Made by a program: the position numbers and the translations under genes. Positions 1 to 64,000 of a DNA stretch of 64,000 bases are shown here, one piece after another; position 1 is the first letter of the stretch, and each line of letters starts with the position of its first letter. Origin of the DNA: an archaeon (GTDB lineage Archaea > Micrarchaeota > Micrarchaeia > Norongarragalinales > UBA97); contig JAGVFW010000014.1 in NCBI GenBank assembly GCA_020057405.1, positions 46,852 to 110,851 of the forward strand, written 5' to 3'. Under the pieces are notes generated by a model, which worked only from the letters and a program-made list of their open reading frames with translations, was not told where the DNA came from and searched no databases.

Positions 1-1593
1 GCGGAAGACCTCGAAAATTCGCTGCGTGTAGTTGCGCAGCGTGAGGACCGCGTTGGGATCCCACTTCTTGTAGTCGTACTCGTTTGGCCCCTCAATATAT
101 TCCATTGCCGCCAGGCCTATTTCTTTGAAGCGCAAGAGTGCGGCCTCGGCAGTAATCCATTGCGGCGAGATTGTCGAGCCTATCTTGACTCCATTTGCGC
201 CCAAGTCCGCCATGCGTTGGCGGTGTGTGGCGTTTGAAGGCAGGTCGCCGTCGCGCACGTGGCGGACTCCAAGCTCAAGTAGCCGCGGCTTTAGTAGCAA
301 GTCGTAGTTCTGGTAGGAGTTAAACGAAGTGCCGTCAGAGTAAGGCGGCTCGAAGCGGTAGCTTATGTGCACGTTGACGCCGAAGAAATCCACAAACGAG
401 TCTGACGGTGCGGGGCTCTCCTGAAGCTGGGTGACTTGCGAAATGCCGGCCGCTTGCGAGACTTCCCCTCCGCTTAGCGCCCGCGAGTAGACCCGCACGT
501 CGTCAAGCGTGCCGTCCCAGACTGGGGCGTAGATGACAACCCCCGGAGTGAACGGGCCATTGGCTGTTGTCGTGTGCTTGAGGCCAACGAATTTGCTTGC
601 CAAAAGCGCGCCGTCAAGGAATATGCTGAAGCGGTTGCCGTCGTAAGTGCAGGCGACATGATGCCACTCCCCGGCAGACACTGGCGTTGGCGAAGTAGGC
701 TCGAGGGAAACGATTTCGTTTGAGTCGGTGCGCATGGAGCATGCCCATGAGTCGGTCCACCCGCTCCAGCCGAGCTTGATTTGGGAAGGCGACCCCTTCT
801 TCTCGATGCCGCCCATCCATCCGTCCGGAAGGCCCGCCTGCAGGCCGGTTGCGTGCTTGAACCAGCCCATCACGGTGAAGGACCCGTCAAGGGCAAGGGA
901 CGGCGATTGCGAAACGTTGAGGTATTTTGAGGAAGGCGAGGTGCGAAGGCCGTTGCCGCTGTGGCCGGCTACGATGTCGCTTGAGTCGCCTGAAAGGAAT
1001 TTTCCGTTGTTGCCGTAAGCCGTGCCGTCAAAAACGTGGGTGGCGTTGTAGCTCTCGAAATCCCAGCTTCCCCGCAGGCTCGCGTCGGGAGTGGGCGAGG
1101 GTGAAGGCGAGGGCGTTGAGGTCGGAGAAGGTGTCGGAGTTGATGATGGGCCCGGCGTTGGCGTCGGAGTTGCTACAACTGTCGGCGTAGGCGAACCGAC
1201 AGGAGTTGCGGTTGGCCTTGGCGTTGGTGATATGGAGGCCAAAGGCGTTGGCGTGAGTTGCGTGATGACGCAGAGCTCGCTTGAAACAATTGCGACGCCG
1301 GCACAGCGGGCGTGGCACTCGTTGAAATAGTTTTGCCGGTCGGAACCGCAAACCGGACGGTAGACCGCAGGGCAATCGCAATTGTCAACAAAAACTGGCG
1401 TTGGAAGCGGCGTTGGCGCGGGAGTCACGACCTGCGGTTTTGGCGTGGGAGTTGGGAGAATAGTTTTTGAGTGCGGCAACTTGCCTGCTGAAATGTCTTC
1501 AAACTGCGTCTTAAGAGCGAAAAGCGCGGCGAGAAGAAGTACGACGAGAAGCATTGCCGCTAGGCCGGAATTGACAAAACCGCGCTTAGTCAT
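1..1593 (-). CDS. Secreted/surface protein, truncated by the left window edge: N-terminal TM/signal, TP-rich linker, Kazal-like domain, TP-rich linker, LamG/ConA-like domain, clan GH-A-like glycosidase domain
   Basis: Hand translation from ATG (complement of 1591-1593): MTKRGFVNSGLAAMLLVVLLLAALFALKTQ...; CDCPAVYRPVCGSDRQNYFNECHARCAGV (Kazal cysteine pattern); LamG-like GSWDFESYNATHVFDG...GEWHHVACTYDGNRFSIFLDG; YIEGPNEYD (GH-A NE motif). Open to the window edge, so absent from the ORF track. Confidence 0.8.
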   Translation of the reverse strand, partial: MTKRGFVNSGLAAMLLVVLLLAALFALKTQFEDISAGKLPHSKTILPTPTPKPQVVTPAPTPLPTPVFVDNCDCPAVYRPVCGSDRQNYFNECHARCAGVAIVSSELCVITQLTPTPLASISPTPRPTATPVGSPTPTVVATPTPTPGPSSTPTPSPTSTPSPSPSPTPDASLRGSWDFESYNATHVFDGTAYGNNGKFLSGDSSDIVAGHSGNGLRTSPSSKYLNVSQSPSLALDGSFTVMGWFKHATGLQAGLPDGWMGGIEKKGSPSQIKLGWSGWTDSWACSMRTDSNEIVSLEPTSPTPVSAGEWHHVACTYDGNRFSIFLDGALLASKFVGLKHTTTANGPFTPGVVIYAPVWDGTLDDVRVYSRALSGGEVSQAAGISQVTQLQESPAPSDSFVDFFGVNVHISYRFEPPYSDGTSFNSYQNYDLLLKPRLLELGVRHVRDGDLPSNATHRQRMADLGANGVKIGSTISPQWITAEAALLRFKEIGLAAMEYIEGPNEYDYKKWDPNAVLTLRNYTQRIFEVFR

Positions 1594-1730
1594 TTTGCTT
1601 ATGTGATAAGACGGCTGGCCTTTTTTTGGTTTGCGCTTGCAGGGGGGAAGCCTGCAAAGTATAATAAGCGTTCAGCGCAGCTATACTGTCTAGCGCCTTC
1701 TAGTATTCGGAGCGCTTTTTCATCTGGGGG

Positions 1731-1985
1731 GTGCCCGACATGTCCGACGTTGCTAAAATTGTTTCCTTCCTAGACCAGCTTTTGGACGACACTTCAGTCC
1801 CGAAGAACGTCCGCGCGTCAATAGCCGCCGCCAAGGACCGACTGCTTTCGGCAGAGGGCGGGGCGGGAGTCGCCTCGGCAATCTATTCACTCGACGAGGT
1901 AAGCAGCGACATCAACATGCCGATGCATGCCAGGACAATCATCTGGAACATCCTCTCAGAACTCGAATCGATGAAGCGCGACTAA
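1731..1985 (+). CDS. UPF0147 family protein
   Basis: 84 aa helical protein; pattern LDQLLDDTSVPKNVRASIAAAKDRLL...SLDEVSSDINMPMHARTIIW matches archaeal UPF0147. Confidence 0.8.
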   Translation: MPDMSDVAKIVSFLDQLLDDTSVPKNVRASIAAAKDRLLSAEGGAGVASAIYSLDEVSSDINMPMHARTIIWNILSELESMKRD

Positions 1986-1993
1986 GAAGCCAA

Positions 1994-2479
1994 CTAGCTT
2001 TCCGCAGTCACCACGTTCGGCATCATCCGATAATCTTCTTTTACAGTGTTTAGCACCACGTGGGTGTTGCTTGACTGCACTTTATCGATTGCGAGAATCT
2101 TTTTCACCAATCGCGAGAACTCGCTCCTTGACTTGACGCGGGCAATTACCATGCTGTCGCGCTCGCCCGTCACATCATAGACGGAAACCACGCCCGGCAT
2201 TTGCGCAATCTTGCGCTGCACCTCAAGCAGGGCGCCCTTTGCAATCGTCACCTCGATTATGGCTGTGAACTCATAGCCAAGGCGCGAGTAGTCAAAGTCA
2301 GCAGTGTAGCCAAGCACCACGCCAGACTTCTCAAGCCGGTGCAGCCGCTGGATGATTGTTGCTGGCGACGCATGAAGCTTGTCCGCGAGCTTGCGGAAAC
2401 TGGTTCTTGAATCACGGCGCAATTCCTCAAGCAAACGCGCGTCAAGCCCGTCCAACTCAACAGCCAATTGTTCAGCCAC
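1994..2479 (-). CDS. Lrp/AsnC family transcriptional regulator
   Basis: LDGLDARLLEELRRDSRTSFRKLADKLHASPATIIQRLHRLEKSGVVLGYTADFDYSRLGYE; GTG start preferred over the 2515 start. Confidence 0.9.
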   Translation of the reverse strand: MAEQLAVELDGLDARLLEELRRDSRTSFRKLADKLHASPATIIQRLHRLEKSGVVLGYTADFDYSRLGYEFTAIIEVTIAKGALLEVQRKIAQMPGVVSVYDVTGERDSMVIARVKSRSEFSRLVKKILAIDKVQSSNTHVVLNTVKEDYRMMPNVVTAES

Positions 2480-2635
2480 CGACCAAAAACACCTCAAAAA
2501 GATAATCAAATGCACCTATTTAACCCTTAGCACTCAACAAACGTTCAATAATCGCGTTAAAGGCAATAAATTTATTAACTAGCAGTTTCCTCAACGGCTT
2601 AGTATTTTTTAACGGTTCTTTAGGGGGGAGTCTAG

Positions 2636-4048
2636 ATGGTTGGGGATGGCATTAGTCTTCTGGAGTTTTTCAAGCGCGACAAGATTCGGTGGGTTGACCT
2701 GCAGTTCGTCGACGTCACGGGTGCGCTTCAGCACATTACCGTCCCGGCGCACACCATCGGCGAGGAGGACCTGAAAAACGGCATCGGCAAGCTCGACGGT
2801 TCCTCAATCAAGGGGTTCAAGGCCATCTTCGAGAGCGACATGATACTCATGCCGGCGGCCTCAACCTACGCGAAAATCCCGTGGGAGCCGGACACTGCCC
2901 GCGTCTTCTGCGACATCTACGAATCGGGAGGAAAGGAGCGCTTTAGCCGCGACAGCCGATTCATGGCACAAAAGGCCGAAGCGGAACTTGCAAAGAACGG
3001 CTTTGACGTGAGCTACTGGGGCCCCGAGGCGGAGTTCTTTGTCTTTGACGGCGTCAAGGTCGATGCCTTAACGCCGTATAAGGGTCAAAGCTACGAAATC
3101 ATTTCCCGCGAGGCAGCGTGGTCAAGCGAGGGGACGAACTACCCCATCCGCTTCAAGGAAGGCTACTACCCGACCCCGCCTGTCGACACGCTCCAAGAAT
3201 TCCGGCGCGTTGCGTGCAACATGCTTGAAGACGCCTTTGGCATGCGCATCGACGCGCACCACCACGAGGTCGCAACCGCCGGGCAAGTCGAGATTGACAT
3301 GCACTACGACTCGCTACTAAAGATGGCCGACCAGCTCGTCACCTACAAGTATGCAATCAAGAACGCGGCTGCCCAGATGGGCAAGATAGTGACTTTCATG
3401 CCCAAGCCCCTCTTTGGCGACAACGGCAGCGGCATGCACGTGCACCAGAGCCTGTGGGCAGCAGGGCGAAACAAGTTCTATGACGAAAGCGACAAGTACG
3501 CGCAAGTCTCGCAAGCCTGCCGATACTACATCGGCGGCATCCTCAAGCACGGCCGCGCGCTTTCGGCGCTCTTGTCACCGACAACGAACAGCTACAAGCG
3601 TCTCGTGCCAGGCTACGAAGCGCCAATTTATTTGGCCTGGAGCAGGCGCAACCGCTCGGCAGCCGTCCGCATCCCCGCCTACCACTCTAACGAGGGTGCA
3701 AAACGCATCGAGTACCGCTCGCCCGATCCTGCTGCCAACCCCTACGTCGCCTTTGCGGCAATGGCCGCAGCCGGCCTTGACGGCATCAAGCACAAGATTG
3801 AGCCCGGCGACCCGATTGACGAAAACATCTGGCACCTTAGCCCGGCGAAGCGGCGCGAGCTTGGCGTGCACGAGCTGCCGGGCAGTCTTGAGGAAGCCGT
3901 TCTCGAGCTTGAAGCGAACCACAAGTTCCTTGAGCCAATCTTCACCGAGGACTTCATCATCGCCTACGCTGACCTCAAGCGCGAGGAAGCAAAGCAAAAC
4001 TCGATTCGGCCGACGCCCTACGAATTCCAGCAGTACCTAGACGTTTAA
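2636..4048 (+). CDS. glnA: Glutamine synthetase, type I
   Basis: 470 aa; DGSSIKGF, GPEAEFFVFD, NGSGMHVHQSL, NRSAAVRIP motifs. Confidence 0.97.
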   Translation: MVGDGISLLEFFKRDKIRWVDLQFVDVTGALQHITVPAHTIGEEDLKNGIGKLDGSSIKGFKAIFESDMILMPAASTYAKIPWEPDTARVFCDIYESGGKERFSRDSRFMAQKAEAELAKNGFDVSYWGPEAEFFVFDGVKVDALTPYKGQSYEIISREAAWSSEGTNYPIRFKEGYYPTPPVDTLQEFRRVACNMLEDAFGMRIDAHHHEVATAGQVEIDMHYDSLLKMADQLVTYKYAIKNAAAQMGKIVTFMPKPLFGDNGSGMHVHQSLWAAGRNKFYDESDKYAQVSQACRYYIGGILKHGRALSALLSPTTNSYKRLVPGYEAPIYLAWSRRNRSAAVRIPAYHSNEGAKRIEYRSPDPAANPYVAFAAMAAAGLDGIKHKIEPGDPIDENIWHLSPAKRRELGVHELPGSLEEAVLELEANHKFLEPIFTEDFIIAYADLKREEAKQNSIRPTPYEFQQYLDV

Positions 4049-4204
4049 CAAGAGTCAGGCAACCCCCGAGGCAAAGACAGGCGGTTAAGTCACCGCCTAG
4101 TCTCATTCAAGGACGCTTTCCAAGAAGCGTCAGTTAGCGCAAGCATTCATAACCAAGGCTAATCACAAGCGCTTTAATTCAGCTCAAGCAATATCCATAC
4201 GAAA

Positions 4205-5401
4205 ATGGCATTCGAAGCAGTTACCCTGGACCTGCAGATGAGCGTGCTTTTGCTCGTCGCGATCTTGGGTTATTTGTTGTCAGTCAAGCTTGGCCACGCG
4301 GTCGTCCTCGGCGAAGTGCTCGCGGGCATAGTCTTCGGCCCGACCTTCCTAGGCATCATCACATTTAACGAATTTCTCCAAACCATGGCGTCCTTCGGTG
4401 CGATTGTGCTGCTTTTCACCGTCGGCCTTGAGACTAAACTGCGTGATGTCTACAACTTCAAGAGCCTGTGGGTCGCTCTCGGCGGAGTGACATTACCATG
4501 GATAGGCGGCTACGCAACAGCAACTCTCTTCGGCTACTCGACACTCGAGGCGGTCTTCATTGGCACTGCGCTAACCGCGACCAGCATCGCAATCACAGTC
4601 GCGGTCTTGCGGGAATTTGGCGCCCTTGACACTGCAGTTGCAAAGACCATCATTGGCGCTGCTGTTGTCGACGACGTGCTCAGCCTCATCCTCTTGAGCG
4701 CCACAGTCGGTGCCGGAACCGGCGCACTGACGCTCGAATCATTCACTGCACCCGCATTCTACGCAATCGCATTCATCGCAATCGGCCTGATGCTAGGCAC
4801 ATTCTTCGCAAGCATCCTGCGCAAGCTCGACCACCTCGTGGCTACCCGCAGCTACCCCGAAAACATCACGCTCATCGCAGCATTCGCTGTCGCCTTCGCC
4901 TACGCTACAGTCGCCGAACTAATGGGCCTTAGCGCCATTGTAGGTGCCTTCATCGCTGGCGTCAGCCTCGAACCCATCGCCAGCCGCGGCTTCCGTGAGG
5001 GCGCGCGCAACCTCGAAGCCATCTTCTCCGCAATCTTCTTCGTCTCACTGGGCGCCCTCGTCAAGATAGACCCGGCAACGCTAGTTGCAGCCGCGCCATT
5101 CGTAATCGTCCTCACGCTAGTCGCTGCGGCGACCAAACTCGCCGGATGCTACCTGCCAGCCAGCCTCGCCGGACACAACCAAAAAGAGGCACTCGCAATC
5201 GGCGTTGGCATGATTCCGCGGGGAGAAGTCGCGCTCATCGTTGCCCTCATCGGACTTAACGCGGGCATTATCGCGCAATCGACTTACGCCATCCTCCTCT
5301 TCGTCACCATGCTCACGACCGTCATCACGCCAATTTTCCTCAAGCCTATGTTCCCCCGCCCGCAAAAGCAATCTCGCGTTTCCGGAAAGAAGCGCAAATG
5401 A
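4205..5401 (+). CDS. Cation:proton antiporter (CPA2/KefB-NhaP-like membrane domain)
   Basis: Multi-TM; LGEVLAGIVFGPTFLG, TATSIAITVAVLREFGALDTAVAKTIIGAAVVDDVLSLILL. Confidence 0.9.
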   Translation: MAFEAVTLDLQMSVLLLVAILGYLLSVKLGHAVVLGEVLAGIVFGPTFLGIITFNEFLQTMASFGAIVLLFTVGLETKLRDVYNFKSLWVALGGVTLPWIGGYATATLFGYSTLEAVFIGTALTATSIAITVAVLREFGALDTAVAKTIIGAAVVDDVLSLILLSATVGAGTGALTLESFTAPAFYAIAFIAIGLMLGTFFASILRKLDHLVATRSYPENITLIAAFAVAFAYATVAELMGLSAIVGAFIAGVSLEPIASRGFREGARNLEAIFSAIFFVSLGALVKIDPATLVAAAPFVIVLTLVAAATKLAGCYLPASLAGHNQKEALAIGVGMIPRGEVALIVALIGLNAGIIAQSTYAILLFVTMLTTVITPIFLKPMFPRPQKQSRVSGKKRK

Positions 5402-6726
5402 ACTACAACGCCGCCCTGAGGTTTCTCGACACGCTGCCAGCAGAAGGCGCCAACCTAAAGGCCAACGCCATGCGCCTCGAGCGAATGCACCTTTTGCTCA
5501 AGCTCTTGGGCAACCCGCATCGCCGCTACCAAGCCATTCACGTTGCCGGCACCGCAGGAAAGGGAAGCACGTGCGCAATCGCGGCCCAACTCTTAACCGC
5601 CCACGGCGTGCTCACGGGCCTGCACTCCTCGCCCCACCTGCAAACCATCCGAGAGCGAATGTCAGTTGACGGCAAAAAGATTTCCGAGAGCGAGTTTGCC
5701 GCCCTAGCAACCAAAATCGAGCCATTGTGCAAGCGCGTTGCAAAGCAACTTCCAAAGTTCGGCATTCCCACGTATTACGAAGCAACTCTCGCAATGGCAT
5801 TCCAGCACTTTGCCGATAACGGCGTGAAAATTGCGGTTGTCGAGACGGGCTTGGGCGGTGCCCTCGACGCAACTAATGTGCTAAAACCAAAAGTCGCAGT
5901 CATCACGAACGTTGGCCTTGACCACACGGAAATACTCGGGCATACAATCGCGCTTATTGCAAAAGACAAGGCAGGCATAATCAAGCGCGGCGCGATCGTG
6001 GTGACTGGCGCTAATGGAAGCGCACTAAAAATAATTGAAAAAAAAGCACTGAAAAATCACGCGCCCATTCTACGGCTGGGCAACGAAATTCTCATCGACA
6101 GCGTTTTGTGCGATGCCAACGGCAGCACGTTCTGCCTGCACCTGCTAGGCAAGCATTTCCACAACCTGCGCTTATCGCTAGTCGGCCCTTACCAGGCGGT
6201 AAACGCCGGGCTCGCAATTGCGGCATGTAGCAAAATCATCAAGCTTGACGAAAAGAAAGTGCGAAAACCCCTCGCAACCGCATTTGTGCCTTGCCGTCTT
6301 GAAATAATGCAGCGAAAGCCGCTCGTCATTCTCGACGGGGCGCACAACCCGATGAAAGCACGCGCGCTTGCGGCAACCCTGCCACTCTTTGGGCATAAAT
6401 TTGTTTTCGTCGTCGGCATTTCAGCAACAAAAGACGCGGCCGGCATCATAAGGGCGCTAAAGCCGCTGGCGGCAGAATTTATTTTCACCCGCGGGAGTGA
6501 CGGGAAACGGTTTTACCCGCCGCAGGAGCTAAAAGCGATTGCTGGAATGGGGAAAGTGGAGCCGAACTTGAGAAAGGCAGTCCCTCTTGCGCTCTCAATT
6601 GCCCTGCGCCGCAAAGTGCCCGCCTGCGTCACCGGCTCGCTTTACGTGGCGGGCGAGGCTCGGGGGTTCTGGGCAAAGGCCGCGGCTAGAAGCAGGGGGA
6701 AGGGCTTAAAGCCTCATTACCTTTAA
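5398..6726 (+). CDS. folC: Folylpolyglutamate/dihydrofolate synthase family (Mur ligase fold)
   Basis: HVAGTAGKGSTCA, SSPHLQTIRERMSVDG, ETGLGGALDATNVL, LDGAHNPMKARALA. Confidence 0.92.
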   Translation: MNYNAALRFLDTLPAEGANLKANAMRLERMHLLLKLLGNPHRRYQAIHVAGTAGKGSTCAIAAQLLTAHGVLTGLHSSPHLQTIRERMSVDGKKISESEFAALATKIEPLCKRVAKQLPKFGIPTYYEATLAMAFQHFADNGVKIAVVETGLGGALDATNVLKPKVAVITNVGLDHTEILGHTIALIAKDKAGIIKRGAIVVTGANGSALKIIEKKALKNHAPILRLGNEILIDSVLCDANGSTFCLHLLGKHFHNLRLSLVGPYQAVNAGLAIAACSKIIKLDEKKVRKPLATAFVPCRLEIMQRKPLVILDGAHNPMKARALAATLPLFGHKFVFVVGISATKDAAGIIRALKPLAAEFIFTRGSDGKRFYPPQELKAIAGMGKVEPNLRKAVPLALSIALRRKVPACVTGSLYVAGEARGFWAKAAARSRGKGLKPHYL

Positions 6727-6803
6727 ATGCGTTCCTAGCCTAATCACTCCAGTTTAAGGCGCGATTAAGCGCCGCAATCCACATAAGTTATTTTTCAGCC
6801 CGC

Positions 6804-8336
6804 ATGGGTGGAATGCGTTGGGAAGTGGCAGGAATGGAAAGGGAAGAGATAGTCTCTAGGCTTCGCGAGCGAAAGCTCTTGGTCGCTCCAGACGCGGTCG
6901 ACCACCTCGTTGGCGAGCACGCGGGCGAGGCCGAAGAAATAATCAAGCGCATCATCGAGCGCGCAAGCGGGCCGTTTGTCTCACGCGAGTTAGTCGAAGA
7001 GACAGTCAGCGACATGCACGAGGCCCAAAAAATCAAGAGCATCGTCGTACTCCAGCAAGCCAATTACACTCCCGCGGCAAAGGACGTCGAGGCGGACGTC
7101 AAGATCCACGACGAGTGGGATGTGACCGGCAAGAGCACGTGCACTGGCCACGTCGAGGACTTTGTCAACTACTTCCGCGACAGGCTCGCCCGCGAGAGCC
7201 ACTTGCTTAAGAACCGGCCAAGCGACCTTGGCGTCACGCGCATGTCGGCACTCAAGCAGTCAATGCAAAAGAAGAACGCACGCATTGTCGGGATGGTGTG
7301 GGAAAAGCGCGTCACGAAAAACGGCCACACCTTAATCGACATCGAGGACGAAGAGACGTCATTGCCGTGCTTCATCTCAAAGGACGCCCCTGCGGCGCTT
7401 AAGGAGGCGGCCAACGACATCGTTTCGGACGAAGTCATTGGCTTTGACGGGTACCTTAGCAACGGCCTTTTCATCGTCAAGGAAATCATCTGGCCCGACA
7501 TCCCGATTCGTGAAAAGAAGCTGGTGGAGGACGACATTGCCATTGCATTCATTTCAGACCTGCAAATCGGCAGCCGCTATTTCATGCAGGAGAACTTCAC
7601 GCGCTTTCTCAAATTCATCAACGGCGATGCCGAGAAGCCGCAGGATCGCGAGTTGGCAGGAAAAATCAAGTACTTGTGCGTCGCGGGCGACGTGGTTGAC
7701 GGCATCGGCATCTACCCCGAGCAGGAAAAAGAGCTTGTAACCAAGGACGTCTACACGCAGTACGAAATCTTCTCGGAATACATGAAAAGCGTGCCAGAGC
7801 ACATCCAGATCCTCATCGGACCCGGCAACCATGATGCCGTCCGGATTGCGCAGCCGCGGCCCAGGCTGCCAAACGAGTTTACCAAAGCGTTTGAAGGGTA
7901 TTCCAACATCCATTTAGTCGGCGACCCGGCCTTTTTCGAGCTGCATGGCTTGCGAACGATGATGTTTCACGGCGACGGCTTCTTCTCACTTGCGGCAAAC
8001 ATGCCGAAACTAAGCGGCGCGTACACCAACCCCGAGCGCGCGGCGGTTGAGATGCTCAAAAAGCGCCACCTCTCGCCCATCTATGGGGAGAACCCGGTTG
8101 TGCCTGAAAAGACTGACTTTCTTTTCTTGCGCGAAGTGCCCGACTTAGTGCACTTTGGCCACGTTCACCACAATGGCTACGCTACTTACCGCGGCACTAC
8201 GGTAATCAACAGCGGCACCTGGCAGTCGACAACCGCCTACCAGCTAAAGCAAGGCCACTTGCCAACTCCGGGACAGCTTCCCATTTACAGCGCCCGGACG
8301 GGCACGCTAAACATTCTTGATTTTGGAGGCGATTGA
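6804..8336 (+). CDS. polB: DNA polymerase D small subunit (DP1)
   Basis: Calcineurin-like phosphoesterase core: AFISDLQIGS, VAGDVVDGIGIYP, GPGNHDAVR, HGDGFF, HFGHVHHNG. Confidence 0.95.
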   Translation: MGGMRWEVAGMEREEIVSRLRERKLLVAPDAVDHLVGEHAGEAEEIIKRIIERASGPFVSRELVEETVSDMHEAQKIKSIVVLQQANYTPAAKDVEADVKIHDEWDVTGKSTCTGHVEDFVNYFRDRLARESHLLKNRPSDLGVTRMSALKQSMQKKNARIVGMVWEKRVTKNGHTLIDIEDEETSLPCFISKDAPAALKEAANDIVSDEVIGFDGYLSNGLFIVKEIIWPDIPIREKKLVEDDIAIAFISDLQIGSRYFMQENFTRFLKFINGDAEKPQDRELAGKIKYLCVAGDVVDGIGIYPEQEKELVTKDVYTQYEIFSEYMKSVPEHIQILIGPGNHDAVRIAQPRPRLPNEFTKAFEGYSNIHLVGDPAFFELHGLRTMMFHGDGFFSLAANMPKLSGAYTNPERAAVEMLKKRHLSPIYGENPVVPEKTDFLFLREVPDLVHFGHVHHNGYATYRGTTVINSGTWQSTTAYQLKQGHLPTPGQLPIYSARTGTLNILDFGGD

Positions 8337-8337
8337 A

Positions 8338-9126
8338 ATGGCATACGAAAAACAGCTGAAGGCGGCGGTCGGCGCTGCAAAAGCTGCGGGAAAAGTCTTG
8401 ATGAAGCACCGGGGCGCCAAATTGTCGCTTTCGATGAAGGAAAGCAACGACTTTGCAACCCAGGCGGACTTTGAGTCGCAGGCGCTTGTGAAAAAAATGC
8501 TTGCAAAAGCTTTTCCGGACTACTCTTTTCTCGGCGAGGAAGACAAAAAGCACTCCACCGACTACCGGGGCTTCAAGTGGATTGTCGACCCGCTTGACGG
8601 CACGATAAACTACGCCCTTGGCCTGCCGTGGTTCTGCACCTCAATTGCCTTGGCGAAAGACGGCGAGCCAGTCCTTGGCGTCATCTATTCGCCAGTCTCA
8701 AAAGAACTCTTCGTCGCGGTTACTGGGGGCGGCTCGTTTCTTAACGGCAAGCGGCTTAGCGTGTCGAAAAAGCCCCTAGAGCAGCTGGCCCTCGGCTTTT
8801 CTATTTCCCACCGGCCGGAAAACTCCCGCCGGGTTGTCAAGCACCTGCCATTCCTGCACCCCATTTGCCTACGATTTAGGTGCATCGGCTCGATTGCCGA
8901 AGAAGTTTGCCACGTCGCAAGCGGCAGGTTCGGCGCGTACTATAACCTCATCTCAACGCCCTGGGATTTCGCAGCTGCGAAAGTCATTGTCGAAGAGGCA
9001 GGCGGGATTACAAGCGACTTGACGGGCAAAGCGTGGAAGCCAACGTCGCCAAACATCCTCGTCGCCAATAGCAAGCGCAGCCAAAGGCTCTTGATAGAAG
9101 CAATTGCCATGGGAGAACGGTCATGA
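8338..9126 (+). CDS. suhB: Inositol monophosphatase / archaeal fructose-1,6-bisphosphatase family
   Basis: LGEED, WIVDPLDGTINYALGLPWFCTSIAL, TPWDFAAAKVIVEEAGG. Confidence 0.93.
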   Translation: MAYEKQLKAAVGAAKAAGKVLMKHRGAKLSLSMKESNDFATQADFESQALVKKMLAKAFPDYSFLGEEDKKHSTDYRGFKWIVDPLDGTINYALGLPWFCTSIALAKDGEPVLGVIYSPVSKELFVAVTGGGSFLNGKRLSVSKKPLEQLALGFSISHRPENSRRVVKHLPFLHPICLRFRCIGSIAEEVCHVASGRFGAYYNLISTPWDFAAAKVIVEEAGGITSDLTGKAWKPTSPNILVANSKRSQRLLIEAIAMGERS

Positions 9127-9656
9127 GCGAAAAGCAGCCTGCAGCGGACGGCAATGAAAGCCATGCGGAGGAAGTCGAGGGAACGCCAGTCCAGCGCCAC
9201 TTCTGCAGCACCACTTACGTCACGCAAAAGCAGTCCGGCGTCTTCAAGACTCTTCTCCTAATGCACAAGAAGCTCGGCGTGTGGCTCCCGCCCGGCGGGC
9301 ACGTTGAGGAAAACGAGCTGCCCCACGAGGCTGCCTTGCGCGAAGTGTTTGAGGAAACCGGGTTGCGGGTGACTTTAGACGGTGGCAATGAAGGGAAGGC
9401 AATGGGCGAACGGACGCTCTTGCTGCCGCCGGCTCACCACCTGCAGCTTGAGGAAATCGAGGCGGGCCGCCATTATCACATTGACTTCATTTATTTTGCA
9501 ACCGCTCCCGACGGGGCGCAAGTGGTTGACGGGGAAAACCACGGCGACATAAAGTGGTTTGACGAGCACGAAATCCGCGCGATTGCGGAAAAAGACATGT
9601 TTGGCGAAGCGCGCTTGAATGCGCTTGAAAGCATTTGGAGGCACGACAAACACTAA
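9123..9656 (+). CDS. NUDIX hydrolase
   Basis: Nudix box: GGHVEENELPHEAALREVFEETGL. Confidence 0.93.
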   Translation: MSEKQPAADGNESHAEEVEGTPVQRHFCSTTYVTQKQSGVFKTLLLMHKKLGVWLPPGGHVEENELPHEAALREVFEETGLRVTLDGGNEGKAMGERTLLLPPAHHLQLEEIEAGRHYHIDFIYFATAPDGAQVVDGENHGDIKWFDEHEIRAIAEKDMFGEARLNALESIWRHDKH

Positions 9657-12600
9657 TGGCAGCTCCGGAAGCGGCGGCGAACAGGGAAGTCACTGTCGCC
9701 TCCCCGCGCATGAAGCTTTATCTCGGCGGCCTTAACGACGAGTTTCACCGCGCGTACGCAGTTGCAAGGCAGGCGCGCTCGAAAGGCAAGGACCCGGCAA
9801 CTGACGTCGAGATAGCACCCGCAGAGGACATGGCCGCGCGCGTCGAGGGCCTCGTCGGGCCAAAGGGGATTGCCGAACGCATTCGCGAGCACATGAAAAC
9901 CAAGGACCGCGAGGCAGCCGCGTTTGCAGTTGCAAAGGAGCTCATGCTCGAAGGCGGGGAAATCACCGCCCAGACTCTGCCAAGCGAGAAAGTCAGGCGC
10001 ATCGAGCAGGCGGTTCGCACGGGGCTGGCTCTTGTGACTGAAGGAGTCGTCTCGGCGCCAATCGAAGGCATTTCAAGAGTGCAGGTGCGCAAGAATCCTG
10101 ACGGGAGCGAATTCATTTCAATCGGCTTTGCGGGGCCAATTCGGGGCGCTGGTGGCACGGGCCAGGCTTTTGCCCTTCTCTTGGCCGACTTTTGCAGGCA
10201 GGTTGCGCACATCGGAAACTACCGGCCCCGGCAGGATGAAGTAGAACGGTACGTCGAGGAACTGAATTTGTACGCCAGACGCACGCGCGCGGGCCAGTAC
10301 GTGCCGACTGAAGAGGAAATCAAGCACATTGCAAACAACTGCGCGGTGTGCATTGACGGCGAGCCGAGCGAGGAATACGAGGTCAGCACGAAAAAAGACC
10401 TGCGCGTGACTGTCGCGGATGACACGGGCACTAAAGTCGAGATGGTGACCAACCGCGTGCGAAGCGGCGTTTGCTTAGTCATGAGCGAGGGCGTGTGCCT
10501 CAAGGCGGCTAAAGTGCTGAAAATTACGAAGAAGAACGGCCTTGACTGGCAGTGGGTTGAGAAGCTCATTAAAGTCGCGAAAAAGGACTCGATGAAGATG
10601 GAGCTAAAGCCTTCGTCAAAGTACATGGACGAGATTGTCGCCGGCAGGCCAATCTTTTCCTATCCCATGCGGCCCGGCGGCTTTCGCCTGCGCTACGGCC
10701 GCACGCCGATGACGGGCATTGCAGCAAAGGCGACGCACCCCGCGACGATGGTGGTGCTTGGAGAATTTCCGGCAATCGGCACGCAGCTAAAGGTCGAGCG
10801 GCCCGGCAAGGGGTGCGTGATTACCCCGTGCTCCGACTGCGAACCGCCCATAGTCAAGCTCGCTAATGGTGACGTCGTGCGCGTGAATAGCGCCGAGGAA
10901 GCGCGCGTTCTAGCGCCAGTGATTTCTGAGATTCTCTTCATCGGCGACTTGCTCGTCAACTACGGCGATTTTCTAAAGAGCAACCACGTGCTCGTGCCCT
11001 GCGGGTATAACGAGGAGTGGCACTCGCTTGAACTGGCGGCAAAGGGGATTGAGCTGACGCCTGCACAAGCGAGGCTGCAGCCTGCCGAAGAGGCACTCGA
11101 GCTGTGCAGGACTAAAGGCGTGCCCCTGTCACCTAGGCTGACTTTCTTTTGGAACGACGTCTCGGCACAGCAAATGCAGGAGCTGGCAAGCTGGCTTGAC
11201 GCCGCGAAGTACGAGAGTTCCAAGGGGCTGCTGCAGGCAAGCATGGCGGGGCCAATTGAGGCGAAGGCCAAGCACTGCCTAGAGGAACTGGGCGTGCCCC
11301 ACCGCGTGACGGAAGGCGAGATAGTCATTGGCAGGGACGAGGCGCTCGCGTTGCTCGTATCAATGGGCATGCTTGCTGCAGACGGGAGCAAAAAGGGCCT
11401 CGAACGATTTAACGCGGCGTTTGACGCGCAAAAAACGGGCTTGCAAATTATTGTTGACGCTGCCACCGTGCAAGTGCGAGACAAGTCGGGAACTTACATT
11501 GGCGCGAGCATGGGCCGACCCGAGAAAGCCAAGCCACGAAAGATGAAGCCGCCTGTGCACGCCTTATTTCCCGTTGGCCTGCACGGCGGAAAGCTAAGGA
11601 GCCTAGTGAAGGCAGTAAAGAGCATTGCCGAGGCGGATGTGAAGACGGCCGAACTGGAATTAAACTACCGCGCGTGCCCCGACTGCCAGAAGGAGACTTG
11701 GGAACTCTTGTGCGAGTCTTGCGGCGTGCACACTGTTGGTGCAAACAAGTGCTTCAAGTGCGGCAAGCTCTTTGTCGGCGAGCTTTGCTCCTGCGGTGGC
11801 GAGGGCTCACCAGCTGGCAAGCAGCCCATTTACTTGGAGCGGGCGTTTAGAAGCGCGTGCGAGCGCACCAACTGCAAGCCGGTTGAAGTCAAGGGAGTCG
11901 TCGGCCTCATTTCGGATGCCAAGACTGCCGAGCCGCTTGAGAAGGGCGTGCTTCGCGCGGCGCACGATGTTTCAGTCTTCCGCGACGGCACCATCCGCTT
12001 TGACGCGACTGAAATCCCGCTCACGCACTTCACTTGCAACATGGCAGGCATCACGGTAGGCCAGGCGCGCGAGCTGGGTTACGAGGAAGACGCGTTTGGC
12101 AAGCCATTAGAAGACGAGGGCCAGTGGGTCGAGCTAAAGCCGCAGGACATGATTCTCCACGAGGACGCGGGCGAGTACCTCATGCGCACGGCGCGGTTTG
12201 TCGACGACCTCCTGGTTACTTTCTACGGCATGTCTGCGTACTACAAGCCGCAGACCGTGCGCGACATGATTGGAAAGCACGTCGTTTCGCTTGCGCCCCA
12301 CACTTCAGCCGGGGTTTTATCCCGCGTCATCGGTTTTAATCAAGTTCGCGCGATTCTCGCGCATCCTTACATGCACTGCGCGTGCCGGCGAAACGCCGAC
12401 GGCGACGAGCTTGCGATAATGCTGCTCTTGGATGCGCTCTTGAACTTTTCGCTCGCCTACCTGCCCGCAAGCCGGGGCGGGAAAATGGACGCGCCCCTCG
12501 TTCTTTCAAGCGAGATTAACCCGTCGCAAGTGGATGACGAGGTGCACGCGATGGAGTCAGTGTGGGGCTACCCGCTTGAGTTCTACGAGGCTGCGGCAAA

Positions 12601-13138
12601 ATTCACGCCCCCGGGTGAAGTCAAGGTAGAGACGATTGGCCAGAGGCTTGGCACGCCGGGGCAGTTTGAGGGCATTGGCTTTACAAACACCTGCGAGTTT
12701 GAGGGGGCGCCCTACCAGAGCGCTTACGTGCGGCTTGGGAGCATGGCCGAGAAGCTCCAAATCGAGCTTGAGTTGATGAGCAAAATCCGGGCGGTCGACA
12801 CTGCGGGGGCCGCCGAGCGCATCCTGCTTTCGCACTTCTTCCCCGACATTTACGGCAACCTGCGCTCGTTTAGCAAACAGAGCTTTAGGTGCGTGGAGTG
12901 CAACTTCAAGCACAGGCGCGTGCCCCTCATTGGCAAGTGCAGAAAGTGCGGCGGCAAGCTTCTCCTCACCATCAACCGCGGTGGGGTCGAGAAGTACTTG
13001 AAATTAAGCAAGGCGGTTGCGGAGAAGTACGGCTTGCCCAACTACCTCAAGCAAAGGCTAATGCTTTTGGGGAAAGAAATCGCGAGCATTTTCGAGAACG
13101 AGCAAGTCAAGCAAGTGACGCTGGCGGAATTCGTCTAG
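9656..13138 (+). CDS. polC: DNA polymerase D large subunit (DP2)
   Basis: ~1160 aa; AHPYMHCACRRNADGDELAIMLLLDALLNFSLAYLPASRGGKMDAPLVLS, C-terminal zinc clusters; no intein-sized insertion seen. Confidence 0.96.
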   Translation: MAAPEAAANREVTVASPRMKLYLGGLNDEFHRAYAVARQARSKGKDPATDVEIAPAEDMAARVEGLVGPKGIAERIREHMKTKDREAAAFAVAKELMLEGGEITAQTLPSEKVRRIEQAVRTGLALVTEGVVSAPIEGISRVQVRKNPDGSEFISIGFAGPIRGAGGTGQAFALLLADFCRQVAHIGNYRPRQDEVERYVEELNLYARRTRAGQYVPTEEEIKHIANNCAVCIDGEPSEEYEVSTKKDLRVTVADDTGTKVEMVTNRVRSGVCLVMSEGVCLKAAKVLKITKKNGLDWQWVEKLIKVAKKDSMKMELKPSSKYMDEIVAGRPIFSYPMRPGGFRLRYGRTPMTGIAAKATHPATMVVLGEFPAIGTQLKVERPGKGCVITPCSDCEPPIVKLANGDVVRVNSAEEARVLAPVISEILFIGDLLVNYGDFLKSNHVLVPCGYNEEWHSLELAAKGIELTPAQARLQPAEEALELCRTKGVPLSPRLTFFWNDVSAQQMQELASWLDAAKYESSKGLLQASMAGPIEAKAKHCLEELGVPHRVTEGEIVIGRDEALALLVSMGMLAADGSKKGLERFNAAFDAQKTGLQIIVDAATVQVRDKSGTYIGASMGRPEKAKPRKMKPPVHALFPVGLHGGKLRSLVKAVKSIAEADVKTAELELNYRACPDCQKETWELLCESCGVHTVGANKCFKCGKLFVGELCSCGGEGSPAGKQPIYLERAFRSACERTNCKPVEVKGVVGLISDAKTAEPLEKGVLRAAHDVSVFRDGTIRFDATEIPLTHFTCNMAGITVGQARELGYEEDAFGKPLEDEGQWVELKPQDMILHEDAGEYLMRTARFVDDLLVTFYGMSAYYKPQTVRDMIGKHVVSLAPHTSAGVLSRVIGFNQVRAILAHPYMHCACRRNADGDELAIMLLLDALLNFSLAYLPASRGGKMDAPLVLSSEINPSQVDDEVHAMESVWGYPLEFYEAAAKFTPPGEVKVETIGQRLGTPGQFEGIGFTNTCEFEGAPYQSAYVRLGSMAEKLQIELELMSKIRAVDTAGAAERILLSHFFPDIYGNLRSFSKQSFRCVECNFKHRRVPLIGKCRKCGGKLLLTINRGGVEKYLKLSKAVAEKYGLPNYLKQRLMLLGKEIASIFENEQVKQVTLAEFV

Positions 13139-13608
13139 AGCCCGTACCAGCGGCGGAGTGCCGCAATCGCCAAGTACCAGTGGTCCTGCGCTTCGCCCGA
13201 AAGGCCGCTTGGCTTGAACCGCGGAATCAGCATGGTGAAAACTTCGCGAAGCAGCTTGGCGTCTGCCTTGCCCTCGATTGGCGTGCTTACGGTGGCGTGG
13301 ATTTGGGGGTCGTCGTCCTTGATTACTCTCTGCCAGTAGTCTTTGGCGTCGTCCTGGAAAAGGCAGGATTTTCCTAACAGCGTCGGCTCGGAGTCTTGGG
13401 GGACCGCGCCGATGTGGAGGGCCGGGCCGTTGAGCTTGTCGTGCATGATTTCAATGACTATGTCGTGCTCGTCGCGGTGGTCGAGCTTGGCGGTGAAGAA
13501 ATAGACATCCCCGTGACCGGTTTGGCTAAACGGTATGCGTTTGGGGATGAAAATCCCCTCGCGCTTTAGCAAGTCAAGCTTGAGGGCGGCAAGCGGGTGT
13601 TCGGCCAT
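13135..13608 (-). CDS. Hypothetical protein
   Basis: 157 aa ORF convergent with polC, 4-bp overlap. Confidence 0.65.
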   Translation of the reverse strand: MAEHPLAALKLDLLKREGIFIPKRIPFSQTGHGDVYFFTAKLDHRDEHDIVIEIMHDKLNGPALHIGAVPQDSEPTLLGKSCLFQDDAKDYWQRVIKDDDPQIHATVSTPIEGKADAKLLREVFTMLIPRFKPSGLSGEAQDHWYLAIAALRRWYGL

Positions 13609-13627
13609 GAAGCTAGTTTGGCCCCGG

Positions 13628-13900
13628 CTATAATTTAAGCCCTGCTAGGTGCAGGAGGATGAGGAGTCCCACGCCGGCCAGGCCCAAGACGGCCGTTACC
13701 AGCACGCTAAGAAAGTTGATTCCGATTTTGATGCCGTAGGCGCCGCCAAGCCAGTTGACGAGAATGAGTGCGATGAGGCCGATGACGGTGTTGACCAGAA
13801 GCTTGCGCAAAAAGCCGACTAGGAAAATCGTGATTGCGATGAAGGCGATTGCGATGACTAGTAGAATCCAAATCGGGATTGCGAGGAACTCAAGAACCAT
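13628..13900 (-). CDS. BofA-like small membrane protein
   Basis: 90 aa, hydrophobic: LLVNTVIGLIALILVNWLGGAYGIKIGINFLSVLVTAVLGLAGVGLLILLHLAGL. Confidence 0.7.
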   Translation of the reverse strand: MVLEFLAIPIWILLVIAIAFIAITIFLVGFLRKLLVNTVIGLIALILVNWLGGAYGIKIGINFLSVLVTAVLGLAGVGLLILLHLAGLKL

Positions 13901-14027
13901 CGGGTCTCATCTTCTCCTTTAGTTTTCGGTAGACTCCCATCAAAATGAAGACCGCGACGATGGCGCCGATGCCCAGGGCAAGCAGGAACCAGATTGGAAT
14001 CGAGTCGAAGTTGTCAAAGAGCGCCAT
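13890..14027 (-). CDS. Small single-TM protein, translationally overlapping the BofA-like gene
   Basis: Hand translation: MALFDNFDSIPIWFLLALGIGAIVAVFILMGVYRKLKEKMRPDGS*; below the ORF-track cut-off; 11-bp overlap with the next gene. Confidence 0.65.
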   Translation of the reverse strand: MALFDNFDSIPIWFLLALGIGAIVAVFILMGVYRKLKEKMRPDGS

Positions 14028-14075
14028 TTTTTCACCAAAAAAATATTGTTGGAGCCGCTTTGGCCCCGAATGATT

Positions 14076-14246
14076 TTAGCAGTCGTGCGCCATTACGGTC
14101 TGCCTGCCGTTTGCCTTCGCGCGCGCTGCAGCTGCGCCTAGCAATGCCGCAACCTGGCGGTCAAGCGCTTCGAAAACACTGCCTGAAGTTCGCATGCCCT
14201 TCTTCTTGAAAAAGTCTCCAACTTCGCTCTTTACAACAAGTCCCAT
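14076..14246 (-). CDS. Small histone-fold-like protein
   Basis: Hand translation (56 aa): MGLVVKSEVGDFFKKKGMRTSGSVFEALDRQVAALLGAAAARAKANGRQTVMAHDC*; ALDRQVAALLGAAAARAKANGRQTVMAHD matches an archaeal histone-like half-fold; not in the ORF track. Confidence 0.75.
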   Translation of the reverse strand: MGLVVKSEVGDFFKKKGMRTSGSVFEALDRQVAALLGAAAARAKANGRQTVMAHDC

Positions 14247-14371
14247 CGCAAAACACCTCGGAGAAAGGAGGGCGGGGGCGGATAAAAAGGCTTTTGGTGG
14301 CCGTTTGAGACGGTTTTTGGCAAAAAGCTCTTAAGCGCACGCCGCGAAGAATGGCTTGAGGATTAGCGCCG

Positions 14372-15028
14372 GTGTACTATAGACTCAAGGATTTCATCAA
14401 CGCGAATTGGGACCGGATTCCTGCCGGTCGCAACATCAGGCGGGATCAGTGTGTGCTAAGAAAGCACGACAACCTCGTCATTACGAGGCCCACGGTGGCA
14501 GTAGTTCGAAAAGCGCGCGCCATTCGCGACTATAGGGATACCGAATTCCGCGTGATTGCGTGGCCGCACCCTTCGCTCTCGCACGAAATCGAGTTGTCGT
14601 CCAAAATCGCGGGAAACTTTCCAGGCAGCGACGCGCCCGGAGCGATTGGCACGCTGCGCTTTTCAGTCGGGCGGTTCAAGACCCGCTTGTCGCGCCACAA
14701 GTACAAAGTGGTGATGGAGTATGGCCAAACGCATTACAAGACGAGCCCCGAGTACCCCGGCGACCCGACGGTTAGCCGTGAGATTGCAGACGAGCACACT
14801 CGCTGGCGCCGGCCCTCGCTTGTGCACGCGATTGAGTTGGCGGCGCAGCTTGGGACCGTGTTCTTGATTGACATCAACAGCTTCGACCTCCAGCGCCACT
14901 TCCACCGCGTTCACCCCAAATTCCTGACGTCGTTTGAGAAAGACTTGAACGCGGCAGTAAAGCAGACGGGCGCGCAAATGGTCAGGGACGAAAACCACAT
15001 TGTCATACGGCCGGCAAGCAAAAAGTAG
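14372..15028 (+). CDS. Hypothetical protein
   Basis: 218 aa, GTG start; no motif recognised. Confidence 0.6.
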   Translation: MYYRLKDFINANWDRIPAGRNIRRDQCVLRKHDNLVITRPTVAVVRKARAIRDYRDTEFRVIAWPHPSLSHEIELSSKIAGNFPGSDAPGAIGTLRFSVGRFKTRLSRHKYKVVMEYGQTHYKTSPEYPGDPTVSREIADEHTRWRRPSLVHAIELAAQLGTVFLIDINSFDLQRHFHRVHPKFLTSFEKDLNAAVKQTGAQMVRDENHIVIRPASKK

Positions 15029-15034
15029 TGGCCG

Positions 15035-16609
15035 CTATTCCGGCGCTTTCTCGACGCGCGTGACGGGCTCGCCTGCGTCGTCGAACTTTAGCGTGCCAGC
15101 GAAAAGCTGTCGAATGGTGTCGGCGAGCTTCTTTGCGGGGAGGCGCACTTGCTTTGTCGTCTCGCGGTCGCGCATGGTGACGGTGTGGTCCTTTAGAGTG
15201 TCGTAGTCGATTGTGACGCAGTAGGGGACGCCGACTTCGTCGTAGCGCGCGTAGCGCTTGCCGACAGAGCCGCTCGCGTCGTATTCTGCGCGGAACTCTT
15301 TTTTGAGTGCTTCGAAGACTTGCATTGCCTTTTCGTCAAGGCCGTTTCGCTTCATGAGGGGCAGGATGGCGATGTCTAATGGCGCGACTCCGTGCTTTAG
15401 GTGGAGGACAATAGTGCTGCCTTCGCCTGAGGCGGCAGCGGCGCCTTCGCCGAAAGCGTCGAGGAGGAGGGTGAAGATGAGGCGTTCGCTGCCGAAGGAG
15501 GGCTCGAAGCAGTAGGGAACGACTTTTGCCTTGAGTTCCTCGTCGAAGACGCTCAAGTCTGCGCCTGAGTGGGCGGCGTGTTGCTTGAGGTCAAAGTCAG
15601 TGCGGTTTGCGAGTCCCGCGAGTTCCTTCCAGCCCCAGGGAAAGTCGTATTCGATGTCCCAAGTTTCGCTAGAGTAGTGCGAGAGTTCGGTTTGGCCGTG
15701 CTTTCTGGCGCGTAGTTTGCCTGGCTTGATGCCTAAGTCGTAGAGAAAGTTGAAGCACTCGGCGAGCCAGTAGGCGTGCCATCGCGTGCCGATGAGTTTG
15801 GCGGTCAGCGCGGCTTCGAGAGTCATTATTTTGCCTGGCGAGCCTTTTTCGCGCTCGTCTTGGGTGACTAGGAGGAGCTCTTGGGCGAGCATTTGCTTGG
15901 TGAGTTGCGGGCAGTCGTTTAGTTTTTGGGGGTGGATGAAGTACTCTAGCTCCATTTGAGTGAACTCACGGGAGCGAAAGACGAAGTTTCGGGGCGCGAT
16001 TTCGTTTCTGAAGCTTTTGCCGATTTGGGCGATGCCGAACGGGAGTTTGCCGCGGCTTGCCGTGAGTGCTGTCTTGAAGTTGGTGAAAATGACTTGTGCT
16101 GTCTCGGGGCGCAGGAAGGCGTCGGAAGCGGCAGTGTCTTTTGCGCCGACCTTGGTTTTGAACATGAGGTTGAAGGGTGACTTGAAGGCGAGGGAGCCCT
16201 TGCACTTGGGGCAGGCGACTTTGTGTTTTGTGAGGAGTTCTTCGAGGCTCGTGATTGAGAGGCCGTCGACGCTCTCGCCCGTTTGTTCTTCGATTAGCGA
16301 GTCGGCGCGGTAGCGCTCGTGGCACTTTTCGCACTCGACCAGCGGGTCGTTGAAGCTCTCGGCATGCCCGCTTGCTTGCCAGACTGTGGGGTGGGTGATG
16401 ATGCTGCCCTCAAGGCCGGTGACGTCGAGGCGGTGCTCAACAAAGCGCTTCCACCATAAGGTCTCGACGTTGCGTTTGAGTTGCGCGCCGTAGCCGACGA
16501 AGTCGAAGAAGCCCGCGTAGCCGCCGTAGATTTCGCTGGATTGGACTATGAGCCCGCGGCGTGAGCACAAGTTAATTACTTTTTGAGCCAAGTCTGGTTC
16601 TTTAGCCAT
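15035..16609 (-). CDS. glyS: Glycyl-tRNA synthetase, archaeal/eukaryotic (alpha2) type
   Basis: GLIVQSSEIYGGYAGFFDFVGYGAQLKRNVETLWW; LRPETAQVIFTNFK; C-terminal anticodon-binding domain. Confidence 0.96.
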   Translation of the reverse strand: MAKEPDLAQKVINLCSRRGLIVQSSEIYGGYAGFFDFVGYGAQLKRNVETLWWKRFVEHRLDVTGLEGSIITHPTVWQASGHAESFNDPLVECEKCHERYRADSLIEEQTGESVDGLSITSLEELLTKHKVACPKCKGSLAFKSPFNLMFKTKVGAKDTAASDAFLRPETAQVIFTNFKTALTASRGKLPFGIAQIGKSFRNEIAPRNFVFRSREFTQMELEYFIHPQKLNDCPQLTKQMLAQELLLVTQDEREKGSPGKIMTLEAALTAKLIGTRWHAYWLAECFNFLYDLGIKPGKLRARKHGQTELSHYSSETWDIEYDFPWGWKELAGLANRTDFDLKQHAAHSGADLSVFDEELKAKVVPYCFEPSFGSERLIFTLLLDAFGEGAAAASGEGSTIVLHLKHGVAPLDIAILPLMKRNGLDEKAMQVFEALKKEFRAEYDASGSVGKRYARYDEVGVPYCVTIDYDTLKDHTVTMRDRETTKQVRLPAKKLADTIRQLFAGTLKFDDAGEPVTRVEKAPE

Positions 16610-16710
16610 AAACGATGCACCTTTTCCCTGCGCCTGGAATGGTCAGTGGCAGAAAAAGCTGTTTATTGGGTTAGGCGCGAAAGCGAATTTAAAGCAGGAG
16701 GGTGGGAAGG

Positions 16711-16947
16711 CTAGCGCCGTTTTTTCCTTGCCTTTAGGTATGCCGTCATTAGCTTGCTCCACACGTGAAGCACCTTGGAACTGAGCTTTCGGTTTAGTTC
16801 CACGCAGTTCTTGCAATCTTGCGTAAATCGCCACATTTCATCTTCAGTTGCGTCAACGCTCTTGTGCTTGTCACACAAGTTCCAAGCAATTGCCAGGTTT
16901 TCAAGAGCGTCAAGCTCGTTGTTTGAGATTTCGATTTCAACTCTCAT
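16711..16947 (-). CDS. Hypothetical small protein
   Basis: 78 aa ORF (MRVEIEISNNELDALENLAIAWNLCDKH...). Confidence 0.55.
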   Translation of the reverse strand: MRVEIEISNNELDALENLAIAWNLCDKHKSVDATEDEMWRFTQDCKNCVELNRKLSSKVLHVWSKLMTAYLKARKKRR

Positions 16948-17036
16948 TCAATCACCACACTAGGTATACGACACGATGAAAATGGTTGCTTTCGGAAGTG
17001 GCTTGCCGGACAGCCGCCGCTTTAGCTTGAAGGCCG

Positions 17037-17507
17037 CTAGGCGACTCGGGTGCCGAAGTACTTGTTTAGCACAGCCGGGCCTGCGGGACTGGCGAGTAAG
17101 GTCTTGTGCCAGGTTTTTAGGTGTGGCTTGATTTCGGCGATTGTGAACTTGTAAGTTCCTTCTGCGCCCGTAAGCTTGAAAGCCAGGATTGCGTTTCTAA
17201 GCTTTTCTGCGCTGACGAAGTGAAAGTAGTTGTTGTGGACGAGGACGACGTGGTGGGCGTCATTGTTTCTCCACGCTAAAACGCCGTCGTCAATCTTCTC
17301 AAGGCGGAGGGCAACGCCCATGCCGTTAACTGATTTAACCTCAACTTTCTTGCCGTTTGAAAGCACAAAATCGTGGCCCTTGGCCTTTCCGGTCGAAACC
17401 GCGTTTGGCAGCATCAACTGGACCTTTTTTTCGGCAGCCCTACCCGCATTCTCAATTTGCCGCTGTATTTTTGGCGTCAATTTGGTTAGCTTTATTCTCG
17501 TTGGCAT
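17037..17507 (-). CDS. Putative PD-(D/E)XK nuclease-like protein
   Basis: GKAKGHDFVLSNGKKVEVKSVNG: D...ExK core. Confidence 0.55.
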   Translation of the reverse strand: MPTRIKLTKLTPKIQRQIENAGRAAEKKVQLMLPNAVSTGKAKGHDFVLSNGKKVEVKSVNGMGVALRLEKIDDGVLAWRNNDAHHVVLVHNNYFHFVSAEKLRNAILAFKLTGAEGTYKFTIAEIKPHLKTWHKTLLASPAGPAVLNKYFGTRVA

Positions 17508-17569
17508 GCAAACACCTAGCTCCCCGCCGCTTTAAATAGCTTTGACGACAATATAGTTACGAAATTTAC

Positions 17570-19378
17570 ATGGCTAAAAAGTTTGAGCGCAAGGGCAACA
17601 AGCCCGGCGGCTTCAAGGATAGAGTCGACAAGACTGGCGGAAAGTTTAAGCCCAGCGGCGGCTTCGACCGCCCTCGACCGTCTTACGGCGACAGGCCAAG
17701 CGGCGACCGCCCCCGGCCAGCTTATGGCGACAGGCCGCGCCCGTCTTACGGCGACCGCCCAGGCGGAGACAGGCCCAGGCCAACTTATGGCGAGCGGCGC
17801 GAAGGCGGTTTTGACCGGCCTCGGCCGTCTTACGGCAGCGACCGACCGCGTCCTTCTTATGGAGACCGGCCCCGGCCATCTTATGGAGACAGGAAGCCTA
17901 CTTACGGAGACCGCCGCGAGGGTGGTTTTGACCGTCCTCGACCCTCCTACGGCGACCGAGACCGGCCGCGTCCAGCTTATGGAGACCGACCCCGACCTTC
18001 CTACGGCGACAGACCCCGCCCAGCTTATGGAGACCGCCGAGAGGGTGGATTTGACCGCCCGAGGCGCGATTTTGGCGATAAGCCGCGGTTTGGCAGTGAC
18101 CGACCGCGTCCGTCTTACGGCGACAGGCCGAAGCCTGCTTTTGATGCCAAGCCCAGCGTGGGCGACAAACCCAAGCCGGCGTTTGTAGCCAAGCCTGGCG
18201 TTGGCGACAAGCCGAAGCCTTTTGAGAAGCCTGACTTTAGTGATTCTGGCAGGCGCGAGTTTGAGGATAGGGAGAAGAACTTTCACGCTAGCAGCGCTCG
18301 GCGTTACGAGCGCAAGAGTTTTGACCGCAATGGCCCCAGGCGCGACTATGGCGACAAGCCGAGGTATGGCGGTGACAGGCCGCGTTATGGCGACCGGGAA
18401 GGTGGGGAAAGGCGGTCTTATGCGCCTGGCGGTAGTGGTTTTGGCGGTAGGCCGCAGAGGCGTGATTTTGATCGCGGTGGCAGTGGGCGGGCTGGTTTTG
18501 AGCGCCGCGAGTCTAGCCGCGACGAGAAGCCCAAGTTTGACCACGGTGCTAAGGTAGACCCGACGAAGACTGACTTTGGCGGAACTGGCTCTTCTCTTCA
18601 AGACAAGCGCATGGCGCTTCTACAGCGCGCGAAAGAAAGCGTGAAAGAAGCGTTTACCGGCAAGGGAGCTGCCCTGGCGCAGTCAATCCGCGCCCTAGAC
18701 GACCTTGACTACACTAAAAGCCTGCTCTTCTCAAGACTCCAAGAATACTACGGCATCCACTTCCCCGAACTCAAGCTCGACAACATGGAAAGCTACGCCA
18801 AAATCGCTGCTTTGGGCGACCGAAAGGGCCTAGACGAAAAGAAACTAGCTTTCCTGGGCCACGGCAAGGCAACCCAAGTGGTTAAATTGGCTGAAAAGAG
18901 CTTTGGCTCGGACTTGACGAAGGAAGAAATGGAGTCAGTCCAAAACTTTGCAACCGCCCTAGTAACTGCGAGCGAATCGCGAGAAAAAATGGCGAAATTC
19001 ATCGACGAAGAAGCCAACCGCGTCATGCCCAATGTTACTGCATTGACCGACGCCTTCCTCGCCGCACGCTTCCTCTCACTCGCCGGCTCACTCGAGAAGA
19101 TGGCCCGCATGCCCTCAAGCACGATTCAAGTCATGGGCGCCGAAACCGCCCTCTTCATGCACTTGCGCTCCCACGGCAGGACTCCCCCGCCCAAGCACGG
19201 CATCATCTTCCAGTCGGCTCTCGTCAGGGGCGCTCCCCTAGAACAGCGCGGCAAGATTGCAAGGGCATTGGCTGGAAAGATTTCCATTGCGGTCAAGGCA
19301 GACGCTTACACTGGAAACTTCATCGCAGAGAAGTTGAAGAAGGATTTGGATGAAAGGCTGAAGGAGATTAGAGGCTAG
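17570..19378 (+). CDS. nop5: Nop5/Nop56/58-like C/D box RNP protein with an N-terminal RPRP(S/A/T)YGD repeat region
   Basis: C-terminus: IRALDDLDYTKSLLFSRLQEYYGIHFPEL (coiled coil) then IQVMGAETALFMHLRSHGRTPPPKHGIIFQSALVRGAPLEQRGKIARALAGKISIAVKADAYTG (Nop domain); N-terminal ~330 aa low complexity. Confidence 0.9.
   Translation: MAKKFERKGNKPGGFKDRVDKTGGKFKPSGGFDRPRPSYGDRPSGDRPRPAYGDRPRPSYGDRPGGDRPRPTYGERREGGFDRPRPSYGSDRPRPSYGDRPRPSYGDRKPTYGDRREGGFDRPRPSYGDRDRPRPAYGDRPRPSYGDRPRPAYGDRREGGFDRPRRDFGDKPRFGSDRPRPSYGDRPKPAFDAKPSVGDKPKPAFVAKPGVGDKPKPFEKPDFSDSGRREFEDREKNFHASSARRYERKSFDRNGPRRDYGDKPRYGGDRPRYGDREGGERRSYAPGGSGFGGRPQRRDFDRGGSGRAGFERRESSRDEKPKFDHGAKVDPTKTDFGGTGSSLQDKRMALLQRAKESVKEAFTGKGAALAQSIRALDDLDYTKSLLFSRLQEYYGIHFPELKLDNMESYAKIAALGDRKGLDEKKLAFLGHGKATQVVKLAEKSFGSDLTKEEMESVQNFATALVTASESREKMAKFIDEEANRVMPNVTALTDAFLAARFLSLAGSLEKMARMPSSTIQVMGAETALFMHLRSHGRTPPPKHGIIFQSALVRGAPLEQRGKIARALAGKISIAVKADAYTGNFIAEKLKKDLDERLKEIRG
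17660..18240 (+). repeat. Degenerate tandem coding repeat encoding RPRP[SAT]YGD units (about 12) with interspersed REGGFD blocks
   Basis: Repeated DNA blocks such as gaccgccccggccagcttatggcgacaggcc; counted by eye in the translation. Confidence 0.85.
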
Positions 19379-19388
19379 ACGTGGTTTT

Positions 19389-19913
19389 TTGGAATCCACC
19401 AAACGAGTTTTAAGTAAAGATGAGATTAAGCGACTAGAAAAACTATTGCGCCTCTCTTTTCATAGTATTAGAAAAATAAGAGATTCGGACACGTTAGCGA
19501 GTGCAATACAGTATCCAAAAATTCCGGCTATTTTTTCGGAATCACTAATAATTCAAGCTTCAAAAAAGATTTTTGGACCTAAGTACAACGCCAAGCCTGG
19601 AGGAAAGCAATGTGACATAGAACTTTCTTCTAAAGGAAAGCAAAAACTTAAAGTCGAAATTAAGGCTACAGGCGACAGTAGTTTCCAGTATTTTGGAGAA
19701 AAAGACATTAATGCAGACTATTTGGTTTGGGTTTCTTTTGGCAGCTACTTCAAAAAACAAAGGCCCAAAACAACTATACAAATATTGATTTTATCTCAAC
19801 CGAACAAAATATTTTTTAAACCAACTAAAATAACTCTCAAAAATTTCATCAAAATAAGTAAAAAACACATCAAGACAAAGCACTATAAAAACACGGCTCA
19901 ACTATTAAGTTAA
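19389..19913 (+). CDS. Putative PD-(D/E)XK nuclease-like protein (cassette gene 1)
   Basis: GGKQCDIELSSKGKQKLKVEIKATGDSSFQYF: D...ExK; TTG start 10 nt after the nop5 stop; AT-rich. Confidence 0.6.
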   Translation: MESTKRVLSKDEIKRLEKLLRLSFHSIRKIRDSDTLASAIQYPKIPAIFSESLIIQASKKIFGPKYNAKPGGKQCDIELSSKGKQKLKVEIKATGDSSFQYFGEKDINADYLVWVSFGSYFKKQRPKTTIQILILSQPNKIFFKPTKITLKNFIKISKKHIKTKHYKNTAQLLS

Positions 19914-19923
19914 AGGGAAAACC

Positions 19924-21072
19924 ATGGAAGTGCTTTCAAAACTCCGCGACGGACGAATTAATGCAGACAATATACTAATCGAGCTTACAATTAAAGAGTA
20001 CCTTGAACTCGCAGAGAAAATACTAAGCAAAAACGAGTTTCAGCGCCAACGAGTAGGCTCATCAAAAACAGTGTACTCCTTGCTAAAAGCAGACTTGTTA
20101 AAAGGCTGCGTTATTCCTCCAATTGTACTCGCATCTAGTTCAGATTCAGAAAAAGCCCTAGATGTTGTCAAGCTTATTGAAAACGGAGATTTACTAATCC
20201 TAGATGGACTTCAAAGAACTATGACCTTACTCGATATAAAAAAGGAATTGGTTGCAAATGGCGATAAAGAAAAATTAGAAGAAATATATAGAGGAAAAAT
20301 TCGCGTCGAAATATATTCTGGCGTTAATCGTCTTGGAGTACTTTATCGAATGCTGACCCTAAATACTGGGCAAACCCCAGTATCCCTTAGACATCAGATA
20401 GAAATCCTATATATCGACTACATCAATAGGGACATTAGCGGAATTCACCTGATACGCGAAGTAGATGACGAAGCACCCGGTAAATCAAAAGAGTACGTTT
20501 TTCGGGACATAGTCGATGGTTTTAACGCCTATCTCGATCGCGATATTTTGCCAATGGATAGACTAGACGTATTAGACAATATCAGGGGACTTGAGAAACT
20601 TTCAACGGAGAACCAGAAACTAGACTTGTTCAAGCAGTTTGTGATAACTTACAATAACTTTATTGAAAAGGTCGAAATGCTCAGTAAAGATTGGGTTCAA
20701 GGCGAAAATACTAAAACAATAAGCCGACCATTTGGAAAGACAACTAGGAAGATCTTTTCAAAGTCGCAGGCAATGACTGGATTCGGATCAGCCGTCGGCA
20801 AGCTCGTCGACTACAAATTAGTTACAGGATTCGAACAAATTGACGATATGATATCAAAATTAGATAATATCGGGCCGGATACGAGTGCAATTGATCAGCT
20901 CCTACTAAACCTTAATACGATTAAAGAGCAGTCTAAGAAAATTGGAACTTCGCAACGCTTTTACTTCCACTACTTTTTTAGAGAATTATTCAACCATGAT
21001 GGCGACTCATACCTAAAATTTGATCTCGCCGTACAAAATGGCTACAACAAATACCTTAGCCAGACGGTCTAA
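19924..21072 (+). CDS. DGQHR/DUF262-like (ParB/Srx-like) protein (cassette gene 2)
   Basis: FQRQRVGSSKTVYSLLKADLLKGCVIPPIVL...LLILDGLQRTMTLLD...LYRMLTLNTGQTPVSLRHQIEIL resembles DGQ(H/Q)R proteins. Confidence 0.55.
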   Translation: MEVLSKLRDGRINADNILIELTIKEYLELAEKILSKNEFQRQRVGSSKTVYSLLKADLLKGCVIPPIVLASSSDSEKALDVVKLIENGDLLILDGLQRTMTLLDIKKELVANGDKEKLEEIYRGKIRVEIYSGVNRLGVLYRMLTLNTGQTPVSLRHQIEILYIDYINRDISGIHLIREVDDEAPGKSKEYVFRDIVDGFNAYLDRDILPMDRLDVLDNIRGLEKLSTENQKLDLFKQFVITYNNFIEKVEMLSKDWVQGENTKTISRPFGKTTRKIFSKSQAMTGFGSAVGKLVDYKLVTGFEQIDDMISKLDNIGPDTSAIDQLLLNLNTIKEQSKKIGTSQRFYFHYFFRELFNHDGDSYLKFDLAVQNGYNKYLSQTV

Positions 21073-21074
21073 GA

Positions 21075-22136
21075 ATGCCACTAGTTATTGAAAATAGTGG
21101 GAACGTCCCATTAAATTTCGCTAGCTACGACAATCCAAAAAAACAAATCATCCTAGAACAAGGCGACCTAAGTTGCACACTAGAATACAAGCTGAAATAC
21201 GATAATCAATTTGACCCAACAAATTTTACAGCCCAGATGCTATTCCACAATAACTTATCAGAAAATAATATCTTTCAGGTATATGAAAAAATACTTGGCG
21301 AAAGGATCGGCTGGATAATTCCGCTAAGTGCACTCGGATCAAATGAGCACGATTATTCCGACAACCCCCACTTTCTTCGATATGCATACGTGGCTTACCG
21401 AAAACTAATTGATTCCGATTTTCAAACTAATAAACCAGCATACAAACTCAACTACACTCTCGAGGACTTCTTCCCACCTAACTCCGCAATATTAGTTTTA
21501 AATGATAAAACTCGGAAAATTCCAGATTTCGATATTGACAACTATTTCCCAACACTATACTTTTACGGATATTATCCCAATTATGTGCGAGTTGAATCAA
21601 CGAAAGAAATGAGATTTGAAGCAGATCAAAAACGGATAACACTCTATCCGATTTCCACCGTGCTTCGAGACGAGACCTTCCTAAAAGAATTATTCAAAAA
21701 CTACCTGAATGTGTCAACAGATGACATTTCAAAATTTCACTTACTTTATCAGGTCGTAGAGCTGCTTATAGAACGCGTCTTTAGATCAAAGTTAAAGGCA
21801 TGGCTTGCCGAGAACCATGAACACGAGGAAGCACATAAACTGCGTGAAAAAATCCTAGAAATTAGCAATACTGAAAAGCGGCTCGAGATCTTATTTTGCG
21901 ACTACGTAAAGATTGAACGCCCCTTAACTGAACTCCGATCAATTCTTCTTGAATTTTTGGACGAAAAATCAGACTCCGACACGCCGACATCAAGGTTACT
22001 CTATCAGGCACGAAATGTTATATTTCACGGATATCGCAAACTAACTCCAGAACAAAAAGCACTCTTAACTGAATTAAATAAGTACTTAGACGAATACCTA
22101 GTAAAAGCTGTAGCGACCTACGCCGAAACCACCTAA
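21075..22136 (+). CDS. Putative HEPN-domain protein (cassette gene 3)
   Basis: C-terminal helical region with ARNVIFHG (Rx4H); 2 nt downstream of the previous gene. Confidence 0.5.
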   Translation: MPLVIENSGNVPLNFASYDNPKKQIILEQGDLSCTLEYKLKYDNQFDPTNFTAQMLFHNNLSENNIFQVYEKILGERIGWIIPLSALGSNEHDYSDNPHFLRYAYVAYRKLIDSDFQTNKPAYKLNYTLEDFFPPNSAILVLNDKTRKIPDFDIDNYFPTLYFYGYYPNYVRVESTKEMRFEADQKRITLYPISTVLRDETFLKELFKNYLNVSTDDISKFHLLYQVVELLIERVFRSKLKAWLAENHEHEEAHKLREKILEISNTEKRLEILFCDYVKIERPLTELRSILLEFLDEKSDSDTPTSRLLYQARNVIFHGYRKLTPEQKALLTELNKYLDEYLVKAVATYAETT

Positions 22137-22160
22137 TCCTATCAAAATAGGCCGGCAATC

Positions 22161-22190
22161 CTGGCAAACCACCCAGCCTAGGCTTATAAA
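22161..22190 (+). promoter_or_regulatory. Motif copy 1: CTGGCAAACCACCC-N9-TTATAAA (upstream of methyltransferase)
   Basis: Read directly; same 9-nt motif-to-TATA spacing as copies 2-5. Confidence 0.65.
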
Positions 22191-22208
22191 GGATTTTTCC
22201 CTGATCTT

Positions 22209-23501
22209 GTGGGGATTGTATTGAAGGGCGAAGTTGTGGTTGAAAGGCAGATTCAGCGTGCTGGCTTGAAGCATGTTGACCATTCTTGGGATTTCGCTAG
22301 GGCTAACACTAAGTATTTGACGCACGGAATTCACCCTTACCCGGCCATGATGATTCCGCAAGTAGCTAGACGCGCCATTGAAGCCAATAGGGGTACGGCC
22401 AAAGTTGGATTGGACCCATTCTGCGGATCCGGAAGTGTTCTTTTGGAGTTTAAGCTCGCTGGGCTTAGCTCCTATGGAGTCGACATTAACCCATTGGCAA
22501 CGCTAGTTAGCAGGGTAAAAAATACGCCCATTGCACCCGAAGTGCTGGAACAGGAATGGCTCCGCTTGGGCAGGCGCATTGGTGAGATCGCCTTAAGCCG
22601 TGATTTCGACGTGCCGCAGTTCTTTAACATCGATTACTGGTTTAAACCGGAAGTTATTTTGAAACTCGCTGCAATTCGAACTGCCATTGACGAAGTCGTA
22701 GATCCAATCACCAGAAATTTCTTCCTCGTTTGTTTTAGTGAAACAGTGCGCAAGTCGAGTAACACTAGGGGCGGCGAGTTTAAGCTATATAGAATATCCG
22801 AAGAGAAATTAGCCGACTACAATCCAGACGCGTTTGAAATAATGTCCGCAATTGTTAAGCGAAATATTGCGGCAATGGACGAAACATATTCTTTCTGCAA
22901 GAAAAACAAGACTGGCAATGTTGAAGTCATTCTTGACGACGTGACAACCACTAAAAGCCTTGCAAGTAAGTCGATAGATTTTTTGGTTACATCCCCACCT
23001 TACGGTGACAGTAAGACTACCGTAGCTTACGGACAGTTCAGCAGACTTAGTCTTCAGTGGCTAGGGTTCCCGCAAGAAGTAGTTATGCGATTAGACCAGA
23101 GCATGCTGGGGGGAAGGCCCGCACCTAGCCTTGACTTTGAGTTTTCGTCCCCTTCCCTAGAGAGCGCTGTAACAAAAATAGCTGAAAAAGATGAACTGAG
23201 GGCTAGAGAAGTCCTCTCCTTCTTTATCGATTTTCACAAAGCGTCTGAAAAGTTTGATGCGGTCCTGAAGAAAAAGTCAGGCGTTTGCCTAGTCGTCGGG
23301 AATAGAACAGTCAAAGAAATTAAGATTCCCATGGATGAAATCATGGTCGACCTTTTCGAAGACTTTGGTTTCGAACACAAGCAAACCATTGTCCGCCAAA
23401 TTCCTTTAAAACGGATGCCTAGACGCAACAGCCCGACTAACGTCAAAGGCAATACTGTTTCGACGATGACTGAAGAGAATATCGTGATTCTTTCTCGCTA
23501 G
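22209..23501 (+). CDS. DNA methyltransferase (TSPPY type, likely N4-cytosine)
   Basis: GLDPFCGSGSVLLEFKLAGL (SAM motif), LVTSPPYGDSKTTVAYGQF (catalytic motif). Confidence 0.88.
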   Translation: MGIVLKGEVVVERQIQRAGLKHVDHSWDFARANTKYLTHGIHPYPAMMIPQVARRAIEANRGTAKVGLDPFCGSGSVLLEFKLAGLSSYGVDINPLATLVSRVKNTPIAPEVLEQEWLRLGRRIGEIALSRDFDVPQFFNIDYWFKPEVILKLAAIRTAIDEVVDPITRNFFLVCFSETVRKSSNTRGGEFKLYRISEEKLADYNPDAFEIMSAIVKRNIAAMDETYSFCKKNKTGNVEVILDDVTTTKSLASKSIDFLVTSPPYGDSKTTVAYGQFSRLSLQWLGFPQEVVMRLDQSMLGGRPAPSLDFEFSSPSLESAVTKIAEKDELRAREVLSFFIDFHKASEKFDAVLKKKSGVCLVVGNRTVKEIKIPMDEIMVDLFEDFGFEHKQTIVRQIPLKRMPRRNSPTNVKGNTVSTMTEENIVILSR

Positions 23502-24220
23502 ATAATTTTCTTTCTGTGCTCAAAGCATAAGTCTAGTTTGCCGGGCAGCACTCGAAAACCAGTTCCGTGATCGTGAGGTTTTCCACTAGGATATTGCCCA
23601 ATTCGAACATCTACTTTTATGACGCCTTGTTTTAGCAATGCAACGAAACGCCTAAAGCTAAAACCCCAAAGAAACCACGCCTCATTAAACCAGAATTCTT
23701 CACCAAGACCTTTCCCCTTAGACTCGGCCTTAACATACAATAAACCTGGGTATTTAGACTCAAATCTCTGCCTCAGCGTTGTTCGGTCCCAATAACCAAG
23801 CACTTTTCCTCTCTTCGAAACTAGCGCCACTTTATCCGATTTTATTTGAATTTTAAAGCCAGACTTTCCTTTGATTTGATTATACGCTAGAGCATTGACC
23901 GTAGTATGAAGTTCTTTCTTGCGATTTCCTCGTCTAGAAGGATATCCGAAGGTACTGAGAAGAACGGAGTTTGCTTTTTGGGGAAGAGGAGACTTCGTAA
24001 AGAGAGTCAGCATACTTTTTGCATTTTTCCGACCTGACTTAAGCTCGTACAGCTTATCGTCAGGCCCTGGCAGATTGTTCTCAGGTATATTTGAAAGATC
24101 TTCGAGGGTTTTTCCTATACCGGTATCCCCAAGTCGGTGCGTCTTTACGAAACCGGCTTCTTTCGTCTTAATCAGTCGTTCCCGTAACTGTTCTCCGGTG
24201 ATTCGCCTAGCAGATACCAA
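23498..24220 (-). CDS. MvaI/BcnI-family type II restriction endonuclease
   Basis: GDTGIGKTLEDLSNIPENNLPGPDDKLYELKSGR; convergent with the methyltransferase, 4-bp overlap. Confidence 0.8.
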   Translation of the reverse strand: MVSARRITGEQLRERLIKTKEAGFVKTHRLGDTGIGKTLEDLSNIPENNLPGPDDKLYELKSGRKNAKSMLTLFTKSPLPQKANSVLLSTFGYPSRRGNRKKELHTTVNALAYNQIKGKSGFKIQIKSDKVALVSKRGKVLGYWDRTTLRQRFESKYPGLLYVKAESKGKGLGEEFWFNEAWFLWGFSFRRFVALLKQGVIKVDVRIGQYPSGKPHDHGTGFRVLPGKLDLCFEHRKKII

Positions 24221-24296
24221 TTATTTCATCCTACCGATTTCCTTCTTCAATTCCGGCAACGCATCATAAACTACTATTCGAAACTGCTTTTTAAGA

Positions 24297-24327
24297 CCCG
24301 GCAAACCACCCTAAATTCAGTTAAAAA
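24297..24327 (+). promoter_or_regulatory. Motif copy 2: CCCGGCAAACCACCC-N9-TTAAAAA
   Basis: Read directly; ATG at 24350 is ~26 nt from the TATA centre. Confidence 0.7.
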
Positions 24328-24349
24328 CCACTAAATCAAAATAGTAGCT

Positions 24350-24631
24350 ATGTTAAAGGAAATTGCCGTTATGCTTGCAGGCATATTAGCTTTATCCAGC
24401 ATCATTGGGCTAGCGGTAGTATTCACTCAATACTCAGCTTGTATGAATAAAGCAGGAAGCGCACCCAATCCGGACTGTGTGAGTGCAGCAATTACTGGAA
24501 GCGTTTCTTGGCTCGTGAACGAAATAACTTTTCCGCTAAACGTTATTGCGTGGATCGCAACAAATATAGGCGGAATAATTGGCGCAATCTTAATCCTCGG
24601 AGCCATTTGGTTCTTCTTCGGACAAAGGTAA
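24350..24631 (+). CDS. Small two-to-three-TM hypothetical protein
   Basis: 93 aa hydrophobic ORF behind promoter motif copy 2. Confidence 0.65.
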   Translation: MLKEIAVMLAGILALSSIIGLAVVFTQYSACMNKAGSAPNPDCVSAAITGSVSWLVNEITFPLNVIAWIATNIGGIIGAILILGAIWFFFGQR

Positions 24632-24651
24632 TTAAGCACGCTATTTTTGCA

Positions 24652-25371
24652 TTACCTGACGCCGAACAGTCTTTCAGTCACGAGTAGTGTGTCGTGCGTG
24701 TCGGCTTCGAGATATTCGAGGAGTTTCGGGTCCTTGTCGAGCCACATGCGCCAGATTTTATCTCCCTTTGAGGCGCTGTCGCCCGCCGTTCCTTCTGCCA
24801 AGTGCTTTTTCTTCATTAAGGGAAGATCGGAAAACATCGCGTGCTCTAGCACGGCGGAGAGCTTGAGGTACTTTGCCGTAGTGTTGTCCCGCGCTGCTAT
24901 TTCGAAGCGGGCGGCGTGCATCACGTCGAGAATAAACGAGCGGGTGAGGGCGTCTTTTAGGGCCCAGTACCCTTTGGGGTAGACTGGTTTTTCGCCGGGA
25001 GCGAGTTTGGCGCGGAGGAACCCTTCGTACTGCTTGAGTTTGAGGCAGAGGAGCGGAAAGTCGTAGCCGCTGATGTTGTAGCCGGCCAGGACAAGCGGAT
25101 TTATGGAGGCTAAGACGGTACCTAGTTGCTCTAAGAGCGCGCTTTCGGCTTCGTCAGTGTCTTGCGCTAGGAGAATGGTTTTGGTGGTGACTTTATCGCC
25201 CGTGCGCCAGCTGACGCCGGCCGCCAGGACGCGCTCGTTTGAGAGAAAGTCGGTTGGAGAAAGGATTTTTGTCTCTAAGTCAATTGAGGCCACGCGGCCC
25301 CAGCTGCCGCTCTCTTTGACTACGTCAACGACTTTTCGGACGAACTCTTCAGTACGCATAAAACCGGCCAT
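24652..25371 (-). CDS. Stand-alone 3'-5' exonuclease domain (RNase H-like, PolB-type DEDDy)
   Basis: VASIDLETKI; LAGYNISGYDFPLL; YLEADTHDTLLVTERLF. Confidence 0.75.
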   Translation of the reverse strand: MAGFMRTEEFVRKVVDVVKESGSWGRVASIDLETKILSPTDFLSNERVLAAGVSWRTGDKVTTKTILLAQDTDEAESALLEQLGTVLASINPLVLAGYNISGYDFPLLCLKLKQYEGFLRAKLAPGEKPVYPKGYWALKDALTRSFILDVMHAARFEIAARDNTTAKYLKLSAVLEHAMFSDLPLMKKKHLAEGTAGDSASKGDKIWRMWLDKDPKLLEYLEADTHDTLLVTERLFGVR

Positions 25372-25420
25372 GACACTCTTTAGGAGGAGGCGAGCATTAA
25401 ACCCTTACCGACGGCAAGGG

Positions 25421-25450
25421 CCGGCAAACCACCCTAGAATCGCTTAAAAA
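25421..25450 (+). promoter_or_regulatory. Motif copy 3: CCGGCAAACCACCC-N9-TTAAAAA
   Basis: Read directly; ATG at 25473, same geometry as copy 2. Confidence 0.7.
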
Positions 25451-25472
25451 GCCCTAAAAATATTGTTTTCTT

Positions 25473-25754
25473 ATGGCAAAAGTTTTCGTTGACAGGAACG
25501 GTTACAAGCGGTACGCTGATTCGGGAAAGCCCGTGCACCGGCACGTGGCGGAACAAAAGCTCGGCAGATCGCTGAGGCCCGGCGAAGTAGTGCACCACAA
25601 GAACCGCGAAAAGACCGACAATAGCAGACGAAACCTTTGGGTGTTTGGTAACCAAGGCCAGCACGACAGGGCGCACGAAACTGACGCCAGAAAGTACGGC
25701 GAGAAATACAGTTACCAAGGAAAAAAGAAGAAAAGCAGCTGGTGGCCGTTCTGA
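25473..25754 (+). CDS. HNH-type endonuclease-like protein
   Basis: VHRHVAEQKLGRSLRPGEVVHHKNREKTDNSRRNLWVF. Confidence 0.8.
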   Translation: MAKVFVDRNGYKRYADSGKPVHRHVAEQKLGRSLRPGEVVHHKNREKTDNSRRNLWVFGNQGQHDRAHETDARKYGEKYSYQGKKKKSSWWPF

Positions 25755-25755
25755 C

Positions 25756-26289
25756 CTATTTCATGATTTTGTCAAGTCTTTTTTCTAGCTGATATGCGGT
25801 TAGGTCTACTCCATTATTTTTGAATCCTCTTGTTCCATTGATTGAGGTTATTTGCATTTTTTCATTGAATGATATTTGCACGTAAAGGAATTTTTCTTCG
25901 GTGAGGAGTTCGCGTACTTCTTCTGGGGTAAAGCATAGTGTGACGGCTTTCCAGTTTTCTATGCTTTTGCTTTTTTTGGTACTGTTTTTTGTAATAAGTG
26001 GGTACAGACCGAAAATCAAGTACCAGTCTGCGTTTTCTCGACTGGTTTTTTCTATGAAATTGTTTAGCCAAAGAATGTGCTTGTTTCCATTGCTATAAAG
26101 TTTAGAACTTTTAACTTGGAACCTAGTAGTTTCCGACTTAAGCCCATTTTTGACTAAAATGAAGTCTACGCCCTTCTGTTGTCTGCTTACGGGGATGTAA
26201 AACGCGTAATCTTTATTCTTTTTGAACTTCGTTTGAAGTATTTCGATAGCTTTGAACTCGGAGTAGGGAATGCTTATGATTGGTTCCAT
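25756..26289 (-). CDS. Putative PD-(D/E)XK nuclease-like protein
   Basis: QQKGVDFILVKNGLKSETTRFQVKSSKLY: D...QxK variant. Confidence 0.5.
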   Translation of the reverse strand: MEPIISIPYSEFKAIEILQTKFKKNKDYAFYIPVSRQQKGVDFILVKNGLKSETTRFQVKSSKLYSNGNKHILWLNNFIEKTSRENADWYLIFGLYPLITKNSTKKSKSIENWKAVTLCFTPEEVRELLTEEKFLYVQISFNEKMQITSINGTRGFKNNGVDLTAYQLEKRLDKIMK

Positions 26290-26364
26290 TCGACCACCAC
26301 TTGGTTTACTTCTTCGCGATTTAGCAGGGTTTGGTGGAATTTAAAGAGCCCGGCAAGCTGCGAG

Positions 26365-26766
26365 TTAGGTTTTCAAGTTTGTTTTGGCCCAGGTGTAGAT
26401 TTTTTCTGTTTGTTTGATGGTGTTGCGGGCGTTTGTTTCGGTTGGTTCTTCGGCGTCGTATTCCACTAGGTTTTTTCGGCTCAGGATGTCGAGGAGTTGG
26501 CGGGCGGTTTCTTTTGCTTGCGGCACGCCAGTTTGCTGCAGCAAGGCGGCAGCGTCCTCGTGGCGCTGGCCTGCAGAGCGTTGCTTTAGGTAAAAAGTGG
26601 TGACGGCGTCGACGCTCGAGATGGCGCAGTGGATGGCGTTTAAGCACGCGAGGTTCCAGTTGCCGTCTTCTTCAGCTTGCTTCATTCCAGTGTAGAATTC
26701 AGTGGCCTTGGTCCAGTAAGAAGCGTACTTGTGCTTGTCAACTGGTCGTGAAACAATTTGCTTCAA
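26365..26766 (-). CDS. HEPN-domain protein (HEPN-MNT module)
   Basis: YWTKATEFYTGMKQAEEDGNWNLACLNAIHCAISSVDAVTTFYLKQRSAGQRHEDAAALL. Confidence 0.75.
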   Translation of the reverse strand: MKQIVSRPVDKHKYASYWTKATEFYTGMKQAEEDGNWNLACLNAIHCAISSVDAVTTFYLKQRSAGQRHEDAAALLQQTGVPQAKETARQLLDILSRKNLVEYDAEEPTETNARNTIKQTEKIYTWAKTNLKT

Positions 26767-26776
26767 CTACTCTCCC

Positions 26777-27379
26777 TCACTCTTTCGGGTATATGACTAT
26801 CCCTTCCTTTTCGATGTTTTTAAGTAGGGCTGGGAGTGGTTTGCCGGCCATTTCTTTTGCTGAGAAAACAACGGGCATGACGGGATTGCCAAAAACGCTT
26901 GCGAGCTCTAAAGAAGCGTCTAAAACCTTTTCAGCCGCAAGACCCTTGTCGCTAGCGTCACGCACTACCACAAGCAAGTCCAAGTCGCTCGAGGGACGCT
27001 CGCTCCGACGAGCAACTGAACCAAACACCACCATCTTGACTACTTTAGACAAGTCAAACCGCTTGGCAACCTCGCTAACTATGGCGCTAGCTACTGCGTC
27101 AAACGGCTCGTCAGCTTGCCCAAGCGGCCCGGCCAAAAAATGCTTTTCGTTCAGCTTCCAGACAAACGCCTTGCCCACTTGCTTGCACGACACCAAGCCA
27201 TTATCCCTAAAAACCTTCAGCGCCTCGCCAGCCTGAGGCTGCGAAACAGCTGCAGACAAAGCCAACTCTCGGCCAGTAAACTCCTTTGACGGAAACTTCA
27301 ACAACACGCCCAAAACCCTGGTTCGCGCCTTCGAACCAGCCAAAACACCCAGAACGCCACGAAAAATCAAGCCAAACAC
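26777..27379 (-). CDS. wHTH-nucleotidyltransferase (MNT) fusion
   Basis: wHTH FTGRELALSAAVSQPQAGEALKVFRDNGLV; NTase VVFGSVARRSERPSSDLDLLVVV. Confidence 0.82.
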   Translation of the reverse strand: MFGLIFRGVLGVLAGSKARTRVLGVLLKFPSKEFTGRELALSAAVSQPQAGEALKVFRDNGLVSCKQVGKAFVWKLNEKHFLAGPLGQADEPFDAVASAIVSEVAKRFDLSKVVKMVVFGSVARRSERPSSDLDLLVVVRDASDKGLAAEKVLDASLELASVFGNPVMPVVFSAKEMAGKPLPALLKNIEKEGIVIYPKE

Positions 27380-27391
27380 CCCACAAACAAA

Positions 27392-27429
27392 CCTTACACA
27401 TATAAGGAAAACCTAACATATAAGGTTTT
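27392..27429. promoter_or_regulatory. Paired operator-like repeats overlapping the TATA box of the HEPN-MNT operon
   Basis: ACCTTACACATATAAGG-AAA-ACCTAACATATAAGG-TTTT; each copy is internally palindromic. Confidence 0.6.
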
Positions 27430-27475
27430 GGACGAGACGGGGAAATATCCAAGCTCGCCGACCTAGGATGGAAGG

Positions 27476-27506
27476 CCCGGCAAGGCACTCAAACTGCGTT
27501 TAAAAA
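27476..27506 (+). promoter_or_regulatory. Motif copy 4: CCCGGCAAGGCACTC-N9-TTAAAAA
   Basis: Read directly; exact 9-nt spacing, but no start codon at the expected position. Confidence 0.55.
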
Positions 27507-27656
27507 CTACAAAAGTAACTTAGTTCTAGAACAAACCGAATTCATTGAGAATAACGCAATTATCCAATAATATATCAATAAAGACAATACCTATATATAT
27601 TATTAACAACAATGACATAATATAGGGTGTAGTGGATTGAACTGGTGGCGGATTAA

Positions 27657-28643
27657 TTGACTAACGGCTTGACTAGACTCGAGATTGAAGCGTTCAGTAA
27701 AGCTAGTTCTAGTGGCGAGGTTTCGGCTTCAAAACTTGCTGAAAGTTTGAATATTTCGCCTAGTTCTGCTTCGCGAATTATCTCTTCTTTAGTGACTAAG
27801 GGTTTTGTCACCACAAATAGAAACGGAATAAGCAAGCAGATCACTGCAACTTTTTTTCCAGCTGCCCTTAAGCTGAAGGAACTAATTGAGGCTAACCCGC
27901 ACGTAGAATTTGAATCACTCTTAGACGGAGCTACCCTCCAAGCTCTTTCAGGCTTTATCCCGGGACCCGCAAGCGTTCACTCTGCAAGTATATCCAGCTT
28001 CACTCCAGAAGTAACCGAAAGGAGGGTAGTCTCGATGTTAGTTGAGCGGGCCGTGCTGCAAAAGACGGGGCACGGCAAGTACGAAATTAGGCTACCGAGG
28101 CTCAAGGAATTCGTCGAGGCCTGGCTGCTCCAAGAAATTGAACTAAACAGACGCAGGGAAGTGCCCGGATCACTCATCGTAAGCGGTCCGCACGGATTGC
28201 TTAGAAGCACCAAGCAGGATGTTCCGACCTACATGGTTCGTACTGGACTAAGCGTTTTCCACGAGTATGGAGTAAGCCTGAACTTCGATTTCGAAGACTA
28301 CTACTTCAACGCGTTTCTAAACACTCAAATCAATCTAGGAATGGAAGAACACTTGATTCACAGCTTGCTCCGCTCTACGCTGCTATCTAGTGGAAGGGAA
28401 GTATCTTACGCTCTACTGGTCATGTTCAAAAATTGGGCGAAATTGGATGCAGAAAAGTTTCTCGAGTACGGCCAGATGCTCGGAGTAAGCAGTGCGTCGG
28501 AACGATCTCTTGAATTCATTAAAGTGTTTAATGAGGGCGGGCCGACTATGCCTCTAGCCTATGGCAGATTGGTCGAAGGGCCTGTTTTCCCTTCAAGAGA
28601 AGAATTTCTGGAGTTAGTGAAACAATATGAACCAAGAGCGTAA
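27657..28643 (+). CDS. wHTH regulator, putative AbiEi-like antitoxin
   Basis: SASKLAESLNISPSSASRIISSLVTKGFVTTNRNG; 17-bp overlap with the downstream NTase. Confidence 0.65.
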   Translation: MTNGLTRLEIEAFSKASSSGEVSASKLAESLNISPSSASRIISSLVTKGFVTTNRNGISKQITATFFPAALKLKELIEANPHVEFESLLDGATLQALSGFIPGPASVHSASISSFTPEVTERRVVSMLVERAVLQKTGHGKYEIRLPRLKEFVEAWLLQEIELNRRREVPGSLIVSGPHGLLRSTKQDVPTYMVRTGLSVFHEYGVSLNFDFEDYYFNAFLNTQINLGMEEHLIHSLLRSTLLSSGREVSYALLVMFKNWAKLDAEKFLEYGQMLGVSSASERSLEFIKVFNEGGPTMPLAYGRLVEGPVFPSREEFLELVKQYEPRA

Positions 28644-29253
28644 GTATTCCAAAGACGACATTGACGAAGTGCTTAAGGGGGTTGGAAGCAAGCTAGCGAA
28701 GCCCTTGGATTGCTACTTGATCGGCGGCTGCGCTATGACGTTCTACAGTTTGAAACCAGTTACAAAAGATGCTGACGTTTTATTTGAAGACGACTTGGCC
28801 GAACACAACTTCTTAACGGCTCTAAAAAAGATTGGCTTTGAAGACTTGTTTCCAGGTGCAGAAGAATTTAACGTCAAAGCCAAGGACATCCTAATTGGCC
28901 CGAATGGCTTAACTTTTGACTTGTTCTCTAAAACCGTAATGGGCGGCCTAACGCTAAATGCAAGCATGCGCAAACGGGCCGGGAAAGTCGGAGTTTATGG
29001 CAAGCTCGCAGTTTACTTGGCTGCTAAGGAAGACATCTACTTGTTCAAGGCAATAACCAACCGAAAACCGCCACGAGACTATGAAGATCTAGTAACTCTT
29101 CAACAGTCCGGTCTTGACTGGAAAACCGTGACAAAAGAGTACGAAACACAAATCAAAGATAGGGACGAACTTAGGGAACGCCTGAAAACCAAGCTCGACT
29201 ACCTGGCAAGCAAGGGCATAATGAGCCCGCTCCGTAGGGCACTAAAAACTTAG
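28627..29253 (+). CDS. Nucleotidyltransferase, AbiEii-like putative toxin
   Basis: CYLIGGCAMTFYSLKPVTKDADVLF; LTFDLFSKTVMGGL; AAKEDIYLFKAITNRKPPRDYEDL. Confidence 0.72.
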   Translation: MNQERKYSKDDIDEVLKGVGSKLAKPLDCYLIGGCAMTFYSLKPVTKDADVLFEDDLAEHNFLTALKKIGFEDLFPGAEEFNVKAKDILIGPNGLTFDLFSKTVMGGLTLNASMRKRAGKVGVYGKLAVYLAAKEDIYLFKAITNRKPPRDYEDLVTLQQSGLDWKTVTKEYETQIKDRDELRERLKTKLDYLASKGIMSPLRRALKT

Positions 29254-30206
29254 CCAATCTCCTTCTTCATCTCAAGCAGCGCTTCCAATCTCTTTGCCGT
29301 CAGGGGATGCGTCATGAAGGCCTCAAAAATTCCTGCCTTCTTCTCTTTCTCGATTGCCTCAACCAACTTGGCGTCGTTCTTCGTCGCTATTGCAGCGGCA
29401 ATCTCCTTTATCGAATTCGTCTCGCTTCCTGCGGGGTCGGCGAAGTAGAAGCTCTTGAGGCTGGCGTCGCGTTCGCGCTTGTCGGAGACACCAGCATACG
29501 AAATCTTGGCCAAAGCACTCATGAGGGATTGGGGTTTTCTTGTGGCGTAGGCGGCGTAGGCGTCGGCGTGGTACTCTCGTTGTCTTGAGAGCCACATTAC
29601 TAGGAGGGTGCCGAAGAGGCGGGCGATTATCGCACCAACGAAGACGGCGATGAAGCCTGCGGCGCCTTGGTTGCGGGAGTCGCGGCCGGAGAACATTAGC
29701 ACTAGGTAATAGAGGATGACGGGCAGGGCGCTTGCGATTGTCATGATGAAGACGTCGTTGTGCTTGATGTGCGCCATTTCGTGGGCTAGTACAGCTTCCA
29801 CTTCGTCCTTGTCAAGCATTTTTAGCAAGCCGTCGTGAACTGCTATGCCGGCGTCGGACTGCGTGCGGCCAAAAGCAAAAGCATTGGGGGCAGGATCGTC
29901 AACGAAGTAGAGTTTAGGAGTCGGCACGCCGGCGTCTTTAGCCAGCTTGGCGATGACAGCGTGCAGGCCAGGCGCTTGCTTTTCGGAAAGCTCCTTCGCA
30001 CCGGAGACTCGGCGGATGAGCCAGGGGGACACCCACCACTGGATGCCAATGAAGAGGAGGGAAATGAAGAGCCAGCCAAGGATGCCCACTTGGGCGCCAG
30101 AATACCACAAGACAAGCGCCAGGATGGCGGCGATGACGCCGAAGACTAGAGCCGAAGTAAGCCAAATCGTCAAGTTAAGCTTTGAAAGACCTTGAGCAGT
30201 TACCAT
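29250..30206 (-). CDS. htpX: M48 family membrane zinc metalloprotease (HtpX)
   Basis: VLAHEMAHIKHND; REYHADAYAA; TM segments. Confidence 0.95.
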   Translation of the reverse strand: MVTAQGLSKLNLTIWLTSALVFGVIAAILALVLWYSGAQVGILGWLFISLLFIGIQWWVSPWLIRRVSGAKELSEKQAPGLHAVIAKLAKDAGVPTPKLYFVDDPAPNAFAFGRTQSDAGIAVHDGLLKMLDKDEVEAVLAHEMAHIKHNDVFIMTIASALPVILYYLVLMFSGRDSRNQGAAGFIAVFVGAIIARLFGTLLVMWLSRQREYHADAYAAYATRKPQSLMSALAKISYAGVSDKRERDASLKSFYFADPAGSETNSIKEIAAAIATKNDAKLVEAIEKEKKAGIFEAFMTHPLTAKRLEALLEMKKEIG

Positions 30207-30381
30207 GCAAATCCCACCGCTAGGGAATAGGAAGAGAGGAAATAAAAGATAATGACAAAAGCGGCCGGAAGGAGGGTATGGCCGGCAAGGCGGTTGGGAA
30301 AGGAACGACCTGTACGGAACCTAAATAGTTTCTAGGCAAACCCGAAAGCCTTAATAAGATAATCTTACTAGTAAGATTTAG

Positions 30382-30663
30382 GTGATTTGGATGGTTTCAA
30401 CGGTTGGCGCCGAGATTACTAGAATGTCGTCAAAGGGGCAGGTGGTGATACCTGAAGACATCAGGACCGCACTGGGTCTAGTAGCGGGATCGGTTTTTGC
30501 GGTCTACGGGCGAAAGGATGCCGACACCATCTTGCTAAAACGGATCGAACTTCAAGAGCCCGCCAAGGCATTTGAGGAAATGGCTAATTGGGGACGAAAG
30601 CACGCGAAGCAAAAGGGTCTTGACGTTTCAATCAAGAAAATTCTGGAGAGTCAACATAAATGA
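30382..30663 (+). CDS. AbrB/SpoVT-family antitoxin
   Basis: ITRMSSKGQVVIPEDIRTALGLVAGSVFAVYG. Confidence 0.88.
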   Translation: MIWMVSTVGAEITRMSSKGQVVIPEDIRTALGLVAGSVFAVYGRKDADTILLKRIELQEPAKAFEEMANWGRKHAKQKGLDVSIKKILESQHK

Positions 30664-30673
30664 AGTGAGGCTT

Positions 30674-31093
30674 ATGGTGAGAGTCGTTTTTGACCTGAAT
30701 GTACTAATTTCTGCCGCGCTCTCACCAAAAGGCGCTTCTTACGGAGTAGTTCAGCTTGCGGCTACCCGCAGGATTGATGGCTATATCTCAATTGCACTAG
30801 TTGAACGCCTCAAACTAGTTGTTCAAAGAGACTTTGGCTTAACGTCAGAGAAGGCGGAAGAGATGGTCGGCGTTTATCTGCAAGTCCTTAAGCTCGTTGA
30901 GCCGGACGTGAAGATAGATGAGCTGGAAGATCAGGAGGACAACCGAGTACTAGAGTGCGCAGTCCACTCTAAAGCTGACTATTTGGTCTCTTGGGACCCG
31001 CATTTAACAAAACTAAACGAGTTTAGGGGAATATCCGCATTCAACCCCGGAAAAATAATTGAAGTATTACGAGAGGTGCATTCAATTGAATGA
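30674..31093 (+). CDS. PIN-domain toxin (COG1569-like)
   Basis: VVFDLNVLISAALSPKG...LEDQEDNRVLECAVHSKADYLVSWDPHL; the 30572 start overlaps the antitoxin and is unlikely. Confidence 0.85.
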   Translation: MVRVVFDLNVLISAALSPKGASYGVVQLAATRRIDGYISIALVERLKLVVQRDFGLTSEKAEEMVGVYLQVLKLVEPDVKIDELEDQEDNRVLECAVHSKADYLVSWDPHLTKLNEFRGISAFNPGKIIEVLREVHSIE

Positions 31094-31274
31094 CAAACTG
31101 CCCAAACAACACAAAAAAGAGAACCGGCCACCAAAAGAAAACAAGTGTAAAATTTGCCCACAGCCTCTTGACGACCACTGCGAAGGCTGCTGCGAGGAGG
31201 TCAAGGCAGGCGTCCACAAGGGAAAGTTCTGCGGCAAGAAAGGAAACGAAGTAAGCAAAGACGTATTCCGCTAA
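31086..31274 (+). CDS. Small Cys-rich hypothetical protein
   Basis: KCKICPQPLDDHCEGCCEEVKAGVHKGKFCGKKG; TTG start overlaps the PIN stop. Confidence 0.5.
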   Translation: MNDKLPKQHKKENRPPKENKCKICPQPLDDHCEGCCEEVKAGVHKGKFCGKKGNEVSKDVFR

Positions 31275-31291
31275 ATCGCTCGGCCGGCAGG

Positions 31292-31322
31292 CCCGGCAAG
31301 CCACTGGCTTTTTGCTTAAATA
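31292..31322 (+). promoter_or_regulatory. Motif copy 5: CCCGGCAAGCCACTG-N9-TTAAATA
   Basis: Read directly; ATG at 31347 opens a 27-codon ORF. Confidence 0.6.
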
Positions 31323-31346
31323 GGTGACAAAAGCCTCACTCTGCTT

Positions 31347-31430
31347 ATGCTCACCTACATCGACAAGAAAGGATTCAAGCGCCGCGCGCCGGAACTCCAG
31401 AGACTCACTGGCGTTCAGGCACGGGCTTGA
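31347..31430 (+). pseudogene. Possible truncated remnant of an HNH-like gene
   Basis: MLTYIDKKGFKRRAPELQRLTGVQARA* resembles the start of the 25473 protein (MAKVFVDRNGYKRYADSGKPVHRHVAEQKLG). Confidence 0.3.
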
Positions 31431-32217
31431 GCCGCTCACGGATTTCCCTACGCATTTGGGGGGTTACGTGCGCGAGCAACCGCGCTTGGGAGAAGCGCAG
31501 GCCCGCCATCATGCGATTGCGCAGCATGCTGAAGTTAGTGTCCGGCCGCATGGAAAGGTAGTCGAGCACGTCTTGCAGGGCCTTGTAGGCGCGCACGTGG
31601 CCGTCGGCGTCGGTCTGCCAAAGGGAAATGTGAACTTGGTCGGCCTTAAGCGGCCTGTCGGGCTGGCTATGAAGCAAGAGGATGGGCTTGCGCGTCTTGA
31701 CGGGCTTGCCGGAATCGCGGTTGTAGACGTGAATCATGCCCTCGTCGGTCGTCTCGTGGTGCAGGATGTCGACAATCGAGTTGTTGGTGATAAACTGCGT
31801 CTCGTTAGTCAGGTTGTCGGACTGGTCGATGTGAAACACGCCCATCTTCAGCCGCTTGCGCGCCATTTCGGCCATGGAAAGCGCGAAAAACGCCCGCCGG
31901 TGCGCCTTGACTTGCGCCAGTTGGGGAAAGCGGCCGATGATGATCCTGCCGCTAATAAGCTCGTACTTGCCGAAGTTCGTCGTCCGCTCGACAAAACGGC
32001 CTTCGGCCGCGTCCCACGAAAGCTCGTAGACTGGCTTTCGGTCGCGGGGAATTTCCAGCTTGAAACCCACCGGCCTTGAGGCGGACTCGGACTCAAGTAC
32101 GCTCAACGTGACTTTTCCAGGCCCTTCCTTTGCCCGGCCGGGTACTTCAAAAACGTACTTCCTTACTTTGGGCCCGCGGCTTGACTGCTTCAAGAAAAAC
32201 AACTCCCAGCAAGACAA
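31405..32217 (-). CDS. Hypothetical protein
   Basis: 270 aa ORF with ordinary composition; no motif recognised. Confidence 0.65.
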   Translation of the reverse strand: MSCWELFFLKQSSRGPKVRKYVFEVPGRAKEGPGKVTLSVLESESASRPVGFKLEIPRDRKPVYELSWDAAEGRFVERTTNFGKYELISGRIIIGRFPQLAQVKAHRRAFFALSMAEMARKRLKMGVFHIDQSDNLTNETQFITNNSIVDILHHETTDEGMIHVYNRDSGKPVKTRKPILLLHSQPDRPLKADQVHISLWQTDADGHVRAYKALQDVLDYLSMRPDTNFSMLRNRMMAGLRFSQARLLAHVTPQMRREIRERLKPVPERQ

Positions 32218-32335
32218 GCGCCCGACGGCTTAAAAACGGCGCTGGCGGGGCTTGGCGGCCCCAAAAAAACGCTTAAAAGCCACCCCTTGCGTAATTAGTT
32301 AGTCGAATTCAAAGTAGTTTTTGAGGTGCATCTGA

Positions 32336-32767
32336 ATGAGGAATCTCTTGCTTGGACTTTTCGCGGTTTTCCTGCTCGCAGGCTGCCTGGGTGACGGTGC
32401 GCAAGCCACGCCCACGCCCGTTGCAACTGTTGAGCCTACCCCGGTCCCTACTGTCGAGATTACGCCTCCGCCGGCCCCGACTGAAGCGCCAAGCGTTGAG
32501 CCCACGCCAGTTTATGAGGAGACCGACAAAGTCACTATAATCTATGGCGGATTTAGCCCGCAGTTCATCAAGGTTGCCGCTGGCACGAAAGTCACTTGGG
32601 AGAACCAGGAGTCTGCTCTGCACAGCGTCGACGCGGTTGACGGCTCGTTCACTTCAGGCTATATCGCCGGACGCCAGTCGTGGAGCTACACGTTTGACAC
32701 TGCAGGCACTTTTGAGTACACTGACGAGACTGCTGGTGGCAAGACCGGCACCGTAGTGGTGCAGTAA
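32336..32767 (+). CDS. Lipoprotein with TP-rich linker and cupredoxin-like domain
   Basis: Lipobox LLAGC; TPVATVEPTPVPTVEITPPPAPTEAP; cupredoxin pattern FSPQFIKVAAGTKVTWENQESALHSVD...GTFEYTDETAGGKTGTVVV. Confidence 0.78.
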   Translation: MRNLLLGLFAVFLLAGCLGDGAQATPTPVATVEPTPVPTVEITPPPAPTEAPSVEPTPVYEETDKVTIIYGGFSPQFIKVAAGTKVTWENQESALHSVDAVDGSFTSGYIAGRQSWSYTFDTAGTFEYTDETAGGKTGTVVVQ

Positions 32768-33253
32768 ATGAAGTCACTTGCCCTCGTGCTCTTGGCCGCA
32801 GTCCTCCTCATGGGCTGCACGCAACCCGCGGCAACCCCGACGCCAGTCCCAACCGCAATTGCAACTCCAGTGCCGACGGTAATTGCAACGCCGGTTCCGA
32901 CTGTCGAGGCGACTGCGACGCCAACTCCGGCTCCGGAGTTTAAGGAATCTACCCTCAAGGACTTTACCACCGAGTGCAGCGGCAAGTACGCGCTTAGTGG
33001 CTTCATCAAGAAGGACGAAGTGCGGGAAGGCGGCAACATAAACCAGGGCGGCAACTTGACGAAAATGTGGATTGCTTACGATGGCGCAGGCGCTTTTGTA
33101 CCCCTCGCGGGCTACCCGCCGACAGTCAAGCCCAAGACCATTGACGCCAGCTCGAGTGTCGAGTACAACTACTACGGCGTAGCAGATCCCCACCCGACTT
33201 CAGAGTTCAAGTGCTGGCTTAGAATCGAGAAAATGGCCGACTCGACGGGCTAA
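32768..33253 (+). CDS. Lipoprotein with TP-rich linker
   Basis: Lipobox VLLMGC; TPTPVPTAIATPVPTVIATPVPTVEATATPTPAP. Confidence 0.7.
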   Translation: MKSLALVLLAAVLLMGCTQPAATPTPVPTAIATPVPTVIATPVPTVEATATPTPAPEFKESTLKDFTTECSGKYALSGFIKKDEVREGGNINQGGNLTKMWIAYDGAGAFVPLAGYPPTVKPKTIDASSSVEYNYYGVADPHPTSEFKCWLRIEKMADSTG

Positions 33254-33294
33254 CGCAACGGCTTTTAACTCTTCACGCCCTACTAATGCATTAT

Positions 33295-33390
33295 GGTGGG
33301 TCGGAAACTAGTTTTCCACCAATTCGGCGCTCGACGCGCCTTTAGCAGCAGTCTTTTTGGCAATTTGAACCCCTAGCGAGCCGCTTGGGG
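33295..33390 (+). ncRNA. Structured 5' leader candidate upstream of the purine operon
   Basis: Three inverted repeats: GGTGG...CCACC (33295-33320), GGCGC-TCGAC-GCGCC (33326-33340), CCCC-T-AGCG-AGC-CGCT-T-GGGG (33370-33390). Confidence 0.35.
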
Positions 33391-33446
33391 CAATTAGAGG
33401 GAGCAGATGACGGCAAACGCGGAAAAAAGCGATTGGCGCCTGCTTC

Positions 33447-34817
33447 ATGCGAGTTGAACTGCACATGTCCAGCCACCCGATTGACTACCGTTACGGAAGC
33501 AAGGAAATGCGGGCCGTTTGGGACGAGGAGCAGCGGCTTGACTACTATTTGAAGGTCGAGGCGGCCCTCGCCAGGGCCCTTGCCAAACTGGGCAAAATCC
33601 CGGCCCCCGCGGCAAAAGAGATTACTGGGAAGGCGGACTCCAAGCACGTCAAGCTCGCCCGCGTGCGCGCGATTGAGGCCGAGACCAAGCACGACGTCAT
33701 GGCCATGGTCAAGGCGCTCACGGAACAGTGCGGCGAGGCGGGCAAGTACGTCCACCTGACTGCAACTAGCTACGACATTGTCGACACGGCGCAAGCCATC
33801 CAACTCAAGGAAGGCCTCGGGATTCTAGTCAAAAAAGGCAAGAAACTGCTTGGCACGCTAGTCCACCAGGCGGAAAAGCACGCCGGCACGACGATGGTCG
33901 GCCGGACGCACGGCCAGCACGCCCTGCCAATAACTCTTGGCTTCAAGCTCGCCAACTACGCCGAAAAGCTGGGCAGTGGCATCCGCAACCTCGAGTGGGA
34001 CCGGGAAAACCTCGTTCAGGCCAAATTCTCTGGTGCAGTCGGCACTTACAGCGCGCAAACGCTTTACGAAATGAAGGGCACGTCTCTCGAGCAAGCCGTG
34101 ATGAAGGAGCTCGGCTTGACCCCAGCGCCAATCAGCACGCAAGTCGTGGCGCGCGAGAACATCGCCCGCATTGTCGCCGACATGGCGGTTGTCGCAGGCA
34201 GCCTCGAGCAGATGGCAAAGGAAGTGAGGAACTTGCAGCGCACCGAGATTGGCGAACTGGGCGAGCCTTTTGGCAAGAGCCAAGTCGGGTCAAGCACGAT
34301 GGCGCAAAAGAAGAACCCCGTTGACTGCGAGAACGTGTGCGCCAACGCGCGCGTCGTGCGCAGCTGCGTGGCGGTTGCACTAGAAAACATTGCACTCGAG
34401 CACGAGCGGGACTTGACTAACAGCGCAAGCGAGCGGAGCATGCTGCCAACCGCGTTCATTCTTTTAGACGACATGCTGGATAGGATGGAAGGGGTGATGG
34501 CCGGGCTTGTTGTCAATGAGGAGCAAATGCGCTACAATTTGGGCCTCACCCGCGGGGCAATCATGGCGGAAGCGCTCATCACGCACCTCGTCAAGAAGGG
34601 CATCGGCAGGCAGGACGCCCACGAGCTCATGCGCATTGCCTCGCAAAAGGCCATCCGCGAGGGCCGGGACTTGAAGGAAGTGATTTTGGAGGACAAAATC
34701 GCGATGAATACGTTTTCTGAACAAGAGTTGGCTGAGCTTCTTGATTACTCCAACTACACGGGCCAGGCAATCGAGAAGACGAAGGAAATCATCAACAAGT
34801 GGGGAAAGTGGGCATGA
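33447..34817 (+). CDS. purB: Adenylosuccinate lyase
   Basis: GSSTMAQKKNPVDCENV signature; TMVGRTHGQHALPIT. Confidence 0.96.
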   Translation: MRVELHMSSHPIDYRYGSKEMRAVWDEEQRLDYYLKVEAALARALAKLGKIPAPAAKEITGKADSKHVKLARVRAIEAETKHDVMAMVKALTEQCGEAGKYVHLTATSYDIVDTAQAIQLKEGLGILVKKGKKLLGTLVHQAEKHAGTTMVGRTHGQHALPITLGFKLANYAEKLGSGIRNLEWDRENLVQAKFSGAVGTYSAQTLYEMKGTSLEQAVMKELGLTPAPISTQVVARENIARIVADMAVVAGSLEQMAKEVRNLQRTEIGELGEPFGKSQVGSSTMAQKKNPVDCENVCANARVVRSCVAVALENIALEHERDLTNSASERSMLPTAFILLDDMLDRMEGVMAGLVVNEEQMRYNLGLTRGAIMAEALITHLVKKGIGRQDAHELMRIASQKAIREGRDLKEVILEDKIAMNTFSEQELAELLDYSNYTGQAIEKTKEIINKWGKWA

Positions 34818-35839
34818 AAGGACTTGACTACGAGAGTGCCGGCATCAGGGGCCTTGGGAAAGACAAGAGCCGCAAGAACTTTGAACTCCTTGAAGCCAGC
34901 CACAAGTTTGCAAAAGGCCCGCTTCTGCAACTGCCTTTCAACACGCTTTACCCCGTCGGGGGCAGCCTATACCACACCAAGTGCAGCGACGGCGTTGGCA
35001 CTAAAGTGCTCTTGGCCGAACTGGCTGGCAAGCACGACACCATCGGCATCGACGCGGTCGCCATGGTCGCAAACGACTGCATCCGCTGCGGGGCAACGCC
35101 GCTTGCGCTAACTAACACCATTGACGCGACCGACCCGAGCGAGAGCCTCGTAAGCGAGCTGATGACGGGACTTCTGGAGGGCGCGATGCAGGCGCAAGTT
35201 CCCATGGTTGCCGGAGAGACCGCCAGCCTGCCCGACATTTTCAAGGCAGGCTACATCGTCAACTGCGACATTGTTGGCGAGGTGGCGGCAAACGACGTGA
35301 TTGACGGCAAGTCGGTTGCAAAAGGCGATTGCATCATTGGCCTGCGCTCAAGCGGGCTGCACTCTAACGGAATCACGCTTGCACGAAAGGCGTTGTTCAA
35401 GAAGTGGGGCGGAAAATACGATGCAATGACTAAGCCACCGGGCATGGAGCGCGAACTTGTGCTAGAGTGCCTCGAGCCGACCAAAATCTACGTCAAGGAA
35501 TTCGCTGCCTTGCGAAAGAAAGTCAGGGTCAAGGCCGCAGTGCACATCACCGGCGACGCTTACGCGAAATTCAGCCACTTGGGGGCGCCCCTTGGTTTTG
35601 AGTTTGACCACTTCGAGCCCCAGGAGATTTTCTTCACCATCCAAAAGGCAGGCAACGTAAGCAGCCAGGAGATGTTCAAGCGGTTCAACATGGGCTGGGG
35701 TTTTGCGGTAATCGTCGCCGAGGCGGATGTCGGGGGGGCGCTAAAGGCGCTTGGGAAAGACGCGGCGCAAATCGGCCGCGTGACAGACTCCCGAAAGGTC
35801 ATAATTAACTACAAGAAAAAAGAATTGAGGATAAGGTAA
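34814..35839 (+). CDS. purM: Phosphoribosylformylglycinamidine cyclo-ligase
   Basis: SDGVGTKVLLAE; VAMVANDCIRCGATPLALTNTID; GLRSSGLHSNGITLAR. Confidence 0.95.
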   Translation: MKGLDYESAGIRGLGKDKSRKNFELLEASHKFAKGPLLQLPFNTLYPVGGSLYHTKCSDGVGTKVLLAELAGKHDTIGIDAVAMVANDCIRCGATPLALTNTIDATDPSESLVSELMTGLLEGAMQAQVPMVAGETASLPDIFKAGYIVNCDIVGEVAANDVIDGKSVAKGDCIIGLRSSGLHSNGITLARKALFKKWGGKYDAMTKPPGMERELVLECLEPTKIYVKEFAALRKKVRVKAAVHITGDAYAKFSHLGAPLGFEFDHFEPQEIFFTIQKAGNVSSQEMFKRFNMGWGFAVIVAEADVGGALKALGKDAAQIGRVTDSRKVIINYKKKELRIR

Positions 35840-35846
35840 TCGGGCG

Positions 35847-36734
35847 ATGAAGGGAATTTCAAGAACTGAACTGCCGGGGCTAAGGCTCTTCAAGCGCGGC
35901 AAAGTGCGCGACGTCTACGACTTGGGCGACTCGCTTCTCTTCGTCGCTACCGACAGGGTGAGCGTCTACGACGTCGTGCTCCCGACACCCATTCCCGGCA
36001 AGGGCGCGATTTTGACGCAAATGAGCAACTTCTGGTTCGAGAAGACAAAAAGCATTTGCGAAAACCACTTGCTTGAGACGAAGTGGGAAAAAATGCCGAC
36101 TCAAATAACCGCCTTTCCCGAACTAAAGGGCCGAAGCGCGATTGTGAAGAAGACGGCAGTCTTTCCGGTCGAGTGCGTTGTGAGGGGCTACATCGCGGGG
36201 AGCGGCTGGAGCGATTATAAGAAGACGGGCGAAGTTTGCGGCATCCCGCTTGCGGCCGGGCTAAAGGAAAGCGAAAAGCTCGCCGAACCCATTTTCACCC
36301 CGGCGACGAAAGCCGAGACTGGCCACGACGAGAACATTTCCTTCGAACGCGCGTGCGAGATTGCGGGCAAGCCCGAGATGGAGGCCCTGCGCGAACTAAG
36401 CATCCGCATTTACACTATGGCCGAAGCGCACGCGCGGGAACATGGCGTCATCATTGCAGACACTAAATTCGAATTCGGCATGCTTAACGGGAAAATCACC
36501 CTCATTGACGAAGTGCTGACCCCCGACAGCTCAAGATTCTGGCCCGCTGAAGACTACCACACCGGCGGCGGGCAAAAGAGTTTTGACAAGCAATTCGTGC
36601 GGGACTACGCCGCAAGCACGGGATGGGACAAGACCCCGCCCGGGCCGAACTTGCCTGCGGAAGTTGTCGAGCAGACGCGAGCGAAGTACGAACTAGCATT
36701 TGAGAGAATTACTGGAAGAAAGTTCGAGGAGTAA
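35847..36734 (+). CDS. purC: SAICAR synthetase
   Basis: RGKVRDVYDLGDSLLFVATDRVSVYD; IIADTKFEFG; LIDEVLTPDSSRFW. Confidence 0.95.
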   Translation: MKGISRTELPGLRLFKRGKVRDVYDLGDSLLFVATDRVSVYDVVLPTPIPGKGAILTQMSNFWFEKTKSICENHLLETKWEKMPTQITAFPELKGRSAIVKKTAVFPVECVVRGYIAGSGWSDYKKTGEVCGIPLAAGLKESEKLAEPIFTPATKAETGHDENISFERACEIAGKPEMEALRELSIRIYTMAEAHAREHGVIIADTKFEFGMLNGKITLIDEVLTPDSSRFWPAEDYHTGGGQKSFDKQFVRDYAASTGWDKTPPGPNLPAEVVEQTRAKYELAFERITGRKFEE

Positions 36735-36738
36735 AAAG

Positions 36739-39705
36739 ATGACACACCGAATCGAAGTTGCATTCAAGCCCGGAGTCAAGGACGCGCTAGGCGAACGCAC
36801 TGCCAAAAAAGTCCACGACGACGTCCACCTAACCGTTAATGGAGTCAGGACGGTTGAAATCTACCTCATCGAGGACAACCTGAACTCCAAGCACCTCGAC
36901 TTGGTTGCGAAGGAAGTGTTTGCGGACGCGATTGTCAACGACTGGGCCGTAGACCGCCCGATTGCGAAGAAAACCGACTTTGACTACATCATCGAAGTCG
37001 GCTACCTGCCGGGTGTTACCGACAATGTCGGCCACACTGCAAAGGAAGCGATTGAAGATGCGATTGGCCGCAAACTGAAAGGCGGCGTTTTCTCGGCAAG
37101 GCAATATCTTGTCAGGGGCATCCGCGCGACCGCGCAGGCTGAAGCTATTGTCAAGGGACTTTTGGCAAACCCGCTAATCGAACGCTGGCAAATCAAGTCG
37201 TCGCAAGAGTGGGATGAGAAGCGCGGGTTTGGGAACACGCTCCCGACAGTGCGGCTTGAAGAGCAGGCCGAGAAAGTCAAGGAAGTCAGGGTAATTGAAG
37301 CCAGTGACGACGGCCTGGCGATTTTGAGCCGCAACATGTCCCTCGCCTTAAGCCGCGACGAGATGAAGGTGATTCGGGATTACTTTGCCCTCGGCCGGGT
37401 GAGAAACGAGCGCAAGAAGCACAAGCTTCCCGAGAACCCTACTGACGTTGAGCTTGAGGCAATTGCGCAAACCTGGAGCGAGCACTGCAAGCACAAGATA
37501 TTCAATGCGCAAATCGAGTACGACGAGAATGGCAAGTCGCGCAAGGTTAACTCGCTCTTCAAGACTTATGTGCGGGGTGCGACCGCGCAAACGAAAAAAC
37601 CGTGGCTGGTGAGCGTCTTTACCGACAACGCCGGCATCATCGAGTTTAACGACGAATGGAACCTGGCGGTAAAGGTCGAGACGCACAACGCGCCAAGCGC
37701 CCTTGACCCGTACGGCGGGGCACTGACGGGCATTGTCGGAGTCAACCGCGACATCATGGGCGCCGGCTTGGGCGCAAAGCTTCTCTTCAACACCGACGTG
37801 TTCTGCTTCGCACCACCAGACGCAAAGAGCGCCTCAGGCGTACTCCCGCCAAAGAGGATTGCTGAAGGCGTGCGCAAGGGCGTTGCAGACGGCGGGAACA
37901 AGACTGGCGTGCCCACCGTGAATGGAGCTATTGTTTTTGACGAGCGCTTCCTGTACCGGCCACTCGTTTACTGCGGGACTGGCGGGATGCTGCCAAAGAA
38001 GGCGGCCGGCAGGGCGACGCACAAGAAGGAAGTCGCAAACGGCGATTTGATAGTCATGGTCGGCGGCCGCATTGGAAAAGACGGCATCCACGGGGCGACA
38101 ATGTCGTCAATGCACATCGACGCGCACTCTCCCGCAAGCGCAGTGCAGTTGGGCGATCCCATTACGCAAAAACGCATGGCCGACTTCCTGCTTGAAGCGC
38201 GCGACGCCGGGCTCTACACCGCAATTACTGACAACGGCGCTGGCGGACTCTCGAGCAGCGTTGGGGAAATGGCGCAGCTAAGCGGCGGGTTCGAGCTGCA
38301 CTTGGAAAAGGCACCCGCCAAGTACGCAGGACTCCTGCCTTGGGAGATTCTCGTGAGCGAGGCGCAGGAGCGCATGACTGTTGCCGTACCGCCGGCGAAG
38401 ATGCCGGAATTTGAGAAACTTGCTGCAAAGCACGGCGTTGAGGCAACGGCCTTGGGCAAGTTTACAAAGAGCGGAAAGTTCCACTGCCTCTACAACGGCA
38501 AGACTGTCGCGCTTTTGGACATGGCGTTTCTCCACGAGGGCGTGCCGCAGCTAAAGCTTCGGGCCAAGTGGTCACCGACGGCAGCGGTTGAAGCGCAGGT
38601 GCACGAGGCTGGCGACTTGACTGAATCGCTGAAAAAAGTCCTCGCTAGGTACAACGTGTGCTCGAAAGAGTATGTTGTGCGCCAGTACGACCACGAAGTG
38701 CAGGGCGGCAGCGTAGTCAAGCCCCTGACTGGAGCGGAGAACGACGGGCCAAGCGACGCCGGCGTGCTGCGGCCCATTTTGTCTGGTTTTGGGGGAATTG
38801 CGGTCGCGAACGGCATTTGCCCCAAGTTCGGGGACTCCGACGCTTACGTGATGGCCGCAAATGCCGTTGACGAGGCGGCAAGAAATTGCGTTGCAGTCGG
38901 GGGCAACATCGAGCACATGGCCGCCCTAGACAACTTTAGCTGGTGCGACCCGCTTCCCGCAATCAACAACACTGATGCGGCCAACAAGTTAGGCGCGCTA
39001 ATCCGGGCCTGCGAGGGCCTGCACGACGCTTGCGTGGCTTACGGCATTCCCCTCATCAGCGGGAAGGACAGCATGAAGAACGATTTCATCATGGCCGACG
39101 GGAAACGAAAGAGCATTCCCCCGACTCTGCTCGTCACTGCAGTTGCCAAAGTCAATGACGTGAGAAAAGCAGTGACTATGGATGTCAAGAAGCCGGGCGA
39201 CGTGGTCTACATTGCAGGGGAGACGCGAAACGAGCTTGGCGCAAGCGAGTACTACGCAATGCAGGTCGAGAGTGGCGGTAAGACGCCCGTGCCGGACTTC
39301 AAGCGCAACCTTCGGCTCTACAAGGCGATGTCTAAAGCAATTGCAGCCGGGCTTGTCCGCAGCTGCCACGACGCCAGTGACGGCGGGCTTGCGGCTGCGC
39401 TTGCCGAAAGCGCTTTTGCGGGCGGACTCGGGTTAAAAGTTGACTTAAAGGGCGTGCCGAGAAATATTGACATCAAGAACTCGGCCGAACTGCTTTTCAG
39501 CGAAAGTGCGGGGCGGTTCGTAATCACTGTTGCAAAAGAGCACGCCAAGGAATTCGAAAAGCATATGGCGGGCAATGCCGTTGCCGCGGTCGGTGGAGTG
39601 ACTGCCGATGGCATTCTTGAAGTGGCGGGCATTGACGGAAGCACGGCGCTAAAGGCGCCCATTGCGGAGTTGAAGCAGGCATGGCAAGGACCATTAGGAA
39701 AATAG
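36739..39705 (+). CDS. purL: FGAM synthase, fused PurS-like region(s) + PurL (PurSL)
   Basis: N-terminal PurS-like MTHRIEVAFKPGVKDALGERTAKK; AQTWSEHCKHKIF; VETHNAPSALDPYGGALTGIVGVNRDIMG. Confidence 0.93.
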   Translation: MTHRIEVAFKPGVKDALGERTAKKVHDDVHLTVNGVRTVEIYLIEDNLNSKHLDLVAKEVFADAIVNDWAVDRPIAKKTDFDYIIEVGYLPGVTDNVGHTAKEAIEDAIGRKLKGGVFSARQYLVRGIRATAQAEAIVKGLLANPLIERWQIKSSQEWDEKRGFGNTLPTVRLEEQAEKVKEVRVIEASDDGLAILSRNMSLALSRDEMKVIRDYFALGRVRNERKKHKLPENPTDVELEAIAQTWSEHCKHKIFNAQIEYDENGKSRKVNSLFKTYVRGATAQTKKPWLVSVFTDNAGIIEFNDEWNLAVKVETHNAPSALDPYGGALTGIVGVNRDIMGAGLGAKLLFNTDVFCFAPPDAKSASGVLPPKRIAEGVRKGVADGGNKTGVPTVNGAIVFDERFLYRPLVYCGTGGMLPKKAAGRATHKKEVANGDLIVMVGGRIGKDGIHGATMSSMHIDAHSPASAVQLGDPITQKRMADFLLEARDAGLYTAITDNGAGGLSSSVGEMAQLSGGFELHLEKAPAKYAGLLPWEILVSEAQERMTVAVPPAKMPEFEKLAAKHGVEATALGKFTKSGKFHCLYNGKTVALLDMAFLHEGVPQLKLRAKWSPTAAVEAQVHEAGDLTESLKKVLARYNVCSKEYVVRQYDHEVQGGSVVKPLTGAENDGPSDAGVLRPILSGFGGIAVANGICPKFGDSDAYVMAANAVDEAARNCVAVGGNIEHMAALDNFSWCDPLPAINNTDAANKLGALIRACEGLHDACVAYGIPLISGKDSMKNDFIMADGKRKSIPPTLLVTAVAKVNDVRKAVTMDVKKPGDVVYIAGETRNELGASEYYAMQVESGGKTPVPDFKRNLRLYKAMSKAIAAGLVRSCHDASDGGLAAALAESAFAGGLGLKVDLKGVPRNIDIKNSAELLFSESAGRFVITVAKEHAKEFEKHMAGNAVAAVGGVTADGILEVAGIDGSTALKAPIAELKQAWQGPLGK

Positions 39706-40700
39706 TCAAGCACAAGAAAACGGGGCCCCGGATGCCAAAGGCAAAGGCCAAAATAAGGGAAAAAATCAAGCCAAAGAAAAAAATCGCAGTCAAAAAGCAG
39801 GTAAAGAAAATGGCGCAAAAACAAACTAAACCGGCAGTAAAGAAGCAAAAGCCGGCCCCGGTCGAAAGCAAGCCCGTAGTCCTACTACCCCGCGTCAGGC
39901 GCGGGGACGGGAAAGTGAGGGCGTGCGTGCTTTACGGCTTTGGGATAAACTGCGATTACGAGACTGCGCATGCTTTTGCATCTGCGGGAGCCATTGGCGA
40001 GCGCGTGCACGTCAACGACCTCATCACGGGCGCAAGAACGCTGAGGGAATTTGAGATACTGGCGTTTCCGGGCGGGTTTAGCTTTGGCGACGACCTTGGA
40101 AGCGGCAAAGTGCTTGCCAACAAGTTCAAGTTCCACCTCCAAGACGAGTTGCAGCAGTTCGTAAAGGACGGCATGCTGGTTGCAGGAATTTGCAACGGCT
40201 TCCAGTCAATTGCCAAGCTCGGGCTCCTGCCGGCCTTCGCAGGCCACTACAAGGAGCAGACGACCACGCTCACTTTCAACGATTCAAGCCGCTTTGAAGA
40301 CAGGTGGGTGCGCCTGGCGTTTGACAAGAAGAACCCGTGCGTGTGGACCAAGGGCATCGAGCGCATGTACCTGCCCGTGAGGCACGGCGAGGGCAAGTTC
40401 GCAGCAAGCGAATTGATGCTAAAGAAGCTGGACGAGAGGCATTTGGCGGTTGCAAAGTACGCTGACTCCAAATGGAAGCCGACGATGGAGTATCCCGACA
40501 ACCCAAACGGTTCGATGCACTCTATTGCCGCCGCCTGCGACGAGACGGGGCGGGTGTTCGGGATAATGCCGCACCCCGAGGCGTTTACCGACGAGACGAA
40601 CCACCCGCGCTGGACGCGGGGGTCTGCCCACGAGGAAAACGGGCTCGGGCTGCAAGTGTTTGAAAACGCGGTGAAGTACGCGCGCGAAAAATTGATTTGA
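39681..40700 (+). CDS. purQ: FGAM synthase glutaminase subunit with Lys-rich N-terminal extension
   Basis: LAFPGGFSFGDDLGSGKV; VAGICNGFQSIAKLGLLP; FGIMPHPEAF; ~75-aa Lys-rich N-terminus. Confidence 0.93.
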   Translation: MARTIRKIVKHKKTGPRMPKAKAKIREKIKPKKKIAVKKQVKKMAQKQTKPAVKKQKPAPVESKPVVLLPRVRRGDGKVRACVLYGFGINCDYETAHAFASAGAIGERVHVNDLITGARTLREFEILAFPGGFSFGDDLGSGKVLANKFKFHLQDELQQFVKDGMLVAGICNGFQSIAKLGLLPAFAGHYKEQTTTLTFNDSSRFEDRWVRLAFDKKNPCVWTKGIERMYLPVRHGEGKFAASELMLKKLDERHLAVAKYADSKWKPTMEYPDNPNGSMHSIAAACDETGRVFGIMPHPEAFTDETNHPRWTRGSAHEENGLGLQVFENAVKYAREKLI

Positions 40701-40710
40701 AAGGTGTGGA

Positions 40711-41718
40711 ATGATGAAGCAAAAGATTGCGACTATTGGCAGCCACAGCGCACTCCAGATTTTGAGGGGCGCCAAGGATGAGGGCTTTGAGACCATAGTC
40801 GTTACCACGCCGAGAAATGCCAAGGTCTACCATGCATTCGGCGTTGCGGACCAGTTCATCGAATTGGAGAATTACGCCGACTTTGCCTCTATTGACGCCA
40901 GGCTTGTGAAGGAAAACGCAATCATCGTGCCCCACGGTTCGTTCAACGCTTATGTCAGCAAGGCGGATTACGACTCGCTTAAGACGCCCGTCTTCGGCAG
41001 CAAGGCGATTTTGGAGTGGGAGACCGACAGGCTAAAGCAACGCGAGTGGCTGGAGAAATCGCAGCTTCGCGTGCCGAAAAACTTCCACAGCGCGGGAGAC
41101 ATCGACCGACCGACCATAGTGAAGTACTACGGCGCGCGGGGGGGCAAGGGCTACTTTTTTGCGAAAAACGAAAAAGAGTTCGAGGCCGGCGTGGAGAAGT
41201 CGGGCAGGAGCCCGCTAATCATCCAGGAATACATCGTCGGCGTGCCGTTCTACATCCACTACTTCCATTCTGCCCTGACTGGGGAAACTGAAATCATGAG
41301 CATGGACAAGCGCTACGAGACGAACGTCGACTCGCTTGGAAGAATTCCACTCAAGCACCAGGAAGACATTGACATCGACCCGTCTTTCGTCGTCGTCGGC
41401 AACCTTCCGATTGTGATGCGCGAGTCAATGCTTGCCGAGTCCCTTGAGATGGCCGAGCGCCTGGTAAGTGCGAGCAAGAAAATTGCCGGGCCCAAGGGGC
41501 TCTATGGCCCGTTCTGCCTTGAGACAATCATCACTCCCGAAGAAGAAATGTACGTAATTGAGGTCAGCGCCCGCATCGTGGCGGGAACGAATGCGTTTAT
41601 TCCCGACTCGCCTTACACGGCACTGCGTTACAGCAAGCCGGTTAGCACGGGCAGGCGCATCGCGATGGAAATCAAGCAGGCGATTGAGGAAAACAAATTG
41701 GGGAGCGTGCTGGATTAA
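40711..41718 (+). CDS. purP: PurP-family FAICAR synthetase, copy 1
   Basis: ATIGSHSALQILRGAKDEGFETIVV; ATP-grasp domain; YIVGVPFYIHYFHSALTGETEIMSMDKRYETNVD. Confidence 0.93.
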   Translation: MMKQKIATIGSHSALQILRGAKDEGFETIVVTTPRNAKVYHAFGVADQFIELENYADFASIDARLVKENAIIVPHGSFNAYVSKADYDSLKTPVFGSKAILEWETDRLKQREWLEKSQLRVPKNFHSAGDIDRPTIVKYYGARGGKGYFFAKNEKEFEAGVEKSGRSPLIIQEYIVGVPFYIHYFHSALTGETEIMSMDKRYETNVDSLGRIPLKHQEDIDIDPSFVVVGNLPIVMRESMLAESLEMAERLVSASKKIAGPKGLYGPFCLETIITPEEEMYVIEVSARIVAGTNAFIPDSPYTALRYSKPVSTGRRIAMEIKQAIEENKLGSVLD

Positions 41719-42843
41719 ATGAAGCTCTTGACGGGTTATGACGAAAAGCGGCTGTGGGTCGCGACTTTAGGCAGCCACAGCGCACTTGACATTTGCGAGG
41801 GAGCAAAATCCGAGAAGCTGCCGACTATCGTCGTTTGCGCAAAAGGCCGCGAACGGACTTACGCCGTGCACTACAAGAGCCGCGAGTTACTCGGCAAGCC
41901 CGCCGGGTGCGTTGACGACGTGATTATGGTCGAGAAGATGGCGCAAGTGGTTTCCCCGCCAGTTGTCACGGCCTTGCGAAAACGCCACGCCATTTTCGTT
42001 CCCCACAAGAGCCTCACGGCCTATGCCGGATACGATGCGGTTGAGAAAGAGTTTGACGTGCCACTTTTCGGAAACCGGATGCTCATGCGCGCAGAAGAGC
42101 GTGGCGCGTCTAAGGACCAGAACTACTTGTTCGAGAAGGCGGGGCTTCGGACTCCGGCAAAATTCAAGAGCCCGTCGCAAATCGACCGCGTGGCAATAGT
42201 GAAGGCCATTGACGAGAGGCGCGGTTACTACGAGCGGGCCTTCTTCCTTGCCGCAAGCGCAAAAGATTACGAAAAGCGGGCGGCCGAGTTGCTTGATAAA
42301 AAGATTGTCAGCAAGGCCGGCCTCGAGTCGGCGGTCATTGAAGAGTTCGTGATGGGCGGCCAAGTGAACTTCAACTTTTTTTCATCGCCCTTGACTGGCG
42401 AAATTGAGTTGCTCGGCACCGACTTTCGGCGCCAGACTAACATTGACGGCGTGCTCCGCCTTCCGGCCTCTGAGCAGGCGCAGTGGATTTCTGCAGGCGG
42501 GAGAATTTCAAACGTAGAGATGGGCCACGTGGCCTCAACCGTTAGGGAAAGCCTGCTTGAGCCCGCTTTTGAGGCGGGCGAAAGGTTCGCGGACGCGTGC
42601 GCAAGAGAGTACGCCCTGGGAATCATCGGCCCGTTTGCACTGCAGGGCGCAATCGCACAGGCAGAAACTAAGGAAGAGTTCGTCGTGTTTGACGCATCGC
42701 TGCGCGTGCCGGGTTCGCCAGGCACTAGGTTCACGCCGTACTCGCAGGCGCTTTGGGGCACTGCAGTGAGCGTGGGCAAGCGCATTGCGATGGAAATCAA
42801 GGAAGCGGTCAAACAAGAGCGGCTTGGCGAGGTTGTCACTTAG
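41719..42843 (+). CDS. purP: PurP-family ATP-grasp protein, copy 2
   Basis: VATLGSHSALDICEGAKSEKLPTIVV; FVMGGQVNFNFFSSPLTGEIELLGTDFRRQTNIDG. Confidence 0.9.
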   Translation: MKLLTGYDEKRLWVATLGSHSALDICEGAKSEKLPTIVVCAKGRERTYAVHYKSRELLGKPAGCVDDVIMVEKMAQVVSPPVVTALRKRHAIFVPHKSLTAYAGYDAVEKEFDVPLFGNRMLMRAEERGASKDQNYLFEKAGLRTPAKFKSPSQIDRVAIVKAIDERRGYYERAFFLAASAKDYEKRAAELLDKKIVSKAGLESAVIEEFVMGGQVNFNFFSSPLTGEIELLGTDFRRQTNIDGVLRLPASEQAQWISAGGRISNVEMGHVASTVRESLLEPAFEAGERFADACAREYALGIIGPFALQGAIAQAETKEEFVVFDASLRVPGSPGTRFTPYSQALWGTAVSVGKRIAMEIKEAVKQERLGEVVT

Positions 42844-42845
42844 CA

Positions 42846-44150
42846 ATGAGAAAGGCTTCAGTAGTCGTCGGCGCTCAGTTCGGCGATGAAGGCAAAGGGA
42901 AGATTGTCGATGTTATGGCCGGCGGGATGGACCTCATCGTCCGCTATCAGGGCGGCGCCAACGCGGGGCACACCATTGTCGCCGACGGAGTGACTTACAA
43001 GCTTCACTTGATTCCGACCGGCGTTGTGCGAGGCAAGCGCAGCCTGATTGGAGCGGGCGTGGTGCTTGACCCGGCCGCCTTGGCTCAGGAACTGGAGGGC
43101 TTGGCAGCCGGCGGCAAGGAAATTACTCCCGCGGGGCTTGGGATTGACTTTCGCACGCACGTGGTGCTCCCGTGGCACGCCGCAATTGATGTTGCAAGGC
43201 AGGCGAACAAGGCAATTGGCACTACGGGGCGGGGCATCGGGCCCGCTTACGAGGACGCGGTTGCGCGAACGGGCATCACTTTTTCGGACTTCGTGCAGGC
43301 AAGCGTGCTTCGCGAGCGGCTGGCAGTGATTGCAGACGGCAAGCAAAAACAACTTCAGTTGCTTGGCGGACACGGGCCCGACGCCGCGCAAGTCGAGGCG
43401 GAGTTTCTGGAACTCGCGGCAAGGCTGGCGCCGTTTGCCTGCGACGTTTCCCACGAGCTGTCTGTTGCGATGGCTAGCGGAAAGGCCGTGCTTTTTGAGG
43501 GCGCGCAGGGAACGCACTTGGACCGCAATTTTGGCACTTACCCGTTCGTCACTTCATCAAGCACCACTTCGGGCGGGGCTTGCGTTGGCGCGGGCGTGCC
43601 GCCGTCTGCAATCGGGGAAGTGCATGGCATTGCAAAAGCCTACACGACTCGGGTCGGAAGCGGGCCGTTCCCGACGGAGCTGATGGACGCCACAGGCGAG
43701 CGCATTTGCGAGAAGGGAAGAGAGTATGGCACTACGACGGGACGCAAGAGGCGGGTCGGGTGGCTTGACGTGCCAATGCTTCGCCGCAGCCACGAGCTAA
43801 ACGGCTTCACTCACATTCACTTGACCAAGCTTGACGTGCTCGAGGGCCTGCCCGAACTCAAGATTGCAGTTGGCTACAGGCTTGCCGACGGCACTCAAAC
43901 GGACCTTTTGCCCGCAACAGTAAAGGAAATGGATTCCGCAACTCCGCAGTTCATTTCAGTTCCCGGGTTTGAGGAAATCGGGGAGGCGGGATGGAAGCTG
44001 GTCGCGCAAGAAGGCATCGCAAAAGGCTTTGCCGCGCTTCCTGAGAAGGCCCGCCAGTACGTTGAGAAAGTCGAGAAGCTGGTTGGCGTCAGGATTGCAA
44101 GCGCATCTATCGGCCCCGAGCGCGAGAGCATCATCTGGGCGGGAAAATGA
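42846..44150 (+). CDS. purA: Adenylosuccinate synthetase
   Basis: VVVGAQFGDEGKGKIVD; ARNGAGHT-like GGANAGHTI; GTTGRGIGPAYEDA; TTGRKRRVGWLD. Confidence 0.96.
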   Translation: MRKASVVVGAQFGDEGKGKIVDVMAGGMDLIVRYQGGANAGHTIVADGVTYKLHLIPTGVVRGKRSLIGAGVVLDPAALAQELEGLAAGGKEITPAGLGIDFRTHVVLPWHAAIDVARQANKAIGTTGRGIGPAYEDAVARTGITFSDFVQASVLRERLAVIADGKQKQLQLLGGHGPDAAQVEAEFLELAARLAPFACDVSHELSVAMASGKAVLFEGAQGTHLDRNFGTYPFVTSSSTTSGGACVGAGVPPSAIGEVHGIAKAYTTRVGSGPFPTELMDATGERICEKGREYGTTTGRKRRVGWLDVPMLRRSHELNGFTHIHLTKLDVLEGLPELKIAVGYRLADGTQTDLLPATVKEMDSATPQFISVPGFEEIGEAGWKLVAQEGIAKGFAALPEKARQYVEKVEKLVGVRIASASIGPERESIIWAGK

Positions 44151-45586
44151 TTAAGCTACAAGTTGTTGTCGAACAGGAGAAGAAGCTCGATGAGTGCGGA
44201 GTTATCGCCATCCGCGCCCCGGGCGAAGGCATTGCGCAGGACTTGCTAACGGCGCTAATGACCTTGCAACACCGCGGGCAGGAAAGCGCAGGGATGGCAA
44301 CGCACGACGGCCGCAAGCTCTTTGCCAAGAAAGGAATGGGGCTGGCGAACGAGGTGTTCAGCGAGGGTGAGCTGGCCGCCCTGCCGGGGGGCATGGGCAT
44401 CGGGCACGTGCGCTACAGCACGACGGGCTCAAGCGAGGTTGAAAACGCGCAGCCGCTTGTCGTTGAGACTCGCGTGGGGACTTTCGCAATCGGGCTTAAT
44501 GGAAATCTCGTCAACTATCCCGCCTTAAGGACTGGCTTGGAAAAGAAGGGCTATTCGTTTAACACGAGCACCGACACCGAGTGCCTCGCGTACCTGCTCG
44601 CCGAGGAGTTCTCAACTGGGGCGAAGGACTTTTTCGAGGCGTGCGGCAACATCATGAAGGAACTTGACGGCGCGTACTGCTTCAACGTAATGACGGGCAA
44701 GGGGGAGATTGTGTTGATGCGCGACCCGCAGGGTTTCCGCCCGCTTGCCATTGGAAAGCGCGGAGGGGCCGACGTTGTCGCAAGCGAAACTGCGGTGCTT
44801 GACGCGCTTGGCGCCAAGTTCGTGCGCTACGTCGAGCCCGGCGAAGTCATTGTCCTCACTCAAGCGGGAATGAAAGCCAAGGTTGTCGGGCAGAGCAAGA
44901 GAAAGTCGCACTGCATGTTCGAGTGGGTCTACATCGCAAGGCCCGACAGCATCATTGAAGGCAAAAGCGTAATCGACGTGCGCGAGCGCATTGGCGAGAA
45001 GCTCGCGGCGCTTTACCCCAAGCTAAAGGACACCCTTGACGTCGTCGTGCCGGTACCCGATTCGGGCCGAAGCGCGGCGCACGGCTTCGCGAGGGTTACG
45101 GGAGTCAGGTTTGCGGAAGCCCTGCAGAAGAACCGCTATGTCCACCGCACGTTTATCATGCCAAGCGACGAGAAAAGAAAGAGCATGGTGAAATTGAAGC
45201 TCAACGTCATCCGCCACCTGGTTGCGGGAAAGAGCGTGGCCCTCGTTGACGACAGCATCGTTCGGGGCACGACGATGAAGAAGCTCGCTGCTGCCCTCAG
45301 GGAAGCCGGCGCGCGGGAAGTGCACTTGCTCATCAGCTGCCCGCCGATAGTTGCGCCCTGTTTCATGGGAGTCGACTTTCCGACGTACAAGGAACTGACT
45401 GCGCCCGGTAAAACTGTCGAGCAAATCCGCAAAGAACTTGAAGTTGATTCGCTAAATTACATGACAATCGCGGGGCTAGTCGAGTGCATCGGCGTTGAGA
45501 AGAAGGATCTCTGCCTCGCCTGCTTAAACGAGGACTACCCGCTCAAGAAAAAACCCGACATGAATTCAGACGGCCGGTGCGACTGA
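44147..45586 (+). CDS. purF: Amidophosphoribosyltransferase
   Basis: ECGVIAI; LQHRGQESAGMA; VALVDDSIVRGTTMKKLAAALREAGAREVH. Confidence 0.95.
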   Translation: MIKLQVVVEQEKKLDECGVIAIRAPGEGIAQDLLTALMTLQHRGQESAGMATHDGRKLFAKKGMGLANEVFSEGELAALPGGMGIGHVRYSTTGSSEVENAQPLVVETRVGTFAIGLNGNLVNYPALRTGLEKKGYSFNTSTDTECLAYLLAEEFSTGAKDFFEACGNIMKELDGAYCFNVMTGKGEIVLMRDPQGFRPLAIGKRGGADVVASETAVLDALGAKFVRYVEPGEVIVLTQAGMKAKVVGQSKRKSHCMFEWVYIARPDSIIEGKSVIDVRERIGEKLAALYPKLKDTLDVVVPVPDSGRSAAHGFARVTGVRFAEALQKNRYVHRTFIMPSDEKRKSMVKLKLNVIRHLVAGKSVALVDDSIVRGTTMKKLAAALREAGAREVHLLISCPPIVAPCFMGVDFPTYKELTAPGKTVEQIRKELEVDSLNYMTIAGLVECIGVEKKDLCLACLNEDYPLKKKPDMNSDGRCD

Positions 45587-46156
45587 ATGAAAGTCGCTTT
45601 TCTTTCAAGCTCGTGGGGCACCACAATCGGGGGAGTGCTCGCGGCGCAAGAACGCGGGGAGCTCAAGGCACAAATCGCATGCGTCGTGGCCGACAAGGAA
45701 TGCCCCGCCCTCCAGAAGGCAAGGACCGCGGGCGTTGACGCAGTTTTAGTGGACCGCGCTGCGCTTTCAAAAGAAGAATTTGAGGAGCAGCTTGACAGCG
45801 AGCTGCGAAAGCGGGGGGTCGAACTCGTTTGCCTCGCAGGGTTTATGAAAATCTTGTCACACGAGTTCGTCAACAAGTGGCGGGACAAAATCATCAACGT
45901 CCACCCGTCGCTTCTGCCAAGGCACGCGGGCGGGATGGACTTGCAGGTGCACCGCGCCGTGCTTGAGGCGCGCGAACGGGAGACGGGTTGCACCATCCAC
46001 TTTGTTGACGAGGGCATTGACACTGGCAGGATTATTGCGCAGGAAAAAGTCGCGGTGAGGGAAGCTGACACGGCAGAGTCGCTAAAGGCGCGCGTGCAGG
46101 CTGCGGAAGTGGCACTCTTCGTCAAGGTAATAAACGATTTTGCGGAAAAGAAGTGA
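45587..46156 (+). CDS. purN: Phosphoribosylglycinamide formyltransferase
   Basis: LVCLAGFMKILS; INVHPSLLPRHAG; GCTIHFVDEGIDTGRIIAQ. Confidence 0.94.
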   Translation: MKVAFLSSSWGTTIGGVLAAQERGELKAQIACVVADKECPALQKARTAGVDAVLVDRAALSKEEFEEQLDSELRKRGVELVCLAGFMKILSHEFVNKWRDKIINVHPSLLPRHAGGMDLQVHRAVLEARERETGCTIHFVDEGIDTGRIIAQEKVAVREADTAESLKARVQAAEVALFVKVINDFAEKK

Positions 46157-47025
46157 ACGAAATGACTGCAAAAATAATTGACGGGAAGGCGCTTGCGAAA
46201 AAAGTCCTCGACGACGTCACCGCAAGGGCAACCGCACTCAAGAAGCGGGGCCTGACGCCAGGCATTGCCGCGGTACTCGTTGGCAGCGACCCGGCATCGG
46301 CGCTTTACGTGAGGATGAAGACTGAAAAGGCGCACGCGGCGGGCTTTCACAGCGAGACGGTCATCTTGGGCGAGCGTGCGACGACGCAGCAGGTGGTTAG
46401 CAAAATCCGCGAGCTAAACGACGACAAGCGGATTCACGGCATCCTAGTGCAGCTGCCATTGCCTGACGGCATTGACCAAAACGAGGTGCTCGCCGAGATT
46501 GCTTCTGAAAAGGACGCCGATGGCTGCACGCAAAACAGTTTGGGCAAGCTAGTTGCGCGGGAAAAAGGCTTTGAGCCTGCAACCGCCCGGGCGGCAGTTG
46601 AACTCATCAAGAGCACGGGCGTCAAGCTTGAGGGATTGAATGCCTGCGTCATTGGCCAGGGAGTTCAGACTGGCAGGCCCATTGCGCTTTTGCTGCTTAA
46701 CGAGCGGTGCACGGTTACTATTTGCCACTCGCGCACGAAAAATCTCAAGGAAATAGCGGCGGCGGCCGATGTGCTCGTTAGCTGCGTGGGGAAGGAGAAG
46801 TTCGTCACTGCCGACATGGTCAAGAAGGGTGCGATTGTGGTCGATGTTGGCATTGACAAGAAACCGGATGGGAAGGTTGCCGGGGACGTTGACTTTGAGG
46901 CTGTCAGGAAAGTTGCTGGCTTTGTCACGCCGGTTCCCGGCGGAGTCGGGCCGATGACGGTCGCCATGCTGTTGCTAAATACCACTGAAGCAGCTGAAAG
47001 GATGAAAGCAATAGCGAAAAGCTAG
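46153..47025 (+). CDS. folD: Methylene-THF dehydrogenase / methenyl-THF cyclohydrolase
   Basis: VGSDPASALYVRMKTEKA; GILVQLPLPDG; PVPGGVGPMTVAMLLLNT. Confidence 0.96.
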   Translation: MNEMTAKIIDGKALAKKVLDDVTARATALKKRGLTPGIAAVLVGSDPASALYVRMKTEKAHAAGFHSETVILGERATTQQVVSKIRELNDDKRIHGILVQLPLPDGIDQNEVLAEIASEKDADGCTQNSLGKLVAREKGFEPATARAAVELIKSTGVKLEGLNACVIGQGVQTGRPIALLLLNERCTVTICHSRTKNLKEIAAAADVLVSCVGKEKFVTADMVKKGAIVVDVGIDKKPDGKVAGDVDFEAVRKVAGFVTPVPGGVGPMTVAMLLLNTTEAAERMKAIAKS

Positions 47026-47342
47026 TCAATAACTTTTAGAATCCCTTTCTTTTTCATCGCGCCCCGTATTTCCTTAAGCGCTAGTGCGAAGTCCGCTGGA
47101 GTCACGGCCGCGTCGTGTTTTCGCGAAATGAAGTCAACGTGCTTTTCCCCCAAGTTGAATAGCCTTCCGCGAACTTTGGCGCCAATGGGTTGTGCGGAGT
47201 GCTCGTCTTTCCCTGAATTCCTTACGAGAACAACCCACTGGTGTGAACCTGAGGGTACGACGTGAACTGAATCGACGAATACTTTGCCACCCCCTCCGCT
47301 TACAGTATAATTTGGTATGCGTTGGGTTTTTGGCCGTTCCAT
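47022..47342 (-). CDS. Hypothetical protein
   Basis: 106 aa ORF, 4-bp convergent overlap with folD. Confidence 0.6.
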   Translation of the reverse strand: MERPKTQRIPNYTVSGGGGKVFVDSVHVVPSGSHQWVVLVRNSGKDEHSAQPIGAKVRGRLFNLGEKHVDFISRKHDAAVTPADFALALKEIRGAMKKKGILKVID

Positions 47343-47374
47343 GAGTCTATCTTGAGGCGCGCGGGGTTTAAAAT

Positions 47375-48449
47375 TATAGCTAAGTGCGTAAGTATTTGAA
47401 CATTTTAGTCAAATTTTTTACGCGAAGGCTGTGTCGGACTGCTTTTTTGAACTCGTGCTTGTTCTTGTAGCACGAGTTGGCAGTTGCTTGTTTGACTGTG
47501 CGCCATGCTTGCTCGATGGGGTTAAGTTCCGGCGAATAGGAAGGAAATTTTACGAGGCGCACGTGGTGCGCCTCGCACCACGCGGTAAGCCTTTTGGTGC
47601 GGTGCCACGGCCCGCCGTCGAGAAAGAGAGTCAAGCGCGGGTAACACGCCTGCAGGCGCTTGATGAACGTGAGTACGCCTGCAGTGTTAATGCGGGCGAG
47701 GAACGAATAATGTTCGCGTTTGCCGTTGACCGCGCCGATCGCGTGGAATTTTTCGCGGGTAAAATTCGTTAATGCCACGGCAGGTTTGCCTCTGGCAAAC
47801 CAACCTCGCGCCGTGTGCGGCGCGATTACGAAACTGCATTCGTCCAGGCAAAACGCGGTTCGCCGCTCGCGCCTCGCGCGGAGGATTTCCAGCCTCGCTT
47901 TTTTTTGAACGCGGCCACCTCGTGAGGTGAACTTTGGTAGTGTTTCGGGCGCGGCGTCTTCACCGAAAAACCAAGTTCGTGCAAAAGCCTGCGCAAATGC
48001 GACGCGTCATACTCTACGCCGTACTCGCGCTTGACGAGCGCGAGAACCAATCGCGTATTCCAAAATCCTTCCTTGAAACCGCTCGCTGAAGGCGAGCGCA
48101 ACAAACGCGCTCGTAAGCCGCGCAACTGCGCGGAACTCAAGCGTTTAGGCCTTCCCGCTTTGGGCAATGACTCGGAAGCGTTTAATCCACGATCAACGAA
48201 CCGGTGCAGGATGTCTTGCACCGAGCGGCGGTGCATCTGCACCGCCTCGGCAATCGCGTCAATGCTCTTACCTTGCTTGCGGTGCACCGCAACCAACAAT
48301 CGCGTCCGCTGACGCGCACGAGTTTCCTTAGCCGCACGCCGTTTCAACTCAGGAACGGAAACGCGCGGCAAAAACGCTTCCTCTGAGGGAAGGTTCCAAG
48401 TCATACACAAAATACGAAGTTCAAATACTTATACCTTTAGGTATAGCTA
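47375..48449 (-). mobile_element. IS630-family insertion sequence
   Basis: Inverted TAAGTATTTGAAC (47389-47401) and GTTCAAATACTTA (48419-48431); possible flanking direct repeat TATAGCTA (47375-47382, 48442-48449); two-frame DDE transposase. Confidence 0.8.
47380..48410 (-). CDS. IS630 transposase, two ORFs joinable by -1 frameshift
   Basis: ORF1 48410-47826 (HTH); ORF2 ending 47380 with FLDGGPWH and SPELNPIEQAW; a -1 shift at TTC-AAA-AAA-AAG reads AAFKKKARLEILRARRERRTAFCLDECSFVIAPHTARGWFARGKPAVALTNF. Confidence 0.8.
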
Positions 48450-49646
48450 GTTTTTCGCGTGTTGGCTCGACAGGCTTCTTGCGGCGAGTGTGCTGAAGAC
48501 GAGCGCGTAGGCCCAGATGCATAGTGCGAGCCCTACGAAGGCGTAGGTATGGTTGATTGAATAGAGCAGGCCGCCTAGAAGCGGGCCGATTATTTGGCCC
48601 AAGTTTTGGAATGACGCGTTGAGCCCGAGGATGGCGCCGCGTTTGCCGTGAACTTTTTTGGTGAGCAGCGACGTTACCGACGGGAAGGTCATGGAGTTGC
48701 CGATGACGAAGACTGCCAATGGCAGGAGGAGGGTAAGCCAGTCGTTGGCGAATGCTAGGAAGAAAAAGCCAGTGCCGGAAATGACGAGCCCGATTTTGAT
48801 GAGCTTGACTTCGCCAAAGCGGTTGACGAGATTGCCGGAAAGAAACTGCGCTATCATGATTAGAAAGCCAATGTAAGTGAAGAGCAGTCCTACCTCGGAA
48901 GAGGTGAAGCCAAGCTTATCGCCAGTGTAGATTGCCAGGACGGCCTGGATGCCGCCGACCATGAAGGTAGTCATCATCGAGGCGAGGAGGAGGAAGAGCA
49001 GGGGCGAGGAGATGTGTTCTAGGAGCGTGACTTCCTTGCCGACTATGTCGTGGCTCTCCTTCTTTTCGTGCGGCTCGCGCAACTGGAAGAAGACTGAAAC
49101 GAAATTCAGGGCGGAGAAGGCGGCGGCCAGCCAGAAGACTGCGTGGACTGAAATGCCGGATGCAATGCCGCCAAACGCCGGGCCTACGATGAAGCCAAGC
49201 GAGAAGGTCATGCCCACTAGGCCCATTGCTTTTCCGCGGTGTTCCTCGCTCGTCAGGTCAGAGAGGAGTGAGACGCAGGCGGGGAATACGCCGGCTGCAA
49301 AAATGCCTTCAAGGCCGCGGGCGGCAAAAGCAAGGGTTAGGGTGTCGGCGAATGCGAAGAGGATGTATGATGCGGCAAATCCGGCAGTGCTTATCAGGAG
49401 AACTGGCTTGCGGCCGTATTTGTCAGCGAGCTTGCCAAACACGGGACTAAATATCAGGCTCATGAAGGCAAAGACGGCGGTGAGCATGCCCAGTTCGAAT
49501 GGAGTTGCGCCCAGGGTTACTGCATAGAAGGGAAAGATTGGCAGGATGACGCCAAAGCCGAAGGCTGCCATGAAGAGCGTGAAGAGCACGGGCTTGATGC
49601 CCGGAGTTGATAGGATAGAACGGAACGACATAAAGAGACCTGTCAA
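48447..49646 (-). CDS. MFS transporter
   Basis: 12-TM pattern; GKLADKYGRKPVLLIS; SLGFIVGPAFGG. Confidence 0.92.
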   Translation of the reverse strand: MTGLFMSFRSILSTPGIKPVLFTLFMAAFGFGVILPIFPFYAVTLGATPFELGMLTAVFAFMSLIFSPVFGKLADKYGRKPVLLISTAGFAASYILFAFADTLTLAFAARGLEGIFAAGVFPACVSLLSDLTSEEHRGKAMGLVGMTFSLGFIVGPAFGGIASGISVHAVFWLAAAFSALNFVSVFFQLREPHEKKESHDIVGKEVTLLEHISSPLLFLLLASMMTTFMVGGIQAVLAIYTGDKLGFTSSEVGLLFTYIGFLIMIAQFLSGNLVNRFGEVKLIKIGLVISGTGFFFLAFANDWLTLLLPLAVFVIGNSMTFPSVTSLLTKKVHGKRGAILGLNASFQNLGQIIGPLLGGLLYSINHTYAFVGLALCIWAYALVFSTLAARSLSSQHAKN

Positions 49647-49673
49647 GATAGATTAGCGGCGAACGGTTATAAA

Positions 49674-50198
49674 TTACTCGCAGGTGATTGCGGCAAAAGC
49701 GCCGTTGTTTGCCTCGTCTGACTCGATGACGCGATGGTCAAAGTCGGCGCGGGAGGAAAAGTAGAAAATGCCGGGCACGACGCACTCGAACTTTATTTCA
49801 GTATTGAGGTGGTGGCCTGCCTCAAGCGAAGGGCGGAAGTCCGCCTTCGACCCGTCCTGCGAGACGATGCGCGAGTACGAGCTTTCGGCTACTGCAGTGC
49901 CATTGTTGGTAAGCTGCTCGACCAGAAACACCGTGCTGCCGACGGGGACTTGTACAATCTCGGCCTTAAGCGGGAAGGTATTGCTGCCGTCGAGGCGCGA
50001 GGAGATGAAGACTGGCACGAGGTCAGGCCGCTTGAGCGGCCCGGTGATTGGAGCGCTGGCCTTTTCGGAAGCACCGCCGAAACCGCTGTCTGCCACTAAT
50101 GCACCAGCGCCAGTGCCGCCGAAAAACGCGGCCTGAATCACGAAAGCTGCAAGGAGTAAAACGAGAATGCCGCCAAGAGTGCGGTCGGTGCGGTCCAT
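49674..50198 (-). CDS. Secreted/anchored CARDB-like protein
   Basis: N-terminal TM; RPDLVPVF...VEQLTNNGTAVAESSYSRI...ADFDHRVIESDEANN. Confidence 0.65.
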   Translation of the reverse strand: MDRTDRTLGGILVLLLAAFVIQAAFFGGTGAGALVADSGFGGASEKASAPITGPLKRPDLVPVFISSRLDGSNTFPLKAEIVQVPVGSTVFLVEQLTNNGTAVAESSYSRIVSQDGSKADFRPSLEAGHHLNTEIKFECVVPGIFYFSSRADFDHRVIESDEANNGAFAAITCE

Positions 50199-50279
50199 TT
50201 CTAGGGGGTAGGCGAGCCGGCGGAATTTAAGGCTATTGGAAAAGATAGGGAAATGGCGGCGCGGGGGAGGGAGGGGTGA

Positions 50280-51596
50280 TTACTTTTTGCGCAATTGCGC
50301 CATGTGGGAGACGCGCTTTTGCACTAACGCTTGCGTGCCTATGTCTTGCCGGGAAAAGAGTTGGCCCTTGACTGCGTTGATGCCGGCGGCGGCTTTCTTT
50401 CGCGCTTCCTCTAGAGACTCGCCTTTGCCTAGAACAGCAATTGCGCGGCTGCCAAGTGCCAAAAGCTTGCCCGATCGTTCCTCGACGCTAGCGTAGTAGA
50501 GGCTGGCGCCTGAGGAAGAGAGTGCAGTGGGATTGATTGTGATTTCTCCGCCTTTTTGGGCCGCGTCGGGATACCCGTTTGGCACGAGATAGCGGCAGAC
50601 TGTGGCAAGGGGGGCAAACTTGACGTCGAATTCGGCGAGCCGCTGTTGTGCAACTGCCAAAGCGAGGTAGGCAAAATCGGTTTCCATTACGCCAAGAGCG
50701 TTCATTGCCTCGGGGTCGCCGAAGCGGCAGTTGTACTCAAGGAGGCGCACGCCTTGGGCAGTTGCCATGAAGCCGCCGTAGAGGACGCCCTTGTAGGGCG
50801 AGCCAGTTTCCTTCTCGAGCGCTTTCATTACTTTCTCGGTAATCGCGTGAGCTGCCTTCAAGTCATGGGAGTTAAGAAACGGCAGGGAGTGGTCCGGCAT
50901 CGAGTAGGCGCCCATGCCGCCGGTATTGGGGCCGGCATCGCCCTCGAATGCGCGCTTGTGGTCCTGCACTGCTGGGCAATCGACTAAAGTCTTGCCGTCA
51001 GAGATTGACATGAGCGAAAATTCTTCGCCCTCAAGTTTTTCCTCAACAACTACGGCGCTGCCGCCGGCGATTACACTGCGGGCGAACTTGAGTGCGTCGG
51101 CTGTTGAGTGCAGGTGGTCGCCCCACACGCGCACGCCCTTGCCCCCAGCCAGGCCGTCGGCCTTCACCACACAGGGACCCAGTAACTCGAGGTAGTCCTC
51201 AAGCCCGTCGGGAGTGGCAAAAGAGCGGAAACGCGGGTTGCCGGTTATGCCGTGCTTTGCGAGGAGGCCACGGCAGAAGCTCTTGCTTCCTTCGAGGCGC
51301 GCGAGTGCCTTTCGCGGGCCAAAGCAGGGAATGCCCTGCTCTTCAAGTACATCGACTGCGCCGGCAACAAGAGGCGTTTCCGGCCCGAAGACGGCCAACA
51401 CCGGCCGGATGGATTTTGCGTAAAGGGAAATGGCGCCAATGTCGTCGGCGCTCGCGATGATTGAGGATTTTGCGTATGCCTTGATGCCGGGGTTGGCGTG
51501 CGGCATTGCGGCGTGGAGTTCGACTAGCGGGTTTCTGCGCAGGGATTGAGCGAGCGCGTGTTCGCGGGCACCCGCGCCCACAAGCAATACTTTCAT
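50280..51596 (-). CDS. purD: Phosphoribosylamine-glycine ligase
   Basis: KVLLVGAGAREHALAQSL; VKADGLAGGKGVRVWG; DHKRAFEGDAGPNTGGMGAYS. Confidence 0.96.
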   Translation of the reverse strand: MKVLLVGAGAREHALAQSLRRNPLVELHAAMPHANPGIKAYAKSSIIASADDIGAISLYAKSIRPVLAVFGPETPLVAGAVDVLEEQGIPCFGPRKALARLEGSKSFCRGLLAKHGITGNPRFRSFATPDGLEDYLELLGPCVVKADGLAGGKGVRVWGDHLHSTADALKFARSVIAGGSAVVVEEKLEGEEFSLMSISDGKTLVDCPAVQDHKRAFEGDAGPNTGGMGAYSMPDHSLPFLNSHDLKAAHAITEKVMKALEKETGSPYKGVLYGGFMATAQGVRLLEYNCRFGDPEAMNALGVMETDFAYLALAVAQQRLAEFDVKFAPLATVCRYLVPNGYPDAAQKGGEITINPTALSSSGASLYYASVEERSGKLLALGSRAIAVLGKGESLEEARKKAAAGINAVKGQLFSRQDIGTQALVQKRVSHMAQLRKK

Positions 51597-51617
51597 GGGG
51601 AATCAGGTCCTAACCGT

Positions 51618-52175
51618 TTACTCCATTTTCTTGAGGAAGGACTCGCGTTCTGCGGGTGTGCAGGGGAAGAGCTTGAACTCGCAGTACTCACCGCCTAGAT
51701 GAGCGGCGCACTTTGTCTCGATGCACTTAAACGGCCGGCTCCAGACGATGTGGGCGGCTCCTGCGATGATGCCTGCGATAGTGAAGCACACTGCCTCGTC
51801 GGTCGCCCCGTAATTGCGGGCGACGGGTGAGTTGCCAACCATGATCATGCCCTTGCCGGTAGTATAGTCGAAAGTGCCGAGGCGGAAGAGGCCATAGCCG
51901 CGATCGAGGGCGAGCAAAAGCATTTTTTCGACGACTTTGCGCTTGTTGATTGCCTTTACAAGAGGCAAAAGGAGCCGCTCGGTCTCGCTTACTGCGCGGG
52001 CGGCAGTTTGCTCGCCGTTTTCATACATTATGCGGTGGGCGAGGGCGGCGTCGATTGACTCAAGGCGCTTTTGCAGGTCTGCCATGTAGCCGTCGTGCGC
52101 TAGAACCACGCGGGCACCCGAATAGCTTAGCACGCCGCTGTCGTCGTTGATTTCCGCTTCGAGTTTTCTGCTCAT
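51618..52175 (-). CDS. V4R (4-vinyl reductase-like) domain protein
   Basis: [41 protein letters not shown]. Confidence 0.7.
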
Positions 52176-53425
52176 ACCGCACCACCGTAGATTGGGAATT
52201 TAGCGCACAAGTCCATCACTTCGTCGCGCACGCGCTCGAGGGCAGTCTCGTCCTGCCAACTCTCAAGCGCCTTTAGCATGAGGCCGGCCACTTGCTTCAT
52301 CTCGCTTTCCTTCATGCCGCGCGAGGTGAGCGTTGGCGTGCCGAGGCGGATGCCGCTTGGGTCGAATGGCTTTCGGGTGTCAAAGGGAATGGTATTCTTG
52401 TTGACTGTGATGTGGGCATGGTCGAGAGCCGTCTCGGCTTGTTTGCCGGTGATGTTCTTCGGCGTGAGGTCGACTAGGAGCAGGTGGTTGTCGGTGCCGC
52501 CGGTGACTAAGCGCAGGCCCCCTTCGGTAAGGCCGGTTGCAAGAGTGCGAGCGTTCTTGACGATTTGATGCTGGTATTCCTTGAATTCGGGCTTAAGCGC
52601 CTCGCCGAAGGCAACTGCTTTTGCCGCGATGATGTGCTCAAGGGGCCCCCCCTGCATGCCGGGAAAGACGGCCTTGTCGACTTTTTCGGCGAATTCCTGC
52701 TTGCACATTATCATGCCGCTTCGCGGGCCGCGCAAAGTCTTGTGGGTCGTCGTCGTGACGACGTCGGTGAATGGAAATGGCGAGGGGTGATCGCCTGAAA
52801 TAACGAGGCCGGCAATGTGCGCAATGTCGGCCATCGAGTAGGCACCTACCTCGTCGGCAATCTCGTCGATGCACTTAAAGTCGATGAGCCGAGGGTAGGC
52901 GGTTGCGCCCGATATGATGAGCTTGGGCTTGTGCTCTCGCGCTAGTTTCTCCATCGCGTCGTAGTCGATGAGCTCGTCTTCCTTTCGCACGCCGTATTGG
53001 ACGAACTTGTAGGCTTTGCCGGAAAAGTTTACCGGGTGGCCGTGGGTGAGGTGGCCGCCTTCGGAGAGGGACATGCCCATTGCGGTGTCGCCGAACTGGA
53101 GTAGTGCCATGTAGACTGCGGCATTCGCCTGGCTGCCTGCGTGGGGCTGGACGTTTGCGTGGTCGGCGCCAAAGAGCGTCTTGGCCCGGTCGATGGCGAG
53201 CTGTTCGATTTCGTCGACGAACTCGTTGCCGCCGTAGTAGCGCTTGCGGGGGTAGCCCTCGCTGTACTTGTTTGTAAGCACGCTGCCTGCGGCCTGGAGG
53301 ACTGCGTTTGAGACTATGTTCTCGCTTGGGATGAGCTCGAGGACGGTCTGCTGGCGGCGCATTTCGCGGTGCATTATCGCAGCTGCCTGCGGGTCTTCGT
53401 GCTCCACTTCGCTTAAGTAATCCAT
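52172..53425 (-). CDS. glyA: Serine hydroxymethyltransferase
   Basis: [53 protein letters not shown]. Confidence 0.96.
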
Positions 53426-53533
53426 CTTCCCCCAATCCACTCCTTGCTCATTTCTAGGAAGGGAACGCATTTTATAGGCTTCCCCGCAGTAATTCGAACA
53501 GCAGGCGGTTTACCTCTAGGGTGGGTTTCTGGA

Positions 53534-54094
53534 ATGAAAGCGATTTTAAGGCGGGAAATGATTTTGAAGCGCGGGCGCCAAAGCCCCGCGTTGATTGCCG
53601 AAAAGAGCGAAAGGGCGGTCAAGCTGCTCGTCAAGCTACCCGAATGGAAAGCTGCAAAGACCGTGATGCTTTACGCTGCGACCAAAAGCGAAGTCCAGAC
53701 GCGGGCGGCAATCGATGCCGGGCTTGCGCAAGGCAAGCGCGTTTGCATGCCTTCCGCTGGGAGCGACGAGAAGGAAATGGATGCGTTTGAAATCAAAGAG
53801 TGGGACGACCTCAAACCCCGCGGGCGGGGGTATCTTGAGCCCGTGCGGCAGAAAACGAGCATGGTCGAGCCGGCGAAGATTGGGTTGATTGTCGTGCCCG
53901 GAGTTGCTTTTGACCAAAAGGGCAACCGCCTTGGCCGGGGTGCTCACTACTACGATGACTTCCTAAGGCGCTCAAGGGCGCCCGCTGTTGCACTCGCGTT
54001 TGAAATGCAGGTGGTAAAAGAAGTTCCAGTTGAAGCGCACGACGTGGCGGTTTGCAAGATTGTCACTGAAAAGCGCGTGATTGAATGCAGGTGA
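53534..54094 (+). CDS. 5-formyltetrahydrofolate cyclo-ligase
   Basis: LIVVPGVAFDQKGNRLGRGAHYYDDFL. Confidence 0.92.
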   Translation: MKAILRREMILKRGRQSPALIAEKSERAVKLLVKLPEWKAAKTVMLYAATKSEVQTRAAIDAGLAQGKRVCMPSAGSDEKEMDAFEIKEWDDLKPRGRGYLEPVRQKTSMVEPAKIGLIVVPGVAFDQKGNRLGRGAHYYDDFLRRSRAPAVALAFEMQVVKEVPVEAHDVAVCKIVTEKRVIECR

Positions 54095-54098
54095 GAAA

Positions 54099-54746
54099 AT
54101 GCTTAGAAAAACTATTTTGGCAGTTGCGGACGCGCACGCTTCCCCGGGCGGGCTAAAGGCGCTTCGGGTTATGCTCAAGGACCACGCGCCCGACGGCCTC
54201 CTGGTTGTCGGCGACTTGACGACCCGCGGGCCGATGACTTACGGCACTAGAATTATCGAGGCGGCATCCAAGCGCAAAACGCCGGTCTTTGCAGTCGGGG
54301 GGAACATGGACTTGCCGGAACTCCACGACTGGCTTGAGAGGACGGGCGTTGGCGTGCACGCTTCCGGCCGCGAGTTCAACGGCTACAAGATAGTCGGCAT
54401 CGGGGGAAGCAACCCCACGCCGTTTAACACGCCAGTAGAGTATTCGGAAGAGCAGATTTACAAGTTCGGCGCCGGTCTGATTGACAGCCGCACGATTTTC
54501 ATGCCGCATGCCCCGCCATTGAACACTTGCGCCGACTTGACTTCGTCGGGAGCGCACGTCGGGAGCAAGGCAGTACGGCAGTTGATTGAGGAAAGCCAGC
54601 CTGCAGTTGCCTTTTGCGGCCACATCCACGAAGCCAAGGGCGAGCAGTTGATGGGGCGCACTAAGCTAGTCAAGCTCGAGCCACTGATGGACGAAAAAGC
54701 CGTGCTCTTGGAACTGCCGAGCCTAAAGACGAAGCACTTGGGCTAG
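54099..54746 (+). CDS. YfcE-like metallophosphoesterase
   Basis: LAVADAHASPGGL; VVGDLTTRGP; VGGNMDL; FCGHIHEAKGEQ. Confidence 0.85.
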   Translation: MLRKTILAVADAHASPGGLKALRVMLKDHAPDGLLVVGDLTTRGPMTYGTRIIEAASKRKTPVFAVGGNMDLPELHDWLERTGVGVHASGREFNGYKIVGIGGSNPTPFNTPVEYSEEQIYKFGAGLIDSRTIFMPHAPPLNTCADLTSSGAHVGSKAVRQLIEESQPAVAFCGHIHEAKGEQLMGRTKLVKLEPLMDEKAVLLELPSLKTKHLG

Positions 54747-55045
54747 CGGCTAAACACGTCGTAGAAAGTCTTGCAGAAGGAAGTTCGTGCCGACTCCATT
54801 TGCGAGCGGCCGAGCGGCGTGATTGAGTAGACTTTTTCTTTCCCGCCCTTTGGCGCGGCGACAATCGCTTTCTTCCCAACCAGTTCCTTTAGCGCGGGGT
54901 AGATTGTGCCGGGGTTGGGCTTGCACCCTTTGCGTTTTTCAAGCTCGCGGGCGATTTGCGCCCCGCTTGCGGGCTTCTTGCTGACAATCCAAAGGATTAG
55001 GAACGAAAGATAGCCGCGCATGTCGCAAACGCCATTAGAACCCAT
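54743..55045 (-). CDS. PadR-family transcriptional regulator
   Basis: LSFLILWIVSKKPASGAQIARELEKRKGCKPNPGTIYPALKELVGKKAIV. Confidence 0.85.
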   Translation of the reverse strand: MGSNGVCDMRGYLSFLILWIVSKKPASGAQIARELEKRKGCKPNPGTIYPALKELVGKKAIVAAPKGGKEKVYSITPLGRSQMESARTSFCKTFYDVFSR

Positions 55046-55061
55046 AAGAAGGGTTGGGCAG

Positions 55062-55087
55062 GCAATACATTAATATATATGTATTGC
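55062..55087. promoter_or_regulatory. 26-bp palindrome, putative PadR operator
   Basis: GCAATACAT-TAATATAT-ATGTATTGC, perfect 9-bp arms, between divergent padR and flavin reductase genes. Confidence 0.7.
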
Positions 55088-55175
55088 ACACCCAATATTA
55101 GTTGTCCGATAGTGACGGGCGTATGCCCCTTTTTTCTTATTTCAGTTTTGTGAAAGTAGTTTTGGAGGCCAAAAA

Positions 55176-55739
55176 ATGGATATCCCTTGGGGAAGCGAAG
55201 GCACGAGCAAGTTTGTCACCAACGTTGGCATCATCACCACTGACGGGCCTTGGGGCCCTAACGCGATGGCCGCCGAGTGGACGCATTTGGTCAGCTACAA
55301 GCCAGGCAGGATTGCGGTGAATGTGGGGCCTTCAAAGGCAACTGCTGAAAACATCTTGGCGAGCAAGGAGTTCGGAGTCAATCTCGCTGCTGAGGACCAG
55401 AATGTCTTTGCAAGCATTGCAGGCGGCAGCACCGGCAAGCAAGTTGACAAGATTGCGGTACTCAAGGAAGTGGGCGCCAAGTTCTATTCCGCAGAGAAAA
55501 TAAAGGCACTCATGCTTGAAGGCGCGGCGCTAAACGCCGAGTGCAAGCTCTTTGGCCATTACGAAATCGGCGACCACACTCTTTTCGTCGGCGACGTGGT
55601 TTCGCTCAAGGTCAACGCGAGCAAGCCGATTGTCTACCACCAGACCAAGTACTGGAAGGTCGGCGAATCGGTGGCGAAGCCCTCGGAAGAAGAGCAAGCC
55701 AAGCACTCCGAACTCGCCAAGAAGCACGCGAAAAAGTAA
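55176..55739 (+). CDS. Flavin reductase-like (FMN-binding split barrel) protein
   Basis: NVGIITTDGPWGPNAMAAEWTHLVSYKPGRIAVNVGPSKATAENILASKEFGVNLA. Confidence 0.82.
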   Translation: MDIPWGSEGTSKFVTNVGIITTDGPWGPNAMAAEWTHLVSYKPGRIAVNVGPSKATAENILASKEFGVNLAAEDQNVFASIAGGSTGKQVDKIAVLKEVGAKFYSAEKIKALMLEGAALNAECKLFGHYEIGDHTLFVGDVVSLKVNASKPIVYHQTKYWKVGESVAKPSEEEQAKHSELAKKHAKK

Positions 55740-55784
55740 AACTAGTTTTGGGCCGCGCGGAAAAATTCCGGCGCTATTTTTTCT

Positions 55785-56192
55785 TTACACGCCGTAAGCC
55801 AGGAGGCACCGGCCCTTCTCGGGACAGGAAGCGCATTTTGAGGCCGAGGCGGGGGAATGTTCGGTGCACTCGGCCTTGAAGAACGCGACGAGGCGGCGCA
55901 GGGCCGAGCTTTCTTTAGTAACCGAGTACTCGGTCTCGTGCTTTGAGATGACCCGCTTGTAAAGATAGCCAGCCCGCTCAAGCTCGGTTAGCCGCAGGGC
56001 CAAAACTTTCGGGGTTATTGGAGTGAGCGCGCGCTGGAGTTCCGAAAAACGCTTGGCGCCGCTTGAAGAAAAGAGCTCGAAGAGCAGCGGAAGCATCCAC
56101 TTTTTCTCAAGAAAGGCAACTCTCACTGTGACTGGACAACTTGCGTCCATGCCCCAAGCGGGCCTTGCCTTTTTGTCAATCTTAACCGGCAC
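55785..56192 (-). CDS. HxlR-family regulator with C-terminal Cys cluster
   Basis: CPVTVRVAFLEKKWMLPLLFELFSSSGAKRFSELQRALTPITPKVLALRLTELERAGYLYKRV; tail KCASCPEKGRC. Confidence 0.85.
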   Translation of the reverse strand: MPVKIDKKARPAWGMDASCPVTVRVAFLEKKWMLPLLFELFSSSGAKRFSELQRALTPITPKVLALRLTELERAGYLYKRVISKHETEYSVTKESSALRRLVAFFKAECTEHSPASASKCASCPEKGRCLLAYGV

Positions 56193-56228
56193 TTTCTCTC
56201 CACCAATACGCGTGTAGTGAAAGCTAGC

Positions 56229-57086
56229 TTAATAGCTTAATCCGCGCACGCCGACAACGGATGCAAACGACTCGAGCTTTTGAGCCATTTGCAAAAGAAA
56301 TGAATCCGGAGTAGCGGGGAGCCGCTCGAAGGCCGGGTCGAGGTTGCCGCCGGGACGGAATTGCTGGAGGTAGTAAGCGTCGGCGCCGCAAACGAGCCTG
56401 CCGATTTCAAGCAAGTCCTCTTCAGCATGGATGCCCGGCACAACGGTTGTGCGAAACTCGTGCTCGATGCCGCTTGATTTGATGAAGTTTATGCTCTCGA
56501 GTATTTTGCCAGAATCAACGTGCGAGCCGCTGACAATAGCGTATTTTGCAAGCGGCGCTTTTACGTCCATTGCAATGTAGTCGACTAGGCCTTTGCCAAC
56601 AACGGCCTTTAGCACTTGAGGAAAAGAGCCGTTTGAGTCAAGCTTGACGGCAAAGCCCTTTTCCTTGATGGCCGAGAGAAAGTTCGGCAGGCCAGGGTGC
56701 ACGCACGGCTCGCCGCCGGTGATGACAACGCCTTCAAGCTTGCCCCGCCGATGGTCGAGAAACTCTAGAAACTCTTTTTCGGATACGCGAGTGCCGTCAT
56801 CCTGCGTGACGAGCCCGGGGTTGTGGCAATAGCCGCAGCGCATGTTGCACCCCCAAAGAAAGGCGATGCTTGCAAGCTTGCCGGGGTAGTCAAGTAGAGT
56901 GAGCGGAGTGAAGCCGGCTATTGGAACTGGCGGGTATTTGGGTAAGGCGTGGCGAAATGCCGCCTCGTGGTGATGACCGCCCTTGCCTTTGCCCTCGCAG
57001 GGGGCACCTTGCCCGCTGCAGGCGTGCCCTGGCTTTGAGCCGCCTTTAGTGCAATTGCCGCAACAACCTTCAACGGCCAATTCCAT
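56229..57086 (-). CDS. nrdG: Anaerobic RNR activating protein (radical SAM) with Cys/His-rich N-terminal extension
   Basis: GFTPLTLLDYPGKLASIAFLWGCNMRCGYCHNP (CxxxCxxC); N-terminus ELAVEGCCGNCTKGGSKPGHACSGQGAPCEGKGKGGHHH. Confidence 0.9.
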   Translation of the reverse strand: MELAVEGCCGNCTKGGSKPGHACSGQGAPCEGKGKGGHHHEAAFRHALPKYPPVPIAGFTPLTLLDYPGKLASIAFLWGCNMRCGYCHNPGLVTQDDGTRVSEKEFLEFLDHRRGKLEGVVITGGEPCVHPGLPNFLSAIKEKGFAVKLDSNGSFPQVLKAVVGKGLVDYIAMDVKAPLAKYAIVSGSHVDSGKILESINFIKSSGIEHEFRTTVVPGIHAEEDLLEIGRLVCGADAYYLQQFRPGGNLDPAFERLPATPDSFLLQMAQKLESFASVVGVRGLSY

Positions 57087-57113
57087 TAACGCTCCCCTTT
57101 TTTTTCTTAACGC

Positions 57114-57287
57114 TCACTTCTTTTCCTTAAAACTTGCTTCTTGTTTTAAGCTCGCTTTTTTTTCTTCGCATTGCTTGTACTCCACGCGGTCGGCAAACTC
57201 GCTTTGCTTGCCGTCGTTCCACTGGGAAACTGGCCGGTAGTAGCCGACAACGCGCGAGTAGATTTCGCACTTCGTTCTCTCTGTCAT
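57114..57287 (-). CDS. nrdD: Separate glycyl-radical domain ORF of class III RNR
   Basis: Hand translation (57 aa): MTERTKCEIYSRVVGYYRPVSQWNDGKQSEFADRVEYKQCEEKKASLKQEASFKEKK*; RVVGYYRPV glycyl-radical motif; not in the ORF track. Confidence 0.82.
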   Translation of the reverse strand: MTERTKCEIYSRVVGYYRPVSQWNDGKQSEFADRVEYKQCEEKKASLKQEASFKEKK

Positions 57288-59332
57288 GCACGTATCACCT
57301 CTGCAACCTCAACTTTAGGAACATAGCCGATTTCGGAATCGCAAGTGGGGCAGTACTCGTGCTCGCCTGACAGGTAGCCGTGCTTGGGGCACACGCTGAA
57401 AGTTGGCGTCAGCGTGTAGTACGGCAGACGATAGTTTTCAGCAATTGACTTTACCAACTTCTTTGTCGAGCGCGCATCAGGCATGCGTTCGCCCAAAAAC
57501 GCGTGGAGCACGGTGCCGCCAGTGTAGAGCGCCTGCAGGTCGTCCTGATGGTCGAGTGCGGCATAGACGTCATCAGTGTGGCCAACCGGCAGGTGCGACG
57601 AGTTGGTGTAGTAGGGCGCGGCTTTTCGGTCCCGCCAGGCAGCTTCGTTTGCAACCTTGATTGCGGGGTAGGCGGCCTTGTCGGCCTTGGCAAAGCGGTA
57701 GGTAGTGCCCTCGCCGGGAGTTGCCTCAAGGTTGTAGATGCGGCCCGTCTCGACTTGGTATTCGGCAATCCTGTCGCGCATGTGAGTAAGTACCTTGATT
57801 GCGAACGCGCGGCCTTCGGGAGTGGCGATGCCGCCGCCCAAGAAGTTTTCAAGCGCTTCGTTCATGCCAAGGAGGCCAATTGTGGAAAAGTGGTTTTCCC
57901 AGTAGCTTCCGTAGGCTTCCTTGATGTGGCGAAGGTAGTGCTTTGAGTACGGGTAGAGGTTGTTTTCAGTAAACTTCTCTAGCACTGTTCGCTTGATTTG
58001 CAGGCTGTCGCGGGCAACGTCCATCAGCCTGTCGAGGCGTTCGAAGAAAGCCGACTCTTCTTTTGCAAGAAAGCCTATGCGCGGCAAGTTGATTGTCACT
58101 ACCCCGATGCTGCCCGTTAGGGGATTGGCGCCAAAGAGGCCGCCGCCCTTCTTGCGGAGCTCGCGGTTGTCGAGGCGCAAGCGGCAGCACATGGAACGGG
58201 CGTCTTCGGGACTCATGTCGCTGTTGATGAAGTTGGAGAAGTAGGGCAACCCATAGCGGGCAGTCATTTCGAAAATCTTGTCGCTTACGGGCGAGTCCCA
58301 GTCAAAGTCCTTGGTGACGTTGTAGGTGGGAATGGGGAAGGAGAAAATCCTGCCTTTTGCATCACCCGACATCATCACTTCGGCAAAAGCTTCGTTGAAC
58401 ATGTCCATTTCTGGCCCGAAGTCACCGAGTGTCTCCTGCTGCTCGACTCCGCCGATGACGACATTCTCGTTTGCAAGCATTTTTGGCACGTTTAAGTCGA
58501 GGGTGACGTTGGTGAATGGCGTCTGGAAGCCAACTCGAGTTGGGACGTTGATGTTGAAGACGAATTCCTGGAGCGCCTGCTTTACTTCCTGGTAGTTGAG
58601 CTTGTCGTAGCGGATGAAGGGCGCCAGGTAAGTGTCGAAGTTGGAGAACGCCTGCGCGCCGGCTGCTTCGCCTTGCATGGTGTAGAAGAAGTTTACCGTC
58701 TGGCCGAGCGCAACCCTAAAGTGCTTGGGGGGCCTGCTTTCAACCTTGCCGCTAACGCCGCCAAAGCCGTTGACTACCAGATCGCGGAGTTCCCAGCCGC
58801 AGCAGTAGACTGAAAGAAGGCCTAAGTCGTGCAAGTGCAGGTCGGCATTGTCGTGCGCCTGGCGCACTTCAGTCGGGTAGAGGCGGTTGAGCCAAAAGCG
58901 GGAGACTACGGCAGAGGAAATGTGGTTGTTGAGGCCCTGCAAAGAGTAGGTCATGTTTGAGTTCTCGCGCACGCGCCAGTCGCTTTGCGCCAAGTAGTCG
59001 TCAACGAGCTTTTCCGCCCCGTCTAGGGCATCGCGCAGGTCGCGGATGCGCGCGTGGCTGTCGCGGTAGAGGATAAACGCCTTTGCAGTGCGCGCGTGTC
59101 CCCGCTCGACTAGAGCTTTTTCAACTAAATCCTGCACGTGCTCGACTGTTGGGACAACTCCATCAGGCTCAATTGAGAGGAGCCCTACCACCTCGTCGGC
59201 AACCAGCTCGGCCTCGGCATAATCGCTTCCGCCAACAGCCCGGGCGGCCTTGAAAACGGCGTTCGCAATGCGGGCCTTGTCAAATGGCACGGTCCGTCCG
59301 TTGCGTTTTTTGATGGATAATGGTGTAGGCAT
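57284..59332 (-). CDS. nrdD: Anaerobic ribonucleoside-triphosphate reductase, large ORF (ATP-cone + catalytic domain), lacking the terminal glycyl-radical motif
   Basis: KRNGRTVPFDKARIANAV (ATP cone); NMTYSLQGLNNHISS; ends CPKHGYLSGEHEYCPTCDSEIGYVPKVEVAEVIRA*. Confidence 0.93.
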   Translation of the reverse strand: MPTPLSIKKRNGRTVPFDKARIANAVFKAARAVGGSDYAEAELVADEVVGLLSIEPDGVVPTVEHVQDLVEKALVERGHARTAKAFILYRDSHARIRDLRDALDGAEKLVDDYLAQSDWRVRENSNMTYSLQGLNNHISSAVVSRFWLNRLYPTEVRQAHDNADLHLHDLGLLSVYCCGWELRDLVVNGFGGVSGKVESRPPKHFRVALGQTVNFFYTMQGEAAGAQAFSNFDTYLAPFIRYDKLNYQEVKQALQEFVFNINVPTRVGFQTPFTNVTLDLNVPKMLANENVVIGGVEQQETLGDFGPEMDMFNEAFAEVMMSGDAKGRIFSFPIPTYNVTKDFDWDSPVSDKIFEMTARYGLPYFSNFINSDMSPEDARSMCCRLRLDNRELRKKGGGLFGANPLTGSIGVVTINLPRIGFLAKEESAFFERLDRLMDVARDSLQIKRTVLEKFTENNLYPYSKHYLRHIKEAYGSYWENHFSTIGLLGMNEALENFLGGGIATPEGRAFAIKVLTHMRDRIAEYQVETGRIYNLEATPGEGTTYRFAKADKAAYPAIKVANEAAWRDRKAAPYYTNSSHLPVGHTDDVYAALDHQDDLQALYTGGTVLHAFLGERMPDARSTKKLVKSIAENYRLPYYTLTPTFSVCPKHGYLSGEHEYCPTCDSEIGYVPKVEVAEVIRA

Positions 59333-59524
59333 AGGAAAAATCCCCTCCGAAAAAACAAAGCTCATGGTTGTTAGCGCCCAACTTAAAAAGAACGGGCTGT
59401 CCTCAAGGATACCCGGCAGGTTTTCGAGGATTTTTGACGGCAATTGACGGAAAAAGAGGGCGGAAATTGACAGTTGGCGATGGAATGGAGGGGTTTGGGG
59501 GGTAAGGGCGGACCCGAGAGAAAT

Positions 59525-60226
59525 CTAGGGCCTTAGGAGGAAGTGCATTGCCTGGGGCTTGAATTCGCGTGGCCTTCGTTTCGGCCTGAACAGTTTGGCG
59601 CCGTTGCCAATAAGTTGCATTTGATTGCCTCGGATTCTGAGCATCGCTCCTTCGCGCAGGCCGAGTACGGGCGTCGGGTTGAGGTCATGGTATTGCTTGA
59701 TTCTTTGTTCGCGGGTTTCTCCCTGATGCCGGGAGTTTGGCTCCGGCTCGATGTAGTGCGGGTTTATTTGAAAAGGAATTACTCCCAGCGCGTCAAGGGT
59801 TCTTACAGGCACGATGGGCATGTCGTTTGTCGTGGAAATCGTGGGGCTTGCGATGTTTACCCCGGCGCTTGATCCAAGGTAAGGGATTCCGCGCCTAATG
59901 CTTTGCCTTAATTCCGGCAAAACGCCTTTTCTCTGGAGCTCGTTAAGTAAAAGGAAAGTGTTTCCGCCGCCGACAAAAATAGCTTGAGCCTCGCGAACTG
60001 CCTTTTTTGGATTTCCGGCTTCATGCAAAGACTCTACTTCAATGCCTAGTCTCTCAAAACGGTCCCTCACCCTCTTCGAATACGCGTCGGGGTCGGTGCC
60101 CGCGTAAGGAACGAACAACACCTCCCTAACGCCGGCAAACAACTCACGTATTTGCTCCTCGCAATGATCCAAGTAACCCGAGCCAAAATTAACGGAATTG
60201 CTTACGAGCAGCATGTTGCGGGCCAT
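59525..60226 (-). CDS. pepE: Dipeptidase E (peptidase S51)
   Basis: FVGGGNTFLLLNELQ; YLGSSAGVNIASPTISTTNDMPIV; INPHY. Confidence 0.92.
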   Translation of the reverse strand: MARNMLLVSNSVNFGSGYLDHCEEQIRELFAGVREVLFVPYAGTDPDAYSKRVRDRFERLGIEVESLHEAGNPKKAVREAQAIFVGGGNTFLLLNELQRKGVLPELRQSIRRGIPYLGSSAGVNIASPTISTTNDMPIVPVRTLDALGVIPFQINPHYIEPEPNSRHQGETREQRIKQYHDLNPTPVLGLREGAMLRIRGNQMQLIGNGAKLFRPKRRPREFKPQAMHFLLRP

Positions 60227-60359
60227 ACTCCAATTAACTAAAGCGGGGATTAAAAAGCCTATCCAAAATTACGCCCTTCATTTAGCGCCTCAAGCTAGTT
60301 AGGCGCGGGCCTAAGCATTCCCGCAGCTTAAATAGTTTGGCTGGAGTTGAATTGTTCAG

Positions 60360-62972
60360 GTGGTTTCAATGAAGCGCGGTTTTCCTGTTTTCGGTGCACT
60401 TGCCATTGTTGCAGTAATGCTGATTGCCTTAGTTGCCATTCCCTCATTTACGGGAACTACGGCAACGCCCACTCCTACTGTTGGGCCAAGCCCGTTTCCA
60501 CAAAACAGCGCTCCCCCAACGGGCGACTTGAAGAGCTTCTCTTCTTTTGACGAAATCAATTCATTCCTAAGCTCAGCGGCAAGCGGCCGCAATTACGGCA
60601 ATAACAAGATGTTTCGCGGCGGAACGCAAGGCATGCCGCTGGCCGAAGCTACAATGGACTCAAGCGGCGCCACTTCAGGCGGCGCGGGCGCTCCCCCCGA
60701 GTATTCGGGCACTAACGTGCAGGTAGCAGGTGTTGACGAAGCAGACATCCTGAAGACCGACGGCACATACTTTTACACCATCACGCAAGGCAAGATTGTC
60801 ATCCTAAAGGCGTATCCCGCAACTGACGCTGCAGTTGTTGCCACAATTGACAAGACCACCCTCTCGTCAACTGACAGCACCACTTACTCACAAATTTTCA
60901 TTAACGGCAACACTCTTGTCGCATTCGGCACAAGCCAGTACAACTGGCAGCCCGTCATTGACGAGATCGTTACCCCAATACCCGAACCTACTCCAGTTCC
61001 AACCGCAGAAGTGACGCCCTTTGTTACAGTCGAGCCTACGCCTGTTGCAACTGCTGATGCGACGCCAGTGGCCACGATTGAACCCACGCCAGTAAGCGAG
61101 GCAACCGCAACGCCCACTGACGGCACCGAGCCTTCTGCCAAGATTGATGGAGACATTGCAGTCGGCGCAACTGGCAGGATGATTGCACCCGGCTATTACC
61201 CGTACTGGGGCGGCTCGCAAGTAATTGACGTCTACGATGTAAGCGACAAGACCAAGCCCAAGCTGCTCAAGAGCATTGACATCAAGGGCAACATTGTTGC
61301 TGCGCGCATGATTGGCAACAAAGTATACGGCATTTACAACGACTACGCCTACTCCGGCCTCCCTATGCCGCTTTACGCAGTTGACGGTGCTGTTGCAAAA
61401 GTAATGCCAAGCGAAATCGCTTATGTCGACTACCCGTTTGACAGCTACTCGTTTACAACCGTGCTCGGCCTTGACTTGAGCGATTTGCAGAAGAGTGAAT
61501 CGCGCAAGATTGTGCTGACCGGCGGTGCGTCAACAGTCTTTGTCTCAAAGGACAACGCTTATGTCACCTACACGCAATACGCCCGATGGAGCCCAGTGTG
61601 GCAGGCTTACGACGAGGCCTTGTCCGGCATTTACACTGACGAGACGCGCGCGAAACTCCAGGCAATTAGCCTAAGCGATGCAAGCGACTGGAGGAAGGAC
61701 AACTTGCGCGTGCAAGTTGCATCAGAGTTCCTAAGCGCTGACGTGTCGGAGAAAGAGTCTGCAGAACTGTGGGGCAAGATTTACGAGCGCGAGCAGCAAA
61801 TCCGTGGTTCTATAGTAAACACTGAGATGACGCAAATCCACAAATTCACTCTAGGCGAGCCAGTGACTTATGCAGGCAAGGGCGAAGTGCCCGGCAGTGT
61901 CATCAACCAGTTCGCGATGGACGAGTCTGACGGCTACTTCCGCATTGCGACAACCACGCAAGCCGTGTGGCCCGCTTACCCAATGCCCATCCGCGGCGGG
62001 GGTGGCGGCGTTGCTGTTGGCGGCGGCTTTGCAGATGCAGGCGGCGTGCCTCCAGCAATTGAGGTAACACAAGAAACTGCTGTTGAGCCCGAGCAAGGCA
62101 TTGCAGTTGGCGAGCCCAATGGCGGCATTCCCGACCGGTTTGAGCAGCCCAAGCCCACCGTCCCGCAGCTTAACCACGTTTTCGTCCTTGACGGCAACCT
62201 CAAGGTAGTTGGCAAGCTCACTGACTTGGCACCCGGCGAGAGCATTTACTCGGTGCGTTTCATGGGCAAGCGCGCCTACCTCGTGACTTTCAAGCAGCTT
62301 GACCCGCTCTTCGTCATTGGCTTTGACAACCCGACGAGCCCGCAGTTACTCGGCAAGCTCAAGATACCAGGGTATTCGAATTACTTGCACCCCGTTGACG
62401 AGACGCACTTGATTGGCTTTGGCAAGGACGCCATTCCGCTAAAAGAGAGCGACTCGGCGTTCCCCCTTGGGCTCAAGCTCTCGCTTTTCGACGTGAGCGA
62501 TGTTGCCAACCCAGTTGAGATGGCGACTTACGCAATCGGCGATGCGGGCAGCGAAAGCTACGCGCTGCAGGATTCCCACGCGTTTTTATACAACCCCAAG
62601 ACTGGCCTTCTGGTAATTCCGGTGCTCTTGGCCGAGCTTGACAAGAACAAGTACCCGAAGCCCGAAGTCCACGTTTACGGCGACTTCAAGTTCCAGGGCG
62701 CTTACGTCTTCAACGTTGGCCTTGACACTGGCTTTACGCTTAGGGGCCGCGTTGGTCACGGCGACCCTGAAGCTTTCACGAAGTCGGGCTGGAACTACTG
62801 GGGAAGCGGCACCGAAGTGATGCGCAGTGCATATATTGGCGAGGTACTCTACACGTTCTCGCAAAGCAAGATGAAGGCAAACGCCCTAAGCGACCTTAAG
62901 GAGCTCGCGGCTGTGAAGCTGCCCTTCACTGAACCGCTGTATTACGGCGGTGGCGACGTTCGCATTGAGTAA
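60360..62972 (+). CDS. Secreted beta-propeller domain protein (Beta_propel-like) with TP-rich insert
   Basis: YSGTNVQVAGVDEADILKTDGTYFYTITQGKIVIL; N-terminal TM; TPVPTAEVTPFVTVEPTPVATADATPVATIEPTPV. Confidence 0.85.
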   Translation: MVSMKRGFPVFGALAIVAVMLIALVAIPSFTGTTATPTPTVGPSPFPQNSAPPTGDLKSFSSFDEINSFLSSAASGRNYGNNKMFRGGTQGMPLAEATMDSSGATSGGAGAPPEYSGTNVQVAGVDEADILKTDGTYFYTITQGKIVILKAYPATDAAVVATIDKTTLSSTDSTTYSQIFINGNTLVAFGTSQYNWQPVIDEIVTPIPEPTPVPTAEVTPFVTVEPTPVATADATPVATIEPTPVSEATATPTDGTEPSAKIDGDIAVGATGRMIAPGYYPYWGGSQVIDVYDVSDKTKPKLLKSIDIKGNIVAARMIGNKVYGIYNDYAYSGLPMPLYAVDGAVAKVMPSEIAYVDYPFDSYSFTTVLGLDLSDLQKSESRKIVLTGGASTVFVSKDNAYVTYTQYARWSPVWQAYDEALSGIYTDETRAKLQAISLSDASDWRKDNLRVQVASEFLSADVSEKESAELWGKIYEREQQIRGSIVNTEMTQIHKFTLGEPVTYAGKGEVPGSVINQFAMDESDGYFRIATTTQAVWPAYPMPIRGGGGGVAVGGGFADAGGVPPAIEVTQETAVEPEQGIAVGEPNGGIPDRFEQPKPTVPQLNHVFVLDGNLKVVGKLTDLAPGESIYSVRFMGKRAYLVTFKQLDPLFVIGFDNPTSPQLLGKLKIPGYSNYLHPVDETHLIGFGKDAIPLKESDSAFPLGLKLSLFDVSDVANPVEMATYAIGDAGSESYALQDSHAFLYNPKTGLLVIPVLLAELDKNKYPKPEVHVYGDFKFQGAYVFNVGLDTGFTLRGRVGHGDPEAFTKSGWNYWGSGTEVMRSAYIGEVLYTFSQSKMKANALSDLKELAAVKLPFTEPLYYGGGDVRIE

Positions 62973-63001
62973 ATGATGGTGGGGGGGGTGCGCTAAACCA
63001 A

Positions 63002-63727
63002 ATGGATGACATAACTGTTGACAGGAAGACTCTCAAGGCCCTAGCGACAGACACGCGCATCACCATCCTCAAGAAGCTTGGCACCAGGCGCATGACGCAA
63101 GCGGAACTCGCGCAATCCATCGGCATCAGCGCGCCTTCGGTTAGCGAGCATGTGCGCAGCCTGCAGGAAGCCGACCTGATTACAACTATTGACGACGGGC
63201 GAAAGTGGAAGTACTTCGAGCTTACGCAAAAAGGCAGCGCCATCATCAAGCCGTCTAACGCACGAGTTTGGTTCATGCTCGCGATAAGCTTGCTTGCGCT
63301 CTCGGTTGCAAGCTTCGGGCTTTTCAACAAACTCTCGATGCCAATTGAGTTCGGCAACCAGTTTGCCGCGGCCGGAATTGGGCAGGAAGGCTCAGTGTTG
63401 GCAGCCCGGCAAAGCAACGAAGCGTTGGGGGCAATGAACTTGCCAGCTGATGACAAGTCACTGGCGGCGGCCCAAGGCAACGGCGCAGCCATTCCCGCCG
63501 GGGATGGAGCTGGAAACGCAGCTATCGGGAACGCTCAAGCGCCACCCGCACCGCCTGGGGAAATTGCGGCAGAGCAGCAGTCGGCTGCTTCAACTACCGG
63601 AGCACAACCCCAGTTTGCCTCGCTTTCGCTCCTTAATGCCATGCCCATAGCAGAGACAGTCGCAGTGCTTGCAAGCGTGCTCGCAGTCGGCTTTGCCCTT
63701 GGTCTCATGTCACGCGAGCGCGAGTAG
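63002..63727 (+). CDS. ArsR-like wHTH regulator with C-terminal TM segments (membrane-anchored)
   Basis: ALATDTRITILKKLGTRRMTQAELAQSIGISAPSVSEHVRSLQEADLI; ARVWFMLAISLLALSVASFGLF and TVAVLASVLAVGFALGLM. Confidence 0.85.
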   Translation: MDDITVDRKTLKALATDTRITILKKLGTRRMTQAELAQSIGISAPSVSEHVRSLQEADLITTIDDGRKWKYFELTQKGSAIIKPSNARVWFMLAISLLALSVASFGLFNKLSMPIEFGNQFAAAGIGQEGSVLAARQSNEALGAMNLPADDKSLAAAQGNGAAIPAGDGAGNAAIGNAQAPPAPPGEIAAEQQSAASTTGAQPQFASLSLLNAMPIAETVAVLASVLAVGFALGLMSRERE

Positions 63728-63759
63728 CAGATAAATACTTCGAGAATCAAGTGAAATGC

Positions 63760-64000
63760 ATGGAAGTTAGTCTTGCCGGCCGGATACCTGGTTTCGAGAA
63801 GGGTGAATTCAGGCACGAGGGTAAAATCACGCTTTACAGAAAAACGCACGTCATCGTCATGGGACGCTTCGAAAACGGGGATCACCGCTTCTCGATAATC
63901 GATAAATATCTGAGGCCTAAAGGCCTCAGTTTTCTTAGTATGCCGCCAGCTTGCGCTGGCGGGGATCGTTATCCTCGCGCACGTAGCGCGAGACTGTTTC
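63760..64000 (+). CDS. Hypothetical ORF truncated at the right edge; the hairpin cluster lies in its 3' part
   Basis: MEVSLAGRIPGFEKGEFRHEGKITLYRKTHVIVMGRFENGDHRFSIIDKYLRPKGLSF...; open to the edge. Confidence 0.45.
   Translation, partial: MEVSLAGRIPGFEKGEFRHEGKITLYRKTHVIVMGRFENGDHRFSIIDKYLRPKGLSFLSMPPACAGGDRYPRARSARLF
63910..63992. repeat. Three consecutive perfect stem-loops
   Basis: CTGAGGCCT-AA-AGGCCTCAG (63910-63929); CCGCCAGC-TTGC-GCTGGCGG (63943-63962); CTCGCGC-ACGTA-GCGCGAG (63974-63992). Confidence 0.8.

What the first reader, a model, noticed from the sequence alone, without database searches (positions are those of the whole stretch)
19389..22136. Candidate undescribed three-gene defence cassette: PD-(D/E)XK-like nuclease + DGQHR/DUF262-like protein + HEPN-like protein
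Seen: three tightly packed genes (10-nt and 2-nt gaps), AT-rich against a GC-rich background, abutting nop5 and followed by an R-M system. Motifs: CDI...VEIK; LDGLQRTMTL and LNTGQTPV; ARNVIFHG (Rx4H). Known: DGQ(H/Q)R proteins occur in DndB-like and GmrSD-type systems, and HEPN Rx4-6H proteins are often RNases in immunity. Inference: nuclease, NTP/nucleic-acid sensor and RNase effector in one operon.
Basis: partly seen in the sequence, partly recalled or inferred. Interest (0 to 1): 0.75.

Follow-up and report, generated by a model that had tools for sequence, protein, structure and literature searches.

The report
Archaeal Dazbog anti-phage gene pair
Two of the three genes are a known bacterial anti-phage defence pair called Dazbog, here in an archaeon, and the first gene is an unrelated orphan that no other Dazbog locus carries, so this is not a new three-gene system.

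Summary
The three ORFs, their spacing (10 and 2 nt), AT-richness and motifs are real; the "undescribed three-gene cassette" is not. Genes 2 and 3 are DzbA (PADLOC E 8e-138) and DzbB (E 1.6e-63), the two components of Dazbog, a published anti-phage system. Of 120 fetched loci with room downstream of dzbA, 118 have a DzbB-sized co-directional gene there. Gene 1 has no relative in any of 128 other loci, in 40 whole Dazbog genomes, or in the plasmid, phage and IMG/VR collections searched. It is an orphan with a PD-(D/E)XK-like motif whose fold could not be predicted (pLDDT 32). Reading DzbB as HEPN holds up on sequence: R313 and H318 (Rx4H) are 98% conserved in 119 sequences, and Apea-type HEPN matches some DzbB proteins, one above cut-off. 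DzbA is DUF262/GmrSD_N-like with invariant D-G-x-Q-R. Most likely mechanism (inferred): DzbA senses phage DNA, probably methylated, using NTP; DzbB is the HEPN RNase effector. The host is an archaeon. The restriction-modification neighbour is ordinary defence-island company. Verdict: new member of a known kind, fairly low interest.

The parts
19924..21072 (+). dzbA: DUF262/GmrSD_N-type protein, 382 aa, motifs D94-G95-L-Q97-R98 and L146-N147-T-G149-Q150
   Evidence: PADLOC DzbA E 8e-138 over residues 1-380; Pfam GmrSD_N E 9e-6 (below cut-off), and 20 of 32 members at E<=1e-3; D94, G95, Q97, R98, N147, G149, Q150 conserved in 100% of 129 sequences
21075..22136 (+). dzbB: N-terminal beta-rich domain plus C-terminal helical HEPN-like domain with R313x4H318, 353 aa
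   Evidence: PADLOC DzbB E 1.6e-63 and Csx1/Csm6 (CARF+HEPN) E 1.4e-4 over residues 163-342; R313 and H318 98%, E229 99% in 119 sequences; HEPN_Apea (PF18739) matches DzbB relatives, one over cut-off; AlphaFold model pLDDT 92.8
19389..19913 (+). orphan ORF, 174 aa, PD-(D/E)XK-like motif (D76...E90-I-K92); in front of dzbA here but not a conserved part of Dazbog
   Evidence: No relevant match in Pfam, PADLOC, NCBIfam, PHROGs; no relative in 128 other Dazbog loci, 40 Dazbog genomes, plasmids, phages, IMG/VR; only fragmentary weak matches in 295 relatives of the host; model pLDDT 32
22209..23501 (+). neighbour: type II N4/N6 DNA methyltransferase (defence-island context, not part of Dazbog)
   Evidence: PADLOC MTase_II E 9e-141; Pfam N6_N4_Mtase E 1.4e-10
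23498..24220 (-). neighbour: MvaI/BcnI-family restriction endonuclease (defence-island context)
   Evidence: Pfam MvaI_BcnI E 2.4e-42

Best explanation
The locus is a Dazbog anti-phage system (dzbA-dzbB) in an accessory defence region downstream of nop5 in an archaeon. Gene 1 is an unrelated orphan (possibly a small nuclease) that happens to lie in front of it. Shown: the family identity of both Dazbog genes, the two-gene unit, conservation of the DUF262 D-G-x-Q-R and L-N-x-G-Q residues and of the HEPN R-x4-H, and the absence of gene 1 elsewhere. Inferred: DzbA uses its DUF262 (ParB/Srx-like) pocket to bind or hydrolyse an NTP and to recognise invading DNA, probably methylated DNA, since reviews report phage DNA methylases as a trigger. 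It then releases or activates DzbB, whose HEPN domain cuts RNA and stops the infected cell or the virus. The stated confidence is for the identity (Dazbog pair plus unrelated gene 1); I put the sense-then-RNase mechanism at about 0.5.
For: PADLOC DzbA 8e-138 and DzbB 1.6e-63, near full length. Of 120 loci with room, 118 have a co-directional ORF of at least 250 aa directly after dzbA (spacing). Gene 1 absent from all 128 other loci, and no match at E<=0.01 in 40 Dazbog genomes. DUF262: Pfam GmrSD_N in 20 of 32 DzbA. HEPN: R313/H318 98%, E229 99%, Y225 98%; an Apea-HEPN search of 30 Dazbog genomes gave 5 places, of which 3 are DzbB, one (L138) above the Pfam cut-off. Published: the DUF262 gene of Dazbog is needed for defence and probably allows recognition of methylated DNA (PMC10952713); methylases can activate Dazbog (PMC12409349). 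Neighbours of Dazbog elsewhere are mixed defence and ordinary genes, with no recurrent third gene.
Against: Foldseek with the confident DzbB model found no significant match in PDB or BFVD, so the HEPN assignment rests on sequence, not on structure comparison. The window DzbA match to GmrSD_N is below Pfam's curated cut-off (26.3 against 33.2 bits). RNase activity, NTPase activity and activity in an archaeon are untested. The original Dazbog paper is not held here, so its own domain annotation could not be read.
Confidence: 0.9

Rival explanations
1. Gene 1 is a genuine third, lineage-specific subunit: a PD-(D/E)XK nuclease added to Dazbog that cuts DNA recognised by DzbA, next to the HEPN RNase arm.
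For: 10-nt gap, same strand, both AT-rich, motif D76...E90xK92; co-transcription is plausible.
Against: No relative at any other Dazbog locus or in 40 Dazbog genomes; gene 1 GC 0.33 differs from dzbAB 0.38-0.39; genes close in front of dzbA elsewhere are unrelated to one another (tRNA synthetase, HsdS, AIPR, DpnII, DUF1016, SIR2, C5 methylase).
Confidence: 0.1
2. DzbB is a structural or sensor protein whose helical domain is not a nuclease, and DzbA itself attacks the invading DNA.
For: No significant structural match for DzbB; most DzbB proteins are not recognised by any Pfam HEPN model.
Against: R313 and H318 of the HEPN Rx4H are the only two invariant residues of the 68-row alignment, with E229 and Y225 nearly invariant; apart from the D-G-x-Q-R and L-N-x-G-Q type residues I see no conserved nuclease motif in DzbA.
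Confidence: 0.2
3. Dazbog and the neighbouring R-M system work as one functional unit (methylation-linked).
For: R-M genes lie near Dazbog in this window and near several plasmid Dazbog loci (Moritella L005, Bacillus L003, Lactiplantibacillus L004, Sulfitobacter L006); methylation is a reported trigger.
Against: Only 6 of 77 genomic Dazbog loci have a recognisable methyltransferase within 4 kb (seed-limited search), at about the same density as 4-8 kb away (0.011 against 0.008 per kb).
Confidence: 0.05

Closest known systems
Dazbog (DzbA + DzbB; Millman et al. 2022)
   Same: Both proteins match the PADLOC models near full length; same order, same tight spacing, same strand
   Different: Host is an archaeon; an orphan ORF precedes dzbA; DzbB is only 14-33% identical to the relatives it was aligned with
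PD-T4-2 (DUF262 + HEPN; listed in PMC10952713)
   Same: Pairs a DUF262 domain with a HEPN domain
   Different: That review lists its HEPN under PF18735, while the HEPN model that reaches DzbB is Apea-type PF18739; not compared directly
GmrSD / BrxU / SspE (modification-dependent enzymes)
   Same: DUF262 NTP-pocket motif (D-G-x-Q-R type); modified DNA as trigger
   Different: No DUF1524 nuclease half in Dazbog (PMC10952713); the partner is HEPN-like
Operons of HEPN MAE_28990 with a ParB nuclease and DNA methylase (PMC3710099)
   Same: HEPN gene next to a ParB-type gene
   Different: The PF18737 model hit only 3 of 30 Dazbog genomes, at none of the places that PF18739 found as DzbB

Membership tests
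Dazbog | DzbA matched near full length | tested here: met
   PADLOC PDLC03835 E 8e-138, residues 1-380 on model 2-392/393
Dazbog | DzbB matched near full length and adjacent | tested here: met
   PADLOC PDLC03836 E 1.6e-63, residues 31-351; 2-nt gap
Dazbog | Two-gene unit conserved in other genomes | tested here: met
   118 of 120 loci
Dazbog | Anti-phage activity | not testable with these tools
   Needs phage challenge; reviews report it for bacterial members only
DUF262 / GmrSD_N (DzbA) | Profile match and D-G-x-Q-R pocket | tested here: met
   Window protein 26.3 bits, below the 33.2 cut-off, but 20 of 32 members match at E<=1e-3, best 1e-7; D94/G95/Q97/R98 100% in 129 sequences
HEPN (DzbB) | R-x4-6-H in a helix, with a conserved acidic residue in an earlier helix | tested here: met
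   R313/H318 in helix 305-322, E229 in helix 217-245
HEPN (DzbB) | Profile match to a HEPN family | tested here: met
   PF18739 on three DzbB relatives in a 30-genome search, one above cut-off; PF18739 in 4 and HepT-like in 3 of 68 members; PADLOC Csx1/Csm6 on the window protein E 1.4e-4, but the window protein itself has no Pfam HEPN match
HEPN (DzbB) | Structural match to solved HEPN proteins | tested here: inconclusive
   No Foldseek hit at E<=0.001
PD-(D/E)XK nuclease (gene 1) | Profile match | tested here: not met
   None at E<=1 to a nuclease family in Pfam, PADLOC, NCBIfam or PHROGs
PD-(D/E)XK nuclease (gene 1) | Core fold with D and ExK on adjacent strands | tested here: inconclusive
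   Motif present (D76, E90xK92) but model pLDDT 32 and no relatives to align
New three-gene system | Trio co-occurs in other genomes | tested here: not met
   0 of 128 other loci

The most novel reading that the evidence does not exclude
In this archaeal lineage Dazbog has recruited a third gene, a fast-evolving PD-(D/E)XK nuclease, giving one sensor with both a DNA-cutting and an RNA-cutting arm.
Probability: 0.08. Interest if true: 0.45.

Novelty: new member of a known kind. Interest (0 to 1): 0.22.

Why it matters
It places Dazbog in an archaeon (a second archaeal case, Methanimicrococcus, turned up separately), and gives a residue-level hypothesis for a system that a 2026 review still lists as mechanistically unknown (PMC12926258): DzbB as a HEPN RNase with catalytic R313/H318, switched by a DUF262 sensor. 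In the review table read here (PMC10952713) Dazbog is listed under DUF262 but not under HEPN; the original paper could not be read. It also removes a false three-gene system from the list.

Tried and rejected
(1) A conserved trio: rejected, gene 1 absent elsewhere. (2) Gene 1 fold from a single sequence: pLDDT 32, useless; faint matches in relatives of the host are fragmentary and do not carry the CDI/VEIK core. (3) A functional link between Dazbog and R-M, suggested by plasmid loci: not enriched in 77 genomic loci (the methyltransferase search was seeded from a few sequences, so the counts are lower bounds). (4) DzbB as the MAE_28990 HEPN family: PF18737 hit only 3 of 30 Dazbog genomes, none at a place that PF18739 found as DzbB; I did not map those 3 places onto the dzbB genes one by one. 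(5) DzbB by structure search: no significant match in PDB or BFVD. (6) A first genome-contig scan with the single protein found nothing; the alignment A1 worked. (7) PDB sequence searches gave only chance matches. (8) DzbA/DzbB as search words gave no relevant paper.

Full report
What is there. Three co-directional ORFs at 19389-19913, 19924-21072 and 21075-22136 follow nop5 by 10 nt and each other by 10 and 2 nt. They are AT-rich (GC 0.33, 0.389, 0.382) beside nop5 (0.593). A methyltransferase and an MvaI/BcnI-family endonuclease follow.

What it is. PADLOC identifies gene 2 as DzbA (E 8e-138, residues 1-380) and gene 3 as DzbB (E 1.6e-63, residues 31-351). These are the two components of Dazbog, credited to Millman et al. 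2022 by reviews held here (PMC10952713, PMC12926258); the original paper is not held. Gene 1 matches nothing relevant in Pfam, PADLOC, NCBIfam or PHROGs.

Conservation test. An alignment of DzbA proteins brought 80 genome loci and 41 viral-contig loci, besides 7 plasmid loci. In 118 of the 120 loci with room, a co-directional ORF of at least 250 aa lies directly downstream of dzbA. Many of these are recognisably DzbB by sequence (84 ORFs in all matched the window DzbB by phmmer); the distant ones were accepted by position and length, and align at the R/H residues. Gene 1 has no relative in any of the 128 other loci, none in 40 whole Dazbog-bearing genomes at E<=0.01 (an empty answer there is weak on its own), and none in plasmids, phages or IMG/VR. 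In 295 relatives of the host only fragments with E of 0.01 or worse appeared, without the CDI/VEIK core. The genes next to Dazbog elsewhere are varied: AIPR, Schlafen, Mrr, DUF4420, DpnII, type I R-M, integrases, SIR2, and housekeeping genes. There is no recurrent third component.

Residues and domains. In 129 DzbA sequences D94, G95, Q97, R98, Y141, L146, N147, G149 and Q150 are 100% conserved, and 20 of 32 sampled DzbA proteins match GmrSD_N (DUF262) at E<=1e-3. In 119 DzbB sequences R313 and H318 are 98%, E229 99% and Y225 98% conserved. A search of 30 Dazbog genomes with the Apea-type HEPN model (PF18739) gave five places; comparison with a DzbB profile shows three of them are DzbB (L138, L139, L140), one above the Pfam cut-off. 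The AlphaFold model of DzbB from 68 sequences is confident (pLDDT 92.8): a beta-rich N-terminal part and a C-terminal helical part, with R313/H318 in helix 305-322 and E229 in helix 217-245. Foldseek found no significant neighbour in PDB or BFVD. I therefore call DzbB HEPN-like on sequence evidence, not on fold comparison.

How it probably works. Reviews state that the DUF262 gene of Dazbog is required for defence, that DUF262 domains hydrolyse NTPs in GmrSD, BrxU and SspE, and that phage methylases can trigger Dazbog (PMC10952713, PMC12409349). With a HEPN partner, the simplest scheme is that DzbA recognises (methylated) invading DNA and, with NTP, activates DzbB, which cuts RNA and halts the infection or the cell. 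The family assignments are shown here; the sequence of events is inferred, and I give it about 0.5. A DUF262 plus HEPN pairing has precedent: the review table lists PD-T4-2 under both domains.

Host and origin. The contig carries an archaeal nop5, and the glyS-nop5 neighbourhood recurs in five relatives; none of gene 1, dzbA or dzbB is found beside nop5 in the nine relatives examined, as far as their contigs reach. DzbA was absent from 98 other relatives of the host. In a tree of 78 DzbA rows the window protein has no well-supported sister and is nearest by path to bacterial sequences; the other archaeal member (Methanimicrococcus, L069) groups with a Streptococcus sequence (100/100), so the two archaeal cases are separate. 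Acquisition from bacteria is the likely reading, not proven. All this fits an accessory defence region; it does not tie gene 1 to Dazbog.

The R-M neighbour. Plasmid loci suggested a link between Dazbog and R-M. Among 77 genomic loci only 6 have a recognisable methyltransferase within 4 kb, at about the same density as farther out. I treat it as ordinary defence-island company.

Verdict. Observation confirmed; interpretation partly supported; Dazbog, a known kind, in an archaeon, with an unrelated orphan ORF in front. Interest 0.22.

Noticed in passing
window 17570-19378: nop5 encodes a 602-aa protein whose first ~330 residues are a low-complexity R/G/D/P/Y-rich repeat (GDRPRPSYGDRP...), with the aNOP56 match only from residue 352. 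Relatives have open frames from 256 to 529 aa, so the N-terminal part varies strongly in this lineage.
   Followed up: partly
window 26365-27379 (-): Two-gene module whose second protein (26777-27379) matches PADLOC PDC-M05A (E 1.8e-15), described as nucleotidyltransferase plus HEPN (PMC12988326); both genes recur side by side in relative G001 (53% and 43% identity).
   Followed up: partly
window 27657-29253 (+): Winged-helix-like protein followed by an overlapping gene with a weak AbiEii match (E 0.018); possibly an AbiE-like pair.
   Followed up: no
window 25756-26289 (-) and 17037-17507 (-): Two more small proteins with restriction-nuclease-like features (weak Mrr_cat E 0.014; weak DUF6998 E 0.013), neither related to gene 1 by phmmer.
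   Followed up: partly
window 24652-25754: A small PolB-type exonuclease-like protein and an HNH_3 protein beside the R-M pair, with GC (0.55, 0.54) back near the genome level, so the AT-rich insert may end near 24.6 kb.
   Followed up: no
L069 (Methanimicrococcus): Second archaeal Dazbog; the ORFs after dzbA are 147 and 193 aa instead of one dzbB, so its dzbB may be broken.
   Followed up: no
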